From positions 1 to 64,000 of the forward strand of contig NZ_JAKQZG010000015.1 of NCBI RefSeq assembly GCF_024359545.1: 64,000 nt of DNA. Reading direction: 5' to 3'. Of this stretch, positions 1 to 64,000 are shown one piece after another; the stretch's first letter is position 1, and the number at the start of each line of letters is the position of its first letter. Source of the DNA: Jiella marina. GTDB taxonomy: Bacteria > Pseudomonadota > Alphaproteobacteria > Rhizobiales > Rhizobiaceae. Below the pieces are notes generated by a model that saw nothing but the letters and a program-made list of their open reading frames with translations, made no database searches and was not told the DNA's origin. A program made the translations under genes and the position numbers.

Positions 1-64
1 GTCTTTCTGAGCAACCTAAGTGTTTAGCAAGTTCTGCAGGCAGTGTAAGTTTTGATAATTCCAT
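1..64 (-). CDS. Partial helix-turn-helix (excisionase/AlpA-like) protein, 5' end only
   Basis: Only the first 21 codons are inside the window, read leftward from an ATG at 64. The peptide begins MELSKLTLPAELAKHLGCSE, which has the spacing of the first helices of a winged helix-turn-helix domain of the small excisionase/AlpA type. A purine-rich GGGTGGA lies a few bases upstream as a possible ribosome site. Such genes are common next to integrases in mobile elements, which fits the recombinases that follow. The function is inferred from this short N-terminus, so the call is tentative. Confidence 0.45.
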   Translation of the reverse strand, partial: MELSKLTLPAELAKHLGCSER

Positions 65-929
65 ACAGTCCACCCGTAATAAAGAAAATTGCAAAAATTT
101 GTGCGGGGGTATCTTACATGCAATTGGCGCCAATGTCCCCCATGGGGTCTGGAAATCGCATATCGCGAAAAAACCTAGTACAGTTTATCCTGTTTCACCC
201 CCAATAACATTCCAATACGCAGCATTAGAGGGCCGGGTAACCCTTGAGATTTTGCGCAATCATGCGGTCGCATCTGTCTACCGCCATGTCTAAGCGCTGG
301 TAATCGCTCAGCCGTACGCCGATAGCGACGAAGAGCGGATAGATCTAATCAGTTCAAATTAAAGGGATAATCGCGCTCAGGCTCGTCTGCCACCTATTAG
401 GAATAAGGCGGTGGCTCTACAAGATTTCTCAATGTGTCGACGAGTGATGTTTTCACATACGATCTTAATTACGAGCGGCTTATCCCAGATCTCGGGTGCG
501 ATGCATCTGTGTCTTGGATAAGGCGGTGGATACAGATAAACTCATGAATCTCTGAGTGATATAGAAGATATGATACAGAATATATAATACTTGTATATAT
601 ACGGATACTGATACTGATTGTATGCGGATATATGATAAGAAATAGATAGCAACGGTGTAACATAATCACCAGTGCGATTTCATAACATTAGCTACACGGA
701 GATATTGCATAGGGTCGTATATCATGGCTAGTGCAGGACCATGAGCAATAGGCATGATCTGTAGCGAGATAGCTTTGTGTGGCTCTGGCCGTTCTTTCTG
801 ATAGCGATCGAAAGCGCGGAGCTGGAGGCAATACTCAAGGCAGGTGGATCAGAAGTGCCATCTATCGGAGTTTACAAATTGCCAAACGAACGTTATGCCA
901 TTTGTGAACTCGCAGGAGCATGTGGTCCC
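65..929. other. AT-rich intergenic region of the mobile element
   Basis: No convincing gene is visible on either strand. The stretch from about 530 to 680 is strikingly AT-rich for this window, with TATA-type runs around 575-605, unlike the GC-rich chromosome to the right. It separates the divergent helix-turn-helix gene and the serine recombinase, so it may hold promoters for both. A short sequence, AAGGCGGTGG, occurs near 405 and again near 522. I see no tRNA or clear attachment repeat here. Confidence 0.5.
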
Positions 930-1634
930 ATGGCAAGCGAAGCAGCTATCCCGGCAAGTCGGTATGTTACCTATCTCAGAGTCTCTACGACGAAGCAGGG
1001 CGGGAGCGGGCTCGGTATCGAAGCTCAGAGAGAAGCTGTTGAACGGTATCTTCGGACCTGCGGTACGGATGTTCGTCCACTAGCCGAGTACGTCGAAATC
1101 GAGAGCGGTAAAAAAGCTGATCGTCCGAAGCTGAGGCAGGCAATCGAACATGCACAGCTTGCAGGTGCGCGGCTAGTGATCGCTAAGCTCGACCGGCTTT
1201 CGCGAAACGTCCACTTCCTGTCCGGCTTGAAAGATGCGGGCGTCGACTTCGTTGCGGCAGACATGCCCGACGCAAACAAGTTGACGGTGCATATCTTGGC
1301 TGCAGTGGCGGAACACGAGAGAGAGATGATCTCGGAACGTACGAAGGCCGCGTTGCAGGCTGCGAAGGCGAGGGGAAAGGTGCTTGGCAATCCGAAAGGA
1401 GCTGAACACCTCAAGGGACGAGGGAATGCAGAAGCTGTGCAGGCGATTGTGAAGGGCGCAGACCTCAAAGCTGAGCGCATGCGTAGCACAGTGGAGCGTC
1501 TGCAGGCGTCAGGCACGACCACTGCTCAAGGTATCGCTGCTGCGCTAAATGCTCAGGGCATTCTCTCGCCAAGGGGCGGTCTCTGGTCGGCCACGACGGT
1601 TCAGCGCTTGCGGGGTCGCCTCGGAATGGCCTGA
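930..1634 (+). CDS. Serine recombinase (resolvase/invertase family)
   Basis: This 234-residue protein is a site-specific recombinase using a serine nucleophile. The N-terminal catalytic domain (about residues 10-150) shows the YLRVST motif with the nucleophilic serine at about residue 19 and the paired arginine two residues before it, and the conserved AKLDRLSRN arginine segment. The C-terminal part ends in a predicted helix-turn-helix region with the typical ...LNAQGILSPRGG...W motif of DNA-binding recombinase tails. I chose the ATG at 930 because an AGGAG lies 11 bases upstream; a longer frame opens at 777 but its extra 51 residues do not resemble the family. It lies inside the element bounded by the tRNA-Ile2 gene and may act in resolution or inversion, or be a passenger. 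Confidence 0.88.
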   Translation: MASEAAIPASRYVTYLRVSTTKQGGSGLGIEAQREAVERYLRTCGTDVRPLAEYVEIESGKKADRPKLRQAIEHAQLAGARLVIAKLDRLSRNVHFLSGLKDAGVDFVAADMPDANKLTVHILAAVAEHEREMISERTKAALQAAKARGKVLGNPKGAEHLKGRGNAEAVQAIVKGADLKAERMRSTVERLQASGTTTAQGIAAALNAQGILSPRGGLWSATTVQRLRGRLGMA

Positions 1635-2228
1635 GATGGGTCGCCAGCGCCCATAGCGGCTCTCTGAGGGGCGGTGTGACCTCATTCGGTATGGTTGGCT
1701 GAAAACGCCAGACGCTTGCCACAATCGCTCTATTGGCAGCATCAATTGCGTAGTCAGCTTGCGGACGGGCTGAATGCTGACCTCCGAGTGTCGCCAGCGG
1801 CTGCAGTCGGCCGATACTGGACTCTGGACGGGCGGCTTCGGAACGTACGCATTCGATAGCTGACGTTCCTCTCATGGCTGAATTGGCAGCACTCCCCTAA
1901 GTTCTTGTGGTTCGTTTCAGCTGTCTGCGACTGCGTCCAGAGCCATGGGCTACAAGATATTAGCTTGATGAGCTACGACCTCCGGCATTGCGACCCGAGA
2001 AGCTTGTCGCAATAGCCAAGTGGGACCGCTACGTTCGAGGCCTGCCTACTATTGTAGAAACCCTGGCAGACGCCTGATGCCGATGGTTTCGCGCTATAGG
2101 TTTGAAGGCTGCTGCTAGTCTTGCAGGGCATGCATGATATTGCCCTCAGGATCAATTGCGATTTTGAATTCAGCCCGTCATCTTGAAGCTCATGCTCAGT
2201 CCGCAATGCAAGAACGTGTGGGATCCTA
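1635..2228. other. Intergenic region, no supported gene
   Basis: Nearly 600 bases separate the recombinase and the membrane-protein gene. Several short frames exist on both strands, but none has a recognisable domain or ribosome-binding site. A leftward frame (1465-1875) overlaps the end of the recombinase and looks spurious. Base composition is intermediate between the AT-rich left end and the GC-rich cargo. It may contain the cargo promoter. Confidence 0.45.
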
Positions 2229-3359
2229 ATGATCGACTGGTCTCGCGGAGGATGGACAGGGAGCGTAAACCGCTGGGTGCGGCGGGAGGTGACCGAGCAG
2301 CTACGTGGGAACCCGGTTGCCCGCCGCGCCCGCTACGGGCTCGCTCATCGTGCGCTGCGTCGCCTTCTCGGCTCAAGCACCTTTGGGCGGCTCGTAATCG
2401 CGTACATGGCTGTAAACGTCGCGATGGTCACGGCCGAGGCGCTCAGCGCTTGGCTTGTCCCGACCTGGTTGCCTGCCTGGAGTGCCTCCGGCTCGGCGCC
2501 GGCGACCGACATCAAAGCTCTGGTGCTGAACGTATCGAGCTATCTGCTCGGCGCGCAGATCGGGCTGCTGGGAGTCATCTCGCTATCGCTGGCGCTCGTG
2601 ACATTGATCGCCCAACGCGAGGGATCCTCGACTGACGTTCAGGTCTACTATCACGAGTCCTTCTCGTTCGAACTCGTCGCGAGCTGCGTTGCCTTGGCGG
2701 CGGTGTTGTGCGCCCAGCTCCTCTGGCCTTTGCAGTTCTTCCTTCACCGCCTCGGGCTCGGCACCGAGCTCCAGTTCTTCAAGCTTTGCTTGTTGGGTCT
2801 CCACCTTGCCTGGTTGCTGGTAAACCTCGCGGCGGTGGCCTATTTCATCGCCACCACGTTTCGGTTCGTTCAGCAGTCTGCTCGCGAGACTCTTCGCGAA
2901 CGCTACACCGCCAACGTTGTACTGCCGCGCGATCTGACACAGCGGCTGCGCGAGCAACTCTATGGGCTCGCGACGAAGGAGCTCATCGGCGACGACGAGG
3001 AGGATCGGGGGCGCCCTACCGCAACCTTCGGCTTCGACTTCGGGGCGCCTTGGACCGTCGAGGTCGAGACGTTCTTCGATCGGCCGGCGGTGCTCCACGA
3101 CGTCAGGATGACGTGGGTGCGCTGGGTGCTGCAGCGCTGGTCCGCCCGGTGCGTCACAGCGGCCGCTCAGCAACCCACCTCGGCGTCGCACGGCCTTGGC
3201 CGCCATGGACCCTCGATTTGGTTCACGCCACAAATAGGTGGGGTACTACGGGGAAACGTTAGCTGGTGCCGAAGGCACGAAGGGGTTCCCCTGACTGCCC
3301 TGGAGAAGTTCGTTTTGCGTCGCGCTTTCATCTTCAGGAGCAGCCGTGATGAAGAATGA
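2229..3359 (+). CDS. Unknown four-helix membrane protein, first gene of the island cargo
   Basis: I do not recognise this 376-residue protein. A basic N-terminus (about residues 1-50) precedes four hydrophobic segments near residues 56-80, 100-128, 150-172 and 184-208. A soluble, charged C-terminal region of about 165 residues follows, with an acidic patch (DDEED) near residue 257. The layout, with a membrane block before a cytosolic tail, is loosely like DUF2254 membrane proteins, but no diagnostic motif settles this. Its stop codon lies inside the start of the next gene, so the two are almost certainly co-translated and may act together. The start is uncertain because no strong ribosome site precedes the ATG at 2229. 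Confidence 0.65.
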   Translation: MIDWSRGGWTGSVNRWVRREVTEQLRGNPVARRARYGLAHRALRRLLGSSTFGRLVIAYMAVNVAMVTAEALSAWLVPTWLPAWSASGSAPATDIKALVLNVSSYLLGAQIGLLGVISLSLALVTLIAQREGSSTDVQVYYHESFSFELVASCVALAAVLCAQLLWPLQFFLHRLGLGTELQFFKLCLLGLHLAWLLVNLAAVAYFIATTFRFVQQSARETLRERYTANVVLPRDLTQRLREQLYGLATKELIGDDEEDRGRPTATFGFDFGAPWTVEVETFFDRPAVLHDVRMTWVRWVLQRWSARCVTAAAQQPTSASHGLGRHGPSIWFTPQIGGVLRGNVSWCRRHEGVPLTALEKFVLRRAFIFRSSRDEE

Positions 3360-5676
3360 GCTCCCCAGGCCCGAGGAAATCCTTGAAGAATTGGCCGATA
3401 AGGCAGCTGCGCAGATCGAGCGCCTCGCCCCGGTCGCCTTCGACGGCGCATTCCGCGAGATGACCCGATATCATCGCTTCTTGCTGGCGCTAGGAGCCTC
3501 GCGCGACCCGAGCGGTGCTGCTTTCAACTTCGCCGAAATCGCGGGGTACGCGTGGCACGCGCCACACAAGGAGTGGATTAGGCAATACCGTCGTTTGTTC
3601 GAGCGTGCCGCCGACAGGCTCGTTGACGACAGTCATTTCGTTCGATCCCTCGCCTACGTTCCCGGCCGACTGATGCCAGGATCCGGAGACCCCGAGCTGT
3701 CGCCAAACGTGGTGCGCGCGATCTTGGGCCTCGGTCCGTTGCTCGTCGGCCGGCTCGAGGCCTGGGTGACGAAGCGCACCACGGTCGAGACCCATCAGGG
3801 GCAGGCCGCAGAGCCCCGGCTGGCGCTCGCGGGGTCTGACGCGAAGGCGTACGAGAACCTTCTTCCCGACATCGTAGGGGCGTGGGAAAGCCTACTCCGC
3901 TACCCGTCGTCAATGTACGGTTGGCGCGAGCGTGGCGAGCAGACAGACGTCGAGCGCTGGGCGGCATTCGGATCCAGCTGGCCCTTCCTGTGGCAGCACC
4001 TGACAAACACGGCCTACTGCCTTGCCTTGGCTGTTTGGAATGAGGACGAGGCGGGTGCCGCCCTGTTCCGCGAGGCGCTGGTGCGGTGGGCACATGCAAT
4101 TGACCCTCGCTTGGACGATCGAGCCGAGCTGCGGCACCGGCGTCTGCTCTTTCCAAGCATCCTCGACTTGAACTGGCCGGAGGCTAGCGCAAAGGCCGCG
4201 CCGCTCGGCTACGATTACATGCCGCCGCCGAACCCGGACCAGCTATTCTCAAGCGTAGCCCGGGGTGCACACGACGACACGGTGTTGCTGACGGCAGCGC
4301 TGCTGCTGTTCTGGACCATCAACGAAAAGCAGGTTTCTGACATCGGTGCACGCACTGCACGGGCGCTCCTCAGTCGGGAGGCGAGCGACGACCATCATCG
4401 CCATGCGGGCCGACGACTGCTGAGCTTCCGTTCGCTTTTCCTTGACATGCTGCGCCTCGAGATGGCGGGGGAGCGGTACAGCCAAGGCTCCTATACAGCC
4501 GACCTCGACAACTCCGTCGCATTGCTCGATAACATGACAGAGCGTCGCGTGGTGCCAGGGCGAGTGTTCACGCCCTCCACGCTGCACGGCCGCGACGGCC
4601 TCCTGTCGTCTGATCTTGTGATCCTGCTGGCGCACGTTCCGTACGAGGGTGACGACGGTCTAAAGGAGCGGATCACCGCACTCGCGCACGAAGAGGAGGT
4701 GTTGCCTGAAGGCGATGGGTCGCTGCGAGACATCCTCCACCAGCTCGGGCGGTTTCAGTCGACGTTGGAGCAGCCGTTTTCCGCGCTTGATCGCGGCGTT
4801 CAGCTTCTTTCGCCAGACTGCGATGCTGAGCAGGCGAAGGCTCGACTGCTGGTGATCGTCAACGAGGTCTCGAACGTGATCGAGGAGAAGCGGCGGCACC
4901 GACTTCAGATACGTCCTGCCGATCCTGCGAAGCTGGAGCGTTTTCGCTCGGCGATAGAAGAAGCGCTGCTGACCTCGGAAGTGGAAGCGCCCTTTTTCCG
5001 CGGTGTGGTGGTCGGTCGGGGCGCCGAAGGCGACGGCGCCGAGTGGCGTGACCTGACTTTCTCGGGAATCGGTAAGGCACAGCTTACCGAGCCGCCGATG
5101 GAGTCGCTGAGCTCCCACTTCGAGGAGATGCTGGTTTCCGGCTCCCGCGAGATGGCGGGTAGGCACGCCTGGGCTGCGTTCCGCCAGCGCCCGCGCACCA
5201 AGGTGACAGTCGCGGGTCGGGCGGAAGAGGAGGCATTCTGGCGCGATTTGCGTCCCCTCGTCCAGAAAGTCGGTCCCGAGCCCGCGCTCGTCGTCTCGCA
5301 CCACCCCGAGGGCCGGGCGTTGCGACGGTTTCTCTATGCGCCGGCTGCAGATCGCCCGGAACTTGCGATCGAGCAGCGTCCTCGCGCGGTCAGAGGGGAG
5401 TCCTATATCGCCACGATTGAGGGCGTCGACGTGTTCGGCGCAGACCTCCCACCAGGTGAGGCATGGCTGTTCTCCGCAACGTCGCTTCGCGAGGTGCGAT
5501 ACGCCAAGACAACACCTCCTGATCGCTACGCCGAGCTGACGTTTGAGCTGGGCGAAGATATGAAAGGCACGCTTCGTGTCCGGGTGCGTCAGGCGCTGAA
5601 ATGGGCGGACACCCCGACGTTCGAACTCAATGCACCTGATCCGACGGCCGAAGGCGGAATAGAAGATCCAGTATAG
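3349..5676 (+). CDS. Unknown large soluble protein, second gene of the island cargo
   Basis: This 775-residue protein has no signal peptide or membrane segment and no catalytic motif that I recognise. It is rich in charged helical sequence; the first 500 residues look alpha-helical and the last 200 look more mixed, with beta-type segments such as RGESYIATIEGVDVFG. The ATG at 3349 is preferred over the GTG at 3346 because an AGGAG at 3336-3340 is then eight bases away. The start overlaps the end of the membrane-protein gene by 11 bases. A membrane protein paired with a large cytosolic partner on a tRNA-integrated element is a layout seen in anti-phage systems, but that role is only inference here. 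Confidence 0.7.
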   Translation: MKNELPRPEEILEELADKAAAQIERLAPVAFDGAFREMTRYHRFLLALGASRDPSGAAFNFAEIAGYAWHAPHKEWIRQYRRLFERAADRLVDDSHFVRSLAYVPGRLMPGSGDPELSPNVVRAILGLGPLLVGRLEAWVTKRTTVETHQGQAAEPRLALAGSDAKAYENLLPDIVGAWESLLRYPSSMYGWRERGEQTDVERWAAFGSSWPFLWQHLTNTAYCLALAVWNEDEAGAALFREALVRWAHAIDPRLDDRAELRHRRLLFPSILDLNWPEASAKAAPLGYDYMPPPNPDQLFSSVARGAHDDTVLLTAALLLFWTINEKQVSDIGARTARALLSREASDDHHRHAGRRLLSFRSLFLDMLRLEMAGERYSQGSYTADLDNSVALLDNMTERRVVPGRVFTPSTLHGRDGLLSSDLVILLAHVPYEGDDGLKERITALAHEEEVLPEGDGSLRDILHQLGRFQSTLEQPFSALDRGVQLLSPDCDAEQAKARLLVIVNEVSNVIEEKRRHRLQIRPADPAKLERFRSAIEEALLTSEVEAPFFRGVVVGRGAEGDGAEWRDLTFSGIGKAQLTEPPMESLSSHFEEMLVSGSREMAGRHAWAAFRQRPRTKVTVAGRAEEEAFWRDLRPLVQKVGPEPALVVSHHPEGRALRRFLYAPAADRPELAIEQRPRAVRGESYIATIEGVDVFGADLPPGEAWLFSATSLREVRYAKTTPPDRYAELTFELGEDMKGTLRVRVRQALKWADTPTFELNAPDPTAEGGIEDPV

Positions 5677-5933
5677 ACTCTGCCCCCACCATACCGGGCG
5701 TTACGGTATCCAGAGCTACGTAGAGCAGCATCATATCTCAGGTTAGTCCCGTTGTGGCTTCGTAGCGACCGCTCTTGAGAGATGAACGAGGCGTCCCGAA
5801 CGACCGAGATGGGCGCATTCCAGCCGCCAAGCTGAACTGAGCGGGTTTGGCGAACCCTTTAGCGCTCAGAAGCTCGCCAGAAGGCAGATCGGCAGTGTGC
5901 CGTAAGAAGGGATGCTTAGCGCCCTAACGCCTC

Positions 5934-7589
5934 TCACTGGCGCTCTATGGCTTGCTGAGAGGCATCGAAGCCAAAGCGCAGCTCCTCCAGCGCCCGCGAT
6001 AGCTGCGGGAGGGTATATCCCGCCTTCATGTAGTGCTGATGTGTCACACCCTGCTGGGCATGGCCGACAATGGCTTTGATGATTGGGTCGGCTACGTCGG
6101 CCTGTGCGAGCGCTGTAATGACCGTATGCCTGAAGCTGTGGAATACGAGGCCCGGACGCTTGATCTGCAGCTCGACTAAAAAGCGGTCGTTGAACCAGCG
6201 TCCTAACGTTCGGCCCCATCCGTTCTTCGGGCAGTAGGTGAACTCGTCGAATAGCTTTGTGTGGCCGTCCTGTCTAAGCTTCTGTACATGCTCGATGAAG
6301 CCGAGCCGTATCAATGCCGAATGGACAGGAACGAGCCGCTTCGCAGCCTGCGTCTTGAGGTGCGTTCCATCCCCAAGATCGTTGATGTCGAAGTACCATC
6401 GGCCATCCGCATCCTGCTTGATGTCATCGAGGTAAATCTGCGCGATCTCATTCAGACGAGCGCCAGTATAAAGGCCGATGAGCGGTCCCCACTTCTGGTA
6501 GGGCTTCCGAGGGGAGCTGTAATGGCCAGTTTCGACGGCCGTCAGGATGGTCCGTACCTGATCGGCAGTGAACGCCTCCCTGTCGCCTGTACTCTGTTTC
6601 CTGTTCATCCGCACTGCAGAGCCGGCGAACAGTTCCACATCGTGATGGCCGTTGCCCTTCGCCCACTTGAAGAGGTCCGAGTACGTCTGCAGATACTTGT
6701 TGATCGTCGTTACGCTGATCTTGTCCGTATCTGAAACGGCCAGCGCCTCAGAGAGCGACTTGTTGCGTGTCTGAGGATTCTTGTTGCGGTTCTTCGGGTA
6801 GGAAAGCAGCACGTTCTTAACTCGTGCCGCGTCCTGTGTGGTGAGCTGCCGGGTATCTGTATTGGACCCGAGTATCTCGAAAAGCAGGCGGAAGTGGTCG
6901 GCCCTCTCGATCGTCGTCTTCTCCGACCATGCCTTCGCTCGTAAGCGTTCCTCCGTATGGCTTTTTACCAGTTCAGAAAGAGGAATCGAGACGGCATCGG
7001 CTTCCGTCGCGCCTGACAAGGCATTCGTATTCGCTGGCTCGTCATACGCGTATGTTTCGAGCCGTTGATCGTAAGCCAGGATGTTTTTGCAGTAGTCTCT
7101 ATAGGCTCGGCTGAACTCCGCTCGCAGCGTTCCGTACGCCGGAGAATCTTTCGTAACTGGCAGCTCGTACTTCTCGATAAAGCTGCTGAGGTGCACGTCG
7201 TCATCTTGTCCGGGAATAAGGGGATAGTCGTTGAGCACTGCGTGTGTTGCAAAACTCACTCCGGCTTCACCGGCTGATTTCTCCGAGGCCGTAAGCCGGC
7301 CGTGCTCGTTCATATGCCTCTGCCGTTTCCGTAGCAGTTCTTGGAAATGGCGGGTGAGGACGCCTCTGATTTCGCTGTAGTTCATGCTCTGCACTGCTGG
7401 CCGACTCAACACCGTCTCTCCACTACAGCTAAGCGCACGCGCCAGTTTCACGGCCAGCGTCGCATTGCTCGTCTGCAACGACAGTTTGACCGTACTTGCT
7501 TTCTGCTCTGGATGCAGCCGCCATGGGATCGGGAATCGTAGATAGTAGATGCCGTGTCGCGAGAGCGTGAGATAGCTCGGATTATGCAT
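5934..7589 (-). CDS. Tyrosine recombinase/phage-type integrase with DUF6538-like N-terminus
   Basis: This 551-residue integrase would catalyse insertion and excision of the element. The N-terminus, beginning MHNPSYLTLSRHGIYYLRF, matches the DUF6538 module found at the front of many alphaproteobacterial integrases. A SAM-like core-binding region lies near residues 205-330. The catalytic domain shows the first arginine in TGARLNE, the HSFRH box, a histidine in VGHAQQG, and the tyrosine nucleophile in HQHYMKAGYT. It reads away from the tRNA-Ile2 gene, whose 3' end is 67 bases from the start codon, the usual arrangement for a tRNA-targeting integrase. The length and all key residues appear intact, so it is probably functional. 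Confidence 0.93.
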   Translation of the reverse strand: MHNPSYLTLSRHGIYYLRFPIPWRLHPEQKASTVKLSLQTSNATLAVKLARALSCSGETVLSRPAVQSMNYSEIRGVLTRHFQELLRKRQRHMNEHGRLTASEKSAGEAGVSFATHAVLNDYPLIPGQDDDVHLSSFIEKYELPVTKDSPAYGTLRAEFSRAYRDYCKNILAYDQRLETYAYDEPANTNALSGATEADAVSIPLSELVKSHTEERLRAKAWSEKTTIERADHFRLLFEILGSNTDTRQLTTQDAARVKNVLLSYPKNRNKNPQTRNKSLSEALAVSDTDKISVTTINKYLQTYSDLFKWAKGNGHHDVELFAGSAVRMNRKQSTGDREAFTADQVRTILTAVETGHYSSPRKPYQKWGPLIGLYTGARLNEIAQIYLDDIKQDADGRWYFDINDLGDGTHLKTQAAKRLVPVHSALIRLGFIEHVQKLRQDGHTKLFDEFTYCPKNGWGRTLGRWFNDRFLVELQIKRPGLVFHSFRHTVITALAQADVADPIIKAIVGHAQQGVTHQHYMKAGYTLPQLSRALEELRFGFDASQQAIERQ

Positions 7590-7655
7590 TACGATGTCTC
7601 ACCGGAATGTCTCACCGATGAAAACCGTACGCAAGTTCTTGATCTTACAGGCGTT

Positions 7656-7690
7656 TGGTGGGCCCGGAGGGACTCGAACCCCCAACCAAG
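7656..7690 (-). other. Inferred attachment site in the 3' part of the tRNA gene
   Basis: The integrase gene starts 67 bases beyond the 3' end of this tRNA and reads away from it. Tyrosine integrases commonly use the T-arm and acceptor 3' half of a tRNA as their attachment core and restore the tRNA on insertion. I looked for a matching copy of this segment between 1 and 5930 and did not find one, so the other junction is probably left of the window. The exact core is not defined. Confidence 0.4.
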
Positions 7691-7731
7691 CGGTTATGAG
7701 CCGCCGGCTCTAACCATTGAGCTACAGGCCC
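7656..7731 (-). tRNA. tRNA-Ile2, anticodon CAU (lysidine-type)
   Basis: Read on the minus strand, the 76 bases fold as a tRNA: a seven-pair acceptor stem (GGGCCTG with CGGGCCC), D-stem GCTC/GAGC, anticodon stem GGCGG/CCGCT, loop CTCATAA and T-arm GGGGG-TTCGAGT-CCCTC, ending in an encoded CCA. The anticodon is CAU. The body resembles bacterial tRNA-Ile2 (the AUA-reading tRNA whose C34 is modified by TilS) rather than elongator or initiator tRNA-Met: the segment GGTTAGAGC-N-GGCG-N-CTCATAA and the following CGCTTGGT are characteristic. Its 3' end borders the integrase. Confidence 0.93.
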
Positions 7732-8255
7732 GCCCGTGCAGGATTCGTTCTGCTTCCGTCTTTGACGCCGAGCGACCGCCCGAGGGTTGGTCGCAGAGGT
7801 TTCGACGGCATACGCCCTGCAAGCGAACCGATAGCGAGTTCCGGCTGAAAGTGCCAGACCAAAACGACGGACGAGCTCGATTCGGATGGGCGGAGGATGT
7901 GCGCTGAACTCGCGGTTCGGGCGATCTGGCAATTCGACGCGTCCTTCGTGTCGGTTCCGGCGCTTGGAGCCGGTCCGTTGCGTGTCGCGGGCGCAAGGGA
8001 GCGTTTCCGCCCATGGCGGCCGGTCAAACAATTGGGAGACGGGCGGCCGTCATGGATCGGCCCCATTGCAGCCTCAGAAAACCTTTCCAACATATGCTGG
8101 TAGGGCACCCTCATCCATCAGAGTGATGGGTGCGAATTGCAGATCGCTTTCGAGCACGCGACGGCATGACGTCGCCGTCCAGAAGGCGCAAGAAGAAGCG
8201 AGCTCGCCAGCGCGAAGACGAAGGGCGAACTTCGAAGAGAGGAAGCCTCCAGACG
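7732..8255. other. Intergenic region between tRNA-Ile2 and lolA
   Basis: About 520 bases lie between the tRNA and the lolA start. Short frames exist on both strands, but none has a credible domain or ribosome site. A possible N-terminal extension of lolA from 8130 is very basic and out of keeping with a secreted protein, so I leave it out. The region should hold the promoters for the leftward tRNA and the rightward lolA gene. In related rhizobia ftsK often precedes lolA; no trace of it is visible here. Confidence 0.5.
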
Positions 8256-8912
8256 ATGGCAGAATTCCAGAGATTTTTTGGCCGCGCTCGCAAGGGCGTG
8301 GTGCGGTGGAGCATCGGAGCCGTTGCGGCCGTGATGCTCGTTCCCCTGGCGGTGTCGGGCGCGAGCGCCCAGGGCAGTGGCGCGGCGCAGCGCATTGCCG
8401 ACCATTTCGCCGGGATCCCGTCGATGCATGGCGATTTCATCCAGTTCGATCCGAATGGTCGCCAGTCGGAAGGCAAGTTCTACATCGAGCGCCCCGGCAA
8501 GGTGCGCTTCGATTATGCGAACGCGCCCCTGCGGGTGATCGCCGACGGATCGACGGTCGCGATCAACAACAAGAAGCTCAACACGTGGGATACCTATCCG
8601 CTGTCGAAGACGCCGATGAAGCTTCTCCTCGACCGGCGGATCGATCTGTCCTCGGCGAATATCCGCAGCGTGAAGGAAGAGCCGGATCTGACGACGATCG
8701 TCATGGGCGACCGATCGGTGTTCGGCTCGTCCTACATCACCATGATGTTCGATCCTCAGTCCTATGACCTGAAGCAGTGGACCATCCGCGATCAGCAGGG
8801 CAAGGAGACGACGGTGATGATCTACAACGTCAAGACGGGCGGGAACATCCAGGATTCCGCCTTCAAGATCCCCTATACGGCGATCAGCCAAGGCCAGACC
8901 GGCAACCGCTGA
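8256..8912 (+). CDS. lolA: LolA-family outer-membrane lipoprotein carrier protein
   Basis: This 218-residue periplasmic protein belongs to the LolA family, which ferries lipoproteins from the LolCDE transporter to the outer membrane. A signal peptide with a hydrophobic core runs to an ASA cleavage site near residue 36. The mature part has the family's opening pattern (RIADHFAGIPSMHGDFIQF), the FYIERPGKVRFDY strand and a conserved DLTTIVMGDRS...MMFDPQSYDLKQWTI region. The ATG at 8256 is preceded by a GAGAGGA ribosome site; an in-frame start at 8130 would add a 42-residue basic tail. The gene is followed by an inverted repeat that could end transcription. The next rightward gene, xthA, is a common neighbour of lolA in rhizobia, although here a reversed dehalogenase gene lies between them. 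Confidence 0.9.
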   Translation: MAEFQRFFGRARKGVVRWSIGAVAAVMLVPLAVSGASAQGSGAAQRIADHFAGIPSMHGDFIQFDPNGRQSEGKFYIERPGKVRFDYANAPLRVIADGSTVAINNKKLNTWDTYPLSKTPMKLLLDRRIDLSSANIRSVKEEPDLTTIVMGDRSVFGSSYITMMFDPQSYDLKQWTIRDQQGKETTVMIYNVKTGGNIQDSAFKIPYTAISQGQTGNR

Positions 8913-8943
8913 GGGCCGTCGCGGCCATTTTGAAGAAGCAAGG

Positions 8944-8971
8944 AGACCGGGCTGCGTGAGCGGGCCGGTCT
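8944..8971. terminator. Likely bidirectional terminator hairpin between lolA and the dehalogenase
   Basis: AGACCGG at 8944-8950 pairs with CCGGTCT at 8965-8971 around a 14-base loop, followed by TCGTTT. It lies between two convergent genes, where it could stop transcription from both sides. Confidence 0.5.
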
Positions 8972-8975
8972 TCGT

Positions 8976-9866
8976 TTATCGGCTGAAGAACTCCAGGAGC
9001 GCAGCCTGCGTCTCCTTCGGCGCTTCCTCGACGACGAAGTGACCGGAGGGCAGGGCGGCGCCTTCGACCGTCACGCACCATGGACGCCACAGGTCCAGCG
9101 GGGCCGTTCCCGAACTTGGAATGCCGGCATTGCCCCAGAGCGCCAGGACGGGAGGCGCGATCTTGTGTCCGGCCGCCCTGTCCTCCCGGTCCAACTGCCA
9201 GTCGATGGTGGCGCCGGCGCGATAGTCATTGCAGGCGCCGTGGACATTTTCAGGCTGTCCAAAGCTCTGGCGGTATTCGTCCAGCGCGGCTGGCGCGAAA
9301 GCGGAGAGGGACCCGGCTTTCGTCCAACTCTTGATCGTATGTTCCAGATAGTAGATGGGGTCGGCGGCGATCAGCCTCTCCGGCAGCGGGAAGGGCTGGG
9401 CCAGAAACGGCCAGTGGTAGGTCTTCATCGCCGCGCCCGCGTCCATCCGTTCCCAGACGTCGGCCACCGGCACGATGTCGAGGACGGCCAGGCGGCTGAT
9501 CGTTTCCGGGTGGTCGAGCGCCATCCGGTAGGCGACCCGGCCGCCCCTGTCATGGCCCGCGACGGCGAAGCTCTCGTGCCCGAGCGCTGCCATGACGGCA
9601 ACCATGTCCCGTCCCATCTGGCGCTTGGAATAGATGTGATTGTGCGGGTCGTTCTCGGGCTTCGAAGATCGGCCATAGCCCCGCAGATCCGGGATCACCA
9701 GGGTGAAGCGTTCGGCGAGGGCCGGGGCGATCCCGGCCCACATGGCCCCGGTCTGGGGATATCCGTGAAGAAGCAGGAGCGGCGGCCCGTTGCCGCCGAT
9801 ACGGCACAAGATCTCTGCTCCCTCGCCGTTGAGGACGCTTTCGCGAAAACCCTCGAACATCGGCAT
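8976..9866 (-). CDS. Alpha/beta hydrolase, haloacetate (fluoroacetate) dehalogenase type
   Basis: This 296-residue cytoplasmic enzyme is close to haloacetate dehalogenases, which hydrolyse the carbon-halogen bond of haloacetates to glycolate. The fold markers are HGYPQT after strand 3 (oxyanion hole) and GHDRGGRVAYR, which carries the aspartate nucleophile and the two arginines that bind the substrate carboxylate. The halide-pocket HW pair is in KTYHWPFLAQP, the pocket tyrosine in ACNDYRAGA, the acid in AVLDIVP, and the catalytic histidine in SGHFVVEEAP. All residues needed for defluorination in the characterised family are present. The second ATG at 9860 is better spaced from GAGAGGG and may be the true start. 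It stands alone, convergent to lolA and divergent from xthA. An epoxide hydrolase is a less likely alternative. Confidence 0.85.
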   Translation of the reverse strand: MPMFEGFRESVLNGEGAEILCRIGGNGPPLLLLHGYPQTGAMWAGIAPALAERFTLVIPDLRGYGRSSKPENDPHNHIYSKRQMGRDMVAVMAALGHESFAVAGHDRGGRVAYRMALDHPETISRLAVLDIVPVADVWERMDAGAAMKTYHWPFLAQPFPLPERLIAADPIYYLEHTIKSWTKAGSLSAFAPAALDEYRQSFGQPENVHGACNDYRAGATIDWQLDREDRAAGHKIAPPVLALWGNAGIPSSGTAPLDLWRPWCVTVEGAALPSGHFVVEEAPKETQAALLEFFSR

Positions 9867-10023
9867 CCCTCTCTTGGTGTCCCCTGTCGGACGAAGATAC
9901 GGCCGGGCGACCCGGCGGCAAGTCGAAGTGGAAAAACGGGGCGTCAGCCTTGCCGTGCTGGATCGGTGGCCTTATGCGCTGGTGTTTCCCGCCCGAACGC
10001 GAACCTTTCCCGATCCGTCATCC

Positions 10024-10830
10024 ATGCCCTTTTCCGTCGCCACCTGGAACATCAACTCCGTGCGCCTGCGCTGCGGTCTCGTCGAACGCCTGCTTCAGGA
10101 ATGGCGTCCGGACGTCCTGTGCCTGCAGGAGACCAAGTGCCCCAATGACCAGTTCCCGGAAAAGGCCTTTCGCGCCGCCGGTTACGAGCACATCGCGCTG
10201 CATGGCCAGAAGGGCTATCACGGCGTGGCGACGCTCTCGAAACTGCCGTTCGAGGATATCGTCCGGCAGGATTTCTGCGCTGTCGGCGATGCGCGGCATC
10301 TTTCGACGCGGATCGCGGTTGGTGATCGGAAGATCCGGATTCACAACCTCTACGTTCCGGCCGGCGGCGACGAGCCGAACCCCGAGATCAATCCGAAATT
10401 CCGCCACAAGCTCGATTTCGTCGAGGAGCTTCGGCGCACCGACGCCGAGGGCGAGTCCGGCGTCTCGGCGCTGCTCCTGGGGGATCTCAACATCGCGCCG
10501 CTCGAGACCGACGTCTGGTCCCACAAGCAGCTCCTGAAGGTCGTCTCTCACACGCCCGTCGAATGCGAAGGCCTGACGCTCGCGATGCAGGATGGGCGCT
10601 GGACCGACATGATGCGGCTCCATTATCCGCCGGAGGAGGTGCTGTTCACCTGGTGGAGCTATCGCGCCAAGGACTGGGCAGCCTCCAACCGCGGGCGGCG
10701 CCTCGATCACATCTGGGGATCGTCCGACCTCGCACCGCAGCTTGCGAACGTGGAGATTCTGACCGAGGCGCGCGGCTGGGAGCGACCCTCCGATCATGTG
10801 CCGGTGATTGCACGGTTCGACCTGAACTGA
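10024..10830 (+). CDS. xthA: Exodeoxyribonuclease III / AP endonuclease
   Basis: This 268-residue enzyme cuts DNA at abasic sites and degrades duplex DNA 3' to 5' in base-excision repair. It starts with the family signature FSVATWNINSVRLR, has the metal-binding glutamate in LCLQETKC, the tyrosine/arginine region GYHGVATLSK, the catalytic GDLNIAP motif, and the final SDHVPVIA histidine. The length is normal for the family. The ATG at 10024 opens directly on the conserved first strand, so the longer frame from 9790 is not used. No strong ribosome site is visible upstream. The gene is followed within 100 bases by a DUF2235 gene. Confidence 0.95.
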   Translation: MPFSVATWNINSVRLRCGLVERLLQEWRPDVLCLQETKCPNDQFPEKAFRAAGYEHIALHGQKGYHGVATLSKLPFEDIVRQDFCAVGDARHLSTRIAVGDRKIRIHNLYVPAGGDEPNPEINPKFRHKLDFVEELRRTDAEGESGVSALLLGDLNIAPLETDVWSHKQLLKVVSHTPVECEGLTLAMQDGRWTDMMRLHYPPEEVLFTWWSYRAKDWAASNRGRRLDHIWGSSDLAPQLANVEILTEARGWERPSDHVPVIARFDLN

Positions 10831-10926
10831 CCAGCGATCACGCATCTTTTGGTTGAAGAGCGAGGCGGCCTTCCGTAACGTTGCCTATCCGATCGCCATA
10901 ATGGTGGGCGAGGGAGGAGGCTCTCG

Positions 10927-12084
10927 ATGCGTGGTCCCCATCGGCTTGTCGTCTGTTTCGACGGCACCTGGAACAATGCGGATACCAGCGGCGAGGAGGC
11001 GACCAATGTCGAGCGCATCGCCCGCGCCGTCAAAGGCGACAGCGGGACGACGCCGCAGGTCACGCTGTATCTGCGCGGTGTCGGGTCCACGGGACACCGG
11101 CTGCAGCAGATCGTTGACGGCGCGACGGGAAACGGCGTCGACGACAATATCCGCTCAGCCTACCAGTTTCTGGCCCAAAACTATCTGCCGGCCCGATTCG
11201 ACATTGAAGGGAACCGTATTGAGGCCGACGAGATCTTTCTGTTCGGCTTTTCGCGGGGGGCCTTTTCGGCGCGTTCGCTTGCCGGCTTCATCTCCAGTTC
11301 GGGCCTGTTGAAGCGTCAGCAGCTTCACCGGCTTGGAGACGCCTGGGACTACTACCGGCGCGAAGGGGAGCGGACCCCGCAGAGTTTTTGCGACATCTAC
11401 GATGCCGACTGCCACAAGGACATCACGATCCAGTTTGTCGGGGTGTGGGATACGGTCGGCGCCCTCGGCATTCCCACTTCCGTGGTCAACCTGCCGCTCC
11501 TCAACGCGGAGCATCAATTCCACGACACCACCCCCTCGCGGATCGTGAAACATGCCTATCACGCCGTGGCAATCGATGAGCACCGCGACGAATTCGTCCC
11601 GACACTCTGGACCGGAGAAGTCCCGGATGGCGCCGTTATCGAGCAGGTCTGGTTTGCCGGGGCGCATTCGGATATCGGCGGCGGATATCGCCATCGAGGG
11701 TTGGCAAATGTCCCGCTCCACTGGATGGCCGAAAAAGCAAAGTGCTGCGGGCTTGAGCTCGACTGGCATCTGTTGAACCAAGATGTGCCGGATGCCACGG
11801 GGCCGCAGCACGAATCCCGTGTGTCCTTCGGCTGGAAGGACCGGGTTACGCCAACGATCCGCCAGATCAAGCAGACTTCATTCGAAACGAGCTTCCTGGA
11901 GGAAGCGTATTGGCCGAAGGACAAGTCCGGCAACCGCCTCAAGCCGATCAACGAGTGCATTCACCCGAACGCCCTTGAGCGCTGGGGCAGGACGGTCGAG
12001 TTGATCCTCGACGAGGATCCGTTGAAGCAGGGTGATATCGTCTATGAGCCCAAGAATCTCGGCGCCGCTCGGGCTTCGGTTTGA
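10927..12084 (+). CDS. DUF2235 alpha/beta hydrolase (phospholipase-like)
   Basis: This 385-residue protein begins with the DUF2235 signature RLVVCFDGTWNNAD and carries the nucleophile elbow GFSRGAFSAR (G-x-S-x-G) near residue 110, an aspartate in FVGVWDTVGALG, and a histidine region WFAGAHSDIGGGY. DUF2235 is an alpha/beta-hydrolase domain found in Tle1-type type VI lipase effectors and in many stand-alone cytoplasmic proteins. There is no signal peptide and no type VI gene nearby, so an effector role is not supported. A strong GGGAGGAGG site precedes the ATG. The substrate is unknown. Confidence 0.82.
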   Translation: MRGPHRLVVCFDGTWNNADTSGEEATNVERIARAVKGDSGTTPQVTLYLRGVGSTGHRLQQIVDGATGNGVDDNIRSAYQFLAQNYLPARFDIEGNRIEADEIFLFGFSRGAFSARSLAGFISSSGLLKRQQLHRLGDAWDYYRREGERTPQSFCDIYDADCHKDITIQFVGVWDTVGALGIPTSVVNLPLLNAEHQFHDTTPSRIVKHAYHAVAIDEHRDEFVPTLWTGEVPDGAVIEQVWFAGAHSDIGGGYRHRGLANVPLHWMAEKAKCCGLELDWHLLNQDVPDATGPQHESRVSFGWKDRVTPTIRQIKQTSFETSFLEEAYWPKDKSGNRLKPINECIHPNALERWGRTVELILDEDPLKQGDIVYEPKNLGAARASV

Positions 12085-12171
12085 CGCGCTCTCATCCATC
12101 CTGCGTGCTGATGGCAGCGGCCCCGATGTGTAGCGCGCCTACCTGAGGTGCTCAGAACTCTTCGCTGCAGT

Positions 12172-12624
12172 TCAACTGAAACGCTGTTCCATCGCCGAAA
12201 TATCGGCCAGCATCGCGTCGAGCTCGTCGCGCAGGCGCCCCTGAAGGTTTGCCGCGAATTCCGGATATTCTTCCAGCATGCGGCGAAACAGGCTTCGCGA
12301 AATGCGGATCAGATCGCAGTCGGTCTCGGTCCGGGCGCTCGCCGGGCGGATCGTCTCGGTGATCAGGCAGAGTTCGCCGAGCAGGGTGCCCGGGCCGTGA
12401 TGGGCGACGATCTTGGCCGCTTCGCCGCGGCCGCGGAGCAGCGCCACCTGCCCGGAAACGATGACGAAACCCGCATCCGCCCGTGCGCTTTCACGGAACA
12501 CGAACTCGCCGGCGCGCAGCCTCCGGTGTTCGGCGCCGAAGGCGAGGAGGCGGAGCTGGTCGTTTTCGAGATCGTCGAAGAGTTGGACCTGCCGCAGGAT
12601 CGCGATATCGCTCTCAAGGCTCAT
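12172..12624 (-). CDS. Cyclic-nucleotide-binding domain protein without DNA-binding domain
   Basis: This 150-residue protein consists of one Crp-type effector domain: the beta-roll opening EFVFRESARADAGFVIVSGQVALL, the phosphate-binding-cassette region GPGTLLGELCLITETIRPASARTETDCDLIRI, and a C-terminal helix. There is no helix-turn-helix, so it is not a transcription factor on its own. It may bind a cyclic nucleotide and work through a partner, or stabilise another protein. The cassette keeps the GE pair (GTLLGELC) and an RPASA sequence like the RTA(S/T)V of true cAMP binders. It lies between DUF2235 and a response-regulator gene with no clear operon link. Confidence 0.82.
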   Translation of the reverse strand: MSLESDIAILRQVQLFDDLENDQLRLLAFGAEHRRLRAGEFVFRESARADAGFVIVSGQVALLRGRGEAAKIVAHHGPGTLLGELCLITETIRPASARTETDCDLIRISRSLFRRMLEEYPEFAANLQGRLRDELDAMLADISAMEQRFS

Positions 12625-12853
12625 CTCTTCGGCGTACCGTTGTTCGTTGCCTCAAGGCGAGAATCGCCCGGGAGTTTGGCCGTCAGGCGCCGATCGTCAG
12701 CCACCATGGAGGGCAGATGACGTGACACGCGCGAATATCGTGCGACGATAGCGCTTCTACAGTGTCTAAAAAATGGTCAATGAAGTGTAAACGGCGCGGA
12801 GGAAAATCGCCATGGCGCGCCCGCAACCCGGCGCGCCATGGCGAAGCGCCGGG

Positions 12854-13537
12854 TCAGGGCATCAGCTTGTAGCCGCCGGATTCGGTGACGAGGAGCCGCG
12901 CATTGGATGGATCGGGCTCGATCTTCTGGCGAAGACGATAGACGTGGGTTTCCAGCGTGTGCGTCGTCACGCCGGAATTGTAGCCCCAAACCTCTTCGAG
13001 GAGGATATCGCGGGTGATCACCTTGCGATCGGCACGGTAGAGATAACGGATGATCGCCGTCTCCTTCTCCGTCAGCCGGATCTTGCCGCCCTTTTCGTCG
13101 ATCAGCACCTTCTGGCTCGGCTTGAAGACGTAAGGACCGACCTGGAAGGTGGCGTCCTCGCTCTGCTCGTGCTGGCGCAATTGCGCCCGGATGCGGGCGA
13201 GCAGGACGGCGAAGCGGAACGGCTTGGTGACATAGTCGTTCGCGCCGGCTTCAAGGCCGAGGATCGTATCGGAATCGGTGTCCTGCGCCGTCAATATGAT
13301 GATCGGCGCCTTGAACCCGCCCTTGCGAAGAACCTTCACGGCTTCGCGGCCATCCATGTCGGGCAGGCCGACATCCATGACCACCAGATCGATCAACCCG
13401 CCGCGCGCCGTGGCGATGCCTTTGGCGGCTGTCGGCTCCTGAAGGACGTTGAACTCTTCGTGCAGAGACAATTGCTCGGCAAGGGTCTCCCGCAGATCGT
13501 CGTCATCGTCGACAATGAGTATGCTTCGTGCGCTCAT
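12854..13537 (-). CDS. OmpR/PhoB-family response regulator
   Basis: This 227-residue regulator has an intact receiver domain (acidic pair in LIVDDDDDL, phospho-acceptor aspartate at residue 55 in VVMDVGLPD, threonine in ILTAQD, lysine at 105 in VTKPF) and a winged-helix effector domain (residues about 130-226, with LTEKETAIIRYLYRA and TLETHVYRLRQKIEPD). It should bind DNA as a phosphorylated dimer. No histidine kinase is adjacent, so its partner must be encoded elsewhere. The ATG at 13537 begins the receiver domain directly; the upstream extension of the frame is unlike the family. The divergent L,D-transpeptidase could be a target, which would fit a cell-envelope role, but this is inference. 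Confidence 0.92.
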   Translation of the reverse strand: MSARSILIVDDDDDLRETLAEQLSLHEEFNVLQEPTAAKGIATARGGLIDLVVMDVGLPDMDGREAVKVLRKGGFKAPIIILTAQDTDSDTILGLEAGANDYVTKPFRFAVLLARIRAQLRQHEQSEDATFQVGPYVFKPSQKVLIDEKGGKIRLTEKETAIIRYLYRADRKVITRDILLEEVWGYNSGVTTHTLETHVYRLRQKIEPDPSNARLLVTESGGYKLMP

Positions 13538-13664
13538 CCTGACTCGCGGCTCGGCTTCCCGTTCTTGGCCGCCGATCGCCCCATGTCGGCACCAATGGAT
13601 TGTAACATAGGGATTTCGGCGATAGGACAACACCAGTTCGGATTTGCAATGATTTTTCTCGCCG

Positions 13665-14198
13665 TTGCGTAAGTCGATTGACACGATCACCGTTCGCCGG
13701 GCTCCGGGTTGTCCGCAGCGCGGTATATTGGCGGTCGGCCCCTTGCGAATGCGCTGTGCCCTCGGACGGAGCGGAACCTCCTGCGTGAAGCGCGAGGGCG
13801 ACGGTGCAACGCCCGTCGGGCATATGGCCATCCTTGAGATGTGGTATCGCCGCGGCCGTTTGCCACGGCCCAAAAGTCCTCTTGTGCCGCGCCCTGTCCA
13901 GGCCGGGCGAGACGGCTGGTGCGACGCGCCACGCCATCCCGCCTATAACCGTCATGTCGCTCTGCCCTTTCCGGCCAGCGCCGAGAGCCTGGCGCGCGAG
14001 GATCGGCTCTACGATGTCATCGTCGTTCTGGACTGGAACTACCGGACGCGTGTGCGGGGCCGGGGCAGCGCGATCTTCCTGCATGTGGCCAAGCCTGGAT
14101 ATCCGCCGACCGAAGGCTGCGTCGCCGTCTCGCCCGCCGACATGCGTCGGCTGGCCCCGTATCTGTCCAGGCGCAGTCGGATCGCCGTGATCAGATAG
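13665..14198 (+). CDS. L,D-transpeptidase (YkuD) family protein
   Basis: This protein of up to 177 residues carries the YkuD catalytic segment: a histidine in IFLHVAKPGY and the nucleophilic cysteine in PTEGCVAVSP, with the upstream KREGDGATPVG motif typical of the short YkuD proteins. Family members form or edit 3-3 crosslinks in peptidoglycan, or attach proteins to it. The apparent start is a TTG; no classical signal peptide is seen, so either it is exported another way or the real start differs. It is divergent from the response-regulator gene with about 130 bases between them. Confidence 0.8.
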   Translation: MRKSIDTITVRRAPGCPQRGILAVGPLRMRCALGRSGTSCVKREGDGATPVGHMAILEMWYRRGRLPRPKSPLVPRPVQAGRDGWCDAPRHPAYNRHVALPFPASAESLAREDRLYDVIVVLDWNYRTRVRGRGSAIFLHVAKPGYPPTEGCVAVSPADMRRLAPYLSRRSRIAVIR

Positions 14199-14374
14199 GC
14201 TGCCTGCGCGAAATCGACCTTCGGGGCACGCCGTGATGTTCCGCGCCGACGCTTGCCGGACCTCAGTCGATTCAAGGTGGTGCAACCCCTTGGCCCCCAG
14301 CGAGTTCACTTCTCGAACCCTTCCAATTTTCCGCCATCCGCAAGGAAGGCGGTTGCAGTTTTGGGGAACGAGAG

Positions 14375-16690
14375 ATGGATCGCAGCGAAATCACCGACAA
14401 TCCGAAGATCGAGCCCTATGACGAGCCGACGGGCGGCTGGGGTTCCGTCAAGTCGCTGGTCGCGAAGTCCACTCAGGAGGGACTTCTGGCCTCCAGCGTG
14501 TGGTCGACATTGGGGGATCAGAACAAGGCCGACGGATATCAGTGCGTTTCCTGTTCCTGGGCAAAGCCTGCCGACCCCAAGCCATTCGAATATTGCGAGA
14601 ACGGCGCCAAGGCGACCATGTGGGAGATCACTCCTAAGCGCTGCGATCGGGACTTCTTCGCCCGCCATACGGTCACCGAGCTTCTCGAATGGACCGACCA
14701 TGACCTGGAGAAGCAGGGCCGGCTGACGACGCCGATGAAATACGATCGCAGCCTTGACCAGTATGTTCCGGTCAAATGGGAGGAGGCGTTCCGCGAGATC
14801 GGCGAGGAGCTGAACGCCCTCGATCCGAAATCGGTTGTCTTCTACGTCTCGGGTCGCGCCTCGCTCGAAGCCTCGCACATGTGGCAGCTCTTCGCCCGGA
14901 TCTACGGCTCGAACAACCTGCCCGATTCCTCGAACATGTGCCACGAGTCGACGTCGGTCGGCCTGCCGGAATCGATCGGCTCGCCGGTCGGAACCGTCAC
15001 GCTCGAAGACTTCGACGCCTGTGACATGATGTTCTTCTTCGGCCACAACACCGGCACCAACGCACCCCGCCTTTTGCATTGGGTGCAGGAGGCGCGCAAG
15101 CGCGGCGCGCCGGTCATCACCTTCAACCCGATCCTCGAACGTGGCCTGATGCGGTTCAAGAGCCCTCAGAACCCGTTGGAAATGCTGACGCCCGACCAGG
15201 GCACGAAGATGTCGAGCGACTACTACCAGGTGCGGGGCGGCGGCGACATCGCTGCCATGACCGGCATCGCCAAGGCGGTCTTCGCACTCGACGACGCGGC
15301 TCGGGAAAACGGCGGAAAACGCGTTCTCGACACGGATTTCATCGCCGAGCACGGACACGGCTTCGAAGCCTTCGAGGCCTTCGTGCGAGCCGCGGAATGG
15401 CATGAGATCGAGCGCTGTTCGGGCCTGTCGCGCGACGAACTCGAACATGTCGGCCGGGTCTATTCCAAGGCCGAGCGCGTGATCGGCAATTACGGCATGG
15501 GGCTGACCCAGCACCGCCACGGCATCGAGAACGTTCAGATGCTCTGCAATCTGCTGCTCATGCGCGGCATGATGGGCAAGAAGGGTGCTGGCATCTCGCC
15601 CATCCGTGGCCACTCCAACGTGCAGGGCCAGCGCACGGTGGGAATCACCGAGAAGCTCGACCTGATCCCGCACGAGAAGTTCGAGGAGTTCTACGGCTTC
15701 ACGGTGCCCAAGGAGAAAGGGCTCGACACGGTCGAGGCCTGCCAGGGTGTGATCGACGGCTCGGTAAAGGGCTTCGTCTGCCTCGGCGGCAATTTCTCCC
15801 GCGCTGCGCCGGAGACGGAGATGATGGAAGAGGCGTGGCGGAAGATGCGCCTCAACGTCCAGATCTCGACGAAGCTCAATCGCAACCATTTGCTGGCCTG
15901 CGAAAAGACCTACATCCTGCCGTGTCTCGGCCGGATCGAGAAGCATATCGAGAACGGCGTCGCTCAGACCGTTTCGGTGGAGGATTCGACGGCCTGTGTC
16001 CATGCCTCCTACGGCAACCGGGAGCCGGCCTCTCGGGAACTGCTGTCGGAGCCGAAGATCACCGCCGAACTCGCCAAGGCGACCGTCGCCGGCAAATCCA
16101 CCGTGCCCTGGGATGAATGGGTTGCCGACTACTCCAAGGTGCGCGACGCGATCGAGCGCGCCTATCCGGCCGACTTCAAGGATTTCAACAAGCGGATGGG
16201 GACGCCCGGCGGCTTCCATCGTGATATCGGCGCCTCCCGGCGCGAGTGGCGCACCGACACGGGCAAGGCGAATTTCCTCGTACCCGAGAGTTTCGACGTC
16301 GATCCCGACATCGATACGTCGGCGCAGGACGTGTTGAAGCTGATTACCGTGCGCTCGAACGACCAGTTCAATACGACCGTCTACGGTTACGACGACCGGC
16401 TGCGCGGCGTGCATGGCACGCGCATGGTGATACTGATGAATGAAGAGGACATGCGCCGGCTGGGGCTCACTAATGACGATCGCGTCGATCTGGAAACCCA
16501 CGCCGATGACGGCGTCCACCGCCGCGTCGAGAACTACCGGGTTCACGCATGGCAGCTGCCGAAGGGCAATTGCGCCGGCTACTATCCCGAGCTCAACGCC
16601 CTCGTGCCGCTCTGGCACCATTCCCGCCGTGCCCACGTGCCGGCGGCGAAGTCCGTCCCGGTGAGGATCATCAAGCGGCCGGTGACATGA
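14375..16690 (+). CDS. FdhF/YdeP-family molybdopterin oxidoreductase (Fdh4A-like formate dehydrogenase)
   Basis: This 771-residue protein is a member of the molybdopterin bis(guanine dinucleotide) oxidoreductases of the YdeP/FdhF group. It has a short cysteine motif (CVSCSW) near residue 58, long bis-MGD-binding stretches (VVFYVSGRASLEASHMWQLFARIYGSNNLPDSSNMCHE and FFFGHNTGTNAPRLLHW, quoted from separate parts) and a C-terminal dinucleotide-binding domain from about residue 640 (LKLITVRSNDQFNTTVYGYDDR). In methylotrophs such as Methylobacterium the related Fdh4A supports formate oxidation, which suits the H4MPT pathway in this window. Substrate assignment from the sequence alone is not secure; YdeP homologues are also linked to acid resistance. 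There is no adjacent electron-transfer subunit. It appears full length. Confidence 0.83.
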   Translation: MDRSEITDNPKIEPYDEPTGGWGSVKSLVAKSTQEGLLASSVWSTLGDQNKADGYQCVSCSWAKPADPKPFEYCENGAKATMWEITPKRCDRDFFARHTVTELLEWTDHDLEKQGRLTTPMKYDRSLDQYVPVKWEEAFREIGEELNALDPKSVVFYVSGRASLEASHMWQLFARIYGSNNLPDSSNMCHESTSVGLPESIGSPVGTVTLEDFDACDMMFFFGHNTGTNAPRLLHWVQEARKRGAPVITFNPILERGLMRFKSPQNPLEMLTPDQGTKMSSDYYQVRGGGDIAAMTGIAKAVFALDDAARENGGKRVLDTDFIAEHGHGFEAFEAFVRAAEWHEIERCSGLSRDELEHVGRVYSKAERVIGNYGMGLTQHRHGIENVQMLCNLLLMRGMMGKKGAGISPIRGHSNVQGQRTVGITEKLDLIPHEKFEEFYGFTVPKEKGLDTVEACQGVIDGSVKGFVCLGGNFSRAAPETEMMEEAWRKMRLNVQISTKLNRNHLLACEKTYILPCLGRIEKHIENGVAQTVSVEDSTACVHASYGNREPASRELLSEPKITAELAKATVAGKSTVPWDEWVADYSKVRDAIERAYPADFKDFNKRMGTPGGFHRDIGASRREWRTDTGKANFLVPESFDVDPDIDTSAQDVLKLITVRSNDQFNTTVYGYDDRLRGVHGTRMVILMNEEDMRRLGLTNDDRVDLETHADDGVHRRVENYRVHAWQLPKGNCAGYYPELNALVPLWHHSRRAHVPAAKSVPVRIIKRPVT

Positions 16691-16980
16691 TCGTCGCCAC
16701 GGACCCTTCGTATTGATGGCCTCCCGTCTCGGCTTCTTCATTGCCGGGTGAGACGCGGCTGCGTCTCACGGCCGCTTCAGGCTTCAGCCAACGTCCCACT
16801 GCCTCGGCGCTTTGCCGATACGGTCGAGGCGAGTGCTGATCCTTGTAAATTGGTCATACCACTTGAACATATCATGCCGCACAGCAGCAAAGGTGTGGCC
16901 TTTTCCAACGAAAGCTGCTGTTCGGTTTGACAGGAGGCTAGTCTTGTGCTCGAAATTGGTCTGACCATTGGAAACCACGC

Positions 16981-17736
16981 ATGAAGAAGCCAGAGAATTT
17001 CACGGAAACCGAGCCCACCCGCGGCACCGAGCGGGTGATGGCGTTTTTCCGTGACAGGATCCTGAGCGGCGAACTGAAGACCGGCGAGCGGCTGCCCTCC
17101 GAGCGCGAGCTGGCGGCGACCCTCAATGTCGGGCGGCCGCTCCTGCGGGAGGCCATGCGCTCGCTTGCCATGCTGGGTCTCGTCGATATCCGCCACGGCA
17201 GCGGGGCCTTCGTCGGCAAGGCCGATATTGCCGTCCTGACGGACTTCTTCACCTTTACGCTCGCCGGTGAGCAGAACGTGTCGGAAGACATCATGCAGGC
17301 GCGCATGGCGATCGAATGCCAGGCGATCCGGCTCGCCTGCGAGCGCGCCACCGACGCCGATCTCGATCGGATCGGCGCCTGTCTGACGGCGATCATCGAC
17401 ACGGTCGGCGACCCCAAGAAGGGTGGCGAAGCGGATTTCCGCTTCCACGCCGCCATCGTCCAGGCCAGCCATAGCCAGGCGCTGATCACGCTCTATCGCG
17501 CGATCTCAGAACTCCTGGTCAGAAGTCACGTGGAGCGCCGGCGGGTCACGTCCGGCATTTCCGAGATCGTCGACGATATCGTGGAATCGCACCGTCGTGT
17601 CTTCGTCTCGATCGTCGCCGGCAATGGCGACGAGGCGGATGCGCGACTGCGCGAGCACTTCGCGGTCGGCGACGAGATGCGCCGCAAGGGCATCATCGCT
17701 GCCTATTCGAGAGGTGGCACGACAAACCAAGCCTGA
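16981..17736 (+). CDS. FadR-type GntR-family transcriptional regulator
   Basis: This 251-residue regulator has an N-terminal winged helix (residues about 15-80) with the GntR signature LKTGERLPSERELAATLNVGRPLLREAMRSL followed by the IRHGSGAFV wing. A helical FCD ligand-binding domain (about 95-225) has metal-site residues in FRFHAAIVQASH and ESHRRVFVSI. It is the first gene of a rightward cluster with a TRAP transporter and an RpiB-type isomerase, with only 24 bases before the next gene, so it probably controls that locus in response to the imported compound or its product. Confidence 0.9.
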   Translation: MKKPENFTETEPTRGTERVMAFFRDRILSGELKTGERLPSERELAATLNVGRPLLREAMRSLAMLGLVDIRHGSGAFVGKADIAVLTDFFTFTLAGEQNVSEDIMQARMAIECQAIRLACERATDADLDRIGACLTAIIDTVGDPKKGGEADFRFHAAIVQASHSQALITLYRAISELLVRSHVERRRVTSGISEIVDDIVESHRRVFVSIVAGNGDEADARLREHFAVGDEMRRKGIIAAYSRGGTTNQA

Positions 17737-17759
17737 ACCAGAAAAGGGAGGAGACCTTC

Positions 17760-18761
17760 ATGTTCACATCCGTAACCGGCCGGGTCGCATCGGCCATGCT
17801 TGCCTTCGGCATGATGACGGCGCCACTGGCAGCCCAGGAACTGCGCTACGCCCATGTGGGCGCCGAGGGCGACATCCAGACGCGCTATGCGTCGGAAGCC
17901 GCCGAAGGGATCGAGCAGGCGACGAACGGCGATGTCACCGTCCAAGTGTTCCCGGCGAGCCAGCTCGGCGGCGTCGCCGAAATGGTCGATGGCGTGCGTC
18001 TCGGCTCGATCTCCATGGGCCATCACGACTTCGCCTCGCTCGCGCGCATCGTGCCGGAGGTTGCCGTCTTCAACGCGCCCTTCATCTACACGAGCGCCGA
18101 TCAGGCGCTGGCCGCGACCGACCCGAACTCCTCACCCGCCGTCCAGGAGATCAATGAGCGCCTCGTCGAGGAAGGCGGCGTCCGGATCATCGGCCGCATC
18201 TATCGCGGCGCCCGCCACATTTCCTCGAACTTCCCTGTCAAGACACCGGCCGATCTCGCGGACAAGCCGTTCCGCGCTGTTCCGCTCGATCTCTGGGTCT
18301 CCATGGTGACGGGCTTCGGCGCGACGCCGACGCCGGTCGAGGTGTCGGAGTTGCCCACCGCCCTGATGACCGGCCTCGTCGTCGGTCAGGAAAACCCGCT
18401 GACCATGATCTCGGCCAACAAGCTCTACGAGGTGCAGTCGCATGTCGCGCTGACCGGTCACATGCATTCGGTGCTGGCGGTCTTCATCAACGAGAACGTC
18501 TGGCAGGGACTCAGCGAGGAACACCAGGCGGCGATCACCCAGGTGCTCGACGAGAAGGCCAAGGAGTCGCTGCAGTGGGCGAAGGATTCCGAACAGGATC
18601 TGATCGCGGAGCTGAAGGACGCCGGCATGACCGTCGTCACCGAGGAGGACGGGCTGGACATCCCCGCCTTCCGCGAAGCGGTGCTGGCCCAGATCAACGA
18701 GGACTTCCCCGAATTCGGCCCCTATATCGAGCAGATCGCAGAGGTCGAAGCCGCCGAATAA
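17760..18761 (+). CDS. TRAP transporter substrate-binding protein (DctP family)
   Basis: This 333-residue protein is the periplasmic receptor of a TRAP uptake system. An N-terminal signal peptide ends near residue 26 (PLAAQ-ELRYAH). The body has the DctP pattern: VQVFPASQLGG, GVRLGSISMGHHDFASLARIVPEVAVFNAPFI, the ligand-carboxylate region KPFRAVPLDLWVSMVTGFGATPTPVEVSELPTALMTGLVVGQENPL, and a C-terminal helix bundle. The conserved arginine position in the last segment is consistent with an acidic ligand such as a sugar acid or a C4 acid. A strong GGGAGGAG lies before the ATG. It precedes the small permease gene by about 60 bases. Confidence 0.93.
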   Translation: MFTSVTGRVASAMLAFGMMTAPLAAQELRYAHVGAEGDIQTRYASEAAEGIEQATNGDVTVQVFPASQLGGVAEMVDGVRLGSISMGHHDFASLARIVPEVAVFNAPFIYTSADQALAATDPNSSPAVQEINERLVEEGGVRIIGRIYRGARHISSNFPVKTPADLADKPFRAVPLDLWVSMVTGFGATPTPVEVSELPTALMTGLVVGQENPLTMISANKLYEVQSHVALTGHMHSVLAVFINENVWQGLSEEHQAAITQVLDEKAKESLQWAKDSEQDLIAELKDAGMTVVTEEDGLDIPAFREAVLAQINEDFPEFGPYIEQIAEVEAAE

Positions 18762-18820
18762 TCGCTCTGAAATGACGAGGCGGGCGCGCTCGCGCCCGCT
18801 TCCTGCCTTCGGGGATCGTC

Positions 18821-19288
18821 ATGATCATCGCCAAGCGCATCATCGAATATGTCAGCATCGTCCTTCTGGGGGCTCTGGTCTTCGTACCCTTCGCCCAGGT
18901 GGTGATGCGCGACGTATTCGTCGCACCGATCGTCGGCGCGGAGGAGTTCACCCGCTTCCTTCTGATCTGCGTCGTCTTCGTCGCCTATCCGCTCGTGGTG
19001 GAAGAAGGTGACAACATCGTCATGGGGGATCTGCGCAATTCACTGCCGCACGCCATTCGCAGGGCGCTCAATCTCCTCATCTCGATCGTCGCGATCGGGG
19101 TCTCGGGGTTGCTCGCCTATGTCGTGATCACGACCATCGGCGACAATCTGCGGAATGCGACACCGACCCTGAAGATTCCCTTCTGGCTGTTCCTCGGCTC
19201 GACCTTCTTCGGCTTCCTGGCCGCCACGGTGGTTCACATCATCCACCTGCGCAAACCGCCGCAGAAGAACAGCAGCGTGAGTTTGTGA
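18821..19288 (+). CDS. TRAP transporter small permease (DctQ family)
   Basis: This 155-residue membrane protein has four hydrophobic segments (near residues 10-30, 45-65, 85-107 and 122-143) and the DctQ-type pattern FAQVVMRDVFVAPIVGAEEFTRFLLICVVFVAYPLVVEEGDNIVMGDL, typed here as a continuous family signature in two parts. It forms the small membrane component that pairs with DctM. It would be expected to sit directly before the large permease gene, but here 364 bases with an inverted repeat separate them. Confidence 0.88.
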   Translation: MIIAKRIIEYVSIVLLGALVFVPFAQVVMRDVFVAPIVGAEEFTRFLLICVVFVAYPLVVEEGDNIVMGDLRNSLPHAIRRALNLLISIVAIGVSGLLAYVVITTIGDNLRNATPTLKIPFWLFLGSTFFGFLAATVVHIIHLRKPPQKNSSVSL

Positions 19289-19652
19289 GGGCCCAAGGCG
19301 TGCGACTGCGATGGAGCTTTTGCTCAGACTGAGGAGATTCGTCATCCTCGGGCCTGTCCCGAGGACCTACTGTCGGCATCGCCACAAAACCGTGTGTCAT
19401 TGGTCTCGTAGAAAATGTTTCAACGGCAATAGATTCTCGGGACAGGCCCGAGAATGACGTCCTGGATGGATGTCCGGCACCCTATCAACGAGCGTTGACG
19501 CGCTCCACCCCACCCGTTCGCAGGAGGTCCTGACCGCTCCCAAGACCTCCTGAGACCGCAACTCTCATTCCTCATTCGGGCGCGGCCGATCGATCGCCGG
19601 GACATGAAACGTCCATGCGATCGCCACCGCCGCCCAACCGCCAAGGGTTCCC
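19289..19652. other. Spacer between dctQ and dctM genes, occupied by a repeat
   Basis: TRAP small- and large-permease genes normally abut or overlap. Here 364 bases separate them. The spacer holds a large inverted repeat (separate entry) from about 19340 to 19459 and then roughly 190 bases with no gene or clear regulatory site. The first 50 bases after dctQ and the last 50 before dctM show nothing recognisable, and no strong ribosome site precedes the dctM start. Confidence 0.6.
19340..19459. repeat. Inverted pair of rhizobial palindromic intergenic repeats
   Basis: An arm at 19340-19371 (starting CGTCATCCTCGGGCCTGTCC) is matched in reverse complement by one at 19428-19459, with only a few differences. 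Each arm is itself partly palindromic (CTCGGGCCTGTCCCGAG). About 56 bases lie between the arms. Related CGTCATTCTCGGGC elements are common between genes in Hyphomicrobiales and sphingomonads. The pair could form a long RNA hairpin that affects expression of dctM relative to dctQ. Confidence 0.8.
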
Positions 19653-20927
19653 ATGGGTCTCGCCCTGATCGTCGCCTTCCTCGTTCTCTTCATGGCAGGG
19701 TTTCCGGTCGTCTACGCCATTCTCCTGCCGGCGATCGGCTATGTGCTCCTGGAGGGCTTTCCGCTCGGGCTTCTCGCCCAGCGGATCACCTATGCGCTGG
19801 ATTCCTTTCCTCTGGTGGCGGTGCCGATCTTCATCTTCGTCGGCAATCTCATGAACCTCGCCGGTGTGACCGATCGCATCTTCCGCTTCGCCGACACGCT
19901 GGTCGGGCGCGCGCCGGGCGGGCTGGCCCAGGTGAACATCTTTTCCTCGCTGATCTTCTCCGGCATGTCCGGTGCCGCCCTGGCGGATGTCGGCGGCCTC
20001 GGCAAGATCGAGATCGAGGCGATGCGCAAGCGCGGCTTCGACGCGCCGTTCTCGGCGGCGATCACGGCCTCCTCGGCGGTCGTCGGGCCGATCTTTCCGC
20101 CCTCGATCCCGCTCATCGTCTATGGCTCGGTCACGAGCGTGTCGATCATCCAGCTTCTCATTGCGGGCATTATCCCGGCGCTGATCTGCGTGGCGCTTCT
20201 GATGGCGACGGCGGCGATCCTGTCGCTCCGCCACGCCATGCCGCGGGCCGAGCGCTGGCCGACGCCGCGCGAGGTGATCCGAGATCTCCTGCCGGCGCTG
20301 CCTGCCATCCTGGCGCCGGTCCTGATGGTGGCTGGCATGATGCTCGGCCTGTTCACGCCGACGGAAGCCGCCGCCGTCACCGCCTTCTACGTGATCCTTA
20401 TCTCGGGCCTCGTCTATCGTGAGCTGACATGGGCGCACCTGAAGGAGTCCATGCTCGCCACCGTGCGCGCCACCAGCGCGATCCTGATCATCGTCGCGGC
20501 GGCCGCGCTCTTCGGCTGGATCCTCGCCGTGGAGCAGGTGCCCCAGGATTTCGCCAAGCTGATCCTGCAGATCTCCACCGATCCGGTGATTCTGCTCCTG
20601 ATCGCGAACCTCATCTTCTTCATCGCTGGCATGTTCCTCGATTCCACCACGGCGACGCTTCTCGTGGTGCCGGTGATCGCACCGCCCATGGTACTCGCCG
20701 GTGTCGACCCGGTTCATCTCGGTATCGTCGCGATCTTCAACCTGATGGTCGGGCTTCTGACACCGCCTATGGGTTTGTCGCTGTTCCTCGTCTCGTCGAT
20801 CGCCGGCATCACGCTCCGCCAGCTCTTGCGCGCGCTCGCCCCGTTTTACATCCCCCTGCTACTGACGCTTGGAATCATCACCTTCGCCCCCGATCTCGTT
20901 CTCTGGCTGCCCAGTTTCCTGCGTTAG
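19653..20927 (+). CDS. TRAP transporter large permease (DctM family)
   Basis: This 424-residue integral membrane protein carries roughly a dozen hydrophobic segments and the DctM family signature motifs, such as LVAVPIFIFVGNLMNLAGVTDRI, SGAALADVGGLGKIEIEAM, ITASSAVVGPIFPPSIPLI, FTPTEAAAVTAFY and VGLLTPPMG. It is the sodium-coupled transport channel of the TRAP system, working with the small permease and the binding protein upstream. Full length for the family. The 364-base separation from the small permease is unusual. The gene is followed 24 bases later by the RpiB-like isomerase. Confidence 0.93.
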   Translation: MGLALIVAFLVLFMAGFPVVYAILLPAIGYVLLEGFPLGLLAQRITYALDSFPLVAVPIFIFVGNLMNLAGVTDRIFRFADTLVGRAPGGLAQVNIFSSLIFSGMSGAALADVGGLGKIEIEAMRKRGFDAPFSAAITASSAVVGPIFPPSIPLIVYGSVTSVSIIQLLIAGIIPALICVALLMATAAILSLRHAMPRAERWPTPREVIRDLLPALPAILAPVLMVAGMMLGLFTPTEAAAVTAFYVILISGLVYRELTWAHLKESMLATVRATSAILIIVAAAALFGWILAVEQVPQDFAKLILQISTDPVILLLIANLIFFIAGMFLDSTTATLLVVPVIAPPMVLAGVDPVHLGIVAIFNLMVGLLTPPMGLSLFLVSSIAGITLRQLLRALAPFYIPLLLTLGIITFAPDLVLWLPSFLR

Positions 20928-20951
20928 CCGCAATCACGAAAGGATAGTCTC

Positions 20952-21398
20952 ATGCACATCGTCGTCGGTTCGGATCATGCCGGTTTTCCCATGAAGGCGG
21001 AAATTGTTCGTTGCATCGAAGAGCTGGGACACAAGGTGACGGATGTCGGCTCCCATGACGATCAGCCGGTCGACTTTCCCGACATCGCGCGCCTCGTGAC
21101 TCGGGCCGTGACCTCCAAGGAGGCCGATCGCGGCATGATGGTCTGCGGCACCGGCGTCGGCGCTTCGATCGCGGCGAACAAGGTCCGGGGCATCCGCGCC
21201 GCCGTTTGCCACGACGTGCATTCGGCTCACCAATGCGTCGAGCATGACGATGTGAACATCATGTGCATCGGTGCGCAGATCGTCGGCCCTTGGCTGGCCC
21301 GCGATCTGGTGAAAGCCTTCCTAGAGGCCGAGTTCTCGACCAGCGAGGAGTTCCGCCGTCGCGTGGACAAGCTCGCCGATATGGACTCGGAGCGCTGA
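20952..21398 (+). CDS. RpiB/LacA/LacB-family sugar-phosphate isomerase
   Basis: This 148-residue protein matches RpiB-type aldose-ketose isomerases: the substrate-binding GSDHAGFPMK opening, the active-site cysteine in MVCGTGVGASIAANKVRGIRAAVCHD, and the HDDVNIMCIGAQIVG segment. Family members isomerise ribose-5-phosphate, allose-6-phosphate, galactose-6-phosphate or tetrose phosphates. Position directly after a TRAP transporter under a GntR regulator suggests a catabolic isomerase for the imported sugar-type compound rather than the housekeeping pentose-phosphate enzyme. An AAGGA site precedes the ATG. The exact substrate cannot be read from sequence. Confidence 0.9.
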   Translation: MHIVVGSDHAGFPMKAEIVRCIEELGHKVTDVGSHDDQPVDFPDIARLVTRAVTSKEADRGMMVCGTGVGASIAANKVRGIRAAVCHDVHSAHQCVEHDDVNIMCIGAQIVGPWLARDLVKAFLEAEFSTSEEFRRRVDKLADMDSER

Positions 21399-21430
21399 CA
21401 CCGACGATGGCGGGTCTGGCTATTGGCGAG

Positions 21431-21457
21431 GGGGCGCTGCCGCGTCAGCGGCGCCCC
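21431..21457. terminator. Possible terminator hairpin at the end of the TRAP/RpiB locus
   Basis: GGGGCGC at 21431-21437 pairs with GCGCCCC at 21451-21457. It lies 32 bases after the rpiB-like stop and overlaps the 3' end of the convergent small membrane-protein gene. No U-run follows, so it is only a weak candidate. Confidence 0.35.
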
Positions 21458-21714
21458 ATCTTCAGAAGCCGCGAGACGATGAAGATCGGTACGACCACGG
21501 CCGCGCCCAGGAGGAAATAATAGACGGCTCGCTCCATCGAGCCGAAAAGGCTGCGCCAGACCCAGTCGAGAGTCCGCATGGCCCAGTCGAGCATGTCGTA
21601 AGGGTCCCAGCGCAGCCAGGACAGGATGAAGCCGACCAGGACCGACAACAGGATCAGCCGGATCGCAACGGAGATCGGCGAGCCGCCGAGAAAGTGTGAG
21701 ATGCGTTCGGACAT
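21445..21714 (-). CDS. Small membrane protein, DUF6460-like
   Basis: This 89-residue protein has two hydrophobic segments (about residues 15-35 and 64-82) separated by a tryptophan-rich amphipathic stretch (LSWLRWDPYDMLDWAMRTLDWVWRSL). The pattern matches a widespread small membrane protein of Hyphomicrobiales (DUF6460) of unknown function. It is convergent to the RpiB-like gene and lies just downstream of the ligase on the same strand. No role can be assigned. Confidence 0.75.
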   Translation of the reverse strand: MSERISHFLGGSPISVAIRLILLSVLVGFILSWLRWDPYDMLDWAMRTLDWVWRSLFGSMERAVYYFLLGAAVVVPIFIVSRLLKMGRR

Positions 21715-21802
21715 GGCTGGCAGGCGTCTTCCTTCGTTGCGGTGGGTTCGCAGTTAGGCGCTGCCGATTGACGCTGCAAGTCGCCAACGCATTCGGCCGA
21801 GC

Positions 21803-23677
21803 TCATTCCGGCAGCATGGCTTCGAGCGTTTCGATCCGGTCCGCCTCATGGGCCGGCTTGTCCCATCTCAGCCGCGAGACCCGGGGAAAGCGCATGGCGA
21901 CGCCGGATTTGTGACGGTTGGAGCGCGCGAGCCCCTCGAAGGCGACCTCGATGACCAGGCCATGGTCCGGCTCGGCCCGCACCGACCGCACCGGCCCGAA
22001 GCGCTCGATCGTGTTGTCGCGGATATATTTGTCGAGCTGCTTCAACTCCTCGTCCGTGAAGCCGAAATAGGCCTTGCCGACGGGGACGAGTTCCAGATCG
22101 TCGGCCGGGCCGGTCCAGACGCCGAAGGTGTAGTCGGAATAGTAGCTCGAGCGTTTGCCGTGACCGCGCTGGGCGTACATCAGCACCGCGTCGATCAGAT
22201 GCGGGTCCTTTTTCCACTTGAACCACGGTCCCTTGGGCCGGCCCGGCACATAGGCCGAATCCCAGCGCTTCAGCATCAGCCCCTCGATCACCGGATGCGG
22301 CGGCGTCTCCCGGTGCCGGGCCAGCGTTGCGAAATCCTCGAAGGACACCACCGGCGAGAGATCGAAGCGGGTCGGCTCGAGCTTGGAGACGAAGGCCGAC
22401 AGACGCTCTCGGCGTTCGGCGAAGGGCACGGGGCGGATGTCTTCGCCCTCGTCGATCAGAAGATCATAGCAGCGAAGGAAGACCGGGTATTTCTTCAGGA
22501 TCGCCGCAGAGACGGTCTTGCGGTTCAGGCGCTGCTGCAGATCGGAAAAGGTGCCGACCACGATGTCGTCCTGCCGGCCGCTTTCGGTGTCGAGTTGCGG
22601 TTCGCCCTTCCGGTCGGTGCGCGGCTGGGCGACCAGAAGCTCGCCGTCGAGCGTGCCCTCGAAGGTCATGTGGTCGACGAGATCGGGAAAGGCCGGCGAG
22701 ATGTCGTCGCCCGTGCGCGAATAAAGCCGCTTCGTTCCGCGTTCGGCGCTCGCCTGGACGCGGATTCCGTCCCATTTCCACTCGGCCGCATAGGCTTCGG
22801 GATCGATCAGGCCGTGATCCGGCTCTTCGAGCGGCTGGGACAGCATCACCGGCCGGAAAGGCGCGGCAGCCGCCGAGACCGGCTTCTCGCTCCGTCCCTC
22901 CAGCCAGGCGAAGAGCGTTTCATAGGGCGGCTCCAGCCCGTGCCACAGCTCCTCGATCTCGGCGATGTCCTTCTCTCCGAAATCCGCGAGCGCCTGCTTG
23001 GCAAGGCGGGCCGAGACGCCGATGCGCAAGCCGCCGGTGACGAGCTTGATCAGCGCATAGCGGCCGGATGTGTCGAGCCGGTCGAGCCAGGCTTCCACGA
23101 GGCGCGGACCCTGCTGCCGTGTTGCGGCGTTGAGGCGGGTGACGATCTCATGGAGGGTGGGAGGGGGCGATTGATTTGAGGCGTGGGCGGCTGGGGACCC
23201 CCCTCTGCCCTGCCGGGCATCTCCCCCGCAAGGGGGGAGAGTGGCTTCCGTCTGCCGATCCGCTTCGACTTCATCTCTCAGTGCCAGAGATTGGGTGTCA
23301 GGCGAGGGCGCTCCAACCCCTCTCCCCCCTTGCGGGGGAGATGTCGGCGAAGCCGACAGAGGGGGGTGAGCAACGTCTGAACTTTCCCCCTCAACAACCC
23401 GCTCCCCTTCCGGCCAAACCAGTGAGATCGTCTCGGCGAGATCGCCCACATAGTCGTAGGAATAGCCGAACAGCACCTCGTCCATCCGGCTCGTGACCAG
23501 TTCGCGCAACATCGCGGGCTTGACGCTCTTGATGTCCAGGTCGCCGGTGATGGCGGCGAGCGCCAGACCGCGCTCGGGATCGGGCACCGAGGCGAAGTGA
23601 TCGACGAGGAGGCGCAGCTTGCCATTGCGCGAGGGCTGCAGGACGAGGGCGTCGAGGAGATCGGCGAAGGGTTTCAT
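21803..23677 (-). CDS. ATP-dependent DNA ligase of the cisplatin-response type, with an in-frame repeat insertion
   Basis: This 624-residue protein is an ATP-dependent DNA ligase that seals nicks using a lysyl-AMP intermediate. The N-terminal helical domain starts at MKPFADLLDALVLQPSRNG. The adenylation motif is in AEWKWDGIRVQ, followed by RTGDDISPAFPD, TLDGELLV and the GLMLKRWDSAY and WFKWKKDPHLID motifs; the OB domain closes the protein. The helicase, exonuclease and phosphoesterase genes that often accompany this family are not adjacent. Between the N-terminal domain and PPTLHEIVTRLN lies about 74 residues of proline/glycine-rich sequence encoded by a palindromic repeat pair, making the protein longer than usual. 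The ATG at 23677 begins the conserved domain; the frame continues upstream through a different gene region and is not used. Confidence 0.9.
   Translation of the reverse strand: MKPFADLLDALVLQPSRNGKLRLLVDHFASVPDPERGLALAAITGDLDIKSVKPAMLRELVTSRMDEVLFGYSYDYVGDLAETISLVWPEGERVVEGESSDVAHPPLSASPTSPPQGGRGVGAPSPDTQSLALRDEVEADRQTEATLPPCGGDARQGRGGSPAAHASNQSPPPTLHEIVTRLNAATRQQGPRLVEAWLDRLDTSGRYALIKLVTGGLRIGVSARLAKQALADFGEKDIAEIEELWHGLEPPYETLFAWLEGRSEKPVSAAAAPFRPVMLSQPLEEPDHGLIDPEAYAAEWKWDGIRVQASAERGTKRLYSRTGDDISPAFPDLVDHMTFEGTLDGELLVAQPRTDRKGEPQLDTESGRQDDIVVGTFSDLQQRLNRKTVSAAILKKYPVFLRCYDLLIDEGEDIRPVPFAERRERLSAFVSKLEPTRFDLSPVVSFEDFATLARHRETPPHPVIEGLMLKRWDSAYVPGRPKGPWFKWKKDPHLIDAVLMYAQRGHGKRSSYYSDYTFGVWTGPADDLELVPVGKAYFGFTDEELKQLDKYIRDNTIERFGPVRSVRAEPDHGLVIEVAFEGLARSNRHKSGVAMRFPRVSRLRWDKPAHEADRIETLEAMLPE
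23196..23371. repeat. Inverted palindromic repeat pair inserted in-frame within the DNA ligase gene
   Basis: Two inverted arms, about 23196-23245 and 23317-23371, share the core CATCTCCCCCGCAAGGGGGG and flanking CCCCCCTCTG. Each arm also has an internal palindrome. They are of the type normally found between genes in Hyphomicrobiales. Here both arms are read through by the ligase reading frame without a stop or frameshift, adding about 74 codons between two conserved regions. Confidence 0.85.
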
Positions 23678-23744
23678 CGCGGCGAAAGATGCAGCGTCCG
23701 GGCGCTGCGGCAAGCGAGAACCGCCCGTGCCGGCGTCACCGGCC

Positions 23745-24098
23745 TTACGGTCGGGTCCAGGTCTGGACGGTGCGGCAGAAGACCCGCGCGAGGCAGCCGC
23801 GCAGTTCCAGATGCCCGTCGACGAGGCGCAGGCCGCCATCATAGGTGTCGTTGCTCCGGGGATCGCGGACCTGTCCCTTGAGTTCCGGCAGAGAGCCCGA
23901 GACCGTGGCGACGCTCTCGCCGCTATAGCGGCCGCTGGCGATCCGGGCGCAGAAGCCGGCCCCGCAGGGGGCGATTTCGATCTGCGTTCCATCTTCGCTG
24001 ATCCAGTCGCCGACGATCTGCGGAGACGCCTGCGCATGTCCGAGGCCGGCCGCAAGGCATAGGGCGATAAGGGCGGATGTCGTGGAAACTCGTCTCAT
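23745..24098 (-). CDS. DUF2147 family secreted protein
   Basis: This 117-residue protein has a signal peptide (cleavage expected after HAQA, near residue 24) and a DUF2147-type beta-rich body: IVGDWISEDGTQIEIAPCGAGFCARIA, then DGGLRLVDGHLELRGCLARVFCRTVQTWTR. Four cysteines could form two disulfides in the periplasm. Its function is unknown; family members are generally exported small proteins of the calycin type. It lies between the exonuclease and the ligase on the same strand. Confidence 0.85.
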   Translation of the reverse strand: MRRVSTTSALIALCLAAGLGHAQASPQIVGDWISEDGTQIEIAPCGAGFCARIASGRYSGESVATVSGSLPELKGQVRDPRSNDTYDGGLRLVDGHLELRGCLARVFCRTVQTWTRP

Positions 24099-24155
24099 GG
24101 CGATGCATCTGGGCGACGATCATGGCGTGACGAGGAAGAGCGGCGGGGCGAAACG

Positions 24156-24992
24156 TCACACCCGCGTCGGCAGCGCCCGCGCGCCCCTGATGCCGCGCAG
24201 CTTCAGATGATGGCGGGCGGTAAAGACTGCGTCGGCGTCCATGCCCGGTTCGCGGGTCAGCCAGTCGAGATAATCGTCCGGGACCTTGGCGATCTCGACG
24301 CCCTTGTAGCGCCCGAAGCGCAGCTTGGCGAGGAGCGCCGGCTCGTTCGACACCCGTTCCGCCCGGTCGAGAAAATCGGCGAGGTCGTGACAACGGGGCA
24401 GGAGCACCCGCGTGATGTCCCTGAGAAGCACCGCGGTACACACCGCGTCGTAGAGCGCGCGGTGGGGGCTGAGGCCGGCAAGAAGATGCTCGACCGGCGA
24501 CAGATCGAGCGGCACGTATTTCACCAGACTTTGCAGCCCGTGCGCCTTGGCGGACGGAAAGGCGCGCAGGGCCAGCTTGTGGGTGCAGAGCCATCGGCCG
24601 GTGAAGCGCAATCGCGAGCGATCGAAGGCGGCGCGCTGGGCGGCAAAGACCTCGGCGTCTCTGAAAGGAGCGGCAGCTTCGGTAAAGCTCGGTGCGCCCT
24701 CGAGCATCGCGTCGGTGATCCTATGCACGCGACGGGCGTGTGGGTTGATCGGCACGCCCGCCGGATCGCAAAGGCTCTGCATCGCGTTTCCGATCTCGCC
24801 GGTCGCAAGGTCGAGATCGACCGAACCGATCTCGATCACCGCGTCCTCCTCGAGCCTCTGTCCAGCCGTCTCCGTGTCGATGACGCGAACTTTCGTTGGT
24901 GGTTGTTCGGCGAACAGCGAGGGCGTGGTCGGCACGGGCGGGAAGAGATCGATCATCGCACAGAACATCGTCGCGTCGGCACCGAACGGCAA
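24156..24992 (-). CDS. DnaQ-like 3'-5' exonuclease with DUF3820-like C-terminus
   Basis: This 278-residue protein has a DEDDh exonuclease fold: motif I VIDTETAG (D39, E41), motif II in the FAAQRAAFDRSRL region, and motif III HRALYDAVCTAVLL with the histidine five residues before the final aspartate. Such domains remove nucleotides 3' to 5' in replication proofreading or repair. The C-terminal 50 residues (LRFGRYKGVEIAKVPDDYLDWL) resemble the DUF3820 module found behind several bacterial exonucleases. The ATG at 24992 is the longest start; ATGs at codons 9 and 13 are possible alternatives. It may be a repair nuclease rather than the Pol III epsilon subunit, given the extra domain. Confidence 0.85.
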   Translation of the reverse strand: MPFGADATMFCAMIDLFPPVPTTPSLFAEQPPTKVRVIDTETAGQRLEEDAVIEIGSVDLDLATGEIGNAMQSLCDPAGVPINPHARRVHRITDAMLEGAPSFTEAAAPFRDAEVFAAQRAAFDRSRLRFTGRWLCTHKLALRAFPSAKAHGLQSLVKYVPLDLSPVEHLLAGLSPHRALYDAVCTAVLLRDITRVLLPRCHDLADFLDRAERVSNEPALLAKLRFGRYKGVEIAKVPDDYLDWLTREPGMDADAVFTARHHLKLRGIRGARALPTRV

Positions 24993-25040
24993 GCCTCTGC
25001 GACCCTGACTTCGATTGGAAGCAGAGATCGGCGGGGTCGG

Positions 25041-26027
25041 CTACAGCCGCATGCCCACCGGATGGCTCTCCGCGAGGCGCTCGACCTCCGACATGCGGCT
25101 CATGGTCGCCTCGTAGCCGATCTCGATCGCTTCCTCGGCCCGGAAGAACTCGCCAAGGCCGATGTCGCGCACGCGCGGCTGCAGCGACAGGTCGGGCGGA
25201 TCGCCGGCAAGGCGGGCCCGCGAGATGCGGTCCTGGATGATGTTGAAGGCGTCGATCATGTTGCGCGTCAGCCCGAGTTTCTTGCGGCGCTGCGCGGCGA
25301 CGCTGTCGTCGGCCGGAGCGACGGGACGAAACGCGTTCTCGGCTCCGGCCTCCTCGTGTTCGGCACGCATTCTGAGGACCGCGGCCCGGCCGAAGAGATC
25401 GTAGTGCAGATTGACGGCCATCACATTCTGCTGCTCGAAGACGCGGCAGACATTCGCCGGCACCGGATTGACGAGGGCGCCGTCCATGAGCCGCCGCCCG
25501 CCGCAGATCACCGGTTCGAAGACGCCGGGGAGGGCATAGGAGGCCCGCATCGCCAAAACCAGCGACCCGGTGTCAAGCCAGACTTCATGCCCTGTCTCTC
25601 CGTCGGTCGCGACGCAGATCAGCGGTCGGTCGAGATCCTCGATTCTGGTATCGGCCAGCGCTTCGGTGAGCCGTCGGCTGAGGCGCATCCCGCCGATCAG
25701 GCCGGCCCCGCCGATCCGGAAGTCGAGATAGCGCACCAGCCCCCGGCGCGTCAGCGAACGCGCGAAGGCCTCGAGTTCCGGCAGCTTGCCAGCCAGGTAG
25801 CAGCCGCCGACAAGGGCGCCGATCGAGGTGCCGGCAATCATCGAGATGGGGATCTGGTATTCGTCCAGCGCTTTCAGGACGCCGATATGGGCCCAGCCAC
25901 GCGCCGCACCGCCACCCAGCGCCAGGGCGATGCCCCCGCGCGGCTTCTTGCCTTTGGCTGCGGTGACAGGCGTGGAAGCTTGCGTGGCAAGCGGTTCTTC
26001 GCGCCAGCCGAATACGCGGTCAAGCAT
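25041..26027 (-). CDS. Patatin-like phospholipase family protein
   Basis: This 328-residue serine hydrolase has the patatin dyad: oxyanion loop GGGAARGWAHIGVL, nucleophile elbow GTSIGALVGG, and the catalytic aspartate in MDGALVNPVP. Family members hydrolyse phospholipids or lysophospholipids. There is no signal peptide or membrane segment. The ATG at 26027 has GGAG 10 bases upstream; the frame continues to 26141 but that portion overlaps the hisI end. It is the last gene of a leftward folE-hisI-patatin cluster. Confidence 0.92.
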   Translation of the reverse strand: MLDRVFGWREEPLATQASTPVTAAKGKKPRGGIALALGGGAARGWAHIGVLKALDEYQIPISMIAGTSIGALVGGCYLAGKLPELEAFARSLTRRGLVRYLDFRIGGAGLIGGMRLSRRLTEALADTRIEDLDRPLICVATDGETGHEVWLDTGSLVLAMRASYALPGVFEPVICGGRRLMDGALVNPVPANVCRVFEQQNVMAVNLHYDLFGRAAVLRMRAEHEEAGAENAFRPVAPADDSVAAQRRKKLGLTRNMIDAFNIIQDRISRARLAGDPPDLSLQPRVRDIGLGEFFRAEEAIEIGYEATMSRMSEVERLAESHPVGMRL

Positions 26028-26094
26028 CTTTCGGCGCTCCGGTTGGAGTTCGACATCCGACTTCTCAGGATAAGACGAACTCTTGACCACGAGA

Positions 26095-26523
26095 TTAAGA
26101 CGGCTCCGCCTCTCCCGGATCGAAGGAGAGACGATGTCCATCCGGCATCACCACGCGGTAGAAGCACGTGCTCCGACCGGTGTGGCAGGTCTCCTCCCGG
26201 CGCGCCACCGCAACTTTCAGCCAGACGGCGTCCTGGTCGCAGTCGACACGGATTTCCTTCACGCTCTGCAGGGCTCCCGACGTCTCTCCCTTTTTCCAAA
26301 GCGCGTTTCGCGACCGGGACCAGTAATGGGCGGTGCCGGTCGACAGGGTCAGTTCGAGGGCCTCGGCGTTCATGTGCGCAACCATGAGAAGTTCGCTACT
26401 CTCACAGTCGGTCACCACCGCGGTCACCAGACCGAACTGGTCGAACCGCGGGCGCAGGAGCTTGCCCTCTTCCTGCTCGATCTTGTCAGTGGAAGGCTCA
26501 GAAAACGCAACAGGCGTCGACAT
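26095..26523 (-). CDS. hisI: Phosphoribosyl-AMP cyclohydrolase
   Basis: This 142-residue enzyme opens the purine ring of phosphoribosyl-AMP in histidine biosynthesis. It contains the conserved [16 protein letters not shown] and [18 protein letters not shown] segments, the magnesium-binding [12 protein letters not shown] motif and the zinc-site cysteines in [13 protein letters not shown]. The length is that of the stand-alone cyclohydrolase; the pyrophosphohydrolase (HisE) domain is not attached. It lies 13 bases after folE on the same strand, a conserved neighbourhood in alphaproteobacteria. Confidence 0.97.
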
Positions 26524-26536
26524 GGGATGATGCGCG

Positions 26537-27160
26537 TCAGTTCGCCTGGCCGACCAGACGCAGGACCCGGTCCTTCAACGCGCTGTCCTCGGCAAAAACG
26601 CCGCGATAGGCGTTGGTCAGCGTCGTCGATCCCTTGCTGCGGATCCCGCGCATCGACATGCACATATGCTCCGCCTCGACGATGACCGCGACCCCCTTCG
26701 GCTTGAGGGTGTCATGCAACGCATCGGCGACCTGGGCGGTCATGGCTTCCTGGGTCTGCAGCCTGCGGCCGAACATGTCGACGAGGCGTGCAATCTTGGA
26801 GAGACCCAGCACACGCCCCTCCGGCAGATAGGCGACATGCGCCTTGCCGACGACGGGCACCATGTGGTGTTCGCAATGGGTGTGGAAGCTGATGTCCTTG
26901 ACGAGGACGAGGTCATCATAGCCCGCGACTTCCTCGAAGGTGCGACCGAGAACGTCCGCCGGTTCATAATTGTAGCCGCCGAACAATTCTTCATAGGCCT
27001 TGACCACGCGCTTCGGCGTTTCCTTCAGGCCTTCGCGCTCGGGGTCTTCGCCGATCCAGCGCAGCAAGGTCTCGACAGCGGCTTCCGCTTCGGCCCGACT
27101 GGGCCGGTCTCCGCGCCGATCGTCCGGCATGTCGGGAAATTTCTTGACGACAGCTTCCAT
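26537..27160 (-). CDS. folE: GTP cyclohydrolase I
   Basis: This 207-residue enzyme converts GTP to dihydroneopterin triphosphate at the start of folate (and other pterin) synthesis. Conserved motifs include [19 protein letters not shown], the zinc-ligand region [41 protein letters not shown] and [20 protein letters not shown]. The zinc-binding cysteines and histidines are intact, so it is a type I enzyme. The start at 27160 gives a normal family length; the frame runs on to 27370 without family similarity. It probably heads a leftward operon with hisI and the patatin gene. Confidence 0.96.
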
Positions 27161-27436
27161 GCTTTCAGGCCCCGATCTCGTCGGAATTCGTGCTGCAACC
27201 CACAAGGAGTGATGGTCCGGCGCACTGGACGATCCCTCGGTGTTGGCTGCGGTCTTGCGGTTCTTCACGTGCGGGTCGTTCCTCGTGATGACGGCCATCT
27301 CTCGCACGAAGGCGATTTCGGGCAAATGATCCGGCTGAAAGCGACAACTATCGAACCGGCGCCCGGACACCTATATAATCAGACGGTAGGTAGTTTGACA
27401 GACCGCACAGCAAAAACCTCGGAGCGAGGCTATACC

Positions 27437-27883
27437 GTGATAGATGACGTCTATAATGCCAAGATCCTGGAATTCGCCGGAAATATTCCGCGCATCGGAC
27501 GCCTTGATGCGCCGGACGCCAGCGCCACGGCTCACTCGCGCCTGTGCGGTTCGACCGTCACCATCGATCTCAAGGTGGAAGACGGGCAAGTCTCGGATTT
27601 TGCGCATGAAGTGAAGGCTTGCGCGCTGGGACAGGCCTCGTCCTCGGTCATGGCACGCAACATCATCGGAGCGACGCCCGAAGAGCTTCGAAGCGTACGC
27701 GAGGCGATGCGCGCCATGCTCAAGGAGAATGCCGCTCCACCCGAGGGCCGCTTTGCGGATCTCAAATATCTGGAGCCCGTCCGCGACCATAAGGCGCGGC
27801 ACGCCTCGACGCTTCTGACCTTCGACGCGGTGGTCGACGCGCTCGACCAGATCGAGGCAGAGAAACGGGGCGAGGCGGCCTGA
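27437..27883 (+). CDS. IscU/NifU-like iron-sulfur cluster scaffold protein
   Basis: This 148-residue protein resembles the U-type scaffold for iron-sulfur clusters. It starts at a GTG with the family opening IDDVYNAKILEFAGNIPRIGRL. The first scaffold cysteine lies in SRLCGSTVTIDL and the second in VKACALGQASSSVMA; the third conserved cysteine region is replaced by DHKARHASTLL, as is normal for this alphaproteobacterial subgroup. With only two cysteines it may bind clusters weakly or work as an accessory. It is divergent from folE and precedes an inserted toxin-antitoxin pair. Confidence 0.85.
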   Translation: MIDDVYNAKILEFAGNIPRIGRLDAPDASATAHSRLCGSTVTIDLKVEDGQVSDFAHEVKACALGQASSSVMARNIIGATPEELRSVREAMRAMLKENAAPPEGRFADLKYLEPVRDHKARHASTLLTFDAVVDALDQIEAEKRGEAA

Positions 27884-27911
27884 GCCGTCGGAGGGGGAAC
27901 GAGGTCGTGCG

Positions 27912-28202
27912 ATGAAACCGTCGGAGGCGCTCGAGAAGCATCGCGAGACGATCCGTGAAGTGCTCTCGCGCTATCCGGTCAGCAATCCGCGAATCTTCGG
28001 CTCGGTGGCGCGTGGCGAGGATACGGAGCGAAGCGATCTCGACATCATCGTTGAAGGGCATGACCCGCTGTCTTATTTCGATCTGTTCCGTGCCCAGGAC
28101 GAATTGAAGAGCAAAACCGGTCTGGCCGTGGACCTCAGGCTGGACGGCGAATTCTCGCCACGCGTTCTCCGGCGCATTCAGCGGGATTTCATCGCGCTTT
28201 GA
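27912..28202 (+). CDS. MNT-type nucleotidyltransferase antitoxin (MntA-like)
   Basis: This 96-residue protein is a minimal nucleotidyltransferase. It has the GSVARGEDTERSDLDIIVEG motif (GS followed after ten residues by DLD), with the catalytic aspartates present, and a further aspartate in LAVDLRLDG. In HEPN-MNT toxin-antitoxin systems the MNT partner neutralises the HEPN ribonuclease by adding AMP near its active site. Its stop codon overlaps the TTG start of the next gene (TTGA), so the two are translationally coupled. The pair sits between iron-sulfur and yidD genes. Confidence 0.9.
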   Translation: MKPSEALEKHRETIREVLSRYPVSNPRIFGSVARGEDTERSDLDIIVEGHDPLSYFDLFRAQDELKSKTGLAVDLRLDGEFSPRVLRRIQRDFIAL

Positions 28203-28576
28203 CCGACGATCCAATCGATCCGGTTCTGCTCGATCTGCTCGTCAGTTTGCATGAGGCCTGCCTGCGGTGCCAACGGGTCGCAGGGCGGACGTCACTTGAA
28301 GGCGTGGCCACGGATGAGTTTGCGCAATTGGCTGTCTCTAAAGCCATCGAACAAGTGGGCGAGGGTGCGCATCGCGTGCTTCGAAAGTTCCCGGAATTCG
28401 TAGCGGAACATCCGGAAATCGAATTCCGCTACGCCTTCTTGATGCGCAACCGCATCGCTCATGGTTACGACACGCTGGACTGGCCGACATTGTGGCAGAT
28501 CGCGGTGACGTCGGTCCCGGAATTTCGCAAGTCGCTCGAACCCATTCTCAAAGATGCCGGCGAAGATCTCCCGTAA
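28199..28576 (+). CDS. HEPN-domain toxin (HepT/DUF86-like)
   Basis: This 125-residue alpha-helical protein carries the HEPN ribonuclease motif R-x4-H in FLMRNRIAHGYDTLDW, with the following tyrosine that is AMPylated in studied HepT proteins. Helical segments QLAVSKAIEQVGEGAHRVLR resemble the DUF86 family. It starts at a TTG overlapping the MNT gene stop and its end overlaps the start of yidD by 23 bases, so it is tightly packed. It likely forms a toxin-antitoxin pair with the MNT protein. Confidence 0.88.
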   Translation: MTDDPIDPVLLDLLVSLHEACLRCQRVAGRTSLEGVATDEFAQLAVSKAIEQVGEGAHRVLRKFPEFVAEHPEIEFRYAFLMRNRIAHGYDTLDWPTLWQIAVTSVPEFRKSLEPILKDAGEDLP

Positions 28577-28820
28577 CTACACCGGTCCGTGGCGCAGAAC
28601 ACCGGGTCGCTTGCTCGGCGTGGCCTTCGTGCGCGCCTATCAGCTCAGCTTTTCGCCGCTGATCGGGGGGCATTGCAGGCATATCCCGACCTGTTCCGAA
28701 TATGCCTATGAAGCGATTGCGCGGCATGGGCTGTGGCGCGGCGGCTGGCTCTCGGCGAAGCGTGTCGCCAAATGCGGTCCCTTCGGCGGCCATGGCATCG
28801 ACAACGTTCCGGATCGATAG
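28554..28820 (+). CDS. yidD: Membrane protein insertion efficiency factor
   Basis: This 88-residue protein matches YidD, a small amphipathic protein that assists YidC-dependent insertion of inner-membrane proteins. It contains the family core [37 protein letters not shown] with the CR-x3-TCSEYA pattern, then [24 protein letters not shown]. The start overlaps the HEPN gene by 23 bases. yidD before thrS and near the iscU-folE-hisI block is a common order in related bacteria. Confidence 0.95.
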
Positions 28821-28990
28821 AGCGGGCAGAAGCTTGGCCGAAACTGCCGCCGCGGCGGAGACGGAGTCTTGTTTCACGGATTCGTCTTGTGACGCGTCGG
28901 CGACCCGACTATATCGCGGCCGGGCTTGAAGCTCACGCCAATCACACCACCCGCGCTCGTAGGCGGGACTGGACAACAGGAGACATGACA

Positions 28991-30976
28991 ATGGCCGAGG
29001 CCGTTTCCCTTTCTTTTCCCGATGGTTCCGAGCGCTCTTACGATGCCGCGATCAGCGGCGCGGAGATCGCGACCGGCATTTCCAAGTCGCTCGCCAAGAA
29101 GGCCATCGCCTACGCGCTCGACGGCGAAGTACGTGACCTCGCCGATCCGGTCGGTCGCTCCGGCCAACTGGAAATCCTGACCCGCGACGACCCGCGTGCG
29201 CTCGAACTCATCCGGCATGACGCTGCCCATGTGATGGCCGAAGCCGTGCAGGAACTCTGGCCTGGCACCCAGGTCACCATCGGCCCGGTGATCGAGAACG
29301 GTTTCTATTACGATTTTGCTCGCAACGAGCCCTTCACCCCGGACGATCTGCCGGTCATTGAAAAGAAGATGGCCGAGATCATCCGTCGCAATGCGCGCTT
29401 CACCAAGGAAGTCTGGCCGCGCGACAAGGCCAAGCAGGTCTTCGCCCAGAAGGGCGAGAACTACAAGGTCGAGCTGGTCGACGCGATCCCCGAGGATCAG
29501 GACGTCAAGATCTATTCGCAGGGCGCGTGGTTCGATCTGTGTCGCGGGCCGCACATGGTCTCGACCGGACAGATCGGCGACGCGTTCAAGCTGATGAAGG
29601 TGGCCGGCGCCTATTGGCGGGGCGATGCCAACAACCCGATGCTGACCCGCATCTACGGGACGGCCTGGGCGACCAAGGAGCAACTCGCCAACTATCTCCA
29701 CATGCTGGAGGAAGCCGAGAAGCGCGACCATCGCCGCCTCGGCCGCGAGATGGATCTCTTCCACTTCCAGGAGGAAGGGCCGGGCGTCGTCTTCTGGCAC
29801 GGCAAGGGCTGGCGCATGTTCCAGACCCTCGTCTCCTATATGCGCCGGCGGCTCGAAGGCGTCTATGACGAGGTCAACGCCCCGCAGGTGCTCGACAATT
29901 CGCTCTGGAAGACCTCCGGCCACTGGGGCTGGTATCGCGAGAACATGTTCGCGGTCACCTGCGCCGACGAAGAGGCCGAGGACGAGCGCGTCTTCGCGCT
30001 GAAGCCGATGAACTGCCCGGGCCATGTCCAGATCTTCAAGCACGGCCTGAAATCCTATCGCGAACTGCCGATCCGGCTTGCGGAATTCGGCACGGTCCAT
30101 CGCTATGAGCCGTCGGGCGCCATGCATGGGTTGATGCGCGTGCGCGGCTTCACCCAGGACGATGCGCATGTCTTCTGCACCGAGGAGCAGATGGCGGCGG
30201 AATGCCTGCGCATCAACGATCTGATCCTGTCGGTCTACGAGGATTTCGGCTTTGAAGAGATCGTCGTGAAGCTTTCCACCCGGCCGGAAAAGCGCGTCGG
30301 CTCCGACGAGAGCTGGGACCGCGCGGAAAGGATCATGGGCGAGGTGTTGGAACAGATCGCCAGCCAGTCCGGCGGGCGGATCAAGACCGGCATCCTGCCG
30401 GGCGAGGGCGCGTTCTACGGCCCGAAATTCGAATACACGCTGCGGGATGCGATCGGCCGCGAGTGGCAATGCGGCACCACCCAGGTCGACTTCAACCTGC
30501 CGGAACGCTTCGGCGCGTTCTATATCGATCAGAACTCCGAAAAGCGGCAGCCGGTGATGATCCACCGGGCGATCTGCGGGTCGATGGAGCGCTTCCTCGG
30601 GATTCTCATCGAGAACTATGCCGGTCACATGCCGCTCTGGTTCGCGCCGGAGCAGGTGGTCGTCGCGACCATCACCTCCGAGGCGGACGATTACGCGATG
30701 GAAGTCGCTGCGGCGTTGAAGGCGGCGGGGCTGAGGGCGAGCGTCGATCTGCGGAACGAAAAGATCAACTACAAGGTCCGCGAGCATTCGCTGGCCAAGG
30801 TCCCGGTCATGCTCGTCTGCGGCAAGCGGGAAGCCGAAGAGCGGACGGTCAACATCCGCCGGCTCGGCTCGCGCGACCAGACTGCCCGCGGTCTCGACGA
30901 GGCGATCGAGATCCTCGCAGCGGAGTCCGTGCCGCCGGACCTGAAGCGTGACGGAGCGGGTCTCAGGGCAGCCTGA
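28991..30976 (+). CDS. thrS: Threonyl-tRNA synthetase
   Basis: This enzyme of about 661 residues charges tRNA-Thr. The TGS domain begins at [18 protein letters not shown]; the editing domain contains [17 protein letters not shown] and the later [12 protein letters not shown]; the class II core has motif 2 near [31 protein letters not shown] and motif 3 near [19 protein letters not shown]; an anticodon-binding domain follows from [14 protein letters not shown]. The ATG at 28991 is chosen because AGGAG lies eight bases upstream; the ATG at 28985 would be too close. A strong hairpin follows the stop. Confidence 0.98.
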
Positions 30977-30995
30977 GACCATTCATCAAACAAGA

Positions 30996-31032
30996 AAGCG
31001 GAGAGGGCGCCCCGATCGCGCCTTCTCCGCTT
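30996..31032 (+). terminator. Terminator hairpin after thrS
   Basis: AAGCGGAGAGGGCGC at 30996-31010 pairs with GCGCCTTCTCCGCTT ending at 31032, with one G-T wobble and a small loop. The long GC-rich stem sits 20 bases after the thrS stop and is a good intrinsic terminator candidate, though the downstream U-run is weak. Confidence 0.6.
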
Positions 31033-31161
31033 CCTTCGATTTGGAGGGAGTTGCACCCTCATCGAATCGTCTTGTTGAACCGCTTGCGAGCAAGAATGCA
31101 TGGGGATCGGGTGCTTTGAGGAGCCGTTCCTCCGCCGCGCAGCCGTGGAATCCAGCCTGCC

Positions 31162-32379
31162 TCAGTCGCCCGAACCCCCGAACTGATCCGGTGTCGAGAT
31201 CAGGTCCGAGGTCAGGACCTCGACGTCGGTGTCCTCGCCGGCCTCGACCTTGAAGCCGCGCTGATAAACCCGGTCGTTGTTCTTGGCGACGATGACATAG
31301 TCACCCTCGGCAAGCACCATCGAGGGGAACGCGCCGACGCTCTCGCGCACCAGATCGCCGGAGGCCGTGGTGATCGTCCAGGCCGTGTCTGCGATCGCCT
31401 CACCGCCATGTTCGCGCACCAGCTTCATGGTCAGAAGGGCCGCCCTGTGGGTGAGGGTCGCTTCGGTCAGCTTGCCCGCCTCGACACGAATCTCGGCGCG
31501 AACCAGCGCATTGACCGAGCCGTAATTCGAGACGACGTGATAGGTGCCGGAATTGAGCCGAACCACCTTCTCGGGCGGCACGTCGCTGGCGACGAGTTGA
31601 CGATCCGCCTCCGCCTTGGCGTCGGTGTAGATGTCGAAGGTGAGACGCGAGGCAGCCGGTTTCTCGTCGTCACCGACGACGGCGTTGAGCTTGAGTCCGC
31701 CGGCGTCGAGCGTGATGGTCTCGCGGGTCTTCACGCCGGGAAAGTCGATCCGCTTCACGGTTCCGGCGCGTCCGAAACCCACGTGAAGGATATAGGAGCC
31801 GGCGGGAACCTCGAAATCAGGCGCTGCTCTTTCCGAGGACGCCACCAGGGAGGGGCGGCCATCCAGCGACGGAACGGCGGCGAAGAGCCGCCAGATCAGC
31901 CCGTTGGGAATGGGCTCTCCCTCTTCGGAAAGACGGGCCGAAAGCGAGAGTGTCGCGTTGCTGCGAAACAGGTTCTGATTGGGAACGGATTGCGGCGCGT
32001 AGGCCGGCAGGCCCGGCAGATCGATCTTCGGAGCGACCGGCGCGCCATCCGGGCGGTTCGGCAGAGCGATCGGCTCGAAAGACCGCAAGGAGCGGATTGG
32101 CGGCGCACCAACATCGGCCGCCTGGGGAATGATGTCGGATGCGGACGGCGATGAATAAGGGCCCGGCTTTCCCGGTCCGTCACCGTCGAGAAGACCGCCA
32201 AGACCACCGCCCTGAAAGAACCCCCCGCCATTGCGGTCTTGGGCCGTTGCAGAATGCGGGTTCAGCCCGGCGAGGGCGATAGTACTGGCGATGCACAGAC
32301 GAACCACAAGACGCGCGTCGGCGCGCCGCGCGATCGCGAGCGACGCTCTGTACAAGCCCCGGAACCTGCTTTCCCTCAT
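31162..32379 (-). CDS. Secreted protein of unknown function with repeated beta-sandwich-like segments
   Basis: This 405-residue protein has a long N-terminal signal region (basic start, hydrophobic core LCIASTIALAGLNPHSATAQ, cleavage near residue 45) followed by a glycine/proline-rich linker and a body of repeating beta-type segments: TLSLSARLSEEGEPIPNG, FEVPAGSYILHVGFG, RLNSGTYHVVSNYG and VLAEGDYVIVAKN. These phrases are typical of carboxypeptidase-regulatory-like or prealbumin-like folds that recur in exported proteins. No catalytic motif is seen. The ATG at 32379 is preferred because it places the signal peptide at the N-terminus. It is divergent from the nitroreductase gene. Confidence 0.75.
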   Translation of the reverse strand: MRESRFRGLYRASLAIARRADARLVVRLCIASTIALAGLNPHSATAQDRNGGGFFQGGGLGGLLDGDGPGKPGPYSSPSASDIIPQAADVGAPPIRSLRSFEPIALPNRPDGAPVAPKIDLPGLPAYAPQSVPNQNLFRSNATLSLSARLSEEGEPIPNGLIWRLFAAVPSLDGRPSLVASSERAAPDFEVPAGSYILHVGFGRAGTVKRIDFPGVKTRETITLDAGGLKLNAVVGDDEKPAASRLTFDIYTDAKAEADRQLVASDVPPEKVVRLNSGTYHVVSNYGSVNALVRAEIRVEAGKLTEATLTHRAALLTMKLVREHGGEAIADTAWTITTASGDLVRESVGAFPSMVLAEGDYVIVAKNNDRVYQRGFKVEAGEDTDVEVLTSDLISTPDQFGGSGD

Positions 32380-32545
32380 GTGGCGGCTGCTCCCATGCCC
32401 GGAGTCATGAGCCCAAATGCGGGTCGAATTCAAGGCATTCTCCGCACAATCGCAGGAGTCCTGAAAGAGCGTGTCGAAATCGCCACGGCGATTGCCACGG
32501 GCTCGCGAACGAACTAGCACTCTGTCGGAATCTGGAGACTTCGAA

Positions 32546-33130
32546 TTGACAGACGCATCGACTCATCTTTCCACCCGGCGTTCCATCCCCATTCCCATGC
32601 TCGGCGGCCCGGCACCGGAGGGGGATCAACTCGAACGCATGCTGACAATCGCCGCGCGTGTCCCCGACCACGGCAAGCTCGCTCCCTGGCGGTTCATTCT
32701 GTACCGCGGCGAGCCCGCAGCGAAGATCGGCGAGGCCCTGGCGAGCCTCGTGGCGAAGCGCGAAGGCGACCGGATGACAGACAATCGCCACCAGGTGGAA
32801 TGCGAGCGGTTCACCCGGGCGCCGCTCGTCGTCGGGGTGATCTCGACGGCGAAGGAGCATGTGAAGATCCCGATCTGGGAGCAGCAGCTCTCGGGCGCCG
32901 CGGCGGCGATGAATCTCGTCCATGCCGCTCATGCCGAGGGTTTTGCCGCGAACTGGGTGACCGAATGGGTCGCCTATGACGAGGAGGCCAAGGCCATTCT
33001 CGGCATCGCGGCGGACGAAAAGGTCGTCGGCTTCATCCACATCGGAACGCCGCAGACCGGCCCGTCCGAGCGACCGCGGCCGGAGCTTTCGACGATCGTC
33101 TCCGAAGCCCGGGCGCCGGAGACTGCCTGA
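32546..33130 (+). CDS. Nitroreductase family protein
   Basis: This 194-residue FMN-dependent oxidoreductase has the nitroreductase markers: an N-terminal RRS that binds the FMN phosphate (LSTRRSIPIP), ARVPDHGKLAPWRFI, AAAAMNLVHAAHAEGFAANWVTEW, and a C-terminal VVGFIHIGTP strand. Family members reduce nitro groups, quinones or flavins with NAD(P)H. The likely start is a TTG at 32546 with GGAG eight bases before; it gives the usual N-terminus. The stop overlaps the flavin-reductase start by one base, so the pair is co-translated. Confidence 0.9.
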   Translation: MTDASTHLSTRRSIPIPMLGGPAPEGDQLERMLTIAARVPDHGKLAPWRFILYRGEPAAKIGEALASLVAKREGDRMTDNRHQVECERFTRAPLVVGVISTAKEHVKIPIWEQQLSGAAAAMNLVHAAHAEGFAANWVTEWVAYDEEAKAILGIAADEKVVGFIHIGTPQTGPSERPRPELSTIVSEARAPETA

Positions 33131-33753
33131 TGCTCTTCTACACGACCGATACGAACCAGCACGGTCTGCCGCACGATCCCTTCAAGGCGATCGTGGCGCC
33201 GCGTCCGATCGGCTGGATCTCCACCCGCAGCAAGGCCGGCGAGGTCAACCTCGCGCCCTACAGCTTCTTCAACGCGATCAGCGACAATCCGAAGCTCGTC
33301 ATGTTCTCCTCGGCTGGCATGAAGGACACGGCGAGCTTTGCCATCGAGAAGGGTGAGTTCGCCGCCAATCTGGCGACGCGGGATCTCGCGAAGCACGTCA
33401 ACCGTAGTTCCGCCCCGGCGCCGCGCGGCGTCAGCGAATTCACCTTTTCCGGTCTCACCGAAGCTCCCTGCCGAGTCGTCGACGTCCCGCGGGTTGCCGA
33501 GAGCCCGGCGGTACTGGAATGCCAGGTGACGGATCATTTCCAGCCCAAGGCGCTTGACGGCGCCTTCTCGAAGAACACGGTCGTGATCGGTCAGGTCGTC
33601 GCCATCCATATCGACGAGCGAATTCTCATCGACGGCCAGATCGACATGGGGCTCGCCGCGCCGCTGTCCCGCCTCGGCTATCTGGACTATGCGGTGACGG
33701 ACCAGGTGTTTCAGATGCGCCGGCCGCGCGAACCCGACGCTTCCGACATCTGA
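33130..33753 (+). CDS. Flavin reductase family (FMN-binding) protein
   Basis: This 207-residue protein has the split-barrel FMN-binding fold of the flavin reductase family: IVAPRPIGWISTRSKAGEVNLAPYSFFNAISDNPKLVMFSSAGMKDTASFAIEKGEFAANLATRDL, then a conserved LECQVTDHF segment and VVIGQVVAIHIDERILIDGQID near the end. It probably binds FMN and either supplies reduced flavin to a partner or acts on a small substrate. It overlaps the preceding nitroreductase by one base, which suggests a joint redox role. Confidence 0.9.
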   Translation: MLFYTTDTNQHGLPHDPFKAIVAPRPIGWISTRSKAGEVNLAPYSFFNAISDNPKLVMFSSAGMKDTASFAIEKGEFAANLATRDLAKHVNRSSAPAPRGVSEFTFSGLTEAPCRVVDVPRVAESPAVLECQVTDHFQPKALDGAFSKNTVVIGQVVAIHIDERILIDGQIDMGLAAPLSRLGYLDYAVTDQVFQMRRPREPDASDI

Positions 33754-33797
33754 GGTTTCCGGCCGACGCGGTCCGAGTCTGGTGGTTCGGCCGGAGG

Positions 33798-36179
33798 TCA
33801 GGCGACGGCGGCGCTGGCGGCCAGACCGTACTTTGCCTCGAAGGCGCTCGCGGTCATCGGCCGGCCATAGAGGAAGCCCTGGGCTTCGCTGGCATGGCTT
33901 TTCATGAAGTCGGCCTGTTCGGGCGTTTCGATGCCTTCGGCGATCACGTCCAGGCCGCAGCCGGCCGCCATTCGTGAAATGGCATCAACGATCGCCTGGT
34001 CCTTTCGATCGTTCTCGATGTTTCGGACGAAGGAGCGATCGATCTTCAAGCGCGTGATCGGGATCTCCTTCAGCATCGTCAACGACGCGTAGCCGGTGCC
34101 GAAATCGTCGAAGGCGATGCCGATGCCGAGGTCGCGGAGTTCTGCGAGCCTGGCGATGGTCGCGGCTTCATTGCGCAGGATGATGTTCTCGGTGACTTCC
34201 AGTTCCAGAGCCTCTGGCGGCAGAGAGCAGCTGTCCAGAGTCGCTTGGACCAGGCTGGCGAATTCCCGCGAACGCAGTTGGGCCGCGAACAGATTGACGC
34301 CGATCTGGAAGTCCTCGGCCCCCGCCGCCCGCCAGCGCGCCGCTTGCTGGCAAGCCGTGGCCAGAATCCAGGTGCCCACGGGCTCTGCCAGGGGCCCGGC
34401 CTCCAGGACGGGAAGGAAGAGGCCAGGACTGAGGACGCCACGATACGGGTAGTTCCAGCGGATCAGGGCTTCCGCGCCGACGAGCGCACCGTCGGAAAGC
34501 CTGATCTGGGGCTGGTAGTAGAGTTCCAGATCGCCGTCCTCAAAGGCTTCCTGCAGCTCGATCGCGGTATTGGCCTTGTCGTTCGCCGCATTGCGGAGCA
34601 CCTGGCTGAATACGCTTACGCGGCTACGGCCCTTCATCTTCGCGTCGTAGAGTGCGAGATCGGCATTGCGAAACACCTGTTCGGCAGAGGCATATCTTTC
34701 GTCGACGGCCGCGATGCCCACGCTCGCGGAGATATGAACGGTCTGTCCGCGCAGTGCGAGCGGTTCCTTGATGCTGCGGATGATGCGCTCGCCGATCGCC
34801 GAGGCATGAACGGGGTCGTTCGTCCCGCCGATCAGCACCGCGAATTCGTCGCCGCTAAGGCGCGCCAGATCGTGGTCCGGCTCCTCCGCCAGAGCGGCGC
34901 GGAGACGATCCGCCACGATCTTGAGCACCTCGTCCCCGCCCGAATGGCCCTGGGTGTCGTTCACGAGCTTGAAGCCGTCGAGGTCGATCAGGAGGGCTGT
35001 GAAGGGTGTCTGCGAGCTCTCGAAAAGGACCACGGCCTTGTCGAGAGCGAGATTGAAGCGTTCCCGGTTTGCCAGCCCCGTCAGCGTGTCGCTGTAGGCA
35101 AGCGTCCTGATCTTCTCTTCGGTTCGCAGGCGTTCGCGCTGATCGCGGAATGCGATGACGGTCTGGCTGGTCCCGCCGAGCTTGAATTCACGACGCAGCA
35201 CCCGGACCGGAACGAGATCGGGCGCGTCTCCGCTCAGCTCCGCGTCCATTTCCTCGCCTTCGGTGATATCCGCCAGCGAGAGGCCCGACAGGAGTGACGA
35301 GATGGTCTGCCCGACCAGCATGTCTCTCGGCTTGCCTGTCAGTCGCGACAATTCCTCGTTTGCGGACAGCACCACACCCTTTCCGCAGACGGCCAAACCC
35401 TCGAACGCCAGATTGGCCAGTTCACCGAGCCGCTGCTGGTCCTCGACAAGCTTGGCCCGCGCTTTCAGCGTGAGGCGCAACCCGAACAGCGAGACCGCAA
35501 AGAGCCCCAGGCAGACGGCTGCGACGATCGGCGCCAGGAGCTGGGGCTCGATGGTGAGCGGAGGGAAGAGGACGTACGGATCATAGGTGAGCCGCAACGC
35601 CGCCATGCCGGAGACATGCAGGATGGCGATCGCGAGAACCAGCAAAGGTGCCCCGAATGGGCGAAACGAGCGATTGCGCTCCCCGGCCATCATCATCGAC
35701 AGGGCGAAGATCGGGAGGGATGCGACGATGGAAACCGTCACCAGGGTCGGATCCCATTCGATCCGTCCTCGGACCAAGAATGCATACTGCCCCAGATAAT
35801 GCAGGAGTATGGTTCCGATCCCGAGAACGAGACCGCCACCCAGGCGGCGCAGACGGGAACGGCGACCGGCCGAAATCGCCATGCCGAGTCCGATGCCCAG
35901 CGTCCCGATCAGAAGCGATATAGCGGTGAGGACGGGTTCGAACCCCGCGGGCATCCCCGGCTTGTAGGCCAACATGGCGATCATGTGGGTCGCCCAGGCG
36001 GTCGAGCCGGCTGCCACCAGGCTCATCAGGACGAGCCGCGTTCTGAGCCTGCCTTCCGCCCGCCAGGCGTGGTGCGACACCGAGAACGAACCATAGACGC
36101 CGACGATACAGACAAAACCGGCGAGAGCCAGAAGCTCCGCGTCGTGTCCCTCGCGCAGGCAGGTGAGGATTTCTTGCAT
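33798..36179 (-). CDS. MHYT-PAS-GGDEF-EAL cyclic-di-GMP signalling protein
   Basis: This 793-residue membrane protein combines an N-terminal MHYT sensor (about residues 10-215, seven hydrophobic helices with HHAWRAEG, ATHMIAML and LLHYLGQYAF motifs), a PAS-like region (about 245-340), a GGDEF domain (about 355-520) and an EAL domain (about 530-785). The cyclase signature reads RLSGDEFAV, one residue off the classical GGDEF. The phosphodiesterase domain retains GAEALIRW, IAFDDFGTGY and VIAEGIETPEQ, so cyclic-di-GMP hydrolysis is likely and synthesis uncertain. MHYT domains are proposed to sense diatomic gases through metal. Confidence 0.92.
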   Translation of the reverse strand: MQEILTCLREGHDAELLALAGFVCIVGVYGSFSVSHHAWRAEGRLRTRLVLMSLVAAGSTAWATHMIAMLAYKPGMPAGFEPVLTAISLLIGTLGIGLGMAISAGRRSRLRRLGGGLVLGIGTILLHYLGQYAFLVRGRIEWDPTLVTVSIVASLPIFALSMMMAGERNRSFRPFGAPLLVLAIAILHVSGMAALRLTYDPYVLFPPLTIEPQLLAPIVAAVCLGLFAVSLFGLRLTLKARAKLVEDQQRLGELANLAFEGLAVCGKGVVLSANEELSRLTGKPRDMLVGQTISSLLSGLSLADITEGEEMDAELSGDAPDLVPVRVLRREFKLGGTSQTVIAFRDQRERLRTEEKIRTLAYSDTLTGLANRERFNLALDKAVVLFESSQTPFTALLIDLDGFKLVNDTQGHSGGDEVLKIVADRLRAALAEEPDHDLARLSGDEFAVLIGGTNDPVHASAIGERIIRSIKEPLALRGQTVHISASVGIAAVDERYASAEQVFRNADLALYDAKMKGRSRVSVFSQVLRNAANDKANTAIELQEAFEDGDLELYYQPQIRLSDGALVGAEALIRWNYPYRGVLSPGLFLPVLEAGPLAEPVGTWILATACQQAARWRAAGAEDFQIGVNLFAAQLRSREFASLVQATLDSCSLPPEALELEVTENIILRNEAATIARLAELRDLGIGIAFDDFGTGYASLTMLKEIPITRLKIDRSFVRNIENDRKDQAIVDAISRMAAGCGLDVIAEGIETPEQADFMKSHASEAQGFLYGRPMTASAFEAKYGLAASAAVA

Positions 36180-36486
36180 GGTCCAGCTCTCCTGGCGTCT
36201 GATTATCCTAGAGAGATTAAGTCACTGTTTCTGCGACGATCGGACATGCCGTCTTCCGTCTTGAGGAGAACCCAGAAGAGCCGCGGTTGCAGACGGCACG
36301 GAAAGCGGAGAGTTTTCGTATGGTTAGGTCGCAGGGCACCGGGGCTCGGGACGAAGCCGCGCCTGCCTCGTTAATGATCCCGCTATGAAACTTTTTCGTT
36401 CGTCAACGGATATGGTGAACGAAAGCTAAACCTTTTGCCGTGATCATCGCCCCAAGGATCGTTTGAAGGGGAAGGTGCTGCGGTTG

Positions 36487-37617
36487 ATGATCGTACAGCG
36501 ATTTGCCAACTGGGCCGCCACCGCGACCACCAGGGAGCGGGCGGAAGCGGCGACGATGCTGGCGGAAACCCTCGTGGAAGGTCAGGCGAGCGGCCAGGAC
36601 CGCGAGGCGATCGTCGCGACACTGACGTGGCTCCTCGACGATCCCGCTCCCTCGGTGCGTCTCGCCATGGCCACGGTTCTTTCCGATGGTTTCGACGTCC
36701 CGCGTTCGCTTCTTCTATCGCTGGCGTCCGACGTCGATTCCGTCGCCCGCATCATCGCCGGCCGATCCCAGCTTCTGTCCGATCGTGATCTGGTCGATCT
36801 CGCTGCGGCGGGTTCCCCTGCGGCCCGGATCGCGATCGCGGAGCGGCCGCTTGTGCCGCTTCCGGTCTCCGCCGTCATCGCCGAGATCGGCGAGGCGGAG
36901 GCAGCTCTTGCCCTTTGCCGCAACGATGGTGCGGCGATCGCCAGCCTCTCCTTCAGTCGGCTGGCGCAGCGCTTTTCGGCGCGAGGCGACATCCGCGAAG
37001 CCCTGCTTGGCCGCAGCGATCTGCCGGCCGAGACCCGGCACGGCCTGATGATCGAAGCGGCGGATGTCCTGGCGCAGTCGGATTTCCTGACCAATCTGCT
37101 CGGCGCCGACCAGGCTCGGTCGCTGGCGACACTCGCCTGCGAGCGCGCTACGAGCCTCTTCTGCGAGGAATCGAGCGAGCAGCAGACGGCGCGCTTTGCA
37201 GGACATTTGCGGGCCAGCGGGACGATCACGCTCTCGCTGATCATCCGCACGCTCGTTTCCGGCAATATCGATCTCTTCACCGCCCTGTTGTCGGAGCTAT
37301 CCGATCTTTCGGGAAAGCGGGTGGTTTCGATCGTGGCAGACGGCAGAACCTCATCTCTGAGGGCTCTGGCTTCGAGCTGCGGGATTCCTGCGAACATCCT
37401 CCCGCTCTTCAGCGAGGCGCTCGAAGTCTGGAGGGCGATCGCCCGGGGCAAGAGCCACGTGCGCCCGGCCGCCGTTCCCGCGGTGATGCTCGAGCGTCTG
37501 GGCTCGGCCTATCCGGTGGGGACAGTTTCGTCCGAGGTGCTGGCACAGTTGCGGCGCCTTGCGGCCGAAACCGAGCGTGATGCGGTTCGTGAGGATGCCC
37601 GCCGCATCGCCGCCTGA
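36487..37617 (+). CDS. DUF2336 protein
   Basis: This 376-residue protein is a DUF2336 member, a family largely restricted to alphaproteobacteria. It is built of alpha-helical repeats resembling HEAT-type units, visible as segments such as LTWLLDDPAPSVRLAMATVLSDG, PRSLLLSLASDVDSVARIIAGRSQLLSDRDLVDLAAAGSPAARIAIAERP and the C-terminal LAQLRRLAAETERDAVREDARRIAA. The function is unknown; a protein-binding role is plausible for a helical repeat. The ATG at 36487 is preferred over a TTG at 36463 because the purine-rich GGGGAAGG lies about 10 bases upstream. Confidence 0.85.
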   Translation: MIVQRFANWAATATTRERAEAATMLAETLVEGQASGQDREAIVATLTWLLDDPAPSVRLAMATVLSDGFDVPRSLLLSLASDVDSVARIIAGRSQLLSDRDLVDLAAAGSPAARIAIAERPLVPLPVSAVIAEIGEAEAALALCRNDGAAIASLSFSRLAQRFSARGDIREALLGRSDLPAETRHGLMIEAADVLAQSDFLTNLLGADQARSLATLACERATSLFCEESSEQQTARFAGHLRASGTITLSLIIRTLVSGNIDLFTALLSELSDLSGKRVVSIVADGRTSSLRALASSCGIPANILPLFSEALEVWRAIARGKSHVRPAAVPAVMLERLGSAYPVGTVSSEVLAQLRRLAAETERDAVREDARRIAA

Positions 37618-37735
37618 GACGTCGAGAGAGTGAAGCTTCTTCACGCGGCGATGACGAGCGCATGCCCCGGCCTGACTTCGTTGCCGGTCACGCGGCAATG
37701 ACCGGGTGAGGCCATATTGCCGAGGAGGTGGCGCT

Positions 37736-38509
37736 TCAATAGCGGAATTGCTCGGCCAGGATCCGCTCGTCCCAGGAGTGCTCCTGATCGAAGAGGATGT
37801 AGCAGGTGTCCGTTCCCGACTCGCGGATCTTGAGCCGGGTCACCGATTTCACCTCGGTCGCGTCGGCGACCGCGTTGACAGGCCGCTTTTCGGCTTCGAG
37901 GGCGACGATCTCGACTTCCTGATGATTGCGCAGCAGCGCCCCGCGCCAGCGGCGCGGACGGAACGGACTGACCGGCGTCAGCGCCAGAAGCGGCGCGTCG
38001 ATCGGCAGGATGGGCCCCTGGGCCGAGAGATTGTAGGCGGTCGATCCCGTGGGAGTGGCCACCATGACACCATCGCAGACCAGTTCGTCGAGGCGCACCG
38101 TTCCGTCGATCGAGATCTGCAGCCGGGCGGCCTGATAGGACTGGCGGAAGATTGCCACCTCGTTGATGGCGAGCGCCCGATGCTCCGTCCCGCTGGCGTC
38201 CACCGCGATCATCTCGAGCGGATGGATGACGTTCTCCACAGCGGCCTGGATGCGCTCGCGCAGCCCTTCCTCGCGATAGTGGTTCATCAGAAAGCCGATC
38301 GTGCCCTTGTTCATGCCGTAGATCGGCTGGGCCGTGTCTATGAAGCGATGCAGCGTCTGCAGCATGAAGCCGTCGCCACCAAGCGCCACGATCACGTCGG
38401 CCTGGTCCGGAGCCTCGTTTCCGTAGAGTGCCGAAAGATGGAGCGCCGCCTCCTGGGCGGCCGGCGTCTCGCTCGCAACGAAAGCTATGGAATGGAGAGT
38501 TCTGGGCAT
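37736..38509 (-). CDS. nadK: NAD kinase
   Basis: This 257-residue enzyme phosphorylates NAD to NADP. The family motifs are present: the GGDG nucleotide loop in [82 protein letters not shown]. It is a compact alphaproteobacterial form. It lies just downstream of fae on the same strand, separated by a strong hairpin, so it is probably a separate unit next to the C1 locus. Confidence 0.96.
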
Positions 38510-38626
38510 CTTTCGGCGGGCCCCATCGCTGGCGGAGGGCAGCCTTCGCAGGCAAGAGCGGCGTCACCCGACTTGGGGCGGCCTCGCAGCCTCGGCTAGA
38601 AAAGGGCAGGGGCGGTCGAAAGAGAC

Positions 38627-38649
38627 GAAAGGGGCCGAGGGCCCCTTTC
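38627..38649 (-). terminator. Terminator hairpin after fae
   Basis: GAAAGGGGCC at 38627-38636 pairs perfectly with GGCCCCTTTC at 38640-38649 around a three-base loop. Read leftward it follows the fae stop by about 120 bases and precedes T-rich sequence, so it probably ends the C1 operon before nadK. Confidence 0.65.
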
Positions 38650-38770
38650 CATGATGTTCGCGTCCCGAGGGAGCGGCGGCTTCCTATTGGAAACCGAATT
38701 TGGCGGCCAATCGCCGGAGAAGGCCGGCAGGCATCGCCGGCTTGTCCTCTTCCCCGGGATGGTCTCTTGT

Positions 38771-39280
38771 CTAAGCGCCGGCGAAGGGGTGCGCAGCCGA
38801 GCCCTTCTTCGAGACGACTTCGGCGGCCGTCGGCGTGCCCTTGATGGCGCGCTCGATGGACTCCATCGTGGCCTGGTAGTTGTAGTCGCGGATCTTCGCG
38901 TCGTCCTCGGCTTCCCAGTGGATGAAGACACCCACGCAGATGAAGAGGTCGTCGGCTTCGGCGGCCGGGATGATACCCTTTTCCACCGAGTCGGCGACGG
39001 CGCGCGCAACGGCGGTCTGGGCCGGGCCGAACATCTGGACGGCCTGCTTGGCGCCCTTGATGGTGACCTTGTTGAACATCACCGTGTTCGGCTTGGCCGG
39101 AAGGTTCGGCGCGACGACCGCGAGAAGCGTCGTGAAGCCGTCCTTGTTGTTGGTCAGCGAGTTACAGAACGCTGCCTCGGCCGCCGAACCGCGCGGTCCG
39201 ATGATCAGGTCGATGTGCGCGACTTCGTTCCCCTCGCCGACGAGCGATTCGCCGACCATCACTTTGTTGATTGTCGCCAT
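38771..39280 (-). CDS. fae: Formaldehyde-activating enzyme
   Basis: This 169-residue enzyme condenses formaldehyde with tetrahydromethanopterin to methylene-H4MPT, the entry to the formaldehyde-oxidation pathway. It shows the hallmark [61 protein letters not shown] stretch, with the conserved catalytic histidine in VAHIDL, and [23 protein letters not shown] and [27 protein letters not shown] lies before the ATG at 39280; an in-frame start at 39334 is not used. It is the last gene of the leftward arm of the H4MPT locus, 222 bases after orf9, and may have its own promoter. Confidence 0.97.
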
Positions 39281-39502
39281 GAGCAATTCCTCCAAACTAA
39301 CGTTTGCTAACGCGACCGGCGGAAGGCCGGCCATTTCGAAAAGTTCCGATCCGATGAAGGGAATTCAGCCGCACGCAGACTGAGTGCTGCATTGGACGTC
39401 CTCCCTCCAGGTCATCAGACTATCCTTGTTCGCGGCGTCCGCTCGGGGACCGGTTTGCCAGATAGCTGTGGGGCCACATGGCACCCTGCGGCGAACAGTC
39501 AA

Positions 39503-40393
39503 TCACCCCGCGAGCCCTTCCGCAAGGTTCTTGGCGAAGACGGTTGCAACGGTGAGATCGGCTGAGGTTCCTGGGTTGAGCCCCTCCTGCTTCAAGGCGG
39601 CGTCGAATGTCATGGCGTGTCTGAGGCGGTCTGGCGATTCAGTGTTTGTTTTCAGTGTGTTGGAAAATTCGGCAAAGCGCCTGCGGGTTTCTTCCGCCCG
39701 GCTCGTACCGAATTTGCGCAGGATATGGCTGTCGGGAAATTGCCGTGCGAAAGCGAGAAAGACGGCGAGCGTCGGTCCATCACCGAGGTCGCCATCTGGA
39801 GGAAACGGGCTCGAATCATAAGCCGGCAGACCGATTTCGAAGATCTCCCGAAATCCGTCGCGATACTGGCGCGCGACGAGGTCGGCGTCGGCTGCGAGGG
39901 CCATCGCCTCGACGAGGCCGATCCGGGGCGGTTGCTTGACGTCGTGATCGGCTCTTTCCCCCAGCCCGCCGGGGCTCGCCAGCGCGATGGCGGCAAAGGC
40001 CTGCCGGGCATCGTCCGCTTGAAGTTCGGCGAGGACGCGTTTCAGGCTGACTTGCAGGTCCGCTGAGACCTCGCCGCCCGCTCTCGACGGCGCGATTGCT
40101 TCCGCTGCCTTCGCCAGCGGCGCGCACAGGAGCAGGATCCCGAGATTGGCGTTGACCCCGACGGCCGCAAAACTTGCCTCTGTCGCCCGCAAAATGCGGC
40201 GTCCGACCGGTGCGCCCCGCTCCGCCATGGCCGGCGCTGCGGCCTCTGCAGCCTGCAAGAACGTGTCGATCGTCATCCGGTGACCGGCCGCGAAGCGGTG
40301 GACGTTTCCGGGCTTCAGCGTCTCGATCTCGGCTCGGCACGCGGCGAGGAAGGCGCGCTCGATCATGCCGGCTCGCTCGCTTCCGACGGTCAT
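39503..40393 (-). CDS. Triphosphoribosyl-dephospho-CoA synthase-like protein (methylotrophy Orf9 type)
   Basis: This 296-residue protein is a CitG/MdcB-family member of the type found in H4MPT clusters (Orf9). The family opening AFLAACRAEIETLKPGNVHRFAAGHRMT and the NANLGILLLCAPLA and SPGGLGERADHDVK segments are conserved. CitG proteins join ATP and dephospho-CoA; in methylotrophs Orf9 is thought to act in making C1-pathway cofactors, though the reaction is unsettled. Its start overlaps the stop of orf7 by four bases (ATGA), showing translational coupling. Confidence 0.88.
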   Translation of the reverse strand: MTVGSERAGMIERAFLAACRAEIETLKPGNVHRFAAGHRMTIDTFLQAAEAAAPAMAERGAPVGRRILRATEASFAAVGVNANLGILLLCAPLAKAAEAIAPSRAGGEVSADLQVSLKRVLAELQADDARQAFAAIALASPGGLGERADHDVKQPPRIGLVEAMALAADADLVARQYRDGFREIFEIGLPAYDSSPFPPDGDLGDGPTLAVFLAFARQFPDSHILRKFGTSRAEETRRRFAEFSNTLKTNTESPDRLRHAMTFDAALKQEGLNPGTSADLTVATVFAKNLAEGLAG

Positions 40394-41361
40394 GTCAGGG
40401 CAGTTTCGCTCGGCACTTGGTTGGCGGCACGGCGCTTCGCGACGGCATCGAGCACGTGTCCCGCCCGAATTGCCGCAATGTCGAGGCCGCTTGCCTTCTT
40501 CAGGCCGGTCCAGGCCGGCATGGAATTCACCTCGATCACATGAGCCCGCCCGTCGGCATCCCTGAGAAGGTCGACACCACAGAAATCGCCGCCGACAGCG
40601 TCGCAGGCTGCCACGGCGAGATTTTCGAGTTCCGCGTCGGGCTTGACCGCATGAGCGGCGGCGCCCTGCTTGATATTGGTGATCCAGCAGGCCGCTTCGC
40701 GGCGCATGGCTGCCACGACCCGCCCGCCGGAAACGAGCAGCCGATAGTCCGACCAGCGGCCGGCGAGCGAATGCCCGACGAAGCGCTGGAGATAATAGAC
40801 ACCGCCGGCTATCTCGTCGTGGGGAGGCAGATCATCGACGCTGCCGATCAGCTTCAGGCCCTTGCCCTGGGCTCCGAAGAGCGGCTTCAGGACGAGAGCA
40901 TGGTTCTCCGCCTGCACGATCGCCTCGGCCTGCTTGCGCGATTCCACCGTCCAGCTCCGGGGTGAGGGGAGGCCGGCCCGGGCGAGCAGGAAGCTCGTCA
41001 TTGCCTTGTCGACGCAGTTCTCGATCGCGCGGGCGTCGTTCGTCACATGCACGCCAAGCCGCCCCAGCGCATGGAGAAGCGAAAGCCGTCGCGTCACCGC
41101 CTCGAAACTGCCCCCATCCATCGTGCGCACGCAGACCGCGTCGGGCAGCGTCTCCCCAAGGCCCGGAAACCGGACCCCGTGCCGCGCTTCGGTGTCGAAG
41201 CCGACATCGGCGAGCCCTGTCGTCTCCACCCATGCTCCGCGGGCCTCAAAGGCCGCGCGAAGCTCACGGGCATGCCGATCGAGGCTCGCCGTGACGAGGA
41301 GGATGCGCGGGGCCCCGGGCGCCAGGGCTTCAGTTGCCGGCCTCCTAGTTGAATGAGGCAT
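40390..41361 (-). CDS. RimK-type ATP-grasp enzyme (methylotrophy Orf7 type)
   Basis: This 323-residue ATP-grasp ligase is the Orf7 type found next to mch in methylotroph clusters. It has an N-terminal LLVTASLDRHARELRAAFEARG segment, an ATP-grasp core with IVQAENHALVLKPLFGAQGKGLKLI, YYLQRFVGHSLAGRWSDYRLLVSGGRVVAAMRREA and the metal-binding GVDLLRDADGRAHVIEVNSMPAW. Related enzymes add glutamates to pterin or methylofuran cofactors; the precise reaction is not assigned here. The ATG at 41361 lies 17 bases inside the end of mch. It overlaps orf9 by four bases. Confidence 0.88.
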   Translation of the reverse strand: MPHSTRRPATEALAPGAPRILLVTASLDRHARELRAAFEARGAWVETTGLADVGFDTEARHGVRFPGLGETLPDAVCVRTMDGGSFEAVTRRLSLLHALGRLGVHVTNDARAIENCVDKAMTSFLLARAGLPSPRSWTVESRKQAEAIVQAENHALVLKPLFGAQGKGLKLIGSVDDLPPHDEIAGGVYYLQRFVGHSLAGRWSDYRLLVSGGRVVAAMRREAACWITNIKQGAAAHAVKPDAELENLAVAACDAVGGDFCGVDLLRDADGRAHVIEVNSMPAWTGLKKASGLDIAAIRAGHVLDAVAKRRAANQVPSETALT

Positions 41362-42316
41362 CGACGAGTTCCGGGTCGACTCCGCCGGCGGAGAAGGTCT
41401 CGCCGCTGTCGAGGGAGACGACATGCACCTCGGCGGGAGAGAACAGCATCGGGTCGATCTTGTAGAAATCGCCGTCGTAGCGGCTGAAGATCTCCTTGAA
41501 CGGCGTGCCGTAATCCTTCGACTGGCTGCTCGGTAGCTTCTCCGCAAGTTCGCGGGCCTTGTCCGCAGGCCCTTTGACGTGCAGCAGCACCCGGCCGCCA
41601 TAGATAACCGCGTCGTTGGTGCGGCCCATGGCGGTCAGGAAATCCGGGTGCGGCGGGCAGAGCGGCGCGGTCCCCATGCCTTCGACGATGTTTGCCATAT
41701 CGAAGTGGAGTTCATGGGCCTTGTGCAGCGCCACCTCGACCACGCGTCCGACGATCTGGACGCTGCCGGCCAGCGACTGGGTCGGCGTGAAGATGATCGT
41801 CAGCCGTTCCGGCGCCACGTCGCAATCGGCGGCGATTCGACGGACGAGGGCTTCCGGCGGGGGACTGGCCGCTTCCAGGACCAGGGTCGCCGTCTCGCTC
41901 TGGTCGGCATAGGCGATGTCCTGGAACAGCGCTTCCTTGCCGGCGAGGGCGCGGGCGGGGCCGGAGCCCATCGAGAAATAGTCCGGCTCGCCCTCCGCGG
42001 CGGTCAGCTGCCAGCCGGCATACTGGCTGCCCATGCAGGCGATCACCGGGTTCGAGGAACGTACCGCCAGCGAGAACGGCCAGCGGGGCAGGCGCTCGGA
42101 CGGGCCGATCGAGACGGTCCCGAGGCCGCCGAGGCAGATCTCGGTGATCAGCCGACCGGCCTCCAGACTGCCGGGCGCCTCGGCGCCTGCGTCGATCAGC
42201 CTTTCGCCGGCTGCGCCTTTGGAAACAGCCACCTTCAATTCACCGGCGCGGTCGCACAACTCGCCGACCAGCCGCTCCACTTCCTGATTCACCGATAGTC
42301 TTGCCGTCTGGCTCAT
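41345..42316 (-). CDS. mch: Methenyl-tetrahydromethanopterin cyclohydrolase
   Basis: This 323-residue enzyme hydrolyses methenyl-H4MPT to formyl-H4MPT. Family features include SVNQEVERLVGELCDRAGELKVAV, GRLITEICLGGLGTVSIGP, SNPVIACMGSQYAGWQLTAAEGEPDYFSMGSGPARALA, TIIFTPTQSLAGSVQIVGRVVEVALHKAHELHFD, and VEGMGTAPLCPPHPDFLTAMGRTNDAVIYGG. The length equals the archaeal and methylotroph enzymes. Its ATG is coupled to the orf5 stop by ATGA and its 3' end overlaps orf7. Confidence 0.97.
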   Translation of the reverse strand: MSQTARLSVNQEVERLVGELCDRAGELKVAVSKGAAGERLIDAGAEAPGSLEAGRLITEICLGGLGTVSIGPSERLPRWPFSLAVRSSNPVIACMGSQYAGWQLTAAEGEPDYFSMGSGPARALAGKEALFQDIAYADQSETATLVLEAASPPPEALVRRIAADCDVAPERLTIIFTPTQSLAGSVQIVGRVVEVALHKAHELHFDMANIVEGMGTAPLCPPHPDFLTAMGRTNDAVIYGGRVLLHVKGPADKARELAEKLPSSQSKDYGTPFKEIFSRYDGDFYKIDPMLFSPAEVHVVSLDSGETFSAGGVDPELVDASFN

Positions 42317-43437
42317 GCGGCGATTCTCCCAAAGACCTCGTTGATTTGATGTGCCCGTTCCGTGAACAGCCCGACCGCCGCCTCGACGTCGCCCGCCTCG
42401 GCGACGATCGTGCAGAGCGGATCGCCGGTTCTGAAGCTGGCCGGAGGCCTGGAGCGATCGCGCGTCCAGTCCGGCCAGTCGAACCCGGCGGGGACCGTGA
42501 TGTCGCGCGCGGTCCAGGCCAGCCCGGCCGCGCGGATCGTTTCTCGCTTCGGGGGCGACCCGCTTGGCAGACGGCCCTCGCAAGCGTCGAGATGCATGCG
42601 GACGAGCGGGGCGCGCTCGTCCTCGAAGATGTCGAGCGTTGCCCCAGCCCGGGCATTGATTTCCAGAAGCACGGGCCCGGCCTCGGTCGAGACGAAGTCC
42701 GCGCTGCACAGGCCGACGAGCGGCAGGTGCGAGAGGATCGCAGCAACGGCCCTGCGCATCTCCTCGTCCCATGCCGGCGGTGTGGGCAGCGGGCCGACGG
42801 CGCCGGCATAGCGGAAGGGTTCGTCATCGCACGGATCGGTCCACTGCCGGGTATAGCCGAGTGGCGCATGATCCGCGCCATTCGCGACGAAGGCCAACGA
42901 GATGCGCTCGCCCGCCACGAAACGCTGATAATAGCGGTCGGGCGCTGCCGGAGCGTCGCCGAAACGAACATGGCTGCCGCCCGACCCGCCGATCTTTTTC
43001 GACAGCCAATTGGCCGGGTCTTCCGGCGTTGCGGAGCGGATCTCCGGATGGGCGACGCCCGCCACCGCGCAGATCGCGGCGAAGGCCTTCGGATCCTTCA
43101 ACTGCCGCGACGCCTGCGCGCTGGTGCCGAGGATCGGCCATCGTCGCCCGATCTCTTCCAGAAGTTCGGGCCGATCCTCAAAGCCGGCGCCATAGACGAA
43201 GCCTATCGGCGTCTCGCCTTCCGACAGGCGTTCCAATGCAGTGAGAAGCTCGTCCCCGGAAAAGCCGTCGGGATATTCGCCATGCAGGACTTCGCAGCGT
43301 TTCGCATGCTCGGCGAGATCGAGATCGGAGAAGAAATCCACCGCCAGCGCGTCGATCCCGGCAAGCCTGGCGCTTGTCGCGATCTGGCGCGCCGAGAAGG
43401 CGGCAGTCAGAATCGTGGGGCGTTGCCCGTCGCTCAT
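42313..43437 (-). CDS. ATP-grasp protein of the H4MPT cluster (Orf5 type)
   Basis: This 374-residue ATP-grasp protein corresponds to Orf5 of methylotroph H4MPT clusters. It has an N-terminal SARQIATSARLAGIDALAVDFFSDLDLAEHAKR segment and an ATP-grasp core with LSKKIGGSGGSHVRF, DRYYQRFVAGERISLAFVA and the metal-binding GLCSADFVSTEAGPVLLEINARAGATLDIF. Genetic work in Methylobacterium showed orf5 homologues are needed for C1 growth, in cofactor synthesis; the reaction is not firmly known. It overlaps mtdB and mch by four bases each, so it is translationally coupled in the operon. Confidence 0.88.
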   Translation of the reverse strand: MSDGQRPTILTAAFSARQIATSARLAGIDALAVDFFSDLDLAEHAKRCEVLHGEYPDGFSGDELLTALERLSEGETPIGFVYGAGFEDRPELLEEIGRRWPILGTSAQASRQLKDPKAFAAICAVAGVAHPEIRSATPEDPANWLSKKIGGSGGSHVRFGDAPAAPDRYYQRFVAGERISLAFVANGADHAPLGYTRQWTDPCDDEPFRYAGAVGPLPTPPAWDEEMRRAVAAILSHLPLVGLCSADFVSTEAGPVLLEINARAGATLDIFEDERAPLVRMHLDACEGRLPSGSPPKRETIRAAGLAWTARDITVPAGFDWPDWTRDRSRPPASFRTGDPLCTIVAEAGDVEAAVGLFTERAHQINEVFGRIAA

Positions 43438-44330
43438 GAAACGAGGCTGCGGGCCAGCTGGAACGCGTCGCGGAAATCGAGGGTTTGCGGCTCGCTCGCC
43501 TCGATCATGCGCTTCAACAGGCCCTGTTCGGTCTGCGACTTCATCGGTCCGACGGCAAGGGCGCCGATGCCGAGCGCGTCGGTACCTTCGATCGGCTCGC
43601 CATCGGCCATCACGTCGATGCCTTCGAGGCCGACCGGCGGAACCGCGTTGACGTCGGCCGCAACGAGAAGCTTGGAGGCGGCCTTGAGCTGATCGGCCGA
43701 AAGCACCTGCACGCCGGCCTTCGCCGCCGAGAAGATCACCTCGACGTCCTTGACGATGGCGGTGTTCTTCTCGTCGCTGGAGCCGTCGACCGCCTCGACC
43801 TCGACGCCGAAACGCTCCGTCATCTCGTCAGCCCGCTTCTGAACGCGTTCGACGCCGCTATAGCCGACGATCTTCACCTTTGCGCCTTCGAGCGCCGCGA
43901 TCACGGCCGAGCAATAGCCGACGACGCCGGTCGCACCGAAGACGGCGATGGTGACGTCGGAGAGCGACTTGCCCTTTTCCTGCTTCAGCGTCCGCTCGAC
44001 GCAGGCGACCATCGCGGCGGCAGTGGTGAATGAGCCGGCCGGGTCGGCCATGATGTTGCAGCCGAATGGCGGGACCAGAGCGTTCTTGGCCGCCTCGATC
44101 ATGTCGAGCGCCAGGACGGCGTCGTCACCGCCGAAGAAGAGGGCGGACGCCGTGCCATGGTCCGGTGGTCGCGAGAAGATCACGTCCTGAACGAGATCGG
44201 CCACCTCCTCCAGCGTGACCTCCTCGTAAGGCGTGACGGAGTCGTAACCGGCATCGAGAGCCTGGTTCACGTCGAAAGGGCTGACATGCTTGTGGGGTGT
44301 CAGCATGTGGAGAATGTTCTTGGCGGCCAT
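43434..44330 (-). CDS. mtdB: NAD(P)-dependent methylene-tetrahydromethanopterin dehydrogenase
   Basis: This 298-residue dehydrogenase oxidises methylene-H4MPT to methenyl-H4MPT. Key segments: MLTPHKHVSPFDVNQALDAGYDSVTPYEEVT near the start, PFGCNIMADPAGSFTTAAAMVACVE, the Rossmann loop VAVFGATGVVGYCSAVIAALEGAKVKIVGYS and AADVNAVPPVGLEGIDVMADG. The placement in the H4MPT operon favours MtdB over the tetrahydrofolate-active MtdA. GGAGGA lies before the ATG. Gene order rfaP-like, mtdB, orf5, mch follows the methylotroph pattern. Confidence 0.95.
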   Translation of the reverse strand: MAAKNILHMLTPHKHVSPFDVNQALDAGYDSVTPYEEVTLEEVADLVQDVIFSRPPDHGTASALFFGGDDAVLALDMIEAAKNALVPPFGCNIMADPAGSFTTAAAMVACVERTLKQEKGKSLSDVTIAVFGATGVVGYCSAVIAALEGAKVKIVGYSGVERVQKRADEMTERFGVEVEAVDGSSDEKNTAIVKDVEVIFSAAKAGVQVLSADQLKAASKLLVAADVNAVPPVGLEGIDVMADGEPIEGTDALGIGALAVGPMKSQTEQGLLKRMIEASEPQTLDFRDAFQLARSLVS

Positions 44331-44409
44331 TGTCGGATCCTCCGTAAAGCGGTCGTTCGTATGGGTTGCGCTGCGCTGAAGTCTCGGGCGCAACGGCGAA
44401 AAGTACAGG

Positions 44410-45393
44410 TCAGCCGGAGCCGGATCGTCTCGCCAGGGCCGGGCTCCGGGCGATCTCGATCCCGTGGTTTCGGCCGGCGACGATGCGGATCTCCAGACCT
44501 GCAGCAATGTCGAGGTCGCGGAGTTCCGCCACCAGCCGTTCGGCGAACTCGGGGGACTCGGCGAAGGCGAAGCCGGTCGGGCCCCAGGAACTCTGGCCGA
44601 TCCCGTGGGCGCCATGGTCTGCCAGCCAGCCGCAGACGCGGCCGACCTTCGCACTGGTGAAGACCCCGCCCTGCGCCGGCGCGAAATGCTGACCGACGAT
44701 CTCCTGGATCTCCGAAATCGCGGCGCCGAAGGCTGGCAGATCGCTTTCGGCCAGTCCCGGAAGCGCCAGCAGCAGAACGAGTTGGCAGATCCGGGCGGCA
44801 TCCGCTTCGGCGAAGAGCGGCAGGTCGGCAAAGGCGTCGAGCTCGGCCTGGCCGTGAAATCCTTCGTCGCGCGGATCCATGACGAGGATGGCCCGCCAGG
44901 ACTCAGGAAACGGCATGCGAGCGACGAGCGGCGGCGGCAGGTCCGACTGGCCTTTGCCGCCATCGACGGCGACGCCGCCGCCGGTGACGAAGGAGGCGCC
45001 GAGGCCCGAGCGGTTGCCCCGGCCGAGCAGAGCCGCATCACGTGCCGGATCGAGGTTGCGACCTTCCAGCCTGCGCAGACCGCAGGCCACGGCGAGCGCG
45101 AGCTGCGTGCCCGAGCCGAGACCGGAATGGGCCGGCATGGCGGACACGATTTGCAGATCGTACTGACCCGTCAAATCGAGGCCCTTGCGCATGCGATCGA
45201 GATAATCGGCTGCGCGTTCGGCATGGGGACCGTCGACGGTATCGGCGAAAGCCCTGCGAATCGCGACCCGCGTCGTCGGCTCCTCGAGCGCGAGCCCGAT
45301 GCCCCCGAAACGGCGACCGAGAGAGCCGCCGGGATCGAGGAATCCCAGATGAAGGCGGGCGGGCGCGCAGACGGTGACGACGTCGTCGATCAA
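44410..45393 (-). CDS. Beta-ribofuranosylaminobenzene 5'-phosphate synthase
   Basis: This 327-residue enzyme makes the first dedicated intermediate of the methanopterin side chain from p-aminobenzoate and PRPP. The GHMP-kinase-like fold is seen in CAPARLHLGFLDPGGSLGRRFGGIGLAL and MPAHSGLGSGTQLALAVACGL, with RGNRSGLGASFVTGGGVAVDGG and a C-terminal SSWGPTGFAFAES. The start is taken as a TTG at 45393, giving the usual N-terminus, with CAGGG about nine bases before. It heads the leftward C1 arm and is divergent from pcd, with 75 bases between, where both promoters must lie. Confidence 0.9.
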   Translation of the reverse strand: MIDDVVTVCAPARLHLGFLDPGGSLGRRFGGIGLALEEPTTRVAIRRAFADTVDGPHAERAADYLDRMRKGLDLTGQYDLQIVSAMPAHSGLGSGTQLALAVACGLRRLEGRNLDPARDAALLGRGNRSGLGASFVTGGGVAVDGGKGQSDLPPPLVARMPFPESWRAILVMDPRDEGFHGQAELDAFADLPLFAEADAARICQLVLLLALPGLAESDLPAFGAAISEIQEIVGQHFAPAQGGVFTSAKVGRVCGWLADHGAHGIGQSSWGPTGFAFAESPEFAERLVAELRDLDIAAGLEIRIVAGRNHGIEIARSPALARRSGSG

Positions 45394-45468
45394 AAAAATA
45401 CCCTGCTCTTGCGATGCCCCGTGCCCTATTATTGTGGCTCGACACAGTGGGGCAAGGGAGAAATCACC
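45394..45468. promoter_or_regulatory. Divergent promoter region of the C1 locus
   Basis: Only 75 bases separate the beta-RFAP synthase start and the pcd start. The two arms of the H4MPT locus diverge from here, so both promoters and any shared operator should lie in this gap or overlap the coding starts. I cannot see a convincing sigma-70 box or a clear palindromic operator. Confidence 0.4.
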
Positions 45469-45840
45469 ATGGCTGCCAAGACATTTTCCGACGCGGAAGT
45501 CGAAGAGCGCCTCAAGGCAGAGTTGCCGACCTGGCGATTGGAAGACGGCTGGATCCGGCGGACCTACAAGACCGCGAGCTGGAAGGGTACGCTGATGGTG
45601 ATCAACGCCGTCGGCCATCTGGCGGAGGCCGCCTTCCACCACCCCGACATCACGGCATCTTACGCCTGGGTCGAGGTTCGGCTGATGAACCACGCGGCCA
45701 AGGGGATCACCGAATCGGATTTCGCGCTGGCGAAGATGATCGAGCAGGTCGTCATGTGGCAGCCCGGCAAGGAGGACGGCCCGCTTCAGGGAACACCGGA
45801 CGATCCGCGCTTCGCCTACATCAAATACGACAAATCGTGA
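45469..45840 (+). CDS. Pterin-4a-carbinolamine dehydratase
   Basis: This 123-residue enzyme dehydrates 4a-hydroxytetrahydropterin. It has the fold's conserved IRRTYKTASWKGTLMVINAVGHLAEAAFHHPDITASYAWVEVRLMNHAAKGITESDFALAKMIEQ segment with the catalytic HHP and NH positions. In methylotroph clusters a pcd-like gene accompanies the H4MPT genes, probably for pterin maintenance. The ATG at 45469 has AAGGGAG upstream. It opens the rightward arm, ahead of fhcB. Confidence 0.93.
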   Translation: MAAKTFSDAEVEERLKAELPTWRLEDGWIRRTYKTASWKGTLMVINAVGHLAEAAFHHPDITASYAWVEVRLMNHAAKGITESDFALAKMIEQVVMWQPGKEDGPLQGTPDDPRFAYIKYDKS

Positions 45841-45913
45841 TGCGGCCGAAATTGGCATTTGACCTTGTGGGCCGGGGCGGTACGTTGCCGCCGGGCACAG
45901 AAAGCGAGATCTC

Positions 45914-47035
45914 GTGGACATAGCGTGGATCGACGGTAAACCGGCGACCCGGGAAGACGCTCTCCAGGCAGCGGCGGGATTGATCGGCAAGTCCAGGCAA
46001 CCCTTGATTGCCGGGCTGCGGACGGATGTGGCGGGTCTTCGCACCGCATTCGATCTGGCGCGTCGCTGTGGCGGTGTGGTCGATCACTGCGACTCGGACG
46101 CGGTCTACCCGCTGGTTACGGCGCTGCGCGACAGCGGTGCATTTCTTGGCGCGCCGGCCGAGATGCGCAGGCGCGCCGACAAGATCCTGATCGTCGGGGA
46201 TCGTGCGCTTGAGACTGGCGGCGATCTGGTGCGTTGGGTGGTCGAGGGCGAGCCCGATCTAGGGGTGAGAACCCGCGCGTCGAAACGGGGCATCATGGCG
46301 ATCGGCTCAAACGGAGCCGCATCCTTGGAAGGGGCGGACGTAACCCGAATCGCCTGCGAGGCCGACGATCTCATCGATCTCCTCGGCCTGCTGCGGGCTC
46401 AACTGGCTGGTCACCGGCTTGGCAAAGGTCCGGTCGCTGAGGAAGAGCTCGGGAGAATTGCCGAATTCCTGAAGCACGCCGGTTTCGGCTGCGTGATTTT
46501 CGCGCCGGAGGAACTGGGTGAACTCGGCACCGAGCAACTTCTCGGTCTTGTGTCCGATCTCAACGCCGAGACCCGGTTCAGCACAGTGCCGATTCTGGCC
46601 GTGCCGGATGCCTTCGGTGCCGCGCTCTACGCCACGTGGTCGAGCGGCTATCCGTTGCGCGTGAATTTGGGGACCGAGGTCGTTCAGCATGATCCGGCCC
46701 TTTACGCGGCCAGCAGACAGCTTGTCGGGGGCGAGACGGACCTGACGATCTGGATCGACGCGCTCGAAGGTGAGGGCAATGCGCCCGCAAGTTCGGCCAC
46801 AAGCATCGTCTTGTCGTGTGAGCCTCCCTCGAGCGGAGACGCGCCTGCCGTGGCCTTCGCGGTTGCAAAACCCGGCCGCGACCATGACGGCGTTCTCTAC
46901 GAACCGCGGTTCGGAAGCTTCGTCCCCGTCTCCGCATCATCCGGCGGCGAAGGGGCGGCAAGTGATTTGCCGACCGTCGCAACCCTGCTCGAAGACCTGA
47001 CGGCCGAGCTCGGCGCGGTCGCGAAGGCGGCATGA
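45914..47035 (+). CDS. fhcB: Formyltransferase/hydrolase complex subunit B (FwdB-like)
   Basis: This 373-residue protein resembles the catalytic subunit of formylmethanofuran dehydrogenase but is shorter and has lost the tungsten or molybdenum cofactor cysteines; the N-terminus has no CxxC. Its conserved parts are LIAGLRTDVAGLRTAFDLARRCGGVVDHCDSDAVYPLVTALRDSGAFLGAPAEMRRRADKILIVGD and the later segments. In the bacterial Fhc complex it is a structural subunit. It starts at a GTG at 45914 and precedes fhcA by 28 bases. Confidence 0.92.
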   Translation: MDIAWIDGKPATREDALQAAAGLIGKSRQPLIAGLRTDVAGLRTAFDLARRCGGVVDHCDSDAVYPLVTALRDSGAFLGAPAEMRRRADKILIVGDRALETGGDLVRWVVEGEPDLGVRTRASKRGIMAIGSNGAASLEGADVTRIACEADDLIDLLGLLRAQLAGHRLGKGPVAEEELGRIAEFLKHAGFGCVIFAPEELGELGTEQLLGLVSDLNAETRFSTVPILAVPDAFGAALYATWSSGYPLRVNLGTEVVQHDPALYAASRQLVGGETDLTIWIDALEGEGNAPASSATSIVLSCEPPSSGDAPAVAFAVAKPGRDHDGVLYEPRFGSFVPVSASSGGEGAASDLPTVATLLEDLTAELGAVAKAA

Positions 47036-47063
47036 CGATGGCGGCCTGGAGGAAACACTCATA

Positions 47064-48704
47064 ATGCTGACACGGCTCAAGAACGGCCATGTCGTCGATC
47101 CGGCCAATGATCGCGACGCGGTCGGCGATCTGTTCGTCAAGGACGGCGTGGTCGTCGCGCCGCCCCCATCGGGCACCGCGGCAGACGAAGAGATCGACTG
47201 CAGCGGCCTCGTGGTGATGGCGGGTGCGATCGACATCCACTCCCATATCGCCGGCGGCCATGTGAACACGGCCCGCCTGCTTCTGCCGGAATATCATCAG
47301 GCGTTTCAGGCGCGACCCGGCTTGACGTCGCTCTCCAAGGTCGGATGGACGACCGAGGAAACCGGCCTGCGTTACGCCGAGATGGGCTTCACGACGGTGG
47401 TCGAGCCAGCCATGGCGCCGACCGCGGCCCTTCATGCCCATCTGGAACTCGCCGATACGCCGATCATCGACAAGGCGACGCTCGTCGTCCTCGGCAATGA
47501 CGATCTCCTGATGACGATGATCCGCGAGGGCGAAAGCGAGAGTGCCATCGCCGACTATGTCGCCTGGACGGTTTCGTCGTCCCGCGCGCTTGGCGTGAAA
47601 TGCATCAACGCGGGTGGTTCGGCGGCCTTCAAGGAAAATGTCCGCAAGTTCGATTTCGACGATGTCGTGCCGGACTACGGCGTCTCTTCGCGCCAGATCG
47701 TCAAGACGCTGCAGAAAGCGGTGGGCGATCTCGGCATCCCGCATCCGCTGCACGTTCATTGCAACAATCTGGGCGTGCCCGGCGATTCCTCCGATTCGAT
47801 CGAGGCGACGATCCGCGCGGCCGAGGGCGATCCGCTGCACCTCGCCCACATCCAGTTCTATGGTTATGGCACCGAAGGCAAGCGCCGCTTTTCCTCCCGC
47901 GGGCAGCAGCTGGCCGAACTCGTGAATGCCGCGCCGGAAGTCACCGTCGATATCGGCCAGGTGATGTTCGGCCAGACGGTGACGATCTCCTCCGACGAGC
48001 TGCGCCAGTTCGCCGGGCGCGGGCAGGCGAGCCCGAAGAAGAGCGTCATCTTCGATCACGAGGCCAATGGCGGCGGCGTGGTGCCGATGAACTACAAGGA
48101 AAAGAGCTTCTTCAACGCGCTGCAATGGGCGATCGGGCTGGAGCTCTTCCTGCTGATCGAGAATCCGGCCCAGGTGTTCTTCACCACCGACCATCCCAAC
48201 GGCGCGCCATTCACGACCTATCCCGACATCTTTGCGCTTCTGATGGATCGCGGCGTGCGTCAGCGTTGGCTCGACGCGCTACCGAAGGCGGTCGCCAAGA
48301 TGACGACGCTCGGCGAGATCGAGCGCGAATATACGTTGAACGAGATCGCGACCATGACCCGGGCGGCGCCCGCCCGGCTTTTGGGCACGACGGATCGCGG
48401 CCATCTCGGCGAGGGCGCGGTCGCCGATATCGCCATCTACCGGCCGGGCGAGGACAAGACCGCGATGTTCGGCAAGGCGGCCTATGTGCTGAAGGACGGC
48501 GAACTGGTCGTGAAGGACGGCAGCGTGGTCAAGCGGCGCTACGGGCGGGCCCTGACCCTGCGGCCGGAAGCCGACAAGGCGATGAAGAGCCGGCTTGATC
48601 GCTATTTCGACGAAAAATACGGGATCCCCGCGCGCTGGTTAGAGGTGCCAGAGCACGCCATCGGCCGGACCGATCCCTTCAAGGTGGTGCCATGCCGGAG
48701 TTGA
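47064..48704 (+). CDS. fhcA: Formyltransferase/hydrolase complex subunit A (amidohydrolase)
   Basis: This 546-residue amidohydrolase releases formate from formylmethanofuran in the bacterial Fhc complex. The metal-binding H-x-H is in AIDIHSHIAGGHVN (H59, H61). Further conserved segments are PLHVHCNNLGVPGDS with two histidines, LAHIQFYGYGTEG, and DHPNGAPFTTYPDIFALLMDRGVRQ with the catalytic aspartate region. It matches the archaeal FwdA/FmdA family in length and layout. A TGGAGG lies before the ATG. Its end overlaps fhcD by 13 bases. Confidence 0.97.
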   Translation: MLTRLKNGHVVDPANDRDAVGDLFVKDGVVVAPPPSGTAADEEIDCSGLVVMAGAIDIHSHIAGGHVNTARLLLPEYHQAFQARPGLTSLSKVGWTTEETGLRYAEMGFTTVVEPAMAPTAALHAHLELADTPIIDKATLVVLGNDDLLMTMIREGESESAIADYVAWTVSSSRALGVKCINAGGSAAFKENVRKFDFDDVVPDYGVSSRQIVKTLQKAVGDLGIPHPLHVHCNNLGVPGDSSDSIEATIRAAEGDPLHLAHIQFYGYGTEGKRRFSSRGQQLAELVNAAPEVTVDIGQVMFGQTVTISSDELRQFAGRGQASPKKSVIFDHEANGGGVVPMNYKEKSFFNALQWAIGLELFLLIENPAQVFFTTDHPNGAPFTTYPDIFALLMDRGVRQRWLDALPKAVAKMTTLGEIEREYTLNEIATMTRAAPARLLGTTDRGHLGEGAVADIAIYRPGEDKTAMFGKAAYVLKDGELVVKDGSVVKRRYGRALTLRPEADKAMKSRLDRYFDEKYGIPARWLEVPEHAIGRTDPFKVVPCRS

Positions 48705-49612
48705 GCGAACCGATGGTCGTGAACGGGATTTCGATCGACGACAGTTTCGCCGAAGCCTTTCCGATGAGCGGCACGGCGATCCAGATCACCGCCGTCAACG
48801 AGAAATGGGCGCTTCAGGCGGCGACGACGATGACCGGTTTCGCGACCTCGGTCATCGCCTGCGGCTGCGAGGGCGGGATCGAGCGGTTGCTGTCGCCCGA
48901 CGAGACCCGCGACGGCCGGCCGGGCGTCCGGGTCCTGTTCTTCGGCTTCGATCCCGGCGGACTCGAGAAGCAGGTGACGACGCGCCTCGGCCAGTGCATC
49001 CTGACCTGCCCGACGGCGGCCTGCTATGCCGATCTCGATACGGAACAGTCGATCGATCTCGGATCGGCCATTCGCTATTTCGCCGATGGCTGGCAGATTT
49101 CGAAAAAGTTCGAGGACAAGCATTTCTGGCGCATGCCGGTGATGGAAGGCGAATTCCTCTGCGAGGCGAAGACCGGCGTGACGGGCGACGGGGTCGGCGG
49201 CGGTAATCTGTTGCTGATGGCCCGCACGGTGGATCAGGCGTTGAGGGCTTCGGAGGCGGCGGTCGCCGCCATGCGCAATGTCCGCGACGTGATCATGCCG
49301 TTTCCCGGAGGCATCGTGCGCTCCGGCTCCAAGGTTGGCGGCAAATACAAGGGCATGATGGCCTCCACCAACGACGCCTATTGTCCGACGCTGAAGGGCG
49401 TCACGGATTCCGCGCTTGGTCCCGAAATTGGTTCGGTGCTTGAGATCGTGATCGACGGGCTGACCGCGGACGCGGTGTCGAACGCCATGCGGGCCGGCAT
49501 GAAGGCGGTGGTCGATCTCGGGCCGGAAGAGGGCGCGCTGAGAATCGGCGCCGGCAATTACGGCGGCAATCTCGGACCGCATCATTTTCATCTGAAGGAA
49601 CTCGCGCCATGA
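48692..49612 (+). CDS. fhcD: Formylmethanofuran:H4MPT formyltransferase, complex subunit D
   Basis: This 306-residue enzyme moves the formyl group between formyl-H4MPT and methanofuran. It shows the family stretches INGISIDDSFAEAFPMSGTAIQITA, TGFATSVIACGCEGGIERLL, TTRLGQCILTCPTAACYADL, FRMPVMEGEFLCEA-type sequence (here FWRMPVMEGEFLCEAKTGVT) and IMPFPGGIVRSGSKVGGKYKGMMASTNDAYCPTL, listed piecewise. Full length for Ftr. Its start overlaps the fhcA stop by 13 bases and its stop overlaps fhcC by four. Confidence 0.97.
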   Translation: MPELSEPMVVNGISIDDSFAEAFPMSGTAIQITAVNEKWALQAATTMTGFATSVIACGCEGGIERLLSPDETRDGRPGVRVLFFGFDPGGLEKQVTTRLGQCILTCPTAACYADLDTEQSIDLGSAIRYFADGWQISKKFEDKHFWRMPVMEGEFLCEAKTGVTGDGVGGGNLLLMARTVDQALRASEAAVAAMRNVRDVIMPFPGGIVRSGSKVGGKYKGMMASTNDAYCPTLKGVTDSALGPEIGSVLEIVIDGLTADAVSNAMRAGMKAVVDLGPEEGALRIGAGNYGGNLGPHHFHLKELAP

Positions 49613-50418
49613 CCGGGCTGACCTTTCGCAAGAAAGCCGAGCCGGAGCAGCGCCTGGATCTTTCCGGCCTGACCGCCGGTCGTCTGGCCGGCCTCTCGGC
49701 GAGCGAGATCGCCGCATTGGCGATCGGGACGACGCGCGAAACGGTCCGCGTCGGCGACATGTTCGATCTGTCCGGCGACGATCCGGCCTCGATCCGCTTT
49801 GAAGGCGGGTCGGAGCGCTTCGACCGCGTTGGCGAGGCGATGGAAACGGGCGAGATCATCGTCGATGGCGACGCGGGTGTGCGGCTCGGTCGCGCCATGA
49901 CGGGCGGACGAATCACGGTCACCGGCTCGGTCGGCGGATATGCCGGTTCGGTGATGGGCGGCGGCGTGATCGACATTCGCGGCGATGCCGGCGAACGCCT
50001 CGGAGCGCCCTTGGCTGGCGAGAGATCCGGCATGGAAGGCGGCACCATCAAGGTTGGCGGCAAGGCCGGTGCCCGAGCGGCTGACCGCATGCGCCGGGGC
50101 ACGATCTCTGTCGCAGGCGATGCGGGGCCGGATGCCGGTAGCCGGATGATCGCCGGAACGTTGATCGTCGGCGGCAGGGCTGCGGGAACGCCCGGACGCC
50201 TGATGAAGCGGGGAACACTCATCCTGGCCGGCGGAGCGGAGCGGTTCGCGCCGACTTTCCTCGACAATGGCCCGGCCGATCTCCTCATCCTCAAGGTGAT
50301 GGCGCGAAGCTTCAGCGCCGGTGAGGTGGGCTCGGTGCCCTTCGAGGACATGGCGATGCGTCGCCTCGGCGGTGATACGGCGGTGCTGGGTCTCGGCGAG
50401 ATTTTCCTGCCGCTGTAA
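49609..50418 (+). CDS. fhcC: Formyltransferase/hydrolase complex subunit C
   Basis: This 269-residue subunit of the Fhc complex has the GltS-C-type beta-helix built from repeated G-x-x-G-x-x-x-G turns, visible as GEIIVDGDAGVRLGRAMTGGRITVTGSVGGYAGSVMGGGVIDIRGDAGERLGAPLAGERSGMEGGTIKVGGKAGARAADRMRRGTISVAGDAG, a stretch reported here as a run of repeat units. It stabilises the complex. Its start overlaps fhcD by four bases and a clear hairpin follows its stop, so it ends the rightward arm. Confidence 0.95.
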   Translation: MTGLTFRKKAEPEQRLDLSGLTAGRLAGLSASEIAALAIGTTRETVRVGDMFDLSGDDPASIRFEGGSERFDRVGEAMETGEIIVDGDAGVRLGRAMTGGRITVTGSVGGYAGSVMGGGVIDIRGDAGERLGAPLAGERSGMEGGTIKVGGKAGARAADRMRRGTISVAGDAGPDAGSRMIAGTLIVGGRAAGTPGRLMKRGTLILAGGAERFAPTFLDNGPADLLILKVMARSFSAGEVGSVPFEDMAMRRLGGDTAVLGLGEIFLPL

Positions 50419-50422
50419 TGGG

Positions 50423-50457
50423 AAAAGCCGGTTTCGCTCGCAGCGAGGCCGGCTTTT
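50423..50457 (+). terminator. Intrinsic terminator after fhcC
   Basis: AAAAGCCGG at 50423-50431 pairs with CCGGCTTTT at 50449-50457, with further pairing in the 17-base loop (CGCTCGCAGCG). It begins four bases after the fhcC stop and ends in TTTT, so it is a convincing intrinsic terminator. Confidence 0.8.
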
Positions 50458-50603
50458 CGCAAGTCATCCTTACAATCTACGATGGGCGCTTATGTCGCGC
50501 GCCTCGAGCGATGCGATCATGCATCCCTCGCTCTATCATCTGCGAACCTCTGAGACAGGAGTGACGGCTGGGTGCCGTCGATGCATGGAGGATCACAGGT
50601 TCG

Positions 50604-50810
50604 ATGATTGATCTCGTTCTGACCGTCTGCATGGTTGCCAATCCGGCGAATTGCAAAGAGGAGCGCCTGAGCTATCAGGCCCGGGCGACGAGCGCCCAGT
50701 GCATGATGCTGTCGTCTCCCTATGTGGCCGCGTGGGCGGGCGATCACCCGCAATGGTCCGTGAAACGGTGGCGCTGCGAATGGCCGAGTGAGCGCAAGCA
50801 GCCCATCTGA
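50604..50810 (+). CDS. Small cysteine-containing protein, unknown
   Basis: This 68-residue protein begins MIDLVLTVCMVANPANCKEE and has four cysteines (two near the start, one in SAQCMML and one in RWRCEW). The pattern, a short hydrophobic start then a CxxW-type end (VKRWRCEWPS), matches small conserved hypothetical proteins of Hyphomicrobiales. There is no cleavable signal peptide that is clear. I cannot assign a role. It lies between the Fhc genes and a thioredoxin-like gene. Confidence 0.65.
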   Translation: MIDLVLTVCMVANPANCKEERLSYQARATSAQCMMLSSPYVAAWAGDHPQWSVKRWRCEWPSERKQPI

Positions 50811-50996
50811 TCGCCTGCAGCGACACATGCGAGCCCATCCATTCCTCTCCCTCGCTGAGCCGCAAGGTCGATAAGGCGGGTCCGGCCTTGCGTTCCTGAT
50901 ACCTGGACAGGCTGGTCTTACGCGGTGCACGCTTTTCATTGCCGGTCAGAGCCCCATCTTGTCGCCTGGCACCGGACATGAATGGAGGAGACCAGG

Positions 50997-51554
50997 ATGG
51001 CGGCACAACCACCGATCTGCGACTTCGGCTGGCCGGCGAAGGACGCCGAACTGATCGGCGTCGACGGCAAGAAGCACCGTCTGTTCGACCACAAGGGCGA
51101 GAACGGCCTGCTTGTCGCCTTCATCTGCAATCACTGCCCCTATGTAAAAGCGGTGATCGACCGGCTCGTGCGCGATGCCCGCGAGCTGGAAGCGCTCGGC
51201 ATCAACACGGTGGCGATCTCGTCCAACGACGTCGAGACCTATCCGCAGGACTCCTTCGACAACATGAAGCGCTTTGCGGAAGTGCATGGCTTCGGCTTTC
51301 CCTATCTCTACGACGAAGACCAAAGCGTCGCGCGGGCATACGAAGCTGTATGCACTCCGGACTTCTTCGGCTTCAACGGGGATCTGAAGCTGCAATATCG
51401 TGGTCGCATCGATGCCTCGCGCAAGGAGCAGGCCCCAGAGGGCACCGAGCGTGAACTGTTCAACGCCATGCGTCAGGTGGCGGAAACGGGGGAGGGGCCA
51501 AGCGAGCAGACCCCGTCCATCGGCTGTTCGATCAAGTGGAAGGATGCCGCCTGA
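50997..51554 (+). CDS. Thioredoxin-family (peroxiredoxin-like) protein
   Basis: This 185-residue thioredoxin-fold protein has the redox motif CNHCPYV (C-x-x-C) at the start of helix 1, in LLVAFICNHCPYVKAVIDRLVRDA, followed by the NTVAISSNDVETYPQDSFDNMKRFAE and YLYDEDQSVARAYEAVCTPDFFGF segments of the AhpC/TSA-like group. It is probably a cytoplasmic thiol reductase or peroxidase. The ATG at 50997 is preferred because GGAGGAG lies seven bases upstream; an ATG at 50982 is too far. Its stop overlaps the gph start. Confidence 0.9.
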   Translation: MAAQPPICDFGWPAKDAELIGVDGKKHRLFDHKGENGLLVAFICNHCPYVKAVIDRLVRDARELEALGINTVAISSNDVETYPQDSFDNMKRFAEVHGFGFPYLYDEDQSVARAYEAVCTPDFFGFNGDLKLQYRGRIDASRKEQAPEGTERELFNAMRQVAETGEGPSEQTPSIGCSIKWKDAA

Positions 51555-52249
51555 TGGTTTCACCCGCTTGGCCGAAGGCGGTCCTGTTCGATCTCGACGG
51601 AACGCTGGTTCATTCGGCGCCCGACATCCATGCCGCGCTCAACCAGACCCTTGAAGGCGAGGGCGAACCGACCTTCAGCCTCGAAGCCGTTACCCGGATG
51701 ATTGGTGCCGGCGTGCCGAAACTGATCGAGCGGGCCTATGCGGCCTTGGACAAGTCGCTCGAGCCGGCGGAACTCGATCGTCTCGTCGATCGCTTTCTCG
51801 CCCTCTACGAGCCGCGCAGCACCGAACTGACCCGGCTGTTTCCGGGTGCCGCGGAGATCGTCGGTTCGCTGAAGGCTGAAGGTCGTCGAGTGGGGGTCGT
51901 CACCAACAAGCCCGGCCAGGCGACCGCCGCGATCCTCAGGCACTTCGGTCTGGTCGACCACATGGATGTCGTGGTCGGCGGCGATGCCGGTCCACCGAAG
52001 AAGCCCGAGCCCGGTCTGCTGCTCCACGCCTGCGAGACGCTCGGCCTTTCGATCGGGGACGTCGTCTTCATCGGCGACAGCGAAAACGACGTCGCCGCAG
52101 CGAAGGCTGCCGAGATCTCCGTGGTCGTCGTGACAGGCGGCTATACGGCGCTCTCGCCGGAAGAACTTGGGGCGGACGCCGTCATCGAACGCCTGGACGA
52201 GGTCCGCTCGACCTTCGATCGTCTGGTCCCGGCAGGTGCGGGCGTCTGA
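51554..52249 (+). CDS. gph: Phosphoglycolate phosphatase (HAD family)
   Basis: This 231-residue HAD phosphatase has all family motifs: the nucleophile in VLFDLDGTLVHSAPD, the threonine in VGVVTNKPG, the lysine in PPKKPEPGLLLHACE, and the acidic pair in VVFIGDSENDVAAAKAA. The cap domain (residues about 20-90) fits phosphoglycolate phosphatase, which recycles 2-phosphoglycolate from DNA repair or oxygenation. Its ATG overlaps the TGA of the preceding gene by one base, so they are co-translated. Confidence 0.93.
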   Translation: MVSPAWPKAVLFDLDGTLVHSAPDIHAALNQTLEGEGEPTFSLEAVTRMIGAGVPKLIERAYAALDKSLEPAELDRLVDRFLALYEPRSTELTRLFPGAAEIVGSLKAEGRRVGVVTNKPGQATAAILRHFGLVDHMDVVVGGDAGPPKKPEPGLLLHACETLGLSIGDVVFIGDSENDVAAAKAAEISVVVVTGGYTALSPEELGADAVIERLDEVRSTFDRLVPAGAGV

Positions 52250-52433
52250 CCAGCGCCAGGCTGTTTTGAAGGCCGGCTGCGCTCCACCTGAGCGAAAATA
52301 GCCGGTCGCTATTGGCAGTCCAAGGCCGCGACACATTTTCGCCATCAGTATTGCCGTTTGATTTCAAAGACATATGTCCATCGCTGGATGCGGCCAAACC
52401 GCTTCGCCGGAAACGGCGAGGCAGGGAGGTCCT

Positions 52434-52532
52434 ATGTTGATGGATTATGGAAGAGCCGAAGATACCGTTCTGGCAGGCGCGATTGCGTTCTGGCTGCTAG
52501 TCATCGCGGGAGCGTTGTTGTTTTCCGCCTAG
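52434..52532 (+). CDS. Small single-span membrane protein (32 residues), unknown
   Basis: A 32-codon frame with a strong GGGAGG site ending four bases before the ATG encodes a peptide with a charged start (MDYGRAED) and one hydrophobic helix (LAGAIAFWLLVIAGALLF) ending FSA. The combination of a strong ribosome site and a clean transmembrane segment makes it likely to be a real small membrane protein. It lies between gph and a DUF2934 gene with no other gene in the gap. The function is unknown. Confidence 0.55.
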   Translation: MLMDYGRAEDTVLAGAIAFWLLVIAGALLFSA

Positions 52533-52752
52533 TCTCCAGATAGCGCGTGACGCTTCGGAAAGTCTTGCTGCGGCAAACGAGGCACGCCGGCGGTCCGAAG
52601 AAAATAACTGAACTTGAGAAATATTTCGGCCTGACTGGCTGCTCCGATTTTTGTTGCATTTCGATGCAACCTTTTAAACACAAAGCCATTTCCGCTTTGC
52701 AGCCGGCTTCGCCCGAAGCAGAAGGCTGTGGTTTCGAAGGGAGGTTTTGGGC

Positions 52753-53115
52753 ATGCCGAGGATCGACGAGGCGGCGGAGATCCGTGCACTGGCTTATCAG
52801 ATCTGGGAGCGGGAAGGGCGACCGAGTGGTCGCGAGCACGAGCATTGGGCGGAAGCAAACCGCATCTATGCGGAATTGCATCCGCAGGCCGAAGATCGCG
52901 CTGAGGCCCCTGTTCTGATGCGGGATCCCGGTTCCGCGGAGCGATCGGAAGTCGAGAGGCTCCGGGCGGCCCTGTGGACCCCTGAACCCTTTGCAGCCGA
53001 ATTCGAAAGCCGGGAATCGTCTTCTCGGAGTGAGCCTTGGCGGCGGGCACGGCCCGTTCCCGCACCGAGCGGTGGCTCGGCCCCGCTTTCCAGCGCCTGG
53101 CGGAACCGCGCCTGA
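52753..53115 (+). CDS. DUF2934 domain protein
   Basis: This 120-residue protein has the DUF2934 signature at its start: IRALAYQIWEREGRPSGREHEHWAEANRI, a short helical motif common in rhizobia. The C-terminal half is arginine/proline-rich and probably unstructured. A GGGAGG lies before the ATG at 52753; an earlier TTG would add two residues. The function is not known. Confidence 0.75.
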   Translation: MPRIDEAAEIRALAYQIWEREGRPSGREHEHWAEANRIYAELHPQAEDRAEAPVLMRDPGSAERSEVERLRAALWTPEPFAAEFESRESSSRSEPWRRARPVPAPSGGSAPLSSAWRNRA

Positions 53116-53155
53116 GCGCTCGCTGGCTTCGGCGCGGTGCCGTGTGCGATGCGCG

Positions 53156-53974
53156 TCAGCCGCGCTGGCTGTCCTTCTTCTTCAGCGCCGACCACGTATC
53201 TTGCTGTGAAAGCATTTGCTTGAGATAGGCGACATTGGCTTCGGCGGCGTCGGGTGAGAGCTCCGCTGAGGCGATCTGCTTGGCTTCGTCGAAGCGTCCC
53301 TGCAGGCCGACGACCAAGGCGAGATTCTGTCGGACGCGGCTGTCGCTTCCAGGCTGCGTGACAGCAGCACGCAAAGACGATTCCGCCGAGGCGAGATCAT
53401 TGGTCAAAATGTATGACATGCCGAGATTCGACAGCACCGTCGGCTCGTTCGGCTTGATGTCCAGCGCTTTTCTGTAAAGCACGCGAGCCTTGTCCGAATG
53501 GCCCATCTGATCGAGGATCGCACCTTCGGCCGAGAAGAGCCGCCAGTCGGGCTGATCCGGCGTCTGGGCGCGGCGGATCGTCTCGAGCGCCTTGGGCAGA
53601 TTGCCGGCTGCCGCCAGCGCCTTGCCATAGGCCGAGAGGACGTCACGGTCCTTCGGATGGGCGATCGCCACCTGCTGCATCACCGCGAGCGACTGATCGT
53701 TGCGCCCCGCCATCTGCAGGACCGCTGCGTAGGAGAGGCCGACGCCCTTGTCCTTCGGGGTCCGCTCATAGGCCGCGCCATAGGACCGCACGACGCCTTG
53801 CAATTCATTGGTCGACATCGAGGCGACGGACCGACCCGAGTCCGCCCGATTGATCGAGCCGGTCGTCTCGTTGGAGACCGATGCACAGCCCTGCAGCCCC
53901 ATGAATCCGATCGCCGCGGCGGCAAGAAGAGTCCGCTTCAGGCGCGGCATGGAACGTGCGTCGCAAGCGGCCAT
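53156..53974 (-). CDS. TPR-repeat lipoprotein, TadD-like
   Basis: This 272-residue protein has a lipoprotein signal peptide with lipobox LQGC near residue 29 (AAAIGFMGLQGCAS) and a body of TPR units (DKGVGLSYAAVLQMAGRNDQSLAVMQQ, VLSAYGKALAAAGNLPKALETIRRAQ, ARVLYRKALDIKPNEPTVLSNLGMSY, VRQNLALVVGLQGRFDEAKQIA). TadD proteins are TPR lipoproteins of the Flp pilus machine; there is no other tad gene here, so this is either an orphan TadD or another TPR lipoprotein. The ATG at 53974 has GGAGGA 10 bases upstream. Confidence 0.8.
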   Translation of the reverse strand: MAACDARSMPRLKRTLLAAAAIGFMGLQGCASVSNETTGSINRADSGRSVASMSTNELQGVVRSYGAAYERTPKDKGVGLSYAAVLQMAGRNDQSLAVMQQVAIAHPKDRDVLSAYGKALAAAGNLPKALETIRRAQTPDQPDWRLFSAEGAILDQMGHSDKARVLYRKALDIKPNEPTVLSNLGMSYILTNDLASAESSLRAAVTQPGSDSRVRQNLALVVGLQGRFDEAKQIASAELSPDAAEANVAYLKQMLSQQDTWSALKKKDSQRG

Positions 53975-54162
53975 GGGTCCATTCCTCCAATTCAAGTCTC
54001 AAGGCGCGGCCGCGTCGGGCCGATTTCTCGGAGGAAAGTATTTTGTTAACCCTAACGACCGGTTAATACGCCCTCTTTGATCGGGCTCTACGCGGTCGTG
54101 GCGCGCCAGGCATGGCGCCATTCTCCTATCGTCGCCCGATCCGGTTGAAGGAACACGCAGCA

Positions 54163-55584
54163 ATGCCCATCACGCTTTCGTCCGAGTCCAGCGCATCGGC
54201 CCGTCCGGTCCGACCCGTCTTTTCCGGTGCACTCGATCACTTGTCCGAGGCCGAGCAGCACTGGGCGAAGACGATGCGGTTTTCGGGCGATGCGAGCTCG
54301 GTGCTGATTGTCCCGGGCGAGGTCGGTGCACCGGCTTCGGCCTTGCTCGGGCTCGGCAAGAAGCCGGAAGGCAAGGTCGCAGCCAAGCGTCTGCCGCTTC
54401 TGTTCGGCGCCCTTGCCAACAATCTGCCGGCAGGCGATTGGGCTCTCGCATCGCAGGATGGAGTGGACGAGGCGGGCGACCCGACGCTCGGGGCCCTGGC
54501 GACTCTCCTCGGCGGCTATCGCTTCACGCGCTACAAGGGCGCGAAGTCAGCCGAAACCGGGGGCGAGACCAGCTATTGCGCCGGCGAAGGCGCGGATATC
54601 GCCGAAGCCGAGCGGATCGCCGCTGGCTGTTTCCTCGCCCGCGATCTGATCAACACACCTGCCAACGATCTCGGCCCTGCCGAACTGGAAGCAGAGGCCC
54701 GCAAACTCGCCGGCGAATTCGGTGCCGAGTTCAAGGTCACCCGCGGTGACGATTTGATCGCGTCGAACTTCCCCATGATCCATGCCGTCGGGCGTGCCAG
54801 CGCCAGCGCGCCGCGGCTGATCGACTTTTCCTGGGGACGCGCCGACGCACCCAAGGTCACGCTGGTCGGCAAGGGGGTCATCTTCGACACTGGTGGCCTG
54901 GACCTCAAGCCTTCCTCGGCGATGCTCCTGATGAAGAAGGATATGGGCGGTTCGGCCAATGTCCTCGGCCTGGCCCGCATTATCATGGCGAGCAAGCTGG
55001 ATGTCCGGCTGCGCGTTCTCGTGCCGGCGGTCGAGAACGCCGTATCCGGCTCGGCCTTTCGGCCGGGGGACGTGCTGCCCAGCCGCAAGGGCAAGACGGT
55101 CGAGATCGGCAATACCGACGCCGAGGGGCGTCTGGTGCTCGCCGACGCCCTGACGCTCGCCGACGAGGAGGAGCCGGAACTCCTGATCGACATGGCGACC
55201 CTGACCGGGGCAGCGCGGGTGGCGCTCGGACCCGACGTTCCGCCCTTCTACACGGCCGACGACGCCTTCGCCGAGGCGCTTGCCGAAGCCTCGATCGACG
55301 TGGCGGACCCGGTCTGGCAGCTGCCGCTGTGGCAGCCCTATGCCGACGGGCTTTCATCCAAGATCGCCGATACCAACAACGTCACCAGCGACGGTTTCGC
55401 CGGCTCGATCACCGCCGCGCTGTTCCTCCAGGGTTTCGTGGAACAGGCCCGGATCTGGGCGCACTTCGACATTTATGGCTGGCGTCCGAAGGCCTCCACG
55501 ATCGGCCCCGTCGGCGGGGAAGCGCAAGCGATCCGAGCGATTTATGCCGTGCTGAAGCGCCGCTATCCGGCGGCTGGGGCATGA
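54163..55584 (+). CDS. M17 leucyl aminopeptidase family protein
   Basis: This 473-residue metallopeptidase of family M17 releases N-terminal residues. It has the metal-binding LVGKGVIFDTGGLDLKPSSAMLLMKKDMGGSANVLGLA stretch and the NTDAEGRLVLADALTLA signature with its catalytic residues. The N-terminal non-catalytic domain is divergent. The ATG at 54163 is used as it lies at the first residues with family character; an in-frame start at 54112 is less likely. It is followed 15 bases later by an NlpC/P60 gene, a common pair in alphaproteobacteria. Confidence 0.93.
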   Translation: MPITLSSESSASARPVRPVFSGALDHLSEAEQHWAKTMRFSGDASSVLIVPGEVGAPASALLGLGKKPEGKVAAKRLPLLFGALANNLPAGDWALASQDGVDEAGDPTLGALATLLGGYRFTRYKGAKSAETGGETSYCAGEGADIAEAERIAAGCFLARDLINTPANDLGPAELEAEARKLAGEFGAEFKVTRGDDLIASNFPMIHAVGRASASAPRLIDFSWGRADAPKVTLVGKGVIFDTGGLDLKPSSAMLLMKKDMGGSANVLGLARIIMASKLDVRLRVLVPAVENAVSGSAFRPGDVLPSRKGKTVEIGNTDAEGRLVLADALTLADEEEPELLIDMATLTGAARVALGPDVPPFYTADDAFAEALAEASIDVADPVWQLPLWQPYADGLSSKIADTNNVTSDGFAGSITAALFLQGFVEQARIWAHFDIYGWRPKASTIGPVGGEAQAIRAIYAVLKRRYPAAGA

Positions 55585-55599
55585 AGGAAGAAGGGAGAC

Positions 55600-56478
55600 A
55601 TGCCGACCATGGATGACGCCCTCGATCCGCGTCTCAATGCCTATCGGGACGACCTCGCTGATATCCGGCTGAAAGGCCGGGTGGAGGCCGAGCGCTTCGT
55701 CGAAGGCGAGTTCGCGCGGGTCACGTCGCCTCTGGCACCCGTGCGGCGGCGGCCGTTGCCGGAGGAATCCCTCGACACTGAACTGCTCAAGGGCGAGCGG
55801 GTGCGCGTGTTCGATGACAGTGGCGATGGCTGGGCTTGGGTGCAGTCCGAAGCGGATGGCTATGTGGGCTATCTGCCGGTGGCGTGTCTCGGCCCGGACA
55901 CCGCGCCGCCGCCGACCGCACGCGTGATCGCGCCGCGCACGCTGGTGTTTCCGCAGCCGGACATCAAGCGTCCGCCGGTGGGCTCGCTCACGATGGGAGC
56001 GCTGGTGGCGATCGTCGGCGAGGCGAGTGATCACAACGCCGAATACGCCGAACTCGACTCGGGTGGCTTCGTCGTGCGCCAGCACCTCGCGCCCCTCGAA
56101 GCAACGATGCCGGACTTCGTCGCGGCGGCCGAACCGTTTCTCGGCGTTCCCTATCTCTGGGGCGGCAAGAGCGCGCTCGGCATCGACTGTTCGGGCCTCG
56201 TCCAACTCGGTCTCTGGATGGCAGGACAGCAGGCGCCGCGCGATACCGACATGCAGGAGCGCGCGCTCGGCACGCGGCTCGCCGGCATCGAGGCCCTGCG
56301 CCGCGGCGATCTGGTGTTCTGGAAAGGCCATGTGGGCATTATGCAGGACGGACAGACGCTTCTGCACGCCAATGCCCATCACATGATGACGGCGAGCGAG
56401 CCGCTGGAAGTTGCGGTCGAGCGGATGGAAAAGAAGGGCGTCGCCGTCACCAGCATCAGGCGGCTCGATTTCGGATAA
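55600..56478 (+). CDS. SH3-like and NlpC/P60 cell-wall hydrolase
   Basis: This 292-residue cysteine peptidase has bacterial SH3-like domains (about residues 40-165, with VRVFDDSGDGWAWVQSEADGYVGYLP) and an NlpC/P60 domain (about 175-290) with the nucleophile in IDCSGLVQLGLWMAGQQAPRDTD, the histidine in FWKGHVGIM and the second histidine in TLLHANAHH. NlpC enzymes cut gamma-D-glutamyl bonds of peptidoglycan peptides. No signal peptide is visible, so it may act on recycled muropeptides in the cytoplasm with the M17 aminopeptidase upstream. Confidence 0.92.
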   Translation: MPTMDDALDPRLNAYRDDLADIRLKGRVEAERFVEGEFARVTSPLAPVRRRPLPEESLDTELLKGERVRVFDDSGDGWAWVQSEADGYVGYLPVACLGPDTAPPPTARVIAPRTLVFPQPDIKRPPVGSLTMGALVAIVGEASDHNAEYAELDSGGFVVRQHLAPLEATMPDFVAAAEPFLGVPYLWGGKSALGIDCSGLVQLGLWMAGQQAPRDTDMQERALGTRLAGIEALRRGDLVFWKGHVGIMQDGQTLLHANAHHMMTASEPLEVAVERMEKKGVAVTSIRRLDFG

Positions 56479-56525
56479 GGCGTGCCGTAGACAGAGCACG
56501 CACAGAATACCAAGGGCGGGGACGG

Positions 56526-58196
56526 ATGAGTGAGCGTGCGAACGGGCCGCGGACCGGCGGGCAGATCCTGGTCGACCAGTTGCTGGTCCAAGGCGCGGAC
56601 ACCGCCTTCTGCGTCCCTGGCGAGAGCTATCTCGCCGTGCTGGATGCGCTCCACGACGTCGGCGACCGCATCCGGCTGATCAATGCCCGGCACGAGGCGG
56701 GTGCTGCCAACATGGCGGAGGCCTATGGCAAGCTGACGGGAAGGCCTGGACTCTGCTTCGTCACGCGCGGTCCCGGCGCCTGCCATGCGGCTGTCGGCGT
56801 CCACACGGCGTTTCAGGATTCGACGCCGATGATCCTCTTCGTCGGTCAGGTCGGTCGCGATGTCCGCGATCGCGAGGCGTTTCAGGAAGTCGACTATCGC
56901 GCCATGTTCGGCCCACTCGCTAAATGGGTCGCCGAAATCGACAGCGTCGAGCGCATCCCGGAATATCTGGCCCGCGCCTATCGGACCGCCATGTCCGGCC
57001 GGCCGGGGCCGGTGGTTCTCTCGCTGCCGGAAGACATGCTGACAGAAAGCGCCGATGGGCCGGATGCGCCGGCGGTCGAGGCGGTCGAAGCAGCCGCTGC
57101 ACCGGGGGATCTCGTTCGCATCCGCGCCATTCTGGCCGAGGCGAAGCGCCCGATGATGATCGTCGGCGGCAGCGGCTGGAGCGACGAGGCGGCGCGCGAC
57201 ATCACCGCCTTCGCCGAGGCGAACGGCCTCCCCGCAGCCTGTTCGTTTCGCCGCCAGGATGTCGTCTCGTCCCGAAGCGAATGCTTCATCGGCGCGTTCG
57301 GCACGTCGGTCTCGCCGAGCCTCGTGCGGCGCATGGCGGAGGTGGACGTGCTTCTCGTCATTGGAGCGCGGCTCGGCGACATGACGACGAAGGCCTACAC
57401 CACGATCCATGCGCCGACCCCGGCCGCGCGGGTGATTCACGTCCATCCGTCACCTGACGAAATCGGCCGAGTCTATCAGCCTGAACTCGGCCTTTGCACG
57501 ACGCCACGCCGGATTGCCGCCGTTCTGGCCGACGCCCGCTGGTTCGAACCGGCGCAATGGGCGAATTGGCGCGGATCACTGCGCGAAGAATTTCTCGCCG
57601 ACAGGGTGCCGGAGGGCGAAGCCGGCCCGCTCGATCTCGGGGCGGCCTTCGCCGAACTCCGCGAACGTCTGCCCGACGACGCGATCATCACCCTCGACGC
57701 CGGCAATCACACCGGCTGGCCGCAGCGCTATCTCGATTTCGGCCGCCCGGGCCGCCAGCTCGGATCGACGGCCGGAGCGATGGGCTATGCGGTTCCCGCC
57801 GCCGTTGCCGCCGCCCTGCGCCATCCCGGTCAGACGGTGATCGGCTGCGTCGGCGATGGCGGTTTCCAGATGAGCGGCATGGAACTGGCGACCGCCACCC
57901 AATACGGCGCAAAGCCAATCATCGTCGTCTTCAATAACGGCACCTACGGCACGATCCGCATGCATCAGGAGCGCGAATATCCCGAGCGCGTGGTCGGCAC
58001 GGATCTCATCAATCCCGACTTTTGCGGGCTTGCCGCGGCCATGGGTTGCCATGCGGAACGGGTGACGACGACGGAGGAATTTCTCCCCGCTTTCGAGCGC
58101 GCCAGCGCCTCGGGAAGAGCGGTCTTGATCGAACTTGCGACCGACCCCGAGCGGATTTCCACACGCGGAACCATTGCCAAGCTTCGCAATCGGTAA
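56526..58196 (+). CDS. Thiamine-diphosphate enzyme, acetolactate synthase-like
   Basis: This 556-residue ThDP-dependent enzyme has the three-domain layout of the acetolactate synthase, glyoxylate carboligase and benzoylformate decarboxylase group. The cofactor-activating glutamate is E57 in LINARHEAGAANMAEAYG; the ThDP-binding motif is in VIGCVGDGGFQMSGMELATATQYGAKPIIVVFNNGTYG. The central domain (about 190-340) would bind FAD or be a relic. It is followed 45 bases later by an SDR gene, suggesting a two-step carbonyl pathway, but the substrate cannot be read. It is not the ilvB catalytic subunit by context, since no ilvH follows. Confidence 0.87.
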   Translation: MSERANGPRTGGQILVDQLLVQGADTAFCVPGESYLAVLDALHDVGDRIRLINARHEAGAANMAEAYGKLTGRPGLCFVTRGPGACHAAVGVHTAFQDSTPMILFVGQVGRDVRDREAFQEVDYRAMFGPLAKWVAEIDSVERIPEYLARAYRTAMSGRPGPVVLSLPEDMLTESADGPDAPAVEAVEAAAAPGDLVRIRAILAEAKRPMMIVGGSGWSDEAARDITAFAEANGLPAACSFRRQDVVSSRSECFIGAFGTSVSPSLVRRMAEVDVLLVIGARLGDMTTKAYTTIHAPTPAARVIHVHPSPDEIGRVYQPELGLCTTPRRIAAVLADARWFEPAQWANWRGSLREEFLADRVPEGEAGPLDLGAAFAELRERLPDDAIITLDAGNHTGWPQRYLDFGRPGRQLGSTAGAMGYAVPAAVAAALRHPGQTVIGCVGDGGFQMSGMELATATQYGAKPIIVVFNNGTYGTIRMHQEREYPERVVGTDLINPDFCGLAAAMGCHAERVTTTEEFLPAFERASASGRAVLIELATDPERISTRGTIAKLRNR

Positions 58197-58241
58197 GGCG
58201 GGCGCTACAACGCTTCGACAATCAACAGGGAGGGAAAGAAC

Positions 58242-58988
58242 ATGGCCGAGAAAATCGCCGTGGTGACCGGCGGCGGCACCGGTGTCGGCAAGGCGATGAC
58301 GAAAGCCTTGGTGGAGATCGGCTTCACCGTCGTCATCAGCGGCCGCAGGCAGGAGGTGCTGGAGGCTGCCGCGCAGGAGATCGACCCTGCGGCCGTTCAT
58401 CCCGTCCCGGCGGACGTGGCAGACCGCGCATCCGTTGCGGCACTCTTCAAGGCCGTGGAGGACAAGTTCTCCCGCCTCGATCTTCTGGTCAACAATGCGG
58501 GCATCTTCCCGCCGTCAGTCCCGCTGGAGGAACTGTCGGAGGCCGACTGGAACGCCTCGGTCGGCGTCAACCTGTCAGGGGCGTTCTACTGCACGCAGGA
58601 GGCCTTCCGCATCATGAAGGCGCAGACGCCGCAGGGCGGACGCATCATCAACAACGGATCGATCTCGGCGACGACGCCGCGGCCGAATTCGGCGCCCTAC
58701 ACGGCGACGAAACATGCGATCACCGGACTGACAAAGTCATCTTCGCTCGACGGCCGTCGCTTCGACATCGCCGTCGGGCAGATCGATATCGGCAATGCCG
58801 CCAGCGAGATGACCGGTAAGATGGGCCATGGCGTGCCCCAGGCCGACGGTTCGATGGCGCCGGAACCGACCATCGATGCCGCCCATATCGGCCGGGCGGT
58901 GGCCTATATGGCAAGCCTGCCGCTGGACGCGAACGTCTTCACCATGACCGTTATGGCGAATCAGATGCCTTTCGTCGGGCGCGGCTGA
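58242..58988 (+). CDS. Short-chain dehydrogenase/reductase
   Basis: This 248-residue SDR has the cofactor loop [15 protein letters not shown], the NNAG motif ([13 protein letters not shown]), the catalytic serine in [18 protein letters not shown] and the YTATK pair. The absence of an acidic residue after strand 2 (VVISGRRQE, with arginines) suggests NADP preference. It probably acts after the ThDP enzyme, reducing or oxidising a hydroxyketone or aldehyde. A GGGAGGG lies upstream of the ATG. Confidence 0.92.
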
Positions 58989-59006
58989 CATCCCTGGAAG
59001 AATCCG

Positions 59007-59039
59007 CAGCGCCGTTCCTCAATGTCGGGAGCGGCGCTG
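59007..59039. terminator. Terminator-like hairpin between SDR and cheW genes
   Basis: CAGCGCCG at 59007-59014 pairs with CGGCGCTG at 59032-59039 around a 17-base loop. It lies between two convergent genes and could stop transcription from either side. No U-run is evident. Confidence 0.5.
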
Positions 59040-59045
59040 CCGGAA

Positions 59046-59534
59046 TCACGCGGCAAAGTCGCTGCGGGCCGATTCCGGGAACATGCGCTCCAGATTGAGG
59101 AAGCAGATCATGTCGCCCTGATGGGCGATGATGCCCTCGACATAGCTCTTGTCGAAGCCGGAGGTCATTTCGGGAACCGGCTGGACGAGGGAGCTGTCCA
59201 AGGTCAGTATATCGGAGACGCGGTCCACCATCAGGCCGAAGATCGCACCGCCGAGTTCGGCGACGACGATCGCGCTGCGTTCGGTGGGCTCCGACCAGCC
59301 GAGACCGAGCTTGCGCGCGGTGTTGATGACCGGGATGACGGCGCCGCGGAGGTTCATCATGCCCATCACTTCCGGCGAGGCGTGGGGGAGGGGCGTCGAT
59401 TTCGCCCATCCGCGGATTTCGCGGATCGAAATGGTGCGAACGCAGAATTGCTGTTCGCCGAGAAAGAAGGCAATGATCTCGATGGGATCGTTCGTCGCCT
59501 GAGCCTGAGCTGTGCCGCTGTCTAGTGGTGTCAT
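59046..59534 (-). CDS. CheW-like chemotaxis coupling protein
   Basis: This 162-residue protein has the CheW fold signature: EIIAFFLGEQQFCVRTISIREIRGW, the MMNLRGAVIPVINTARKLGLG strand pair, and IFGLMVDRVSDILTL. CheW links chemoreceptors to the CheA kinase. The ATG at 59534 overlaps the chemoreceptor stop (TAATG), so it is co-translated with the receptor upstream. No cheA, cheR or cheB is in the window. Confidence 0.95.
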   Translation of the reverse strand: MTPLDSGTAQAQATNDPIEIIAFFLGEQQFCVRTISIREIRGWAKSTPLPHASPEVMGMMNLRGAVIPVINTARKLGLGWSEPTERSAIVVAELGGAIFGLMVDRVSDILTLDSSLVQPVPEMTSGFDKSYVEGIIAHQGDMICFLNLERMFPESARSDFAA

Positions 59535-61402
59535 TAGAATTCTTCCCAATCCGGGCTGGTGGATGCGGAGTTTGACGGTTCTGCCATGCTCTTGGCTGAG
59601 AAGGCCGACTGGACGTCGCTCATCAAGGCGCGGGCAGGAGAATGTGTAGTGCCTCTGCCTTTTGCTTGGCTTGAGGCGGCAACGAGACGGGGCTTGGACT
59701 GATTGGCCGGCTTTCTCGCCCGATCGTTGTTGGCAGCGCTTGCGGCGCCCGTGCCCGAATGGCGGAACTGGCGCAGCAGTTCGTCGAGCTCCTGCGTCTC
59801 GCGAGCGAGATTGTGGCAGGCGGCTGTCGACTCCTCGACCATGGTGGCGTTCTGCTGCGTGCCCTCGTCGATCGATCCGACCGCCTTGCTGATCTCGGCA
59901 AGGCCCATGGCCTGATTGCGCGCGCCCTCGACGATGGCGCGAACATTCTGGTCGATCTCCTGGACCTCGGCGACGATCGTCTGAAGGGCCTCGCCGGTCT
60001 CGCTGACCAGCGACACGCCGTTCTTGACCTGCTCGGAAGACGCCGTGATCAGCGACTTGATCTCCTTGGCCGCATGGGCAGAGCGTTGGGCGAGTTCCCG
60101 GACTTCCTGCGCGACCACGGCAAAGCCCTTGCCCGCCTCGCCGGCTCGCGCGGCCTCGACGCCGGCATTGAGCGCGAGAAGATTCGTCTGGAAGGCGATC
60201 TCGTCGATGACGCCGATGATGCTGACGATCTGGTTGGAAGACTGTTCGATCGCGCTCATTGCCGTGACAGCGCTGCGCATCACGGTGCCGGATTTCTCGG
60301 CCCCGGCTTTGGTCTTCGTGACGAGGGCGCCCGCCTGCTCGGCGCTTGCGGTCGAGGTGGCGACGGTGCCGGACAGTTCCTCGATCGCTGCGGCGGTTTC
60401 TTCCACCGAGGCCGCCTGCTGCTCCGTCCGGCGCGCCAGATCGTCGGACGCCACCCGGATTTCCTCGCTGGCCGCGCTGATCGTCGAAGCTGTGGTGTTC
60501 ACCTGCGAGAGAACGTTCTCGAGCTTGTCCAGCGAGTGGTTGAAGTCGACCCGCAACTGATCGAGCGAGGGGGCGAACTGCTTCTCGATGCGTTGTGTCA
60601 AATCGCCATTGGCAAGCCGGGTCAGGCCTGCACCAATCGCACTGACGGCTTCCACCCGGTCGGAGACGTCGCTCGCGAACTTCACGACCTTCAGGACCTT
60701 GCCGTTCATGTCGCGAATGGGATTGTAGGAGGCCTGCATGTGGATCACGCGTCCGCCCTTGGCGATGCGCTTGAATTCCTCGGTGAAGTACTCGCCTCGC
60801 GCCATCCTCTGCCAGAAATCCTGATATTCCCGGCTCTGCGCGTATTCCGGCTCGACGAGGCAGGAATGATGCTTGCCGACGAGCTCGTCGCTCGAATAGC
60901 CAAGCAGCTTCAGGGCGTTTTCATTGGCGGCGAGAATCTCTCCCGAAGGCGAAAATTCGAGCATGGCCTGGCCGCGCGAGATCGCATCGAGCTTGGCGTC
61001 GATCTCCGTGAATTTCAGCTTGTCCCAGGTGATGTCGCAGGCAAGCTTGGCGATCTTGTAGACCTTTCCGCGCCTGTCCAGGATCGGGTAGTACCAGGCC
61101 TGCAGCCAGACGTCGTCACCGGCCTTGTTGCGGCGCTTGAGTTCGCCCCACTGGAACTCCCCGGCCACGAGCTTCTTCCAGAAATCACGATATTCCGCGC
61201 TGGCGGCGTAGTCCCGGTCCTGCATCGCGGCGTGGGTGAGCGAGGAAATCGTCTTCGGGTCATAATCGAAATAGTCGAAGAACATCTGGTTCGCCTTCAG
61301 GGCGCGCCCCTCGAGGTCGAATTCCACGATGATCAGCGTCTTGCCGACAGCTTCGAGAATGTTCTGCGCGTCCGATCCGATGCTGTTACCGATGAATTTC
61401 AT
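59534..61402 (-). CDS. Soluble methyl-accepting chemotaxis protein with two PAS domains
   Basis: This 622-residue chemoreceptor has no transmembrane segment and no periplasmic domain. Two PAS domains (about residues 10-130 and 135-255, each ending in a [13 protein letters not shown]- or [13 protein letters not shown]-type strand) precede a HAMP-like segment and the MCP signalling helix pair (with the hairpin [45 protein letters not shown]). It therefore senses a cytoplasmic cue, perhaps redox or ligand binding in the PAS pockets. The tail ends in the pentapeptide DWEEF, the CheR/CheB tether. ATG at 61402 is preferred over 61417. Confidence 0.95.
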
Positions 61403-61735
61403 GCTGCTCACCCGCATGTTGAAGAAGATCGTTGCAGACGGGAACGCACCACAGCGTCCTGTCGCAGATTTTTGCTTTCAGATCGGCCTCACCCGTGGGG
61501 CTTGGGCACAGTTTCCACTTCTGAACCAAGACGATCGCATGGCCCTATTAATAATCGGTAGAAGTTGGATAAACCTTGCGATTGGATGCCGTTTTCTTCA
61601 CCAGAACGCATGCTCTGTGAGCAAACGGCGAGCGGAACCTTGACGTCAGGCAGTGGCCATCGCTTTCGCCATGGTTTCGATGCATAAGAGCGAATTCGCG
61701 GTTGCCATCGCACCGCTCAGGGACTCAACCGTGAC
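61403..61735. other. Divergent intergenic region before the GNAT-C39 gene
   Basis: About 330 bases separate the divergent chemoreceptor and GNAT-C39 genes. Part of the middle (around 61530-61590) is more AT-rich than the flanks, which may reflect promoters. No tRNA, clear hairpin or supported gene is seen; several short frames lack ribosome sites or domains. Confidence 0.5.
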
Positions 61736-62914
61736 ATGCGCCAGGCCCTCGCCACTTCGATCGAGTCGCGCGCGACTCCCGAACCGGGGCCAACGCCGAG
61801 GGTTCGGACCGCTACTCCCGCCGATCTCGATCAGCTCGTCGCCCTCGAAAACGCGGTCTTCACGAGCGACCGCATCTCCCGTCGCTCCTTCCGCAATCTG
61901 ATCGGTGCTTCCAGCGCGCTGATTCTCGTCGTGGAAGACCCCGCCTGCGTGTCGAAGGATGCGACGGAGGTGCTCGGATATGCGGCCTTGTTGTTTCGCC
62001 GCGGAACCGGTCTTGCCCGGCTTTATTCGCTGGCCGTCGCGCCGCAGGCTGCGGGCCGGGGGATAGGGCGGAGCCTGCTCGACGCGGCCGAGGCGGCGGC
62101 CTTCGACTGCGACCGCATCCTCTTGCGGCTGGAAGTCCGGGAGGACAACACCCGGGCGATCGGCCTTTATCGTGCAGCCGGCTACCGGCCGATCGGACGC
62201 TATCTCGATTATTACGCCGATCACATGCCGGCGCTCCGCTTTGAAAAGACTCTGCGCGGCTCGCGCCCGTTCGAGACGGGCGTGCCCTATTACGAGCAGA
62301 CGACCGACTTCACCTGCGGCGCCTGCTGCCTGATGATGGCGATGGCCCGTGACCTGCCGGACTTCGAGTTGGATCCGGTGATGGAGATCCGGCTTTGGCG
62401 CGAGGCGACGACCGTCTTCATGATGTCGGGGCCCGGGGGATGCGACCCATACGGCCTCGCCGTGACCGCCTATGAATTTGGGCTCGACGCGGCAATTCAC
62501 GTCTCCCATGCAGGCGATCTGTTTCTCGACAGCGTGCGCAGCGTCGAGAAGCAGAAGGTCATGGCGCTCGCCCAGGAGGATTTTCGCCGCCGGGCGGCGC
62601 GCTACGCGATTCCCGTTGTCGTCTCGCCGTTCTCGCTGGACGATCTGCGCCGACAGATCGCCGCTGGCGGCACGGCGATCGTCCTCGTCTCCGGCTACCA
62701 GATGTTCTCCAAGAAGGTGCCGCATTGGGTGCTCGTCCATGGCGACGACGGGCGCCATCTGATCGTCCATGATCCATGGGTGGCGGACGAGCGCGGCGAA
62801 TCGATCGCCGATGCGGCCTATCTTCCCGTTCCCTACGAGACCTTCGACAGAATGGCCCGCTTCGGCAAGGCGGGCCTGAGGGCGGCGGTCATGTTGTCCA
62901 AGCGTCGGAGCTGA
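61736..62914 (+). CDS. GNAT acetyltransferase fused to a C39-like peptidase
   Basis: This 392-residue protein joins an N-terminal GNAT domain (about residues 22-170, acetyl-CoA loop VAPQAAGRGIGRSLLDAAE) to a C39-like cysteine-peptidase domain (about 185-385). The peptidase has the nucleophile in TTDFTCGACCLMMAMA, a histidine in PHWVLVHGDDGRHL and an aspartate in IVHDPW, so both domains look catalytically complete. It precedes the ATP-grasp gene by nine bases. Such fusions occur in gene pairs thought to make or modify peptides. The substrate is not known. Confidence 0.88.
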   Translation: MRQALATSIESRATPEPGPTPRVRTATPADLDQLVALENAVFTSDRISRRSFRNLIGASSALILVVEDPACVSKDATEVLGYAALLFRRGTGLARLYSLAVAPQAAGRGIGRSLLDAAEAAAFDCDRILLRLEVREDNTRAIGLYRAAGYRPIGRYLDYYADHMPALRFEKTLRGSRPFETGVPYYEQTTDFTCGACCLMMAMARDLPDFELDPVMEIRLWREATTVFMMSGPGGCDPYGLAVTAYEFGLDAAIHVSHAGDLFLDSVRSVEKQKVMALAQEDFRRRAARYAIPVVVSPFSLDDLRRQIAAGGTAIVLVSGYQMFSKKVPHWVLVHGDDGRHLIVHDPWVADERGESIADAAYLPVPYETFDRMARFGKAGLRAAVMLSKRRS

Positions 62915-62923
62915 ATCGTCGTC

Positions 62924-64000
62924 ATGTCCCAGTGGGTTGTCCTCGTCGGGCGATCGTCCGAACTCGACAATGGCGCGACGCCGCACAAGGTGATGACGTG
63001 CCGCGACTATCTCGCACGGCCCGCTCTGTTTCGCGGGCAGCGGCCGAAGATCATCAACCTGTCCCGCTCCTACGCGTATCAGAGCCGTGCCTATTACGCT
63101 TCGCTTCTAGCCGAGGCGCGGGGTCATCGGATCATTCCTTCGGTCGAGACGATGATCGACCTGTCGGAGAAGAAGCTCTACGAGAACGCCCTGCCGGAAC
63201 TCGACGCTGCGCTTCGCAAGGCGACGGAGAAGGGCGAACGACCGGCCTCGCCGATCCGGGTCTATTTCGGCTATGTCGAGGACCCGCGGCTCGAACGCTT
63301 CGCCAAGCTGGTGTTCGACTGGTTTCGCGCCCCGGCCTTGGAAGTCCATCTGGAGCCGGCCGCATCGCCCCTGATCATTCGGCGGATCGCCTTCGCTCCG
63401 CTCGGCAAGCTGGACGACGCCGAGATGCGGCGCCTCAACAGCGCGATGGAGCGCTACACGGCGCGTGAATGGCGGGCTGCAAAGACCAAGACGCCGGCGA
63501 AATATGCTTTTGCGACGCTCTACGATCCCCGCGAGGAATTGCCGCCGTCCTCCGTCGATACGCTGAAGCACTGGGCGCGGGTGGCTGCAAGGCTCGGAGT
63601 CGATGTCGAGCCGATCACCCGCAAGGACTTGCCGCGCCTTGCCAATTTCGACGCGCTGTTCATTCGCGAGACGACGTCGATCTCGAACCACACCTATCGT
63701 TTCGCAAGGCGCGCGATGCAGGAGGGGATGCCGGTCATCGACGACCCGATCTCGATGATCCGCTGCACGAACAAGGTCTATCTCAACGAGCTGATGGCGG
63801 CGAACGGGGTCGCCTGTCCGCCGAGCGTCATGATCGCCGGGCGTGAGGACTTCAGGAAAGCGGCCGACGTGCTGGGTTTCCCGATGGTCCTGAAGATCCC
63901 GGACGGGTCCTTCTCGCGCGGGGTGAAGAAGGTCGACGACTTTGCCGGCCTCGAGAAACTCGCCAGTGCCTGGCTGGAGGACAGCGACCTTCTCATTGCC
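62924..64000 (+). CDS. RimK-family ATP-grasp protein with RLAN domain, cut by right edge
   Basis: The reading frame is open for 359 codons to the end of the window. It begins MSQWVVLVGRSSELDNGATP and carries an N-terminal domain of about 230 residues of the RLAN type that precedes RimK-like ATP-grasp proteins, with VMTCRDYLARPALFRGQRPKIINLSRSYAYQSRAYYASLLAEARGHRIIPS. The ATP-grasp core starts near residue 260 (MIRCTNKVYLNELMAANGVACPPSVMI, VLKIPDGSFSRGVKKV). It probably forms amide bonds between a carboxylate and an amine, acting on the same substrate as the GNAT-C39 protein upstream. The last ATP-grasp motifs are outside the window. Confidence 0.87.
   Translation, partial: MSQWVVLVGRSSELDNGATPHKVMTCRDYLARPALFRGQRPKIINLSRSYAYQSRAYYASLLAEARGHRIIPSVETMIDLSEKKLYENALPELDAALRKATEKGERPASPIRVYFGYVEDPRLERFAKLVFDWFRAPALEVHLEPAASPLIIRRIAFAPLGKLDDAEMRRLNSAMERYTAREWRAAKTKTPAKYAFATLYDPREELPPSSVDTLKHWARVAARLGVDVEPITRKDLPRLANFDALFIRETTSISNHTYRFARRAMQEGMPVIDDPISMIRCTNKVYLNELMAANGVACPPSVMIAGREDFRKAADVLGFPMVLKIPDGSFSRGVKKVDDFAGLEKLASAWLEDSDLLIA

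Follow-up and report, generated by a model that had tools for sequence, protein, structure and literature searches.

Results

A Conserved Gene Pair Lies between Two Mobility Genes

What do two overlapping genes without a recognized domain contribute to a short, apparently mobile piece of the Jiella marina genome? The window (the whole 64,000-nucleotide stretch analyzed here) contains gene A (2229..3359, + strand), which encodes a 376 aa four-helix membrane half, and gene B (3349..5676, + strand), which encodes a 775 aa, large soluble half. The two frames overlap by 11 nt. The B frame is open from a GTG at 3346, and the ATG at 3349, which has an AGGAG-type ribosome site upstream, yields the 775-residue product. 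Coordinates, hydropathy, and overlap agree with the first-pass annotation, which had described a four-helix membrane protein followed by an overlapping soluble protein. Overlaps of 11 nt (L002, L003, L004, and L005), 8 nt (L009), and 4 nt (L017) occur at other loci.

Relative to L002 and L003, dN/dS is 0.12 for A and 0.16–0.17 for B. Together with the homologous pairs found elsewhere, these values exclude chance open reading frames, and the sequence comparison indicates that both genes are under purifying selection. The block directly upstream of A (1858..2228, + strand), a possible promoter or leader, is 74% identical to the corresponding block of Azorhizobium L002 and has no match in Rfam.

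The pair is preceded by a gene for a serine recombinase with a resolvase N-terminal domain (777..1634, + strand; PF00239, E = 2.5e-29) and followed by a tyrosine integrase gene (5934..7589, − strand; PF00589, E = 5.2e-11) that adjoins tRNA-Met (7656..7731, − strand), the presumed attachment site. This arrangement upholds one part of the initial description of a tRNA-integrated element; the other border was not recovered. Positions 1–8300 of the window, which begins at base 1 of contig C7, contain no repeat of at least 15 bases of the tRNA end that would mark a second att copy, and the contig stops short of that border. The 24-base tRNA end has one exact occurrence in the genome and one further place with 2 mismatches on contig C1. 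In a genome of the same genus (G349), the tRNA and the gene to its right lie on separate contigs and thus yield no readable empty site. Judged from the sequence, the A/B element is likely tRNA-integrated.

A and B Match No Known Family

Searches of Pfam, PADLOC, PHROGs, NCBIfam, and PDB returned nothing above chance for A or B, in keeping with the first impression that neither carries a recognizable motif. The best matches of A, to Pfam DUF4059 (E = 0.34) and an NCBIfam holin (E = 0.14), are chance-level and far under the cut-off, and B gave no match. With the threshold relaxed to E = 1, none of the PADLOC-DB 2.0.0 profiles matched either protein, and eight members in which A and B are fused gave a single chance-level match (E = 0.2). 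No NTPase family was detected in A, B, or these eight fused members. Profile searches of the PDB with A2, A3, and A5 yielded either no match or matches at chance level, and 50,697 phage records contained no match for B or L020. At the level of sequence motifs, no catalytic motif or enzyme family is recognized in B. No known family was matched, including the metabolic or transport families that had been named at the outset as arguing against a new system.

IbfA (PMC12111858) was considered as a member of the same family and rejected; it is an abortive-infection protein that is carried on plasmids and combines an ATPase with a TOPRIM domain. An Escherichia coli member may be among the proteins given in the supplementary tables of DefensePredictor (PMC13092281).

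Split and Fused Forms of One Protein

A and B are separate neighboring genes in nine opened loci, the window included. Outside the window, 14 of 25 loci instead encode them as a single protein of about 1000–1170 aa in which the tail of A continues directly into B. In hhalign comparisons, split A and split B align end-to-end with one fused protein (E = 1.2e-32 and 1.3e-66, respectively) and match the enterobacterial members with E = 7e-10 and 1.5e-9. The enterobacterial members are one chain, and most opened alphaproteobacterial members are two chains encoded by overlapping genes.

Because the halves are fused at 14 of 25 outside loci, A/B is best described as one membrane-anchored protein that is sometimes split, not as two independent components. 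The proposal that the two genes are made together is supported; the further proposal of a membrane effector plus a large sensor as two components has to be modified. A two-component toxin–antitoxin system was rejected on the same grounds. B was never seen without A in the loci opened, so B is not "found singly", an outcome that had been listed as refuting the proposal. The split and fused forms constitute a natural experiment on communication between the proposed sensor half and the membrane half.

Mobile Elements Carry the Family across Distant Hosts

When 16 kb of the window were compared with 22 kb of Novosphingobium L003, homology was confined to positions 2229–5651. The B proteins of L002 and L003 share 85% identity even though the two loci come from different orders. 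One sampled genome of the genus of the window is without B, and the distribution of the family is rare and patchy overall. Carriers include conjugative plasmids, islands with mobility genes, prophages, and phage-like contigs, among them contigs of IMG/VR. A plasmid search with L019 as query matched 42 records, 20 of which were listed; the analysis covered ten loci on plasmids in all (L009, L010, and L022–L029), and the locus counts describe a sample.

In L036, the family gene follows a repressor-like gene, as identified by eye. The E. coli prophage copy (WP_024232539.1; about 1040 residues) belongs to a prophage resembling e14 and is flanked by icd and intE, the slot that lit holds in K-12. 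These patterns indicate, at the sequence level, that the A/B family moves between hosts as mobile cargo. They bear out its early description as mobile cargo of unknown function, since the pair is undescribed in the libraries searched and its homologues lie on plasmids and prophages; full-length homologues in opened loci are not mostly in housekeeping loci, a setting that had been named beforehand as refuting the proposal. The family is unnamed and absent from the defense and domain libraries searched, and extends from rhizobia to the plasmids and prophages of E. coli.

Defense Genes Recur in the Flanks

Of the 25 outside loci, 12 have recognized or candidate defense genes in the fetched flanks, and three further loci are phage-borne, which strengthens the case for the candidate defense system first suggested from gene layout. 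Neighbors at one or more loci include Avs3a with the candidate HEC-03A/B, as well as Tmn, GajA/GajB (Gabija), LmuA-type, Ppl-type, SIR2, HEPN/Abi, TrlF/Abi, multiubiquitin/ThiF, and Abi genes. One chromosomal member adjoins Avs3a. Type I restriction–modification (R-M) genes also flank a family member, with one chromosomal member inside a type I R-M locus.

The remaining 10 of 25 loci have neither a recognized defense neighbor nor a phage slot; 7 of these 10 are without any PADLOC-scanned neighbor. PADLOC scans of the neighbors in L003 and L019 gave no defense gene, and L002, L004, and L017 have no recognized defense neighbor. In a plasmid control, defense neighbors were found at 5/8 family loci vs 0/8 or 1/8 control loci, a small comparison made with a word list that was not blind; scoring a single methylase among the controls as a defense gene raises p to 0.12, and 6/8 controls become positive if toxin–antitoxin genes are counted. 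Overall, the genomic context supports anti-phage defense as the probable role of the A/B family.

Proposed Mechanism and Alternatives

Hydropathy analysis of A predicts four membrane segments followed by a soluble tail of ~160 residues, and no membrane segment was found in B. The segments, all on the + strand, span approximately A residues 55–73 (2391..2447), 98–130 (2520..2618, containing Gln110), 143–172 (2655..2744), and 183–214 (2775..2870, containing Trp195, Asn199, and Phe206). Gln110 (24/25) and Asn199 (25/25) are near-invariant within helices 2 and 4. Conserved polar residues of B are D311, R370, and R406 (20/20), E181 and K577 (19/20), and H218 and D234 (18/20). B ends in a domain common to SNase-like proteins (5068..5640, + strand; residues ~575–765), which was not detected in the 781 aa relative L060. 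Matches in G158 and G182 (L008 and L007) were rejected as distant B proteins, as this C-terminal domain is all that they have in common with B. A separate match, in G785, covers 60 residues (E = 2.9e-4).

AlphaFold2 models had mean pLDDT values of 42 for B (5 alignment rows) and 48 for A (7 rows); because both are so poor, we claim no fold, and neither model can reveal a pore or an active site.

We propose that A and B could together make up a single defense protein, anchored in the membrane and directed against phages (or mobile elements), of which each gene supplies one half and which is carried as mobile-element cargo. The four helices of A would anchor the protein in the inner membrane, with the tail of A and all of B predicted to be cytosolic and B presumably docked on that tail. 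The helical region and C-terminal domain of B may sense a sign of infection, and sensing would then alter the four-helix part, with its conserved Gln and Asn buried in the membrane. This part might in turn open or damage the membrane and so halt the infected cell ahead of phage release. That A/B is an undescribed phage-defense family whose membrane effector is driven by a cytosolic sensor is a suggestion to which we give not quite even weight. More tentatively, it may represent a new family of immune proteins with a mechanism of their own, which combine a four-helix membrane gate containing buried Gln/Asn with a large helical cytosolic sensor and an exchangeable C-terminal recognition domain.

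The roles could be reversed, with the membrane part acting as a sensor or anchor (for example, at phage DNA entry) and B as an effector enzyme, perhaps on nucleic acid or nucleotides. The strongly conserved polar residues of B could then be enzyme residues, and a C-terminal domain shared with SNase-like proteins would fit such an activity. However, no catalytic motif or enzyme family was recognized, those residues could be structural, and the membrane-buried Gln and Asn are at least as conserved, which is unexpected for a mere anchor. We consider this reversal unlikely.

A sensor in B that drives a membrane effector in A also has to be weighed against a mobile-element fitness gene with no anti-phage role, acting at the membrane in plasmid or conjugation exclusion or in element maintenance. 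Carriage by conjugative plasmids, mobility-gene islands, and phage-like contigs, along with the rare, patchy distribution, is what such a gene would show, but no need for conjugation or maintenance is obvious for the chromosomal copies beside Avs3a and inside the type I R-M locus, or for the prophage copy in the lit slot, making this explanation decidedly improbable. Finally, an ordinary membrane function (transport or envelope stress) that mobile elements happened to spread is very improbable: although "MFS transporter" is the annotation of three members on Pantoea plasmids and L002, L004, and L017 are without a recognized defense neighbor, no transporter family was matched, four helices are joined to a very large soluble part, and a patchy distribution accompanies repeated defense or phage context.

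Relation to Known Systems

The preferred reading, anti-phage defense by a membrane-anchored protein, invites comparison with four systems. Kiwa consists of KwaA, a four-helix membrane protein, and KwaB, and thus resembles A/B in pairing a four-helix membrane protein with a soluble partner. The two may be distinct: B, at 775 aa, is larger than KwaB, A and B have no PADLOC match, and Kiwa is not known to occur in a fused form. Tmn is a membrane P-loop NTPase defense protein and, like the fused family members, a large single membrane protein of plasmids. The Tmn gene of L024, 0.3 kb downstream of the family gene, encodes a YobI-like NTPase domain, whereas no such domain was found in A, B, or the eight fused members searched.

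RexAB of phage lambda combines a membrane protein with a soluble partner, and the family gene of L036, in following a repressor-like gene (assigned by eye), stands at the rexAB position. In contrast to this shared position, there is no sequence match, the sizes differ, and the A/B family has fused forms.

Lit of prophage e14 mediates T4 exclusion. The E. coli family member occupies the same slot, with icd and intE on either side, of a prophage resembling e14 and would by analogy act like a prophage-borne exclusion gene. The proteins themselves differ, as K-12 Lit has 297 aa and carries the annotation cell death peptidase, whereas the E. coli family member has ~1040 residues, a membrane domain, and no recognized domain.

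The A–B Pair Is an Undescribed Family between Two Recombinase Genes

Gene A (2229–3359) encodes 376 residues with hydrophobic segments at 55–73, 98–130, 143–172, and 183–214, followed by a tail of ~160 residues. Gene B, which runs from an ATG at 3349, behind an AGGAG-type ribosome site, to 5676, overlaps A by 11 nt and encodes no hydrophobic segments. The pair is flanked by genes for a serine recombinase (777–1634) and a tyrosine integrase (5934–7589, minus strand), confirming the arrangement described in the first-pass annotation, and the integrase gene adjoins tRNA-Met (7656–7731). The far border of the element is not visible because the window starts at base 1 of its contig, and a search for a second copy of the tRNA-Met end found none, apart from one place with two mismatches on another contig.

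Neither A nor B has an above-chance match in Pfam, PADLOC, PHROGs, or NCBIfam, and B has none in PDB up to E = 10, in agreement with the earlier reading that B carries no recognized motif. Eight fused relatives gave no above-chance matches in Pfam, PADLOC, or NCBIfam, seven enterobacterial fused relatives gave none in PHROGs, and searching PDB with a profile of each of the two proteins and of the fused set likewise gave none above chance. A–B is an undescribed family of a general kind already known. Open-access literature, searched by accession and topic, contained no paper on it; because many subscription papers and all supplementary tables lie outside that scope, it is possible that the family was listed earlier as a predicted defense cluster, for example in PMC13092281.

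A and B Are Joined in Many Relatives

Outside the window, the opened loci, which do not form a census, comprise eight split, 14 fused, and three partial relatives, with four e14-like loci (L031–L034) counted as one. In the split loci, A lies upstream of B, with B 86% (L002, Azorhizobium), 82% (L003, Novosphingobium), 59% (L004, Mesorhizobium), 52% (L009, Paracoccus plasmid), 44% (L005, Rhizobium), and 36% (L017) identical to B of the window; L018 and L021 are more distant. At L021 (7090–10628) the break is shifted, such that the first frame encodes the membrane part and the overlapping next frame encodes the A tail fused to B. A single polypeptide is encoded at L019, L020, L061, the plasmid loci L022–L025 and L027–L029, the Escherichia coli chromosomal loci L030 and L031, and the IMG/VR contigs L035 and L036, although the start of the last may be altered because its frame opens first at residue 18. 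The partial relatives are a truncated A (L010), a 468-residue form with IS66-type genes behind it (L026), and a 781-residue form (L060, 8047–10392) that has the membrane part plus the initial portion of B, in which the C-terminal domain of B was not detected. An integrase-like gene, assigned by eye, lies close to the L060 relative.

In profile–profile comparison with the fused set from outside the enterobacteria, A aligned with residues 15–354 (E = 1.2e-32) and B with residues 358–1103 (E = 1.3e-66), and both matched the enterobacterial proteins (A, E = 7e-10; B, E = 1.5e-9; probability 96%). A tree of B-like regions requires three changes between split and fused forms, at least two on well-supported branches; their order is unsure because the branches are long. 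Every full-length B opened has the A part adjoining or in the same chain. The earlier interpretation is partly supported: the reading as defense-type mobile cargo stands, but that of two independent components gives way, given 14 fused loci, to one protein made in two pieces.

Many Relatives Lie near Defense Genes or Are Phage-Borne

Recognized or candidate defense genes occur within the fetched flanks of 12 of the 25 loci outside the window: Avs3a adjoining L005 (PADLOC E = 5.6e-123), type I R-M (L009), candidate HEC-03A/B 3 kb off (L020), TrlF with an abortive infection protein (L022), SIR2, HEPN, and Abi (L023), Tmn 0.3 kb downstream (L024), a Ppl-type gene 0.2 kb off (L025), multiubiquitin/ThiF (L026), an LmuA-type gene 0.1 kb off with GajB and GajA beyond (L027), an abortive infection gene (L028), a phosphorothioated-DNA restriction endonuclease ~11 kb off (L030), and HsdR 80 nt off with HsdM at the opposite side (L061). 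Three further loci (L031, L035, and L036) are phage-borne. Neither a defense gene nor a phage was found at L002, L003, L004, L010, L017, L018, L019, L021, L029, and L060. Among these ten, the PADLOC scan of neighbors covered only L003, L010, and L019; it gave no matches at L003 and L019 and only weak ones, at best E = 2.7e-5, for an ATPase at L010.

For eight of ten opened plasmid loci (leaving out the partial L010 and unannotated L027), a stretch half a plasmid away served as control. By annotation, excluding toxin–antitoxin genes, a defense gene is present in 5/8 cases (L009, L022, L023, L026, and L028) versus 0/8 controls (p = 0.026), or 1/8 controls when an orphan N-6 DNA methylase is counted (p = 0.12), with a defense word list drawn up after inspection of the case loci and controls judged by annotation only, without a PADLOC scan. 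Toxin–antitoxin genes were found in 6/8 controls and 2/8 case loci.

The plasmid gene of L022 matched 12 of 5426 E. coli genomes: the plasmid itself, a chromosomal copy at 92% (L030), and ten copies whose identity is ~75% across 70% of the query. In all four opened from these ten, WP_024232539.1 is encoded in an e14-like prophage, with icd and intE on either side. The same interval in K-12 holds ymfD, ymfE, and lit; Lit excludes T4. The gene of L036 follows a repressor-like gene, assigned by eye, and precedes a weakly STAND-like ATPase slightly under the Pfam cut-off.

Several neighbors were also recorded. ORFs of 1461 and 377 aa (L005, 12645–17030 and 17564–18697), without Pfam or PADLOC matches, stand beside the pair and Avs3a and are further defense candidates. 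At L061 (14997–17108 and 1550–2500), the type I R-M cluster also includes a protein whose N-terminal part is YbiA-like, with a TnsC-type transposition ATPase nearby. A DUF5677 protein (L019, 4155–5456; Pfam E = 1.8e-28) is encoded upstream of the fused relative.

The Family Is Mobile, Rare, and Patchy

The window and L003 share 81% DNA identity over 2229–5651, beginning with the start of A and stopping just short of the end of B, and 16 kb of the window against 22 kb of L003 gave no other match. With L002, 1858–5733 is common at 87%, plus a short piece behind. The B proteins of Azorhizobium and Novosphingobium share 85% identity even though the two genera are placed in separate orders, Hyphomicrobiales and Sphingomonadales, respectively. 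Against L002 and L003, dN/dS is 0.12 for A and 0.16–0.17 for B.

The family is rare and patchy. Counting the window's own genome each time, matches were found in 4/397 genomes of the order (two by the C-terminal domain only), 3/385 of the class, 4/398 of the phylum (one matching over 60 residues), and, with A, 3/376. The class of genome G1055, itself in the query, yielded 2/360, and the same-genus genome G349 lacks B.

Conserved Residues and Possible Roles

Across 25 members, near relatives included, N199 and F206 of helix 4 are invariant, Q110 (helix 2) and W195 (helix 4) are kept in 24, and N28 ahead of helix 1 in 23. Because buried polar residues are so strictly kept, these alignments suggest that the membrane part is more than an anchor. 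In B, D311, R370, and R406 are conserved in 20/20, E181 and K577 in 19/20, and H218 and D234 in 18/20.

The C-terminal domain of B, for which no Pfam family was found, recurs in proteins at L007 (1477–2856, minus strand; 102 bits) and L008 (328–1998, plus strand; 92 bits), compared with 4.0 for the best of 1000 shuffles. Both carry a signal-peptide-like stretch, assigned by eye; the L008 protein has an SNase domain (PF00565, E = 3.5e-6), and the L007 protein, SNase-like by eye, has no Pfam match. This domain may be a recognition module. B would be the sensor and the membrane part the actor; the main rival reverses the roles, with the membrane part sensing and B acting. Because the AlphaFold models were poor, none of the arguments is based on a fold.

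Other Features of the Window

Upstream of A, 1858–2228 is 74% identical to the Azorhizobium locus, has no Rfam match, and may contain a promoter or leader that is conserved. GC is lower (0.43–0.47) over 1–777, where the contig ends next to the serine recombinase gene; this stretch may be DNA of another element. Positions 10927–12084 presumably encode a protein resembling a DUF2235-type hydrolase.
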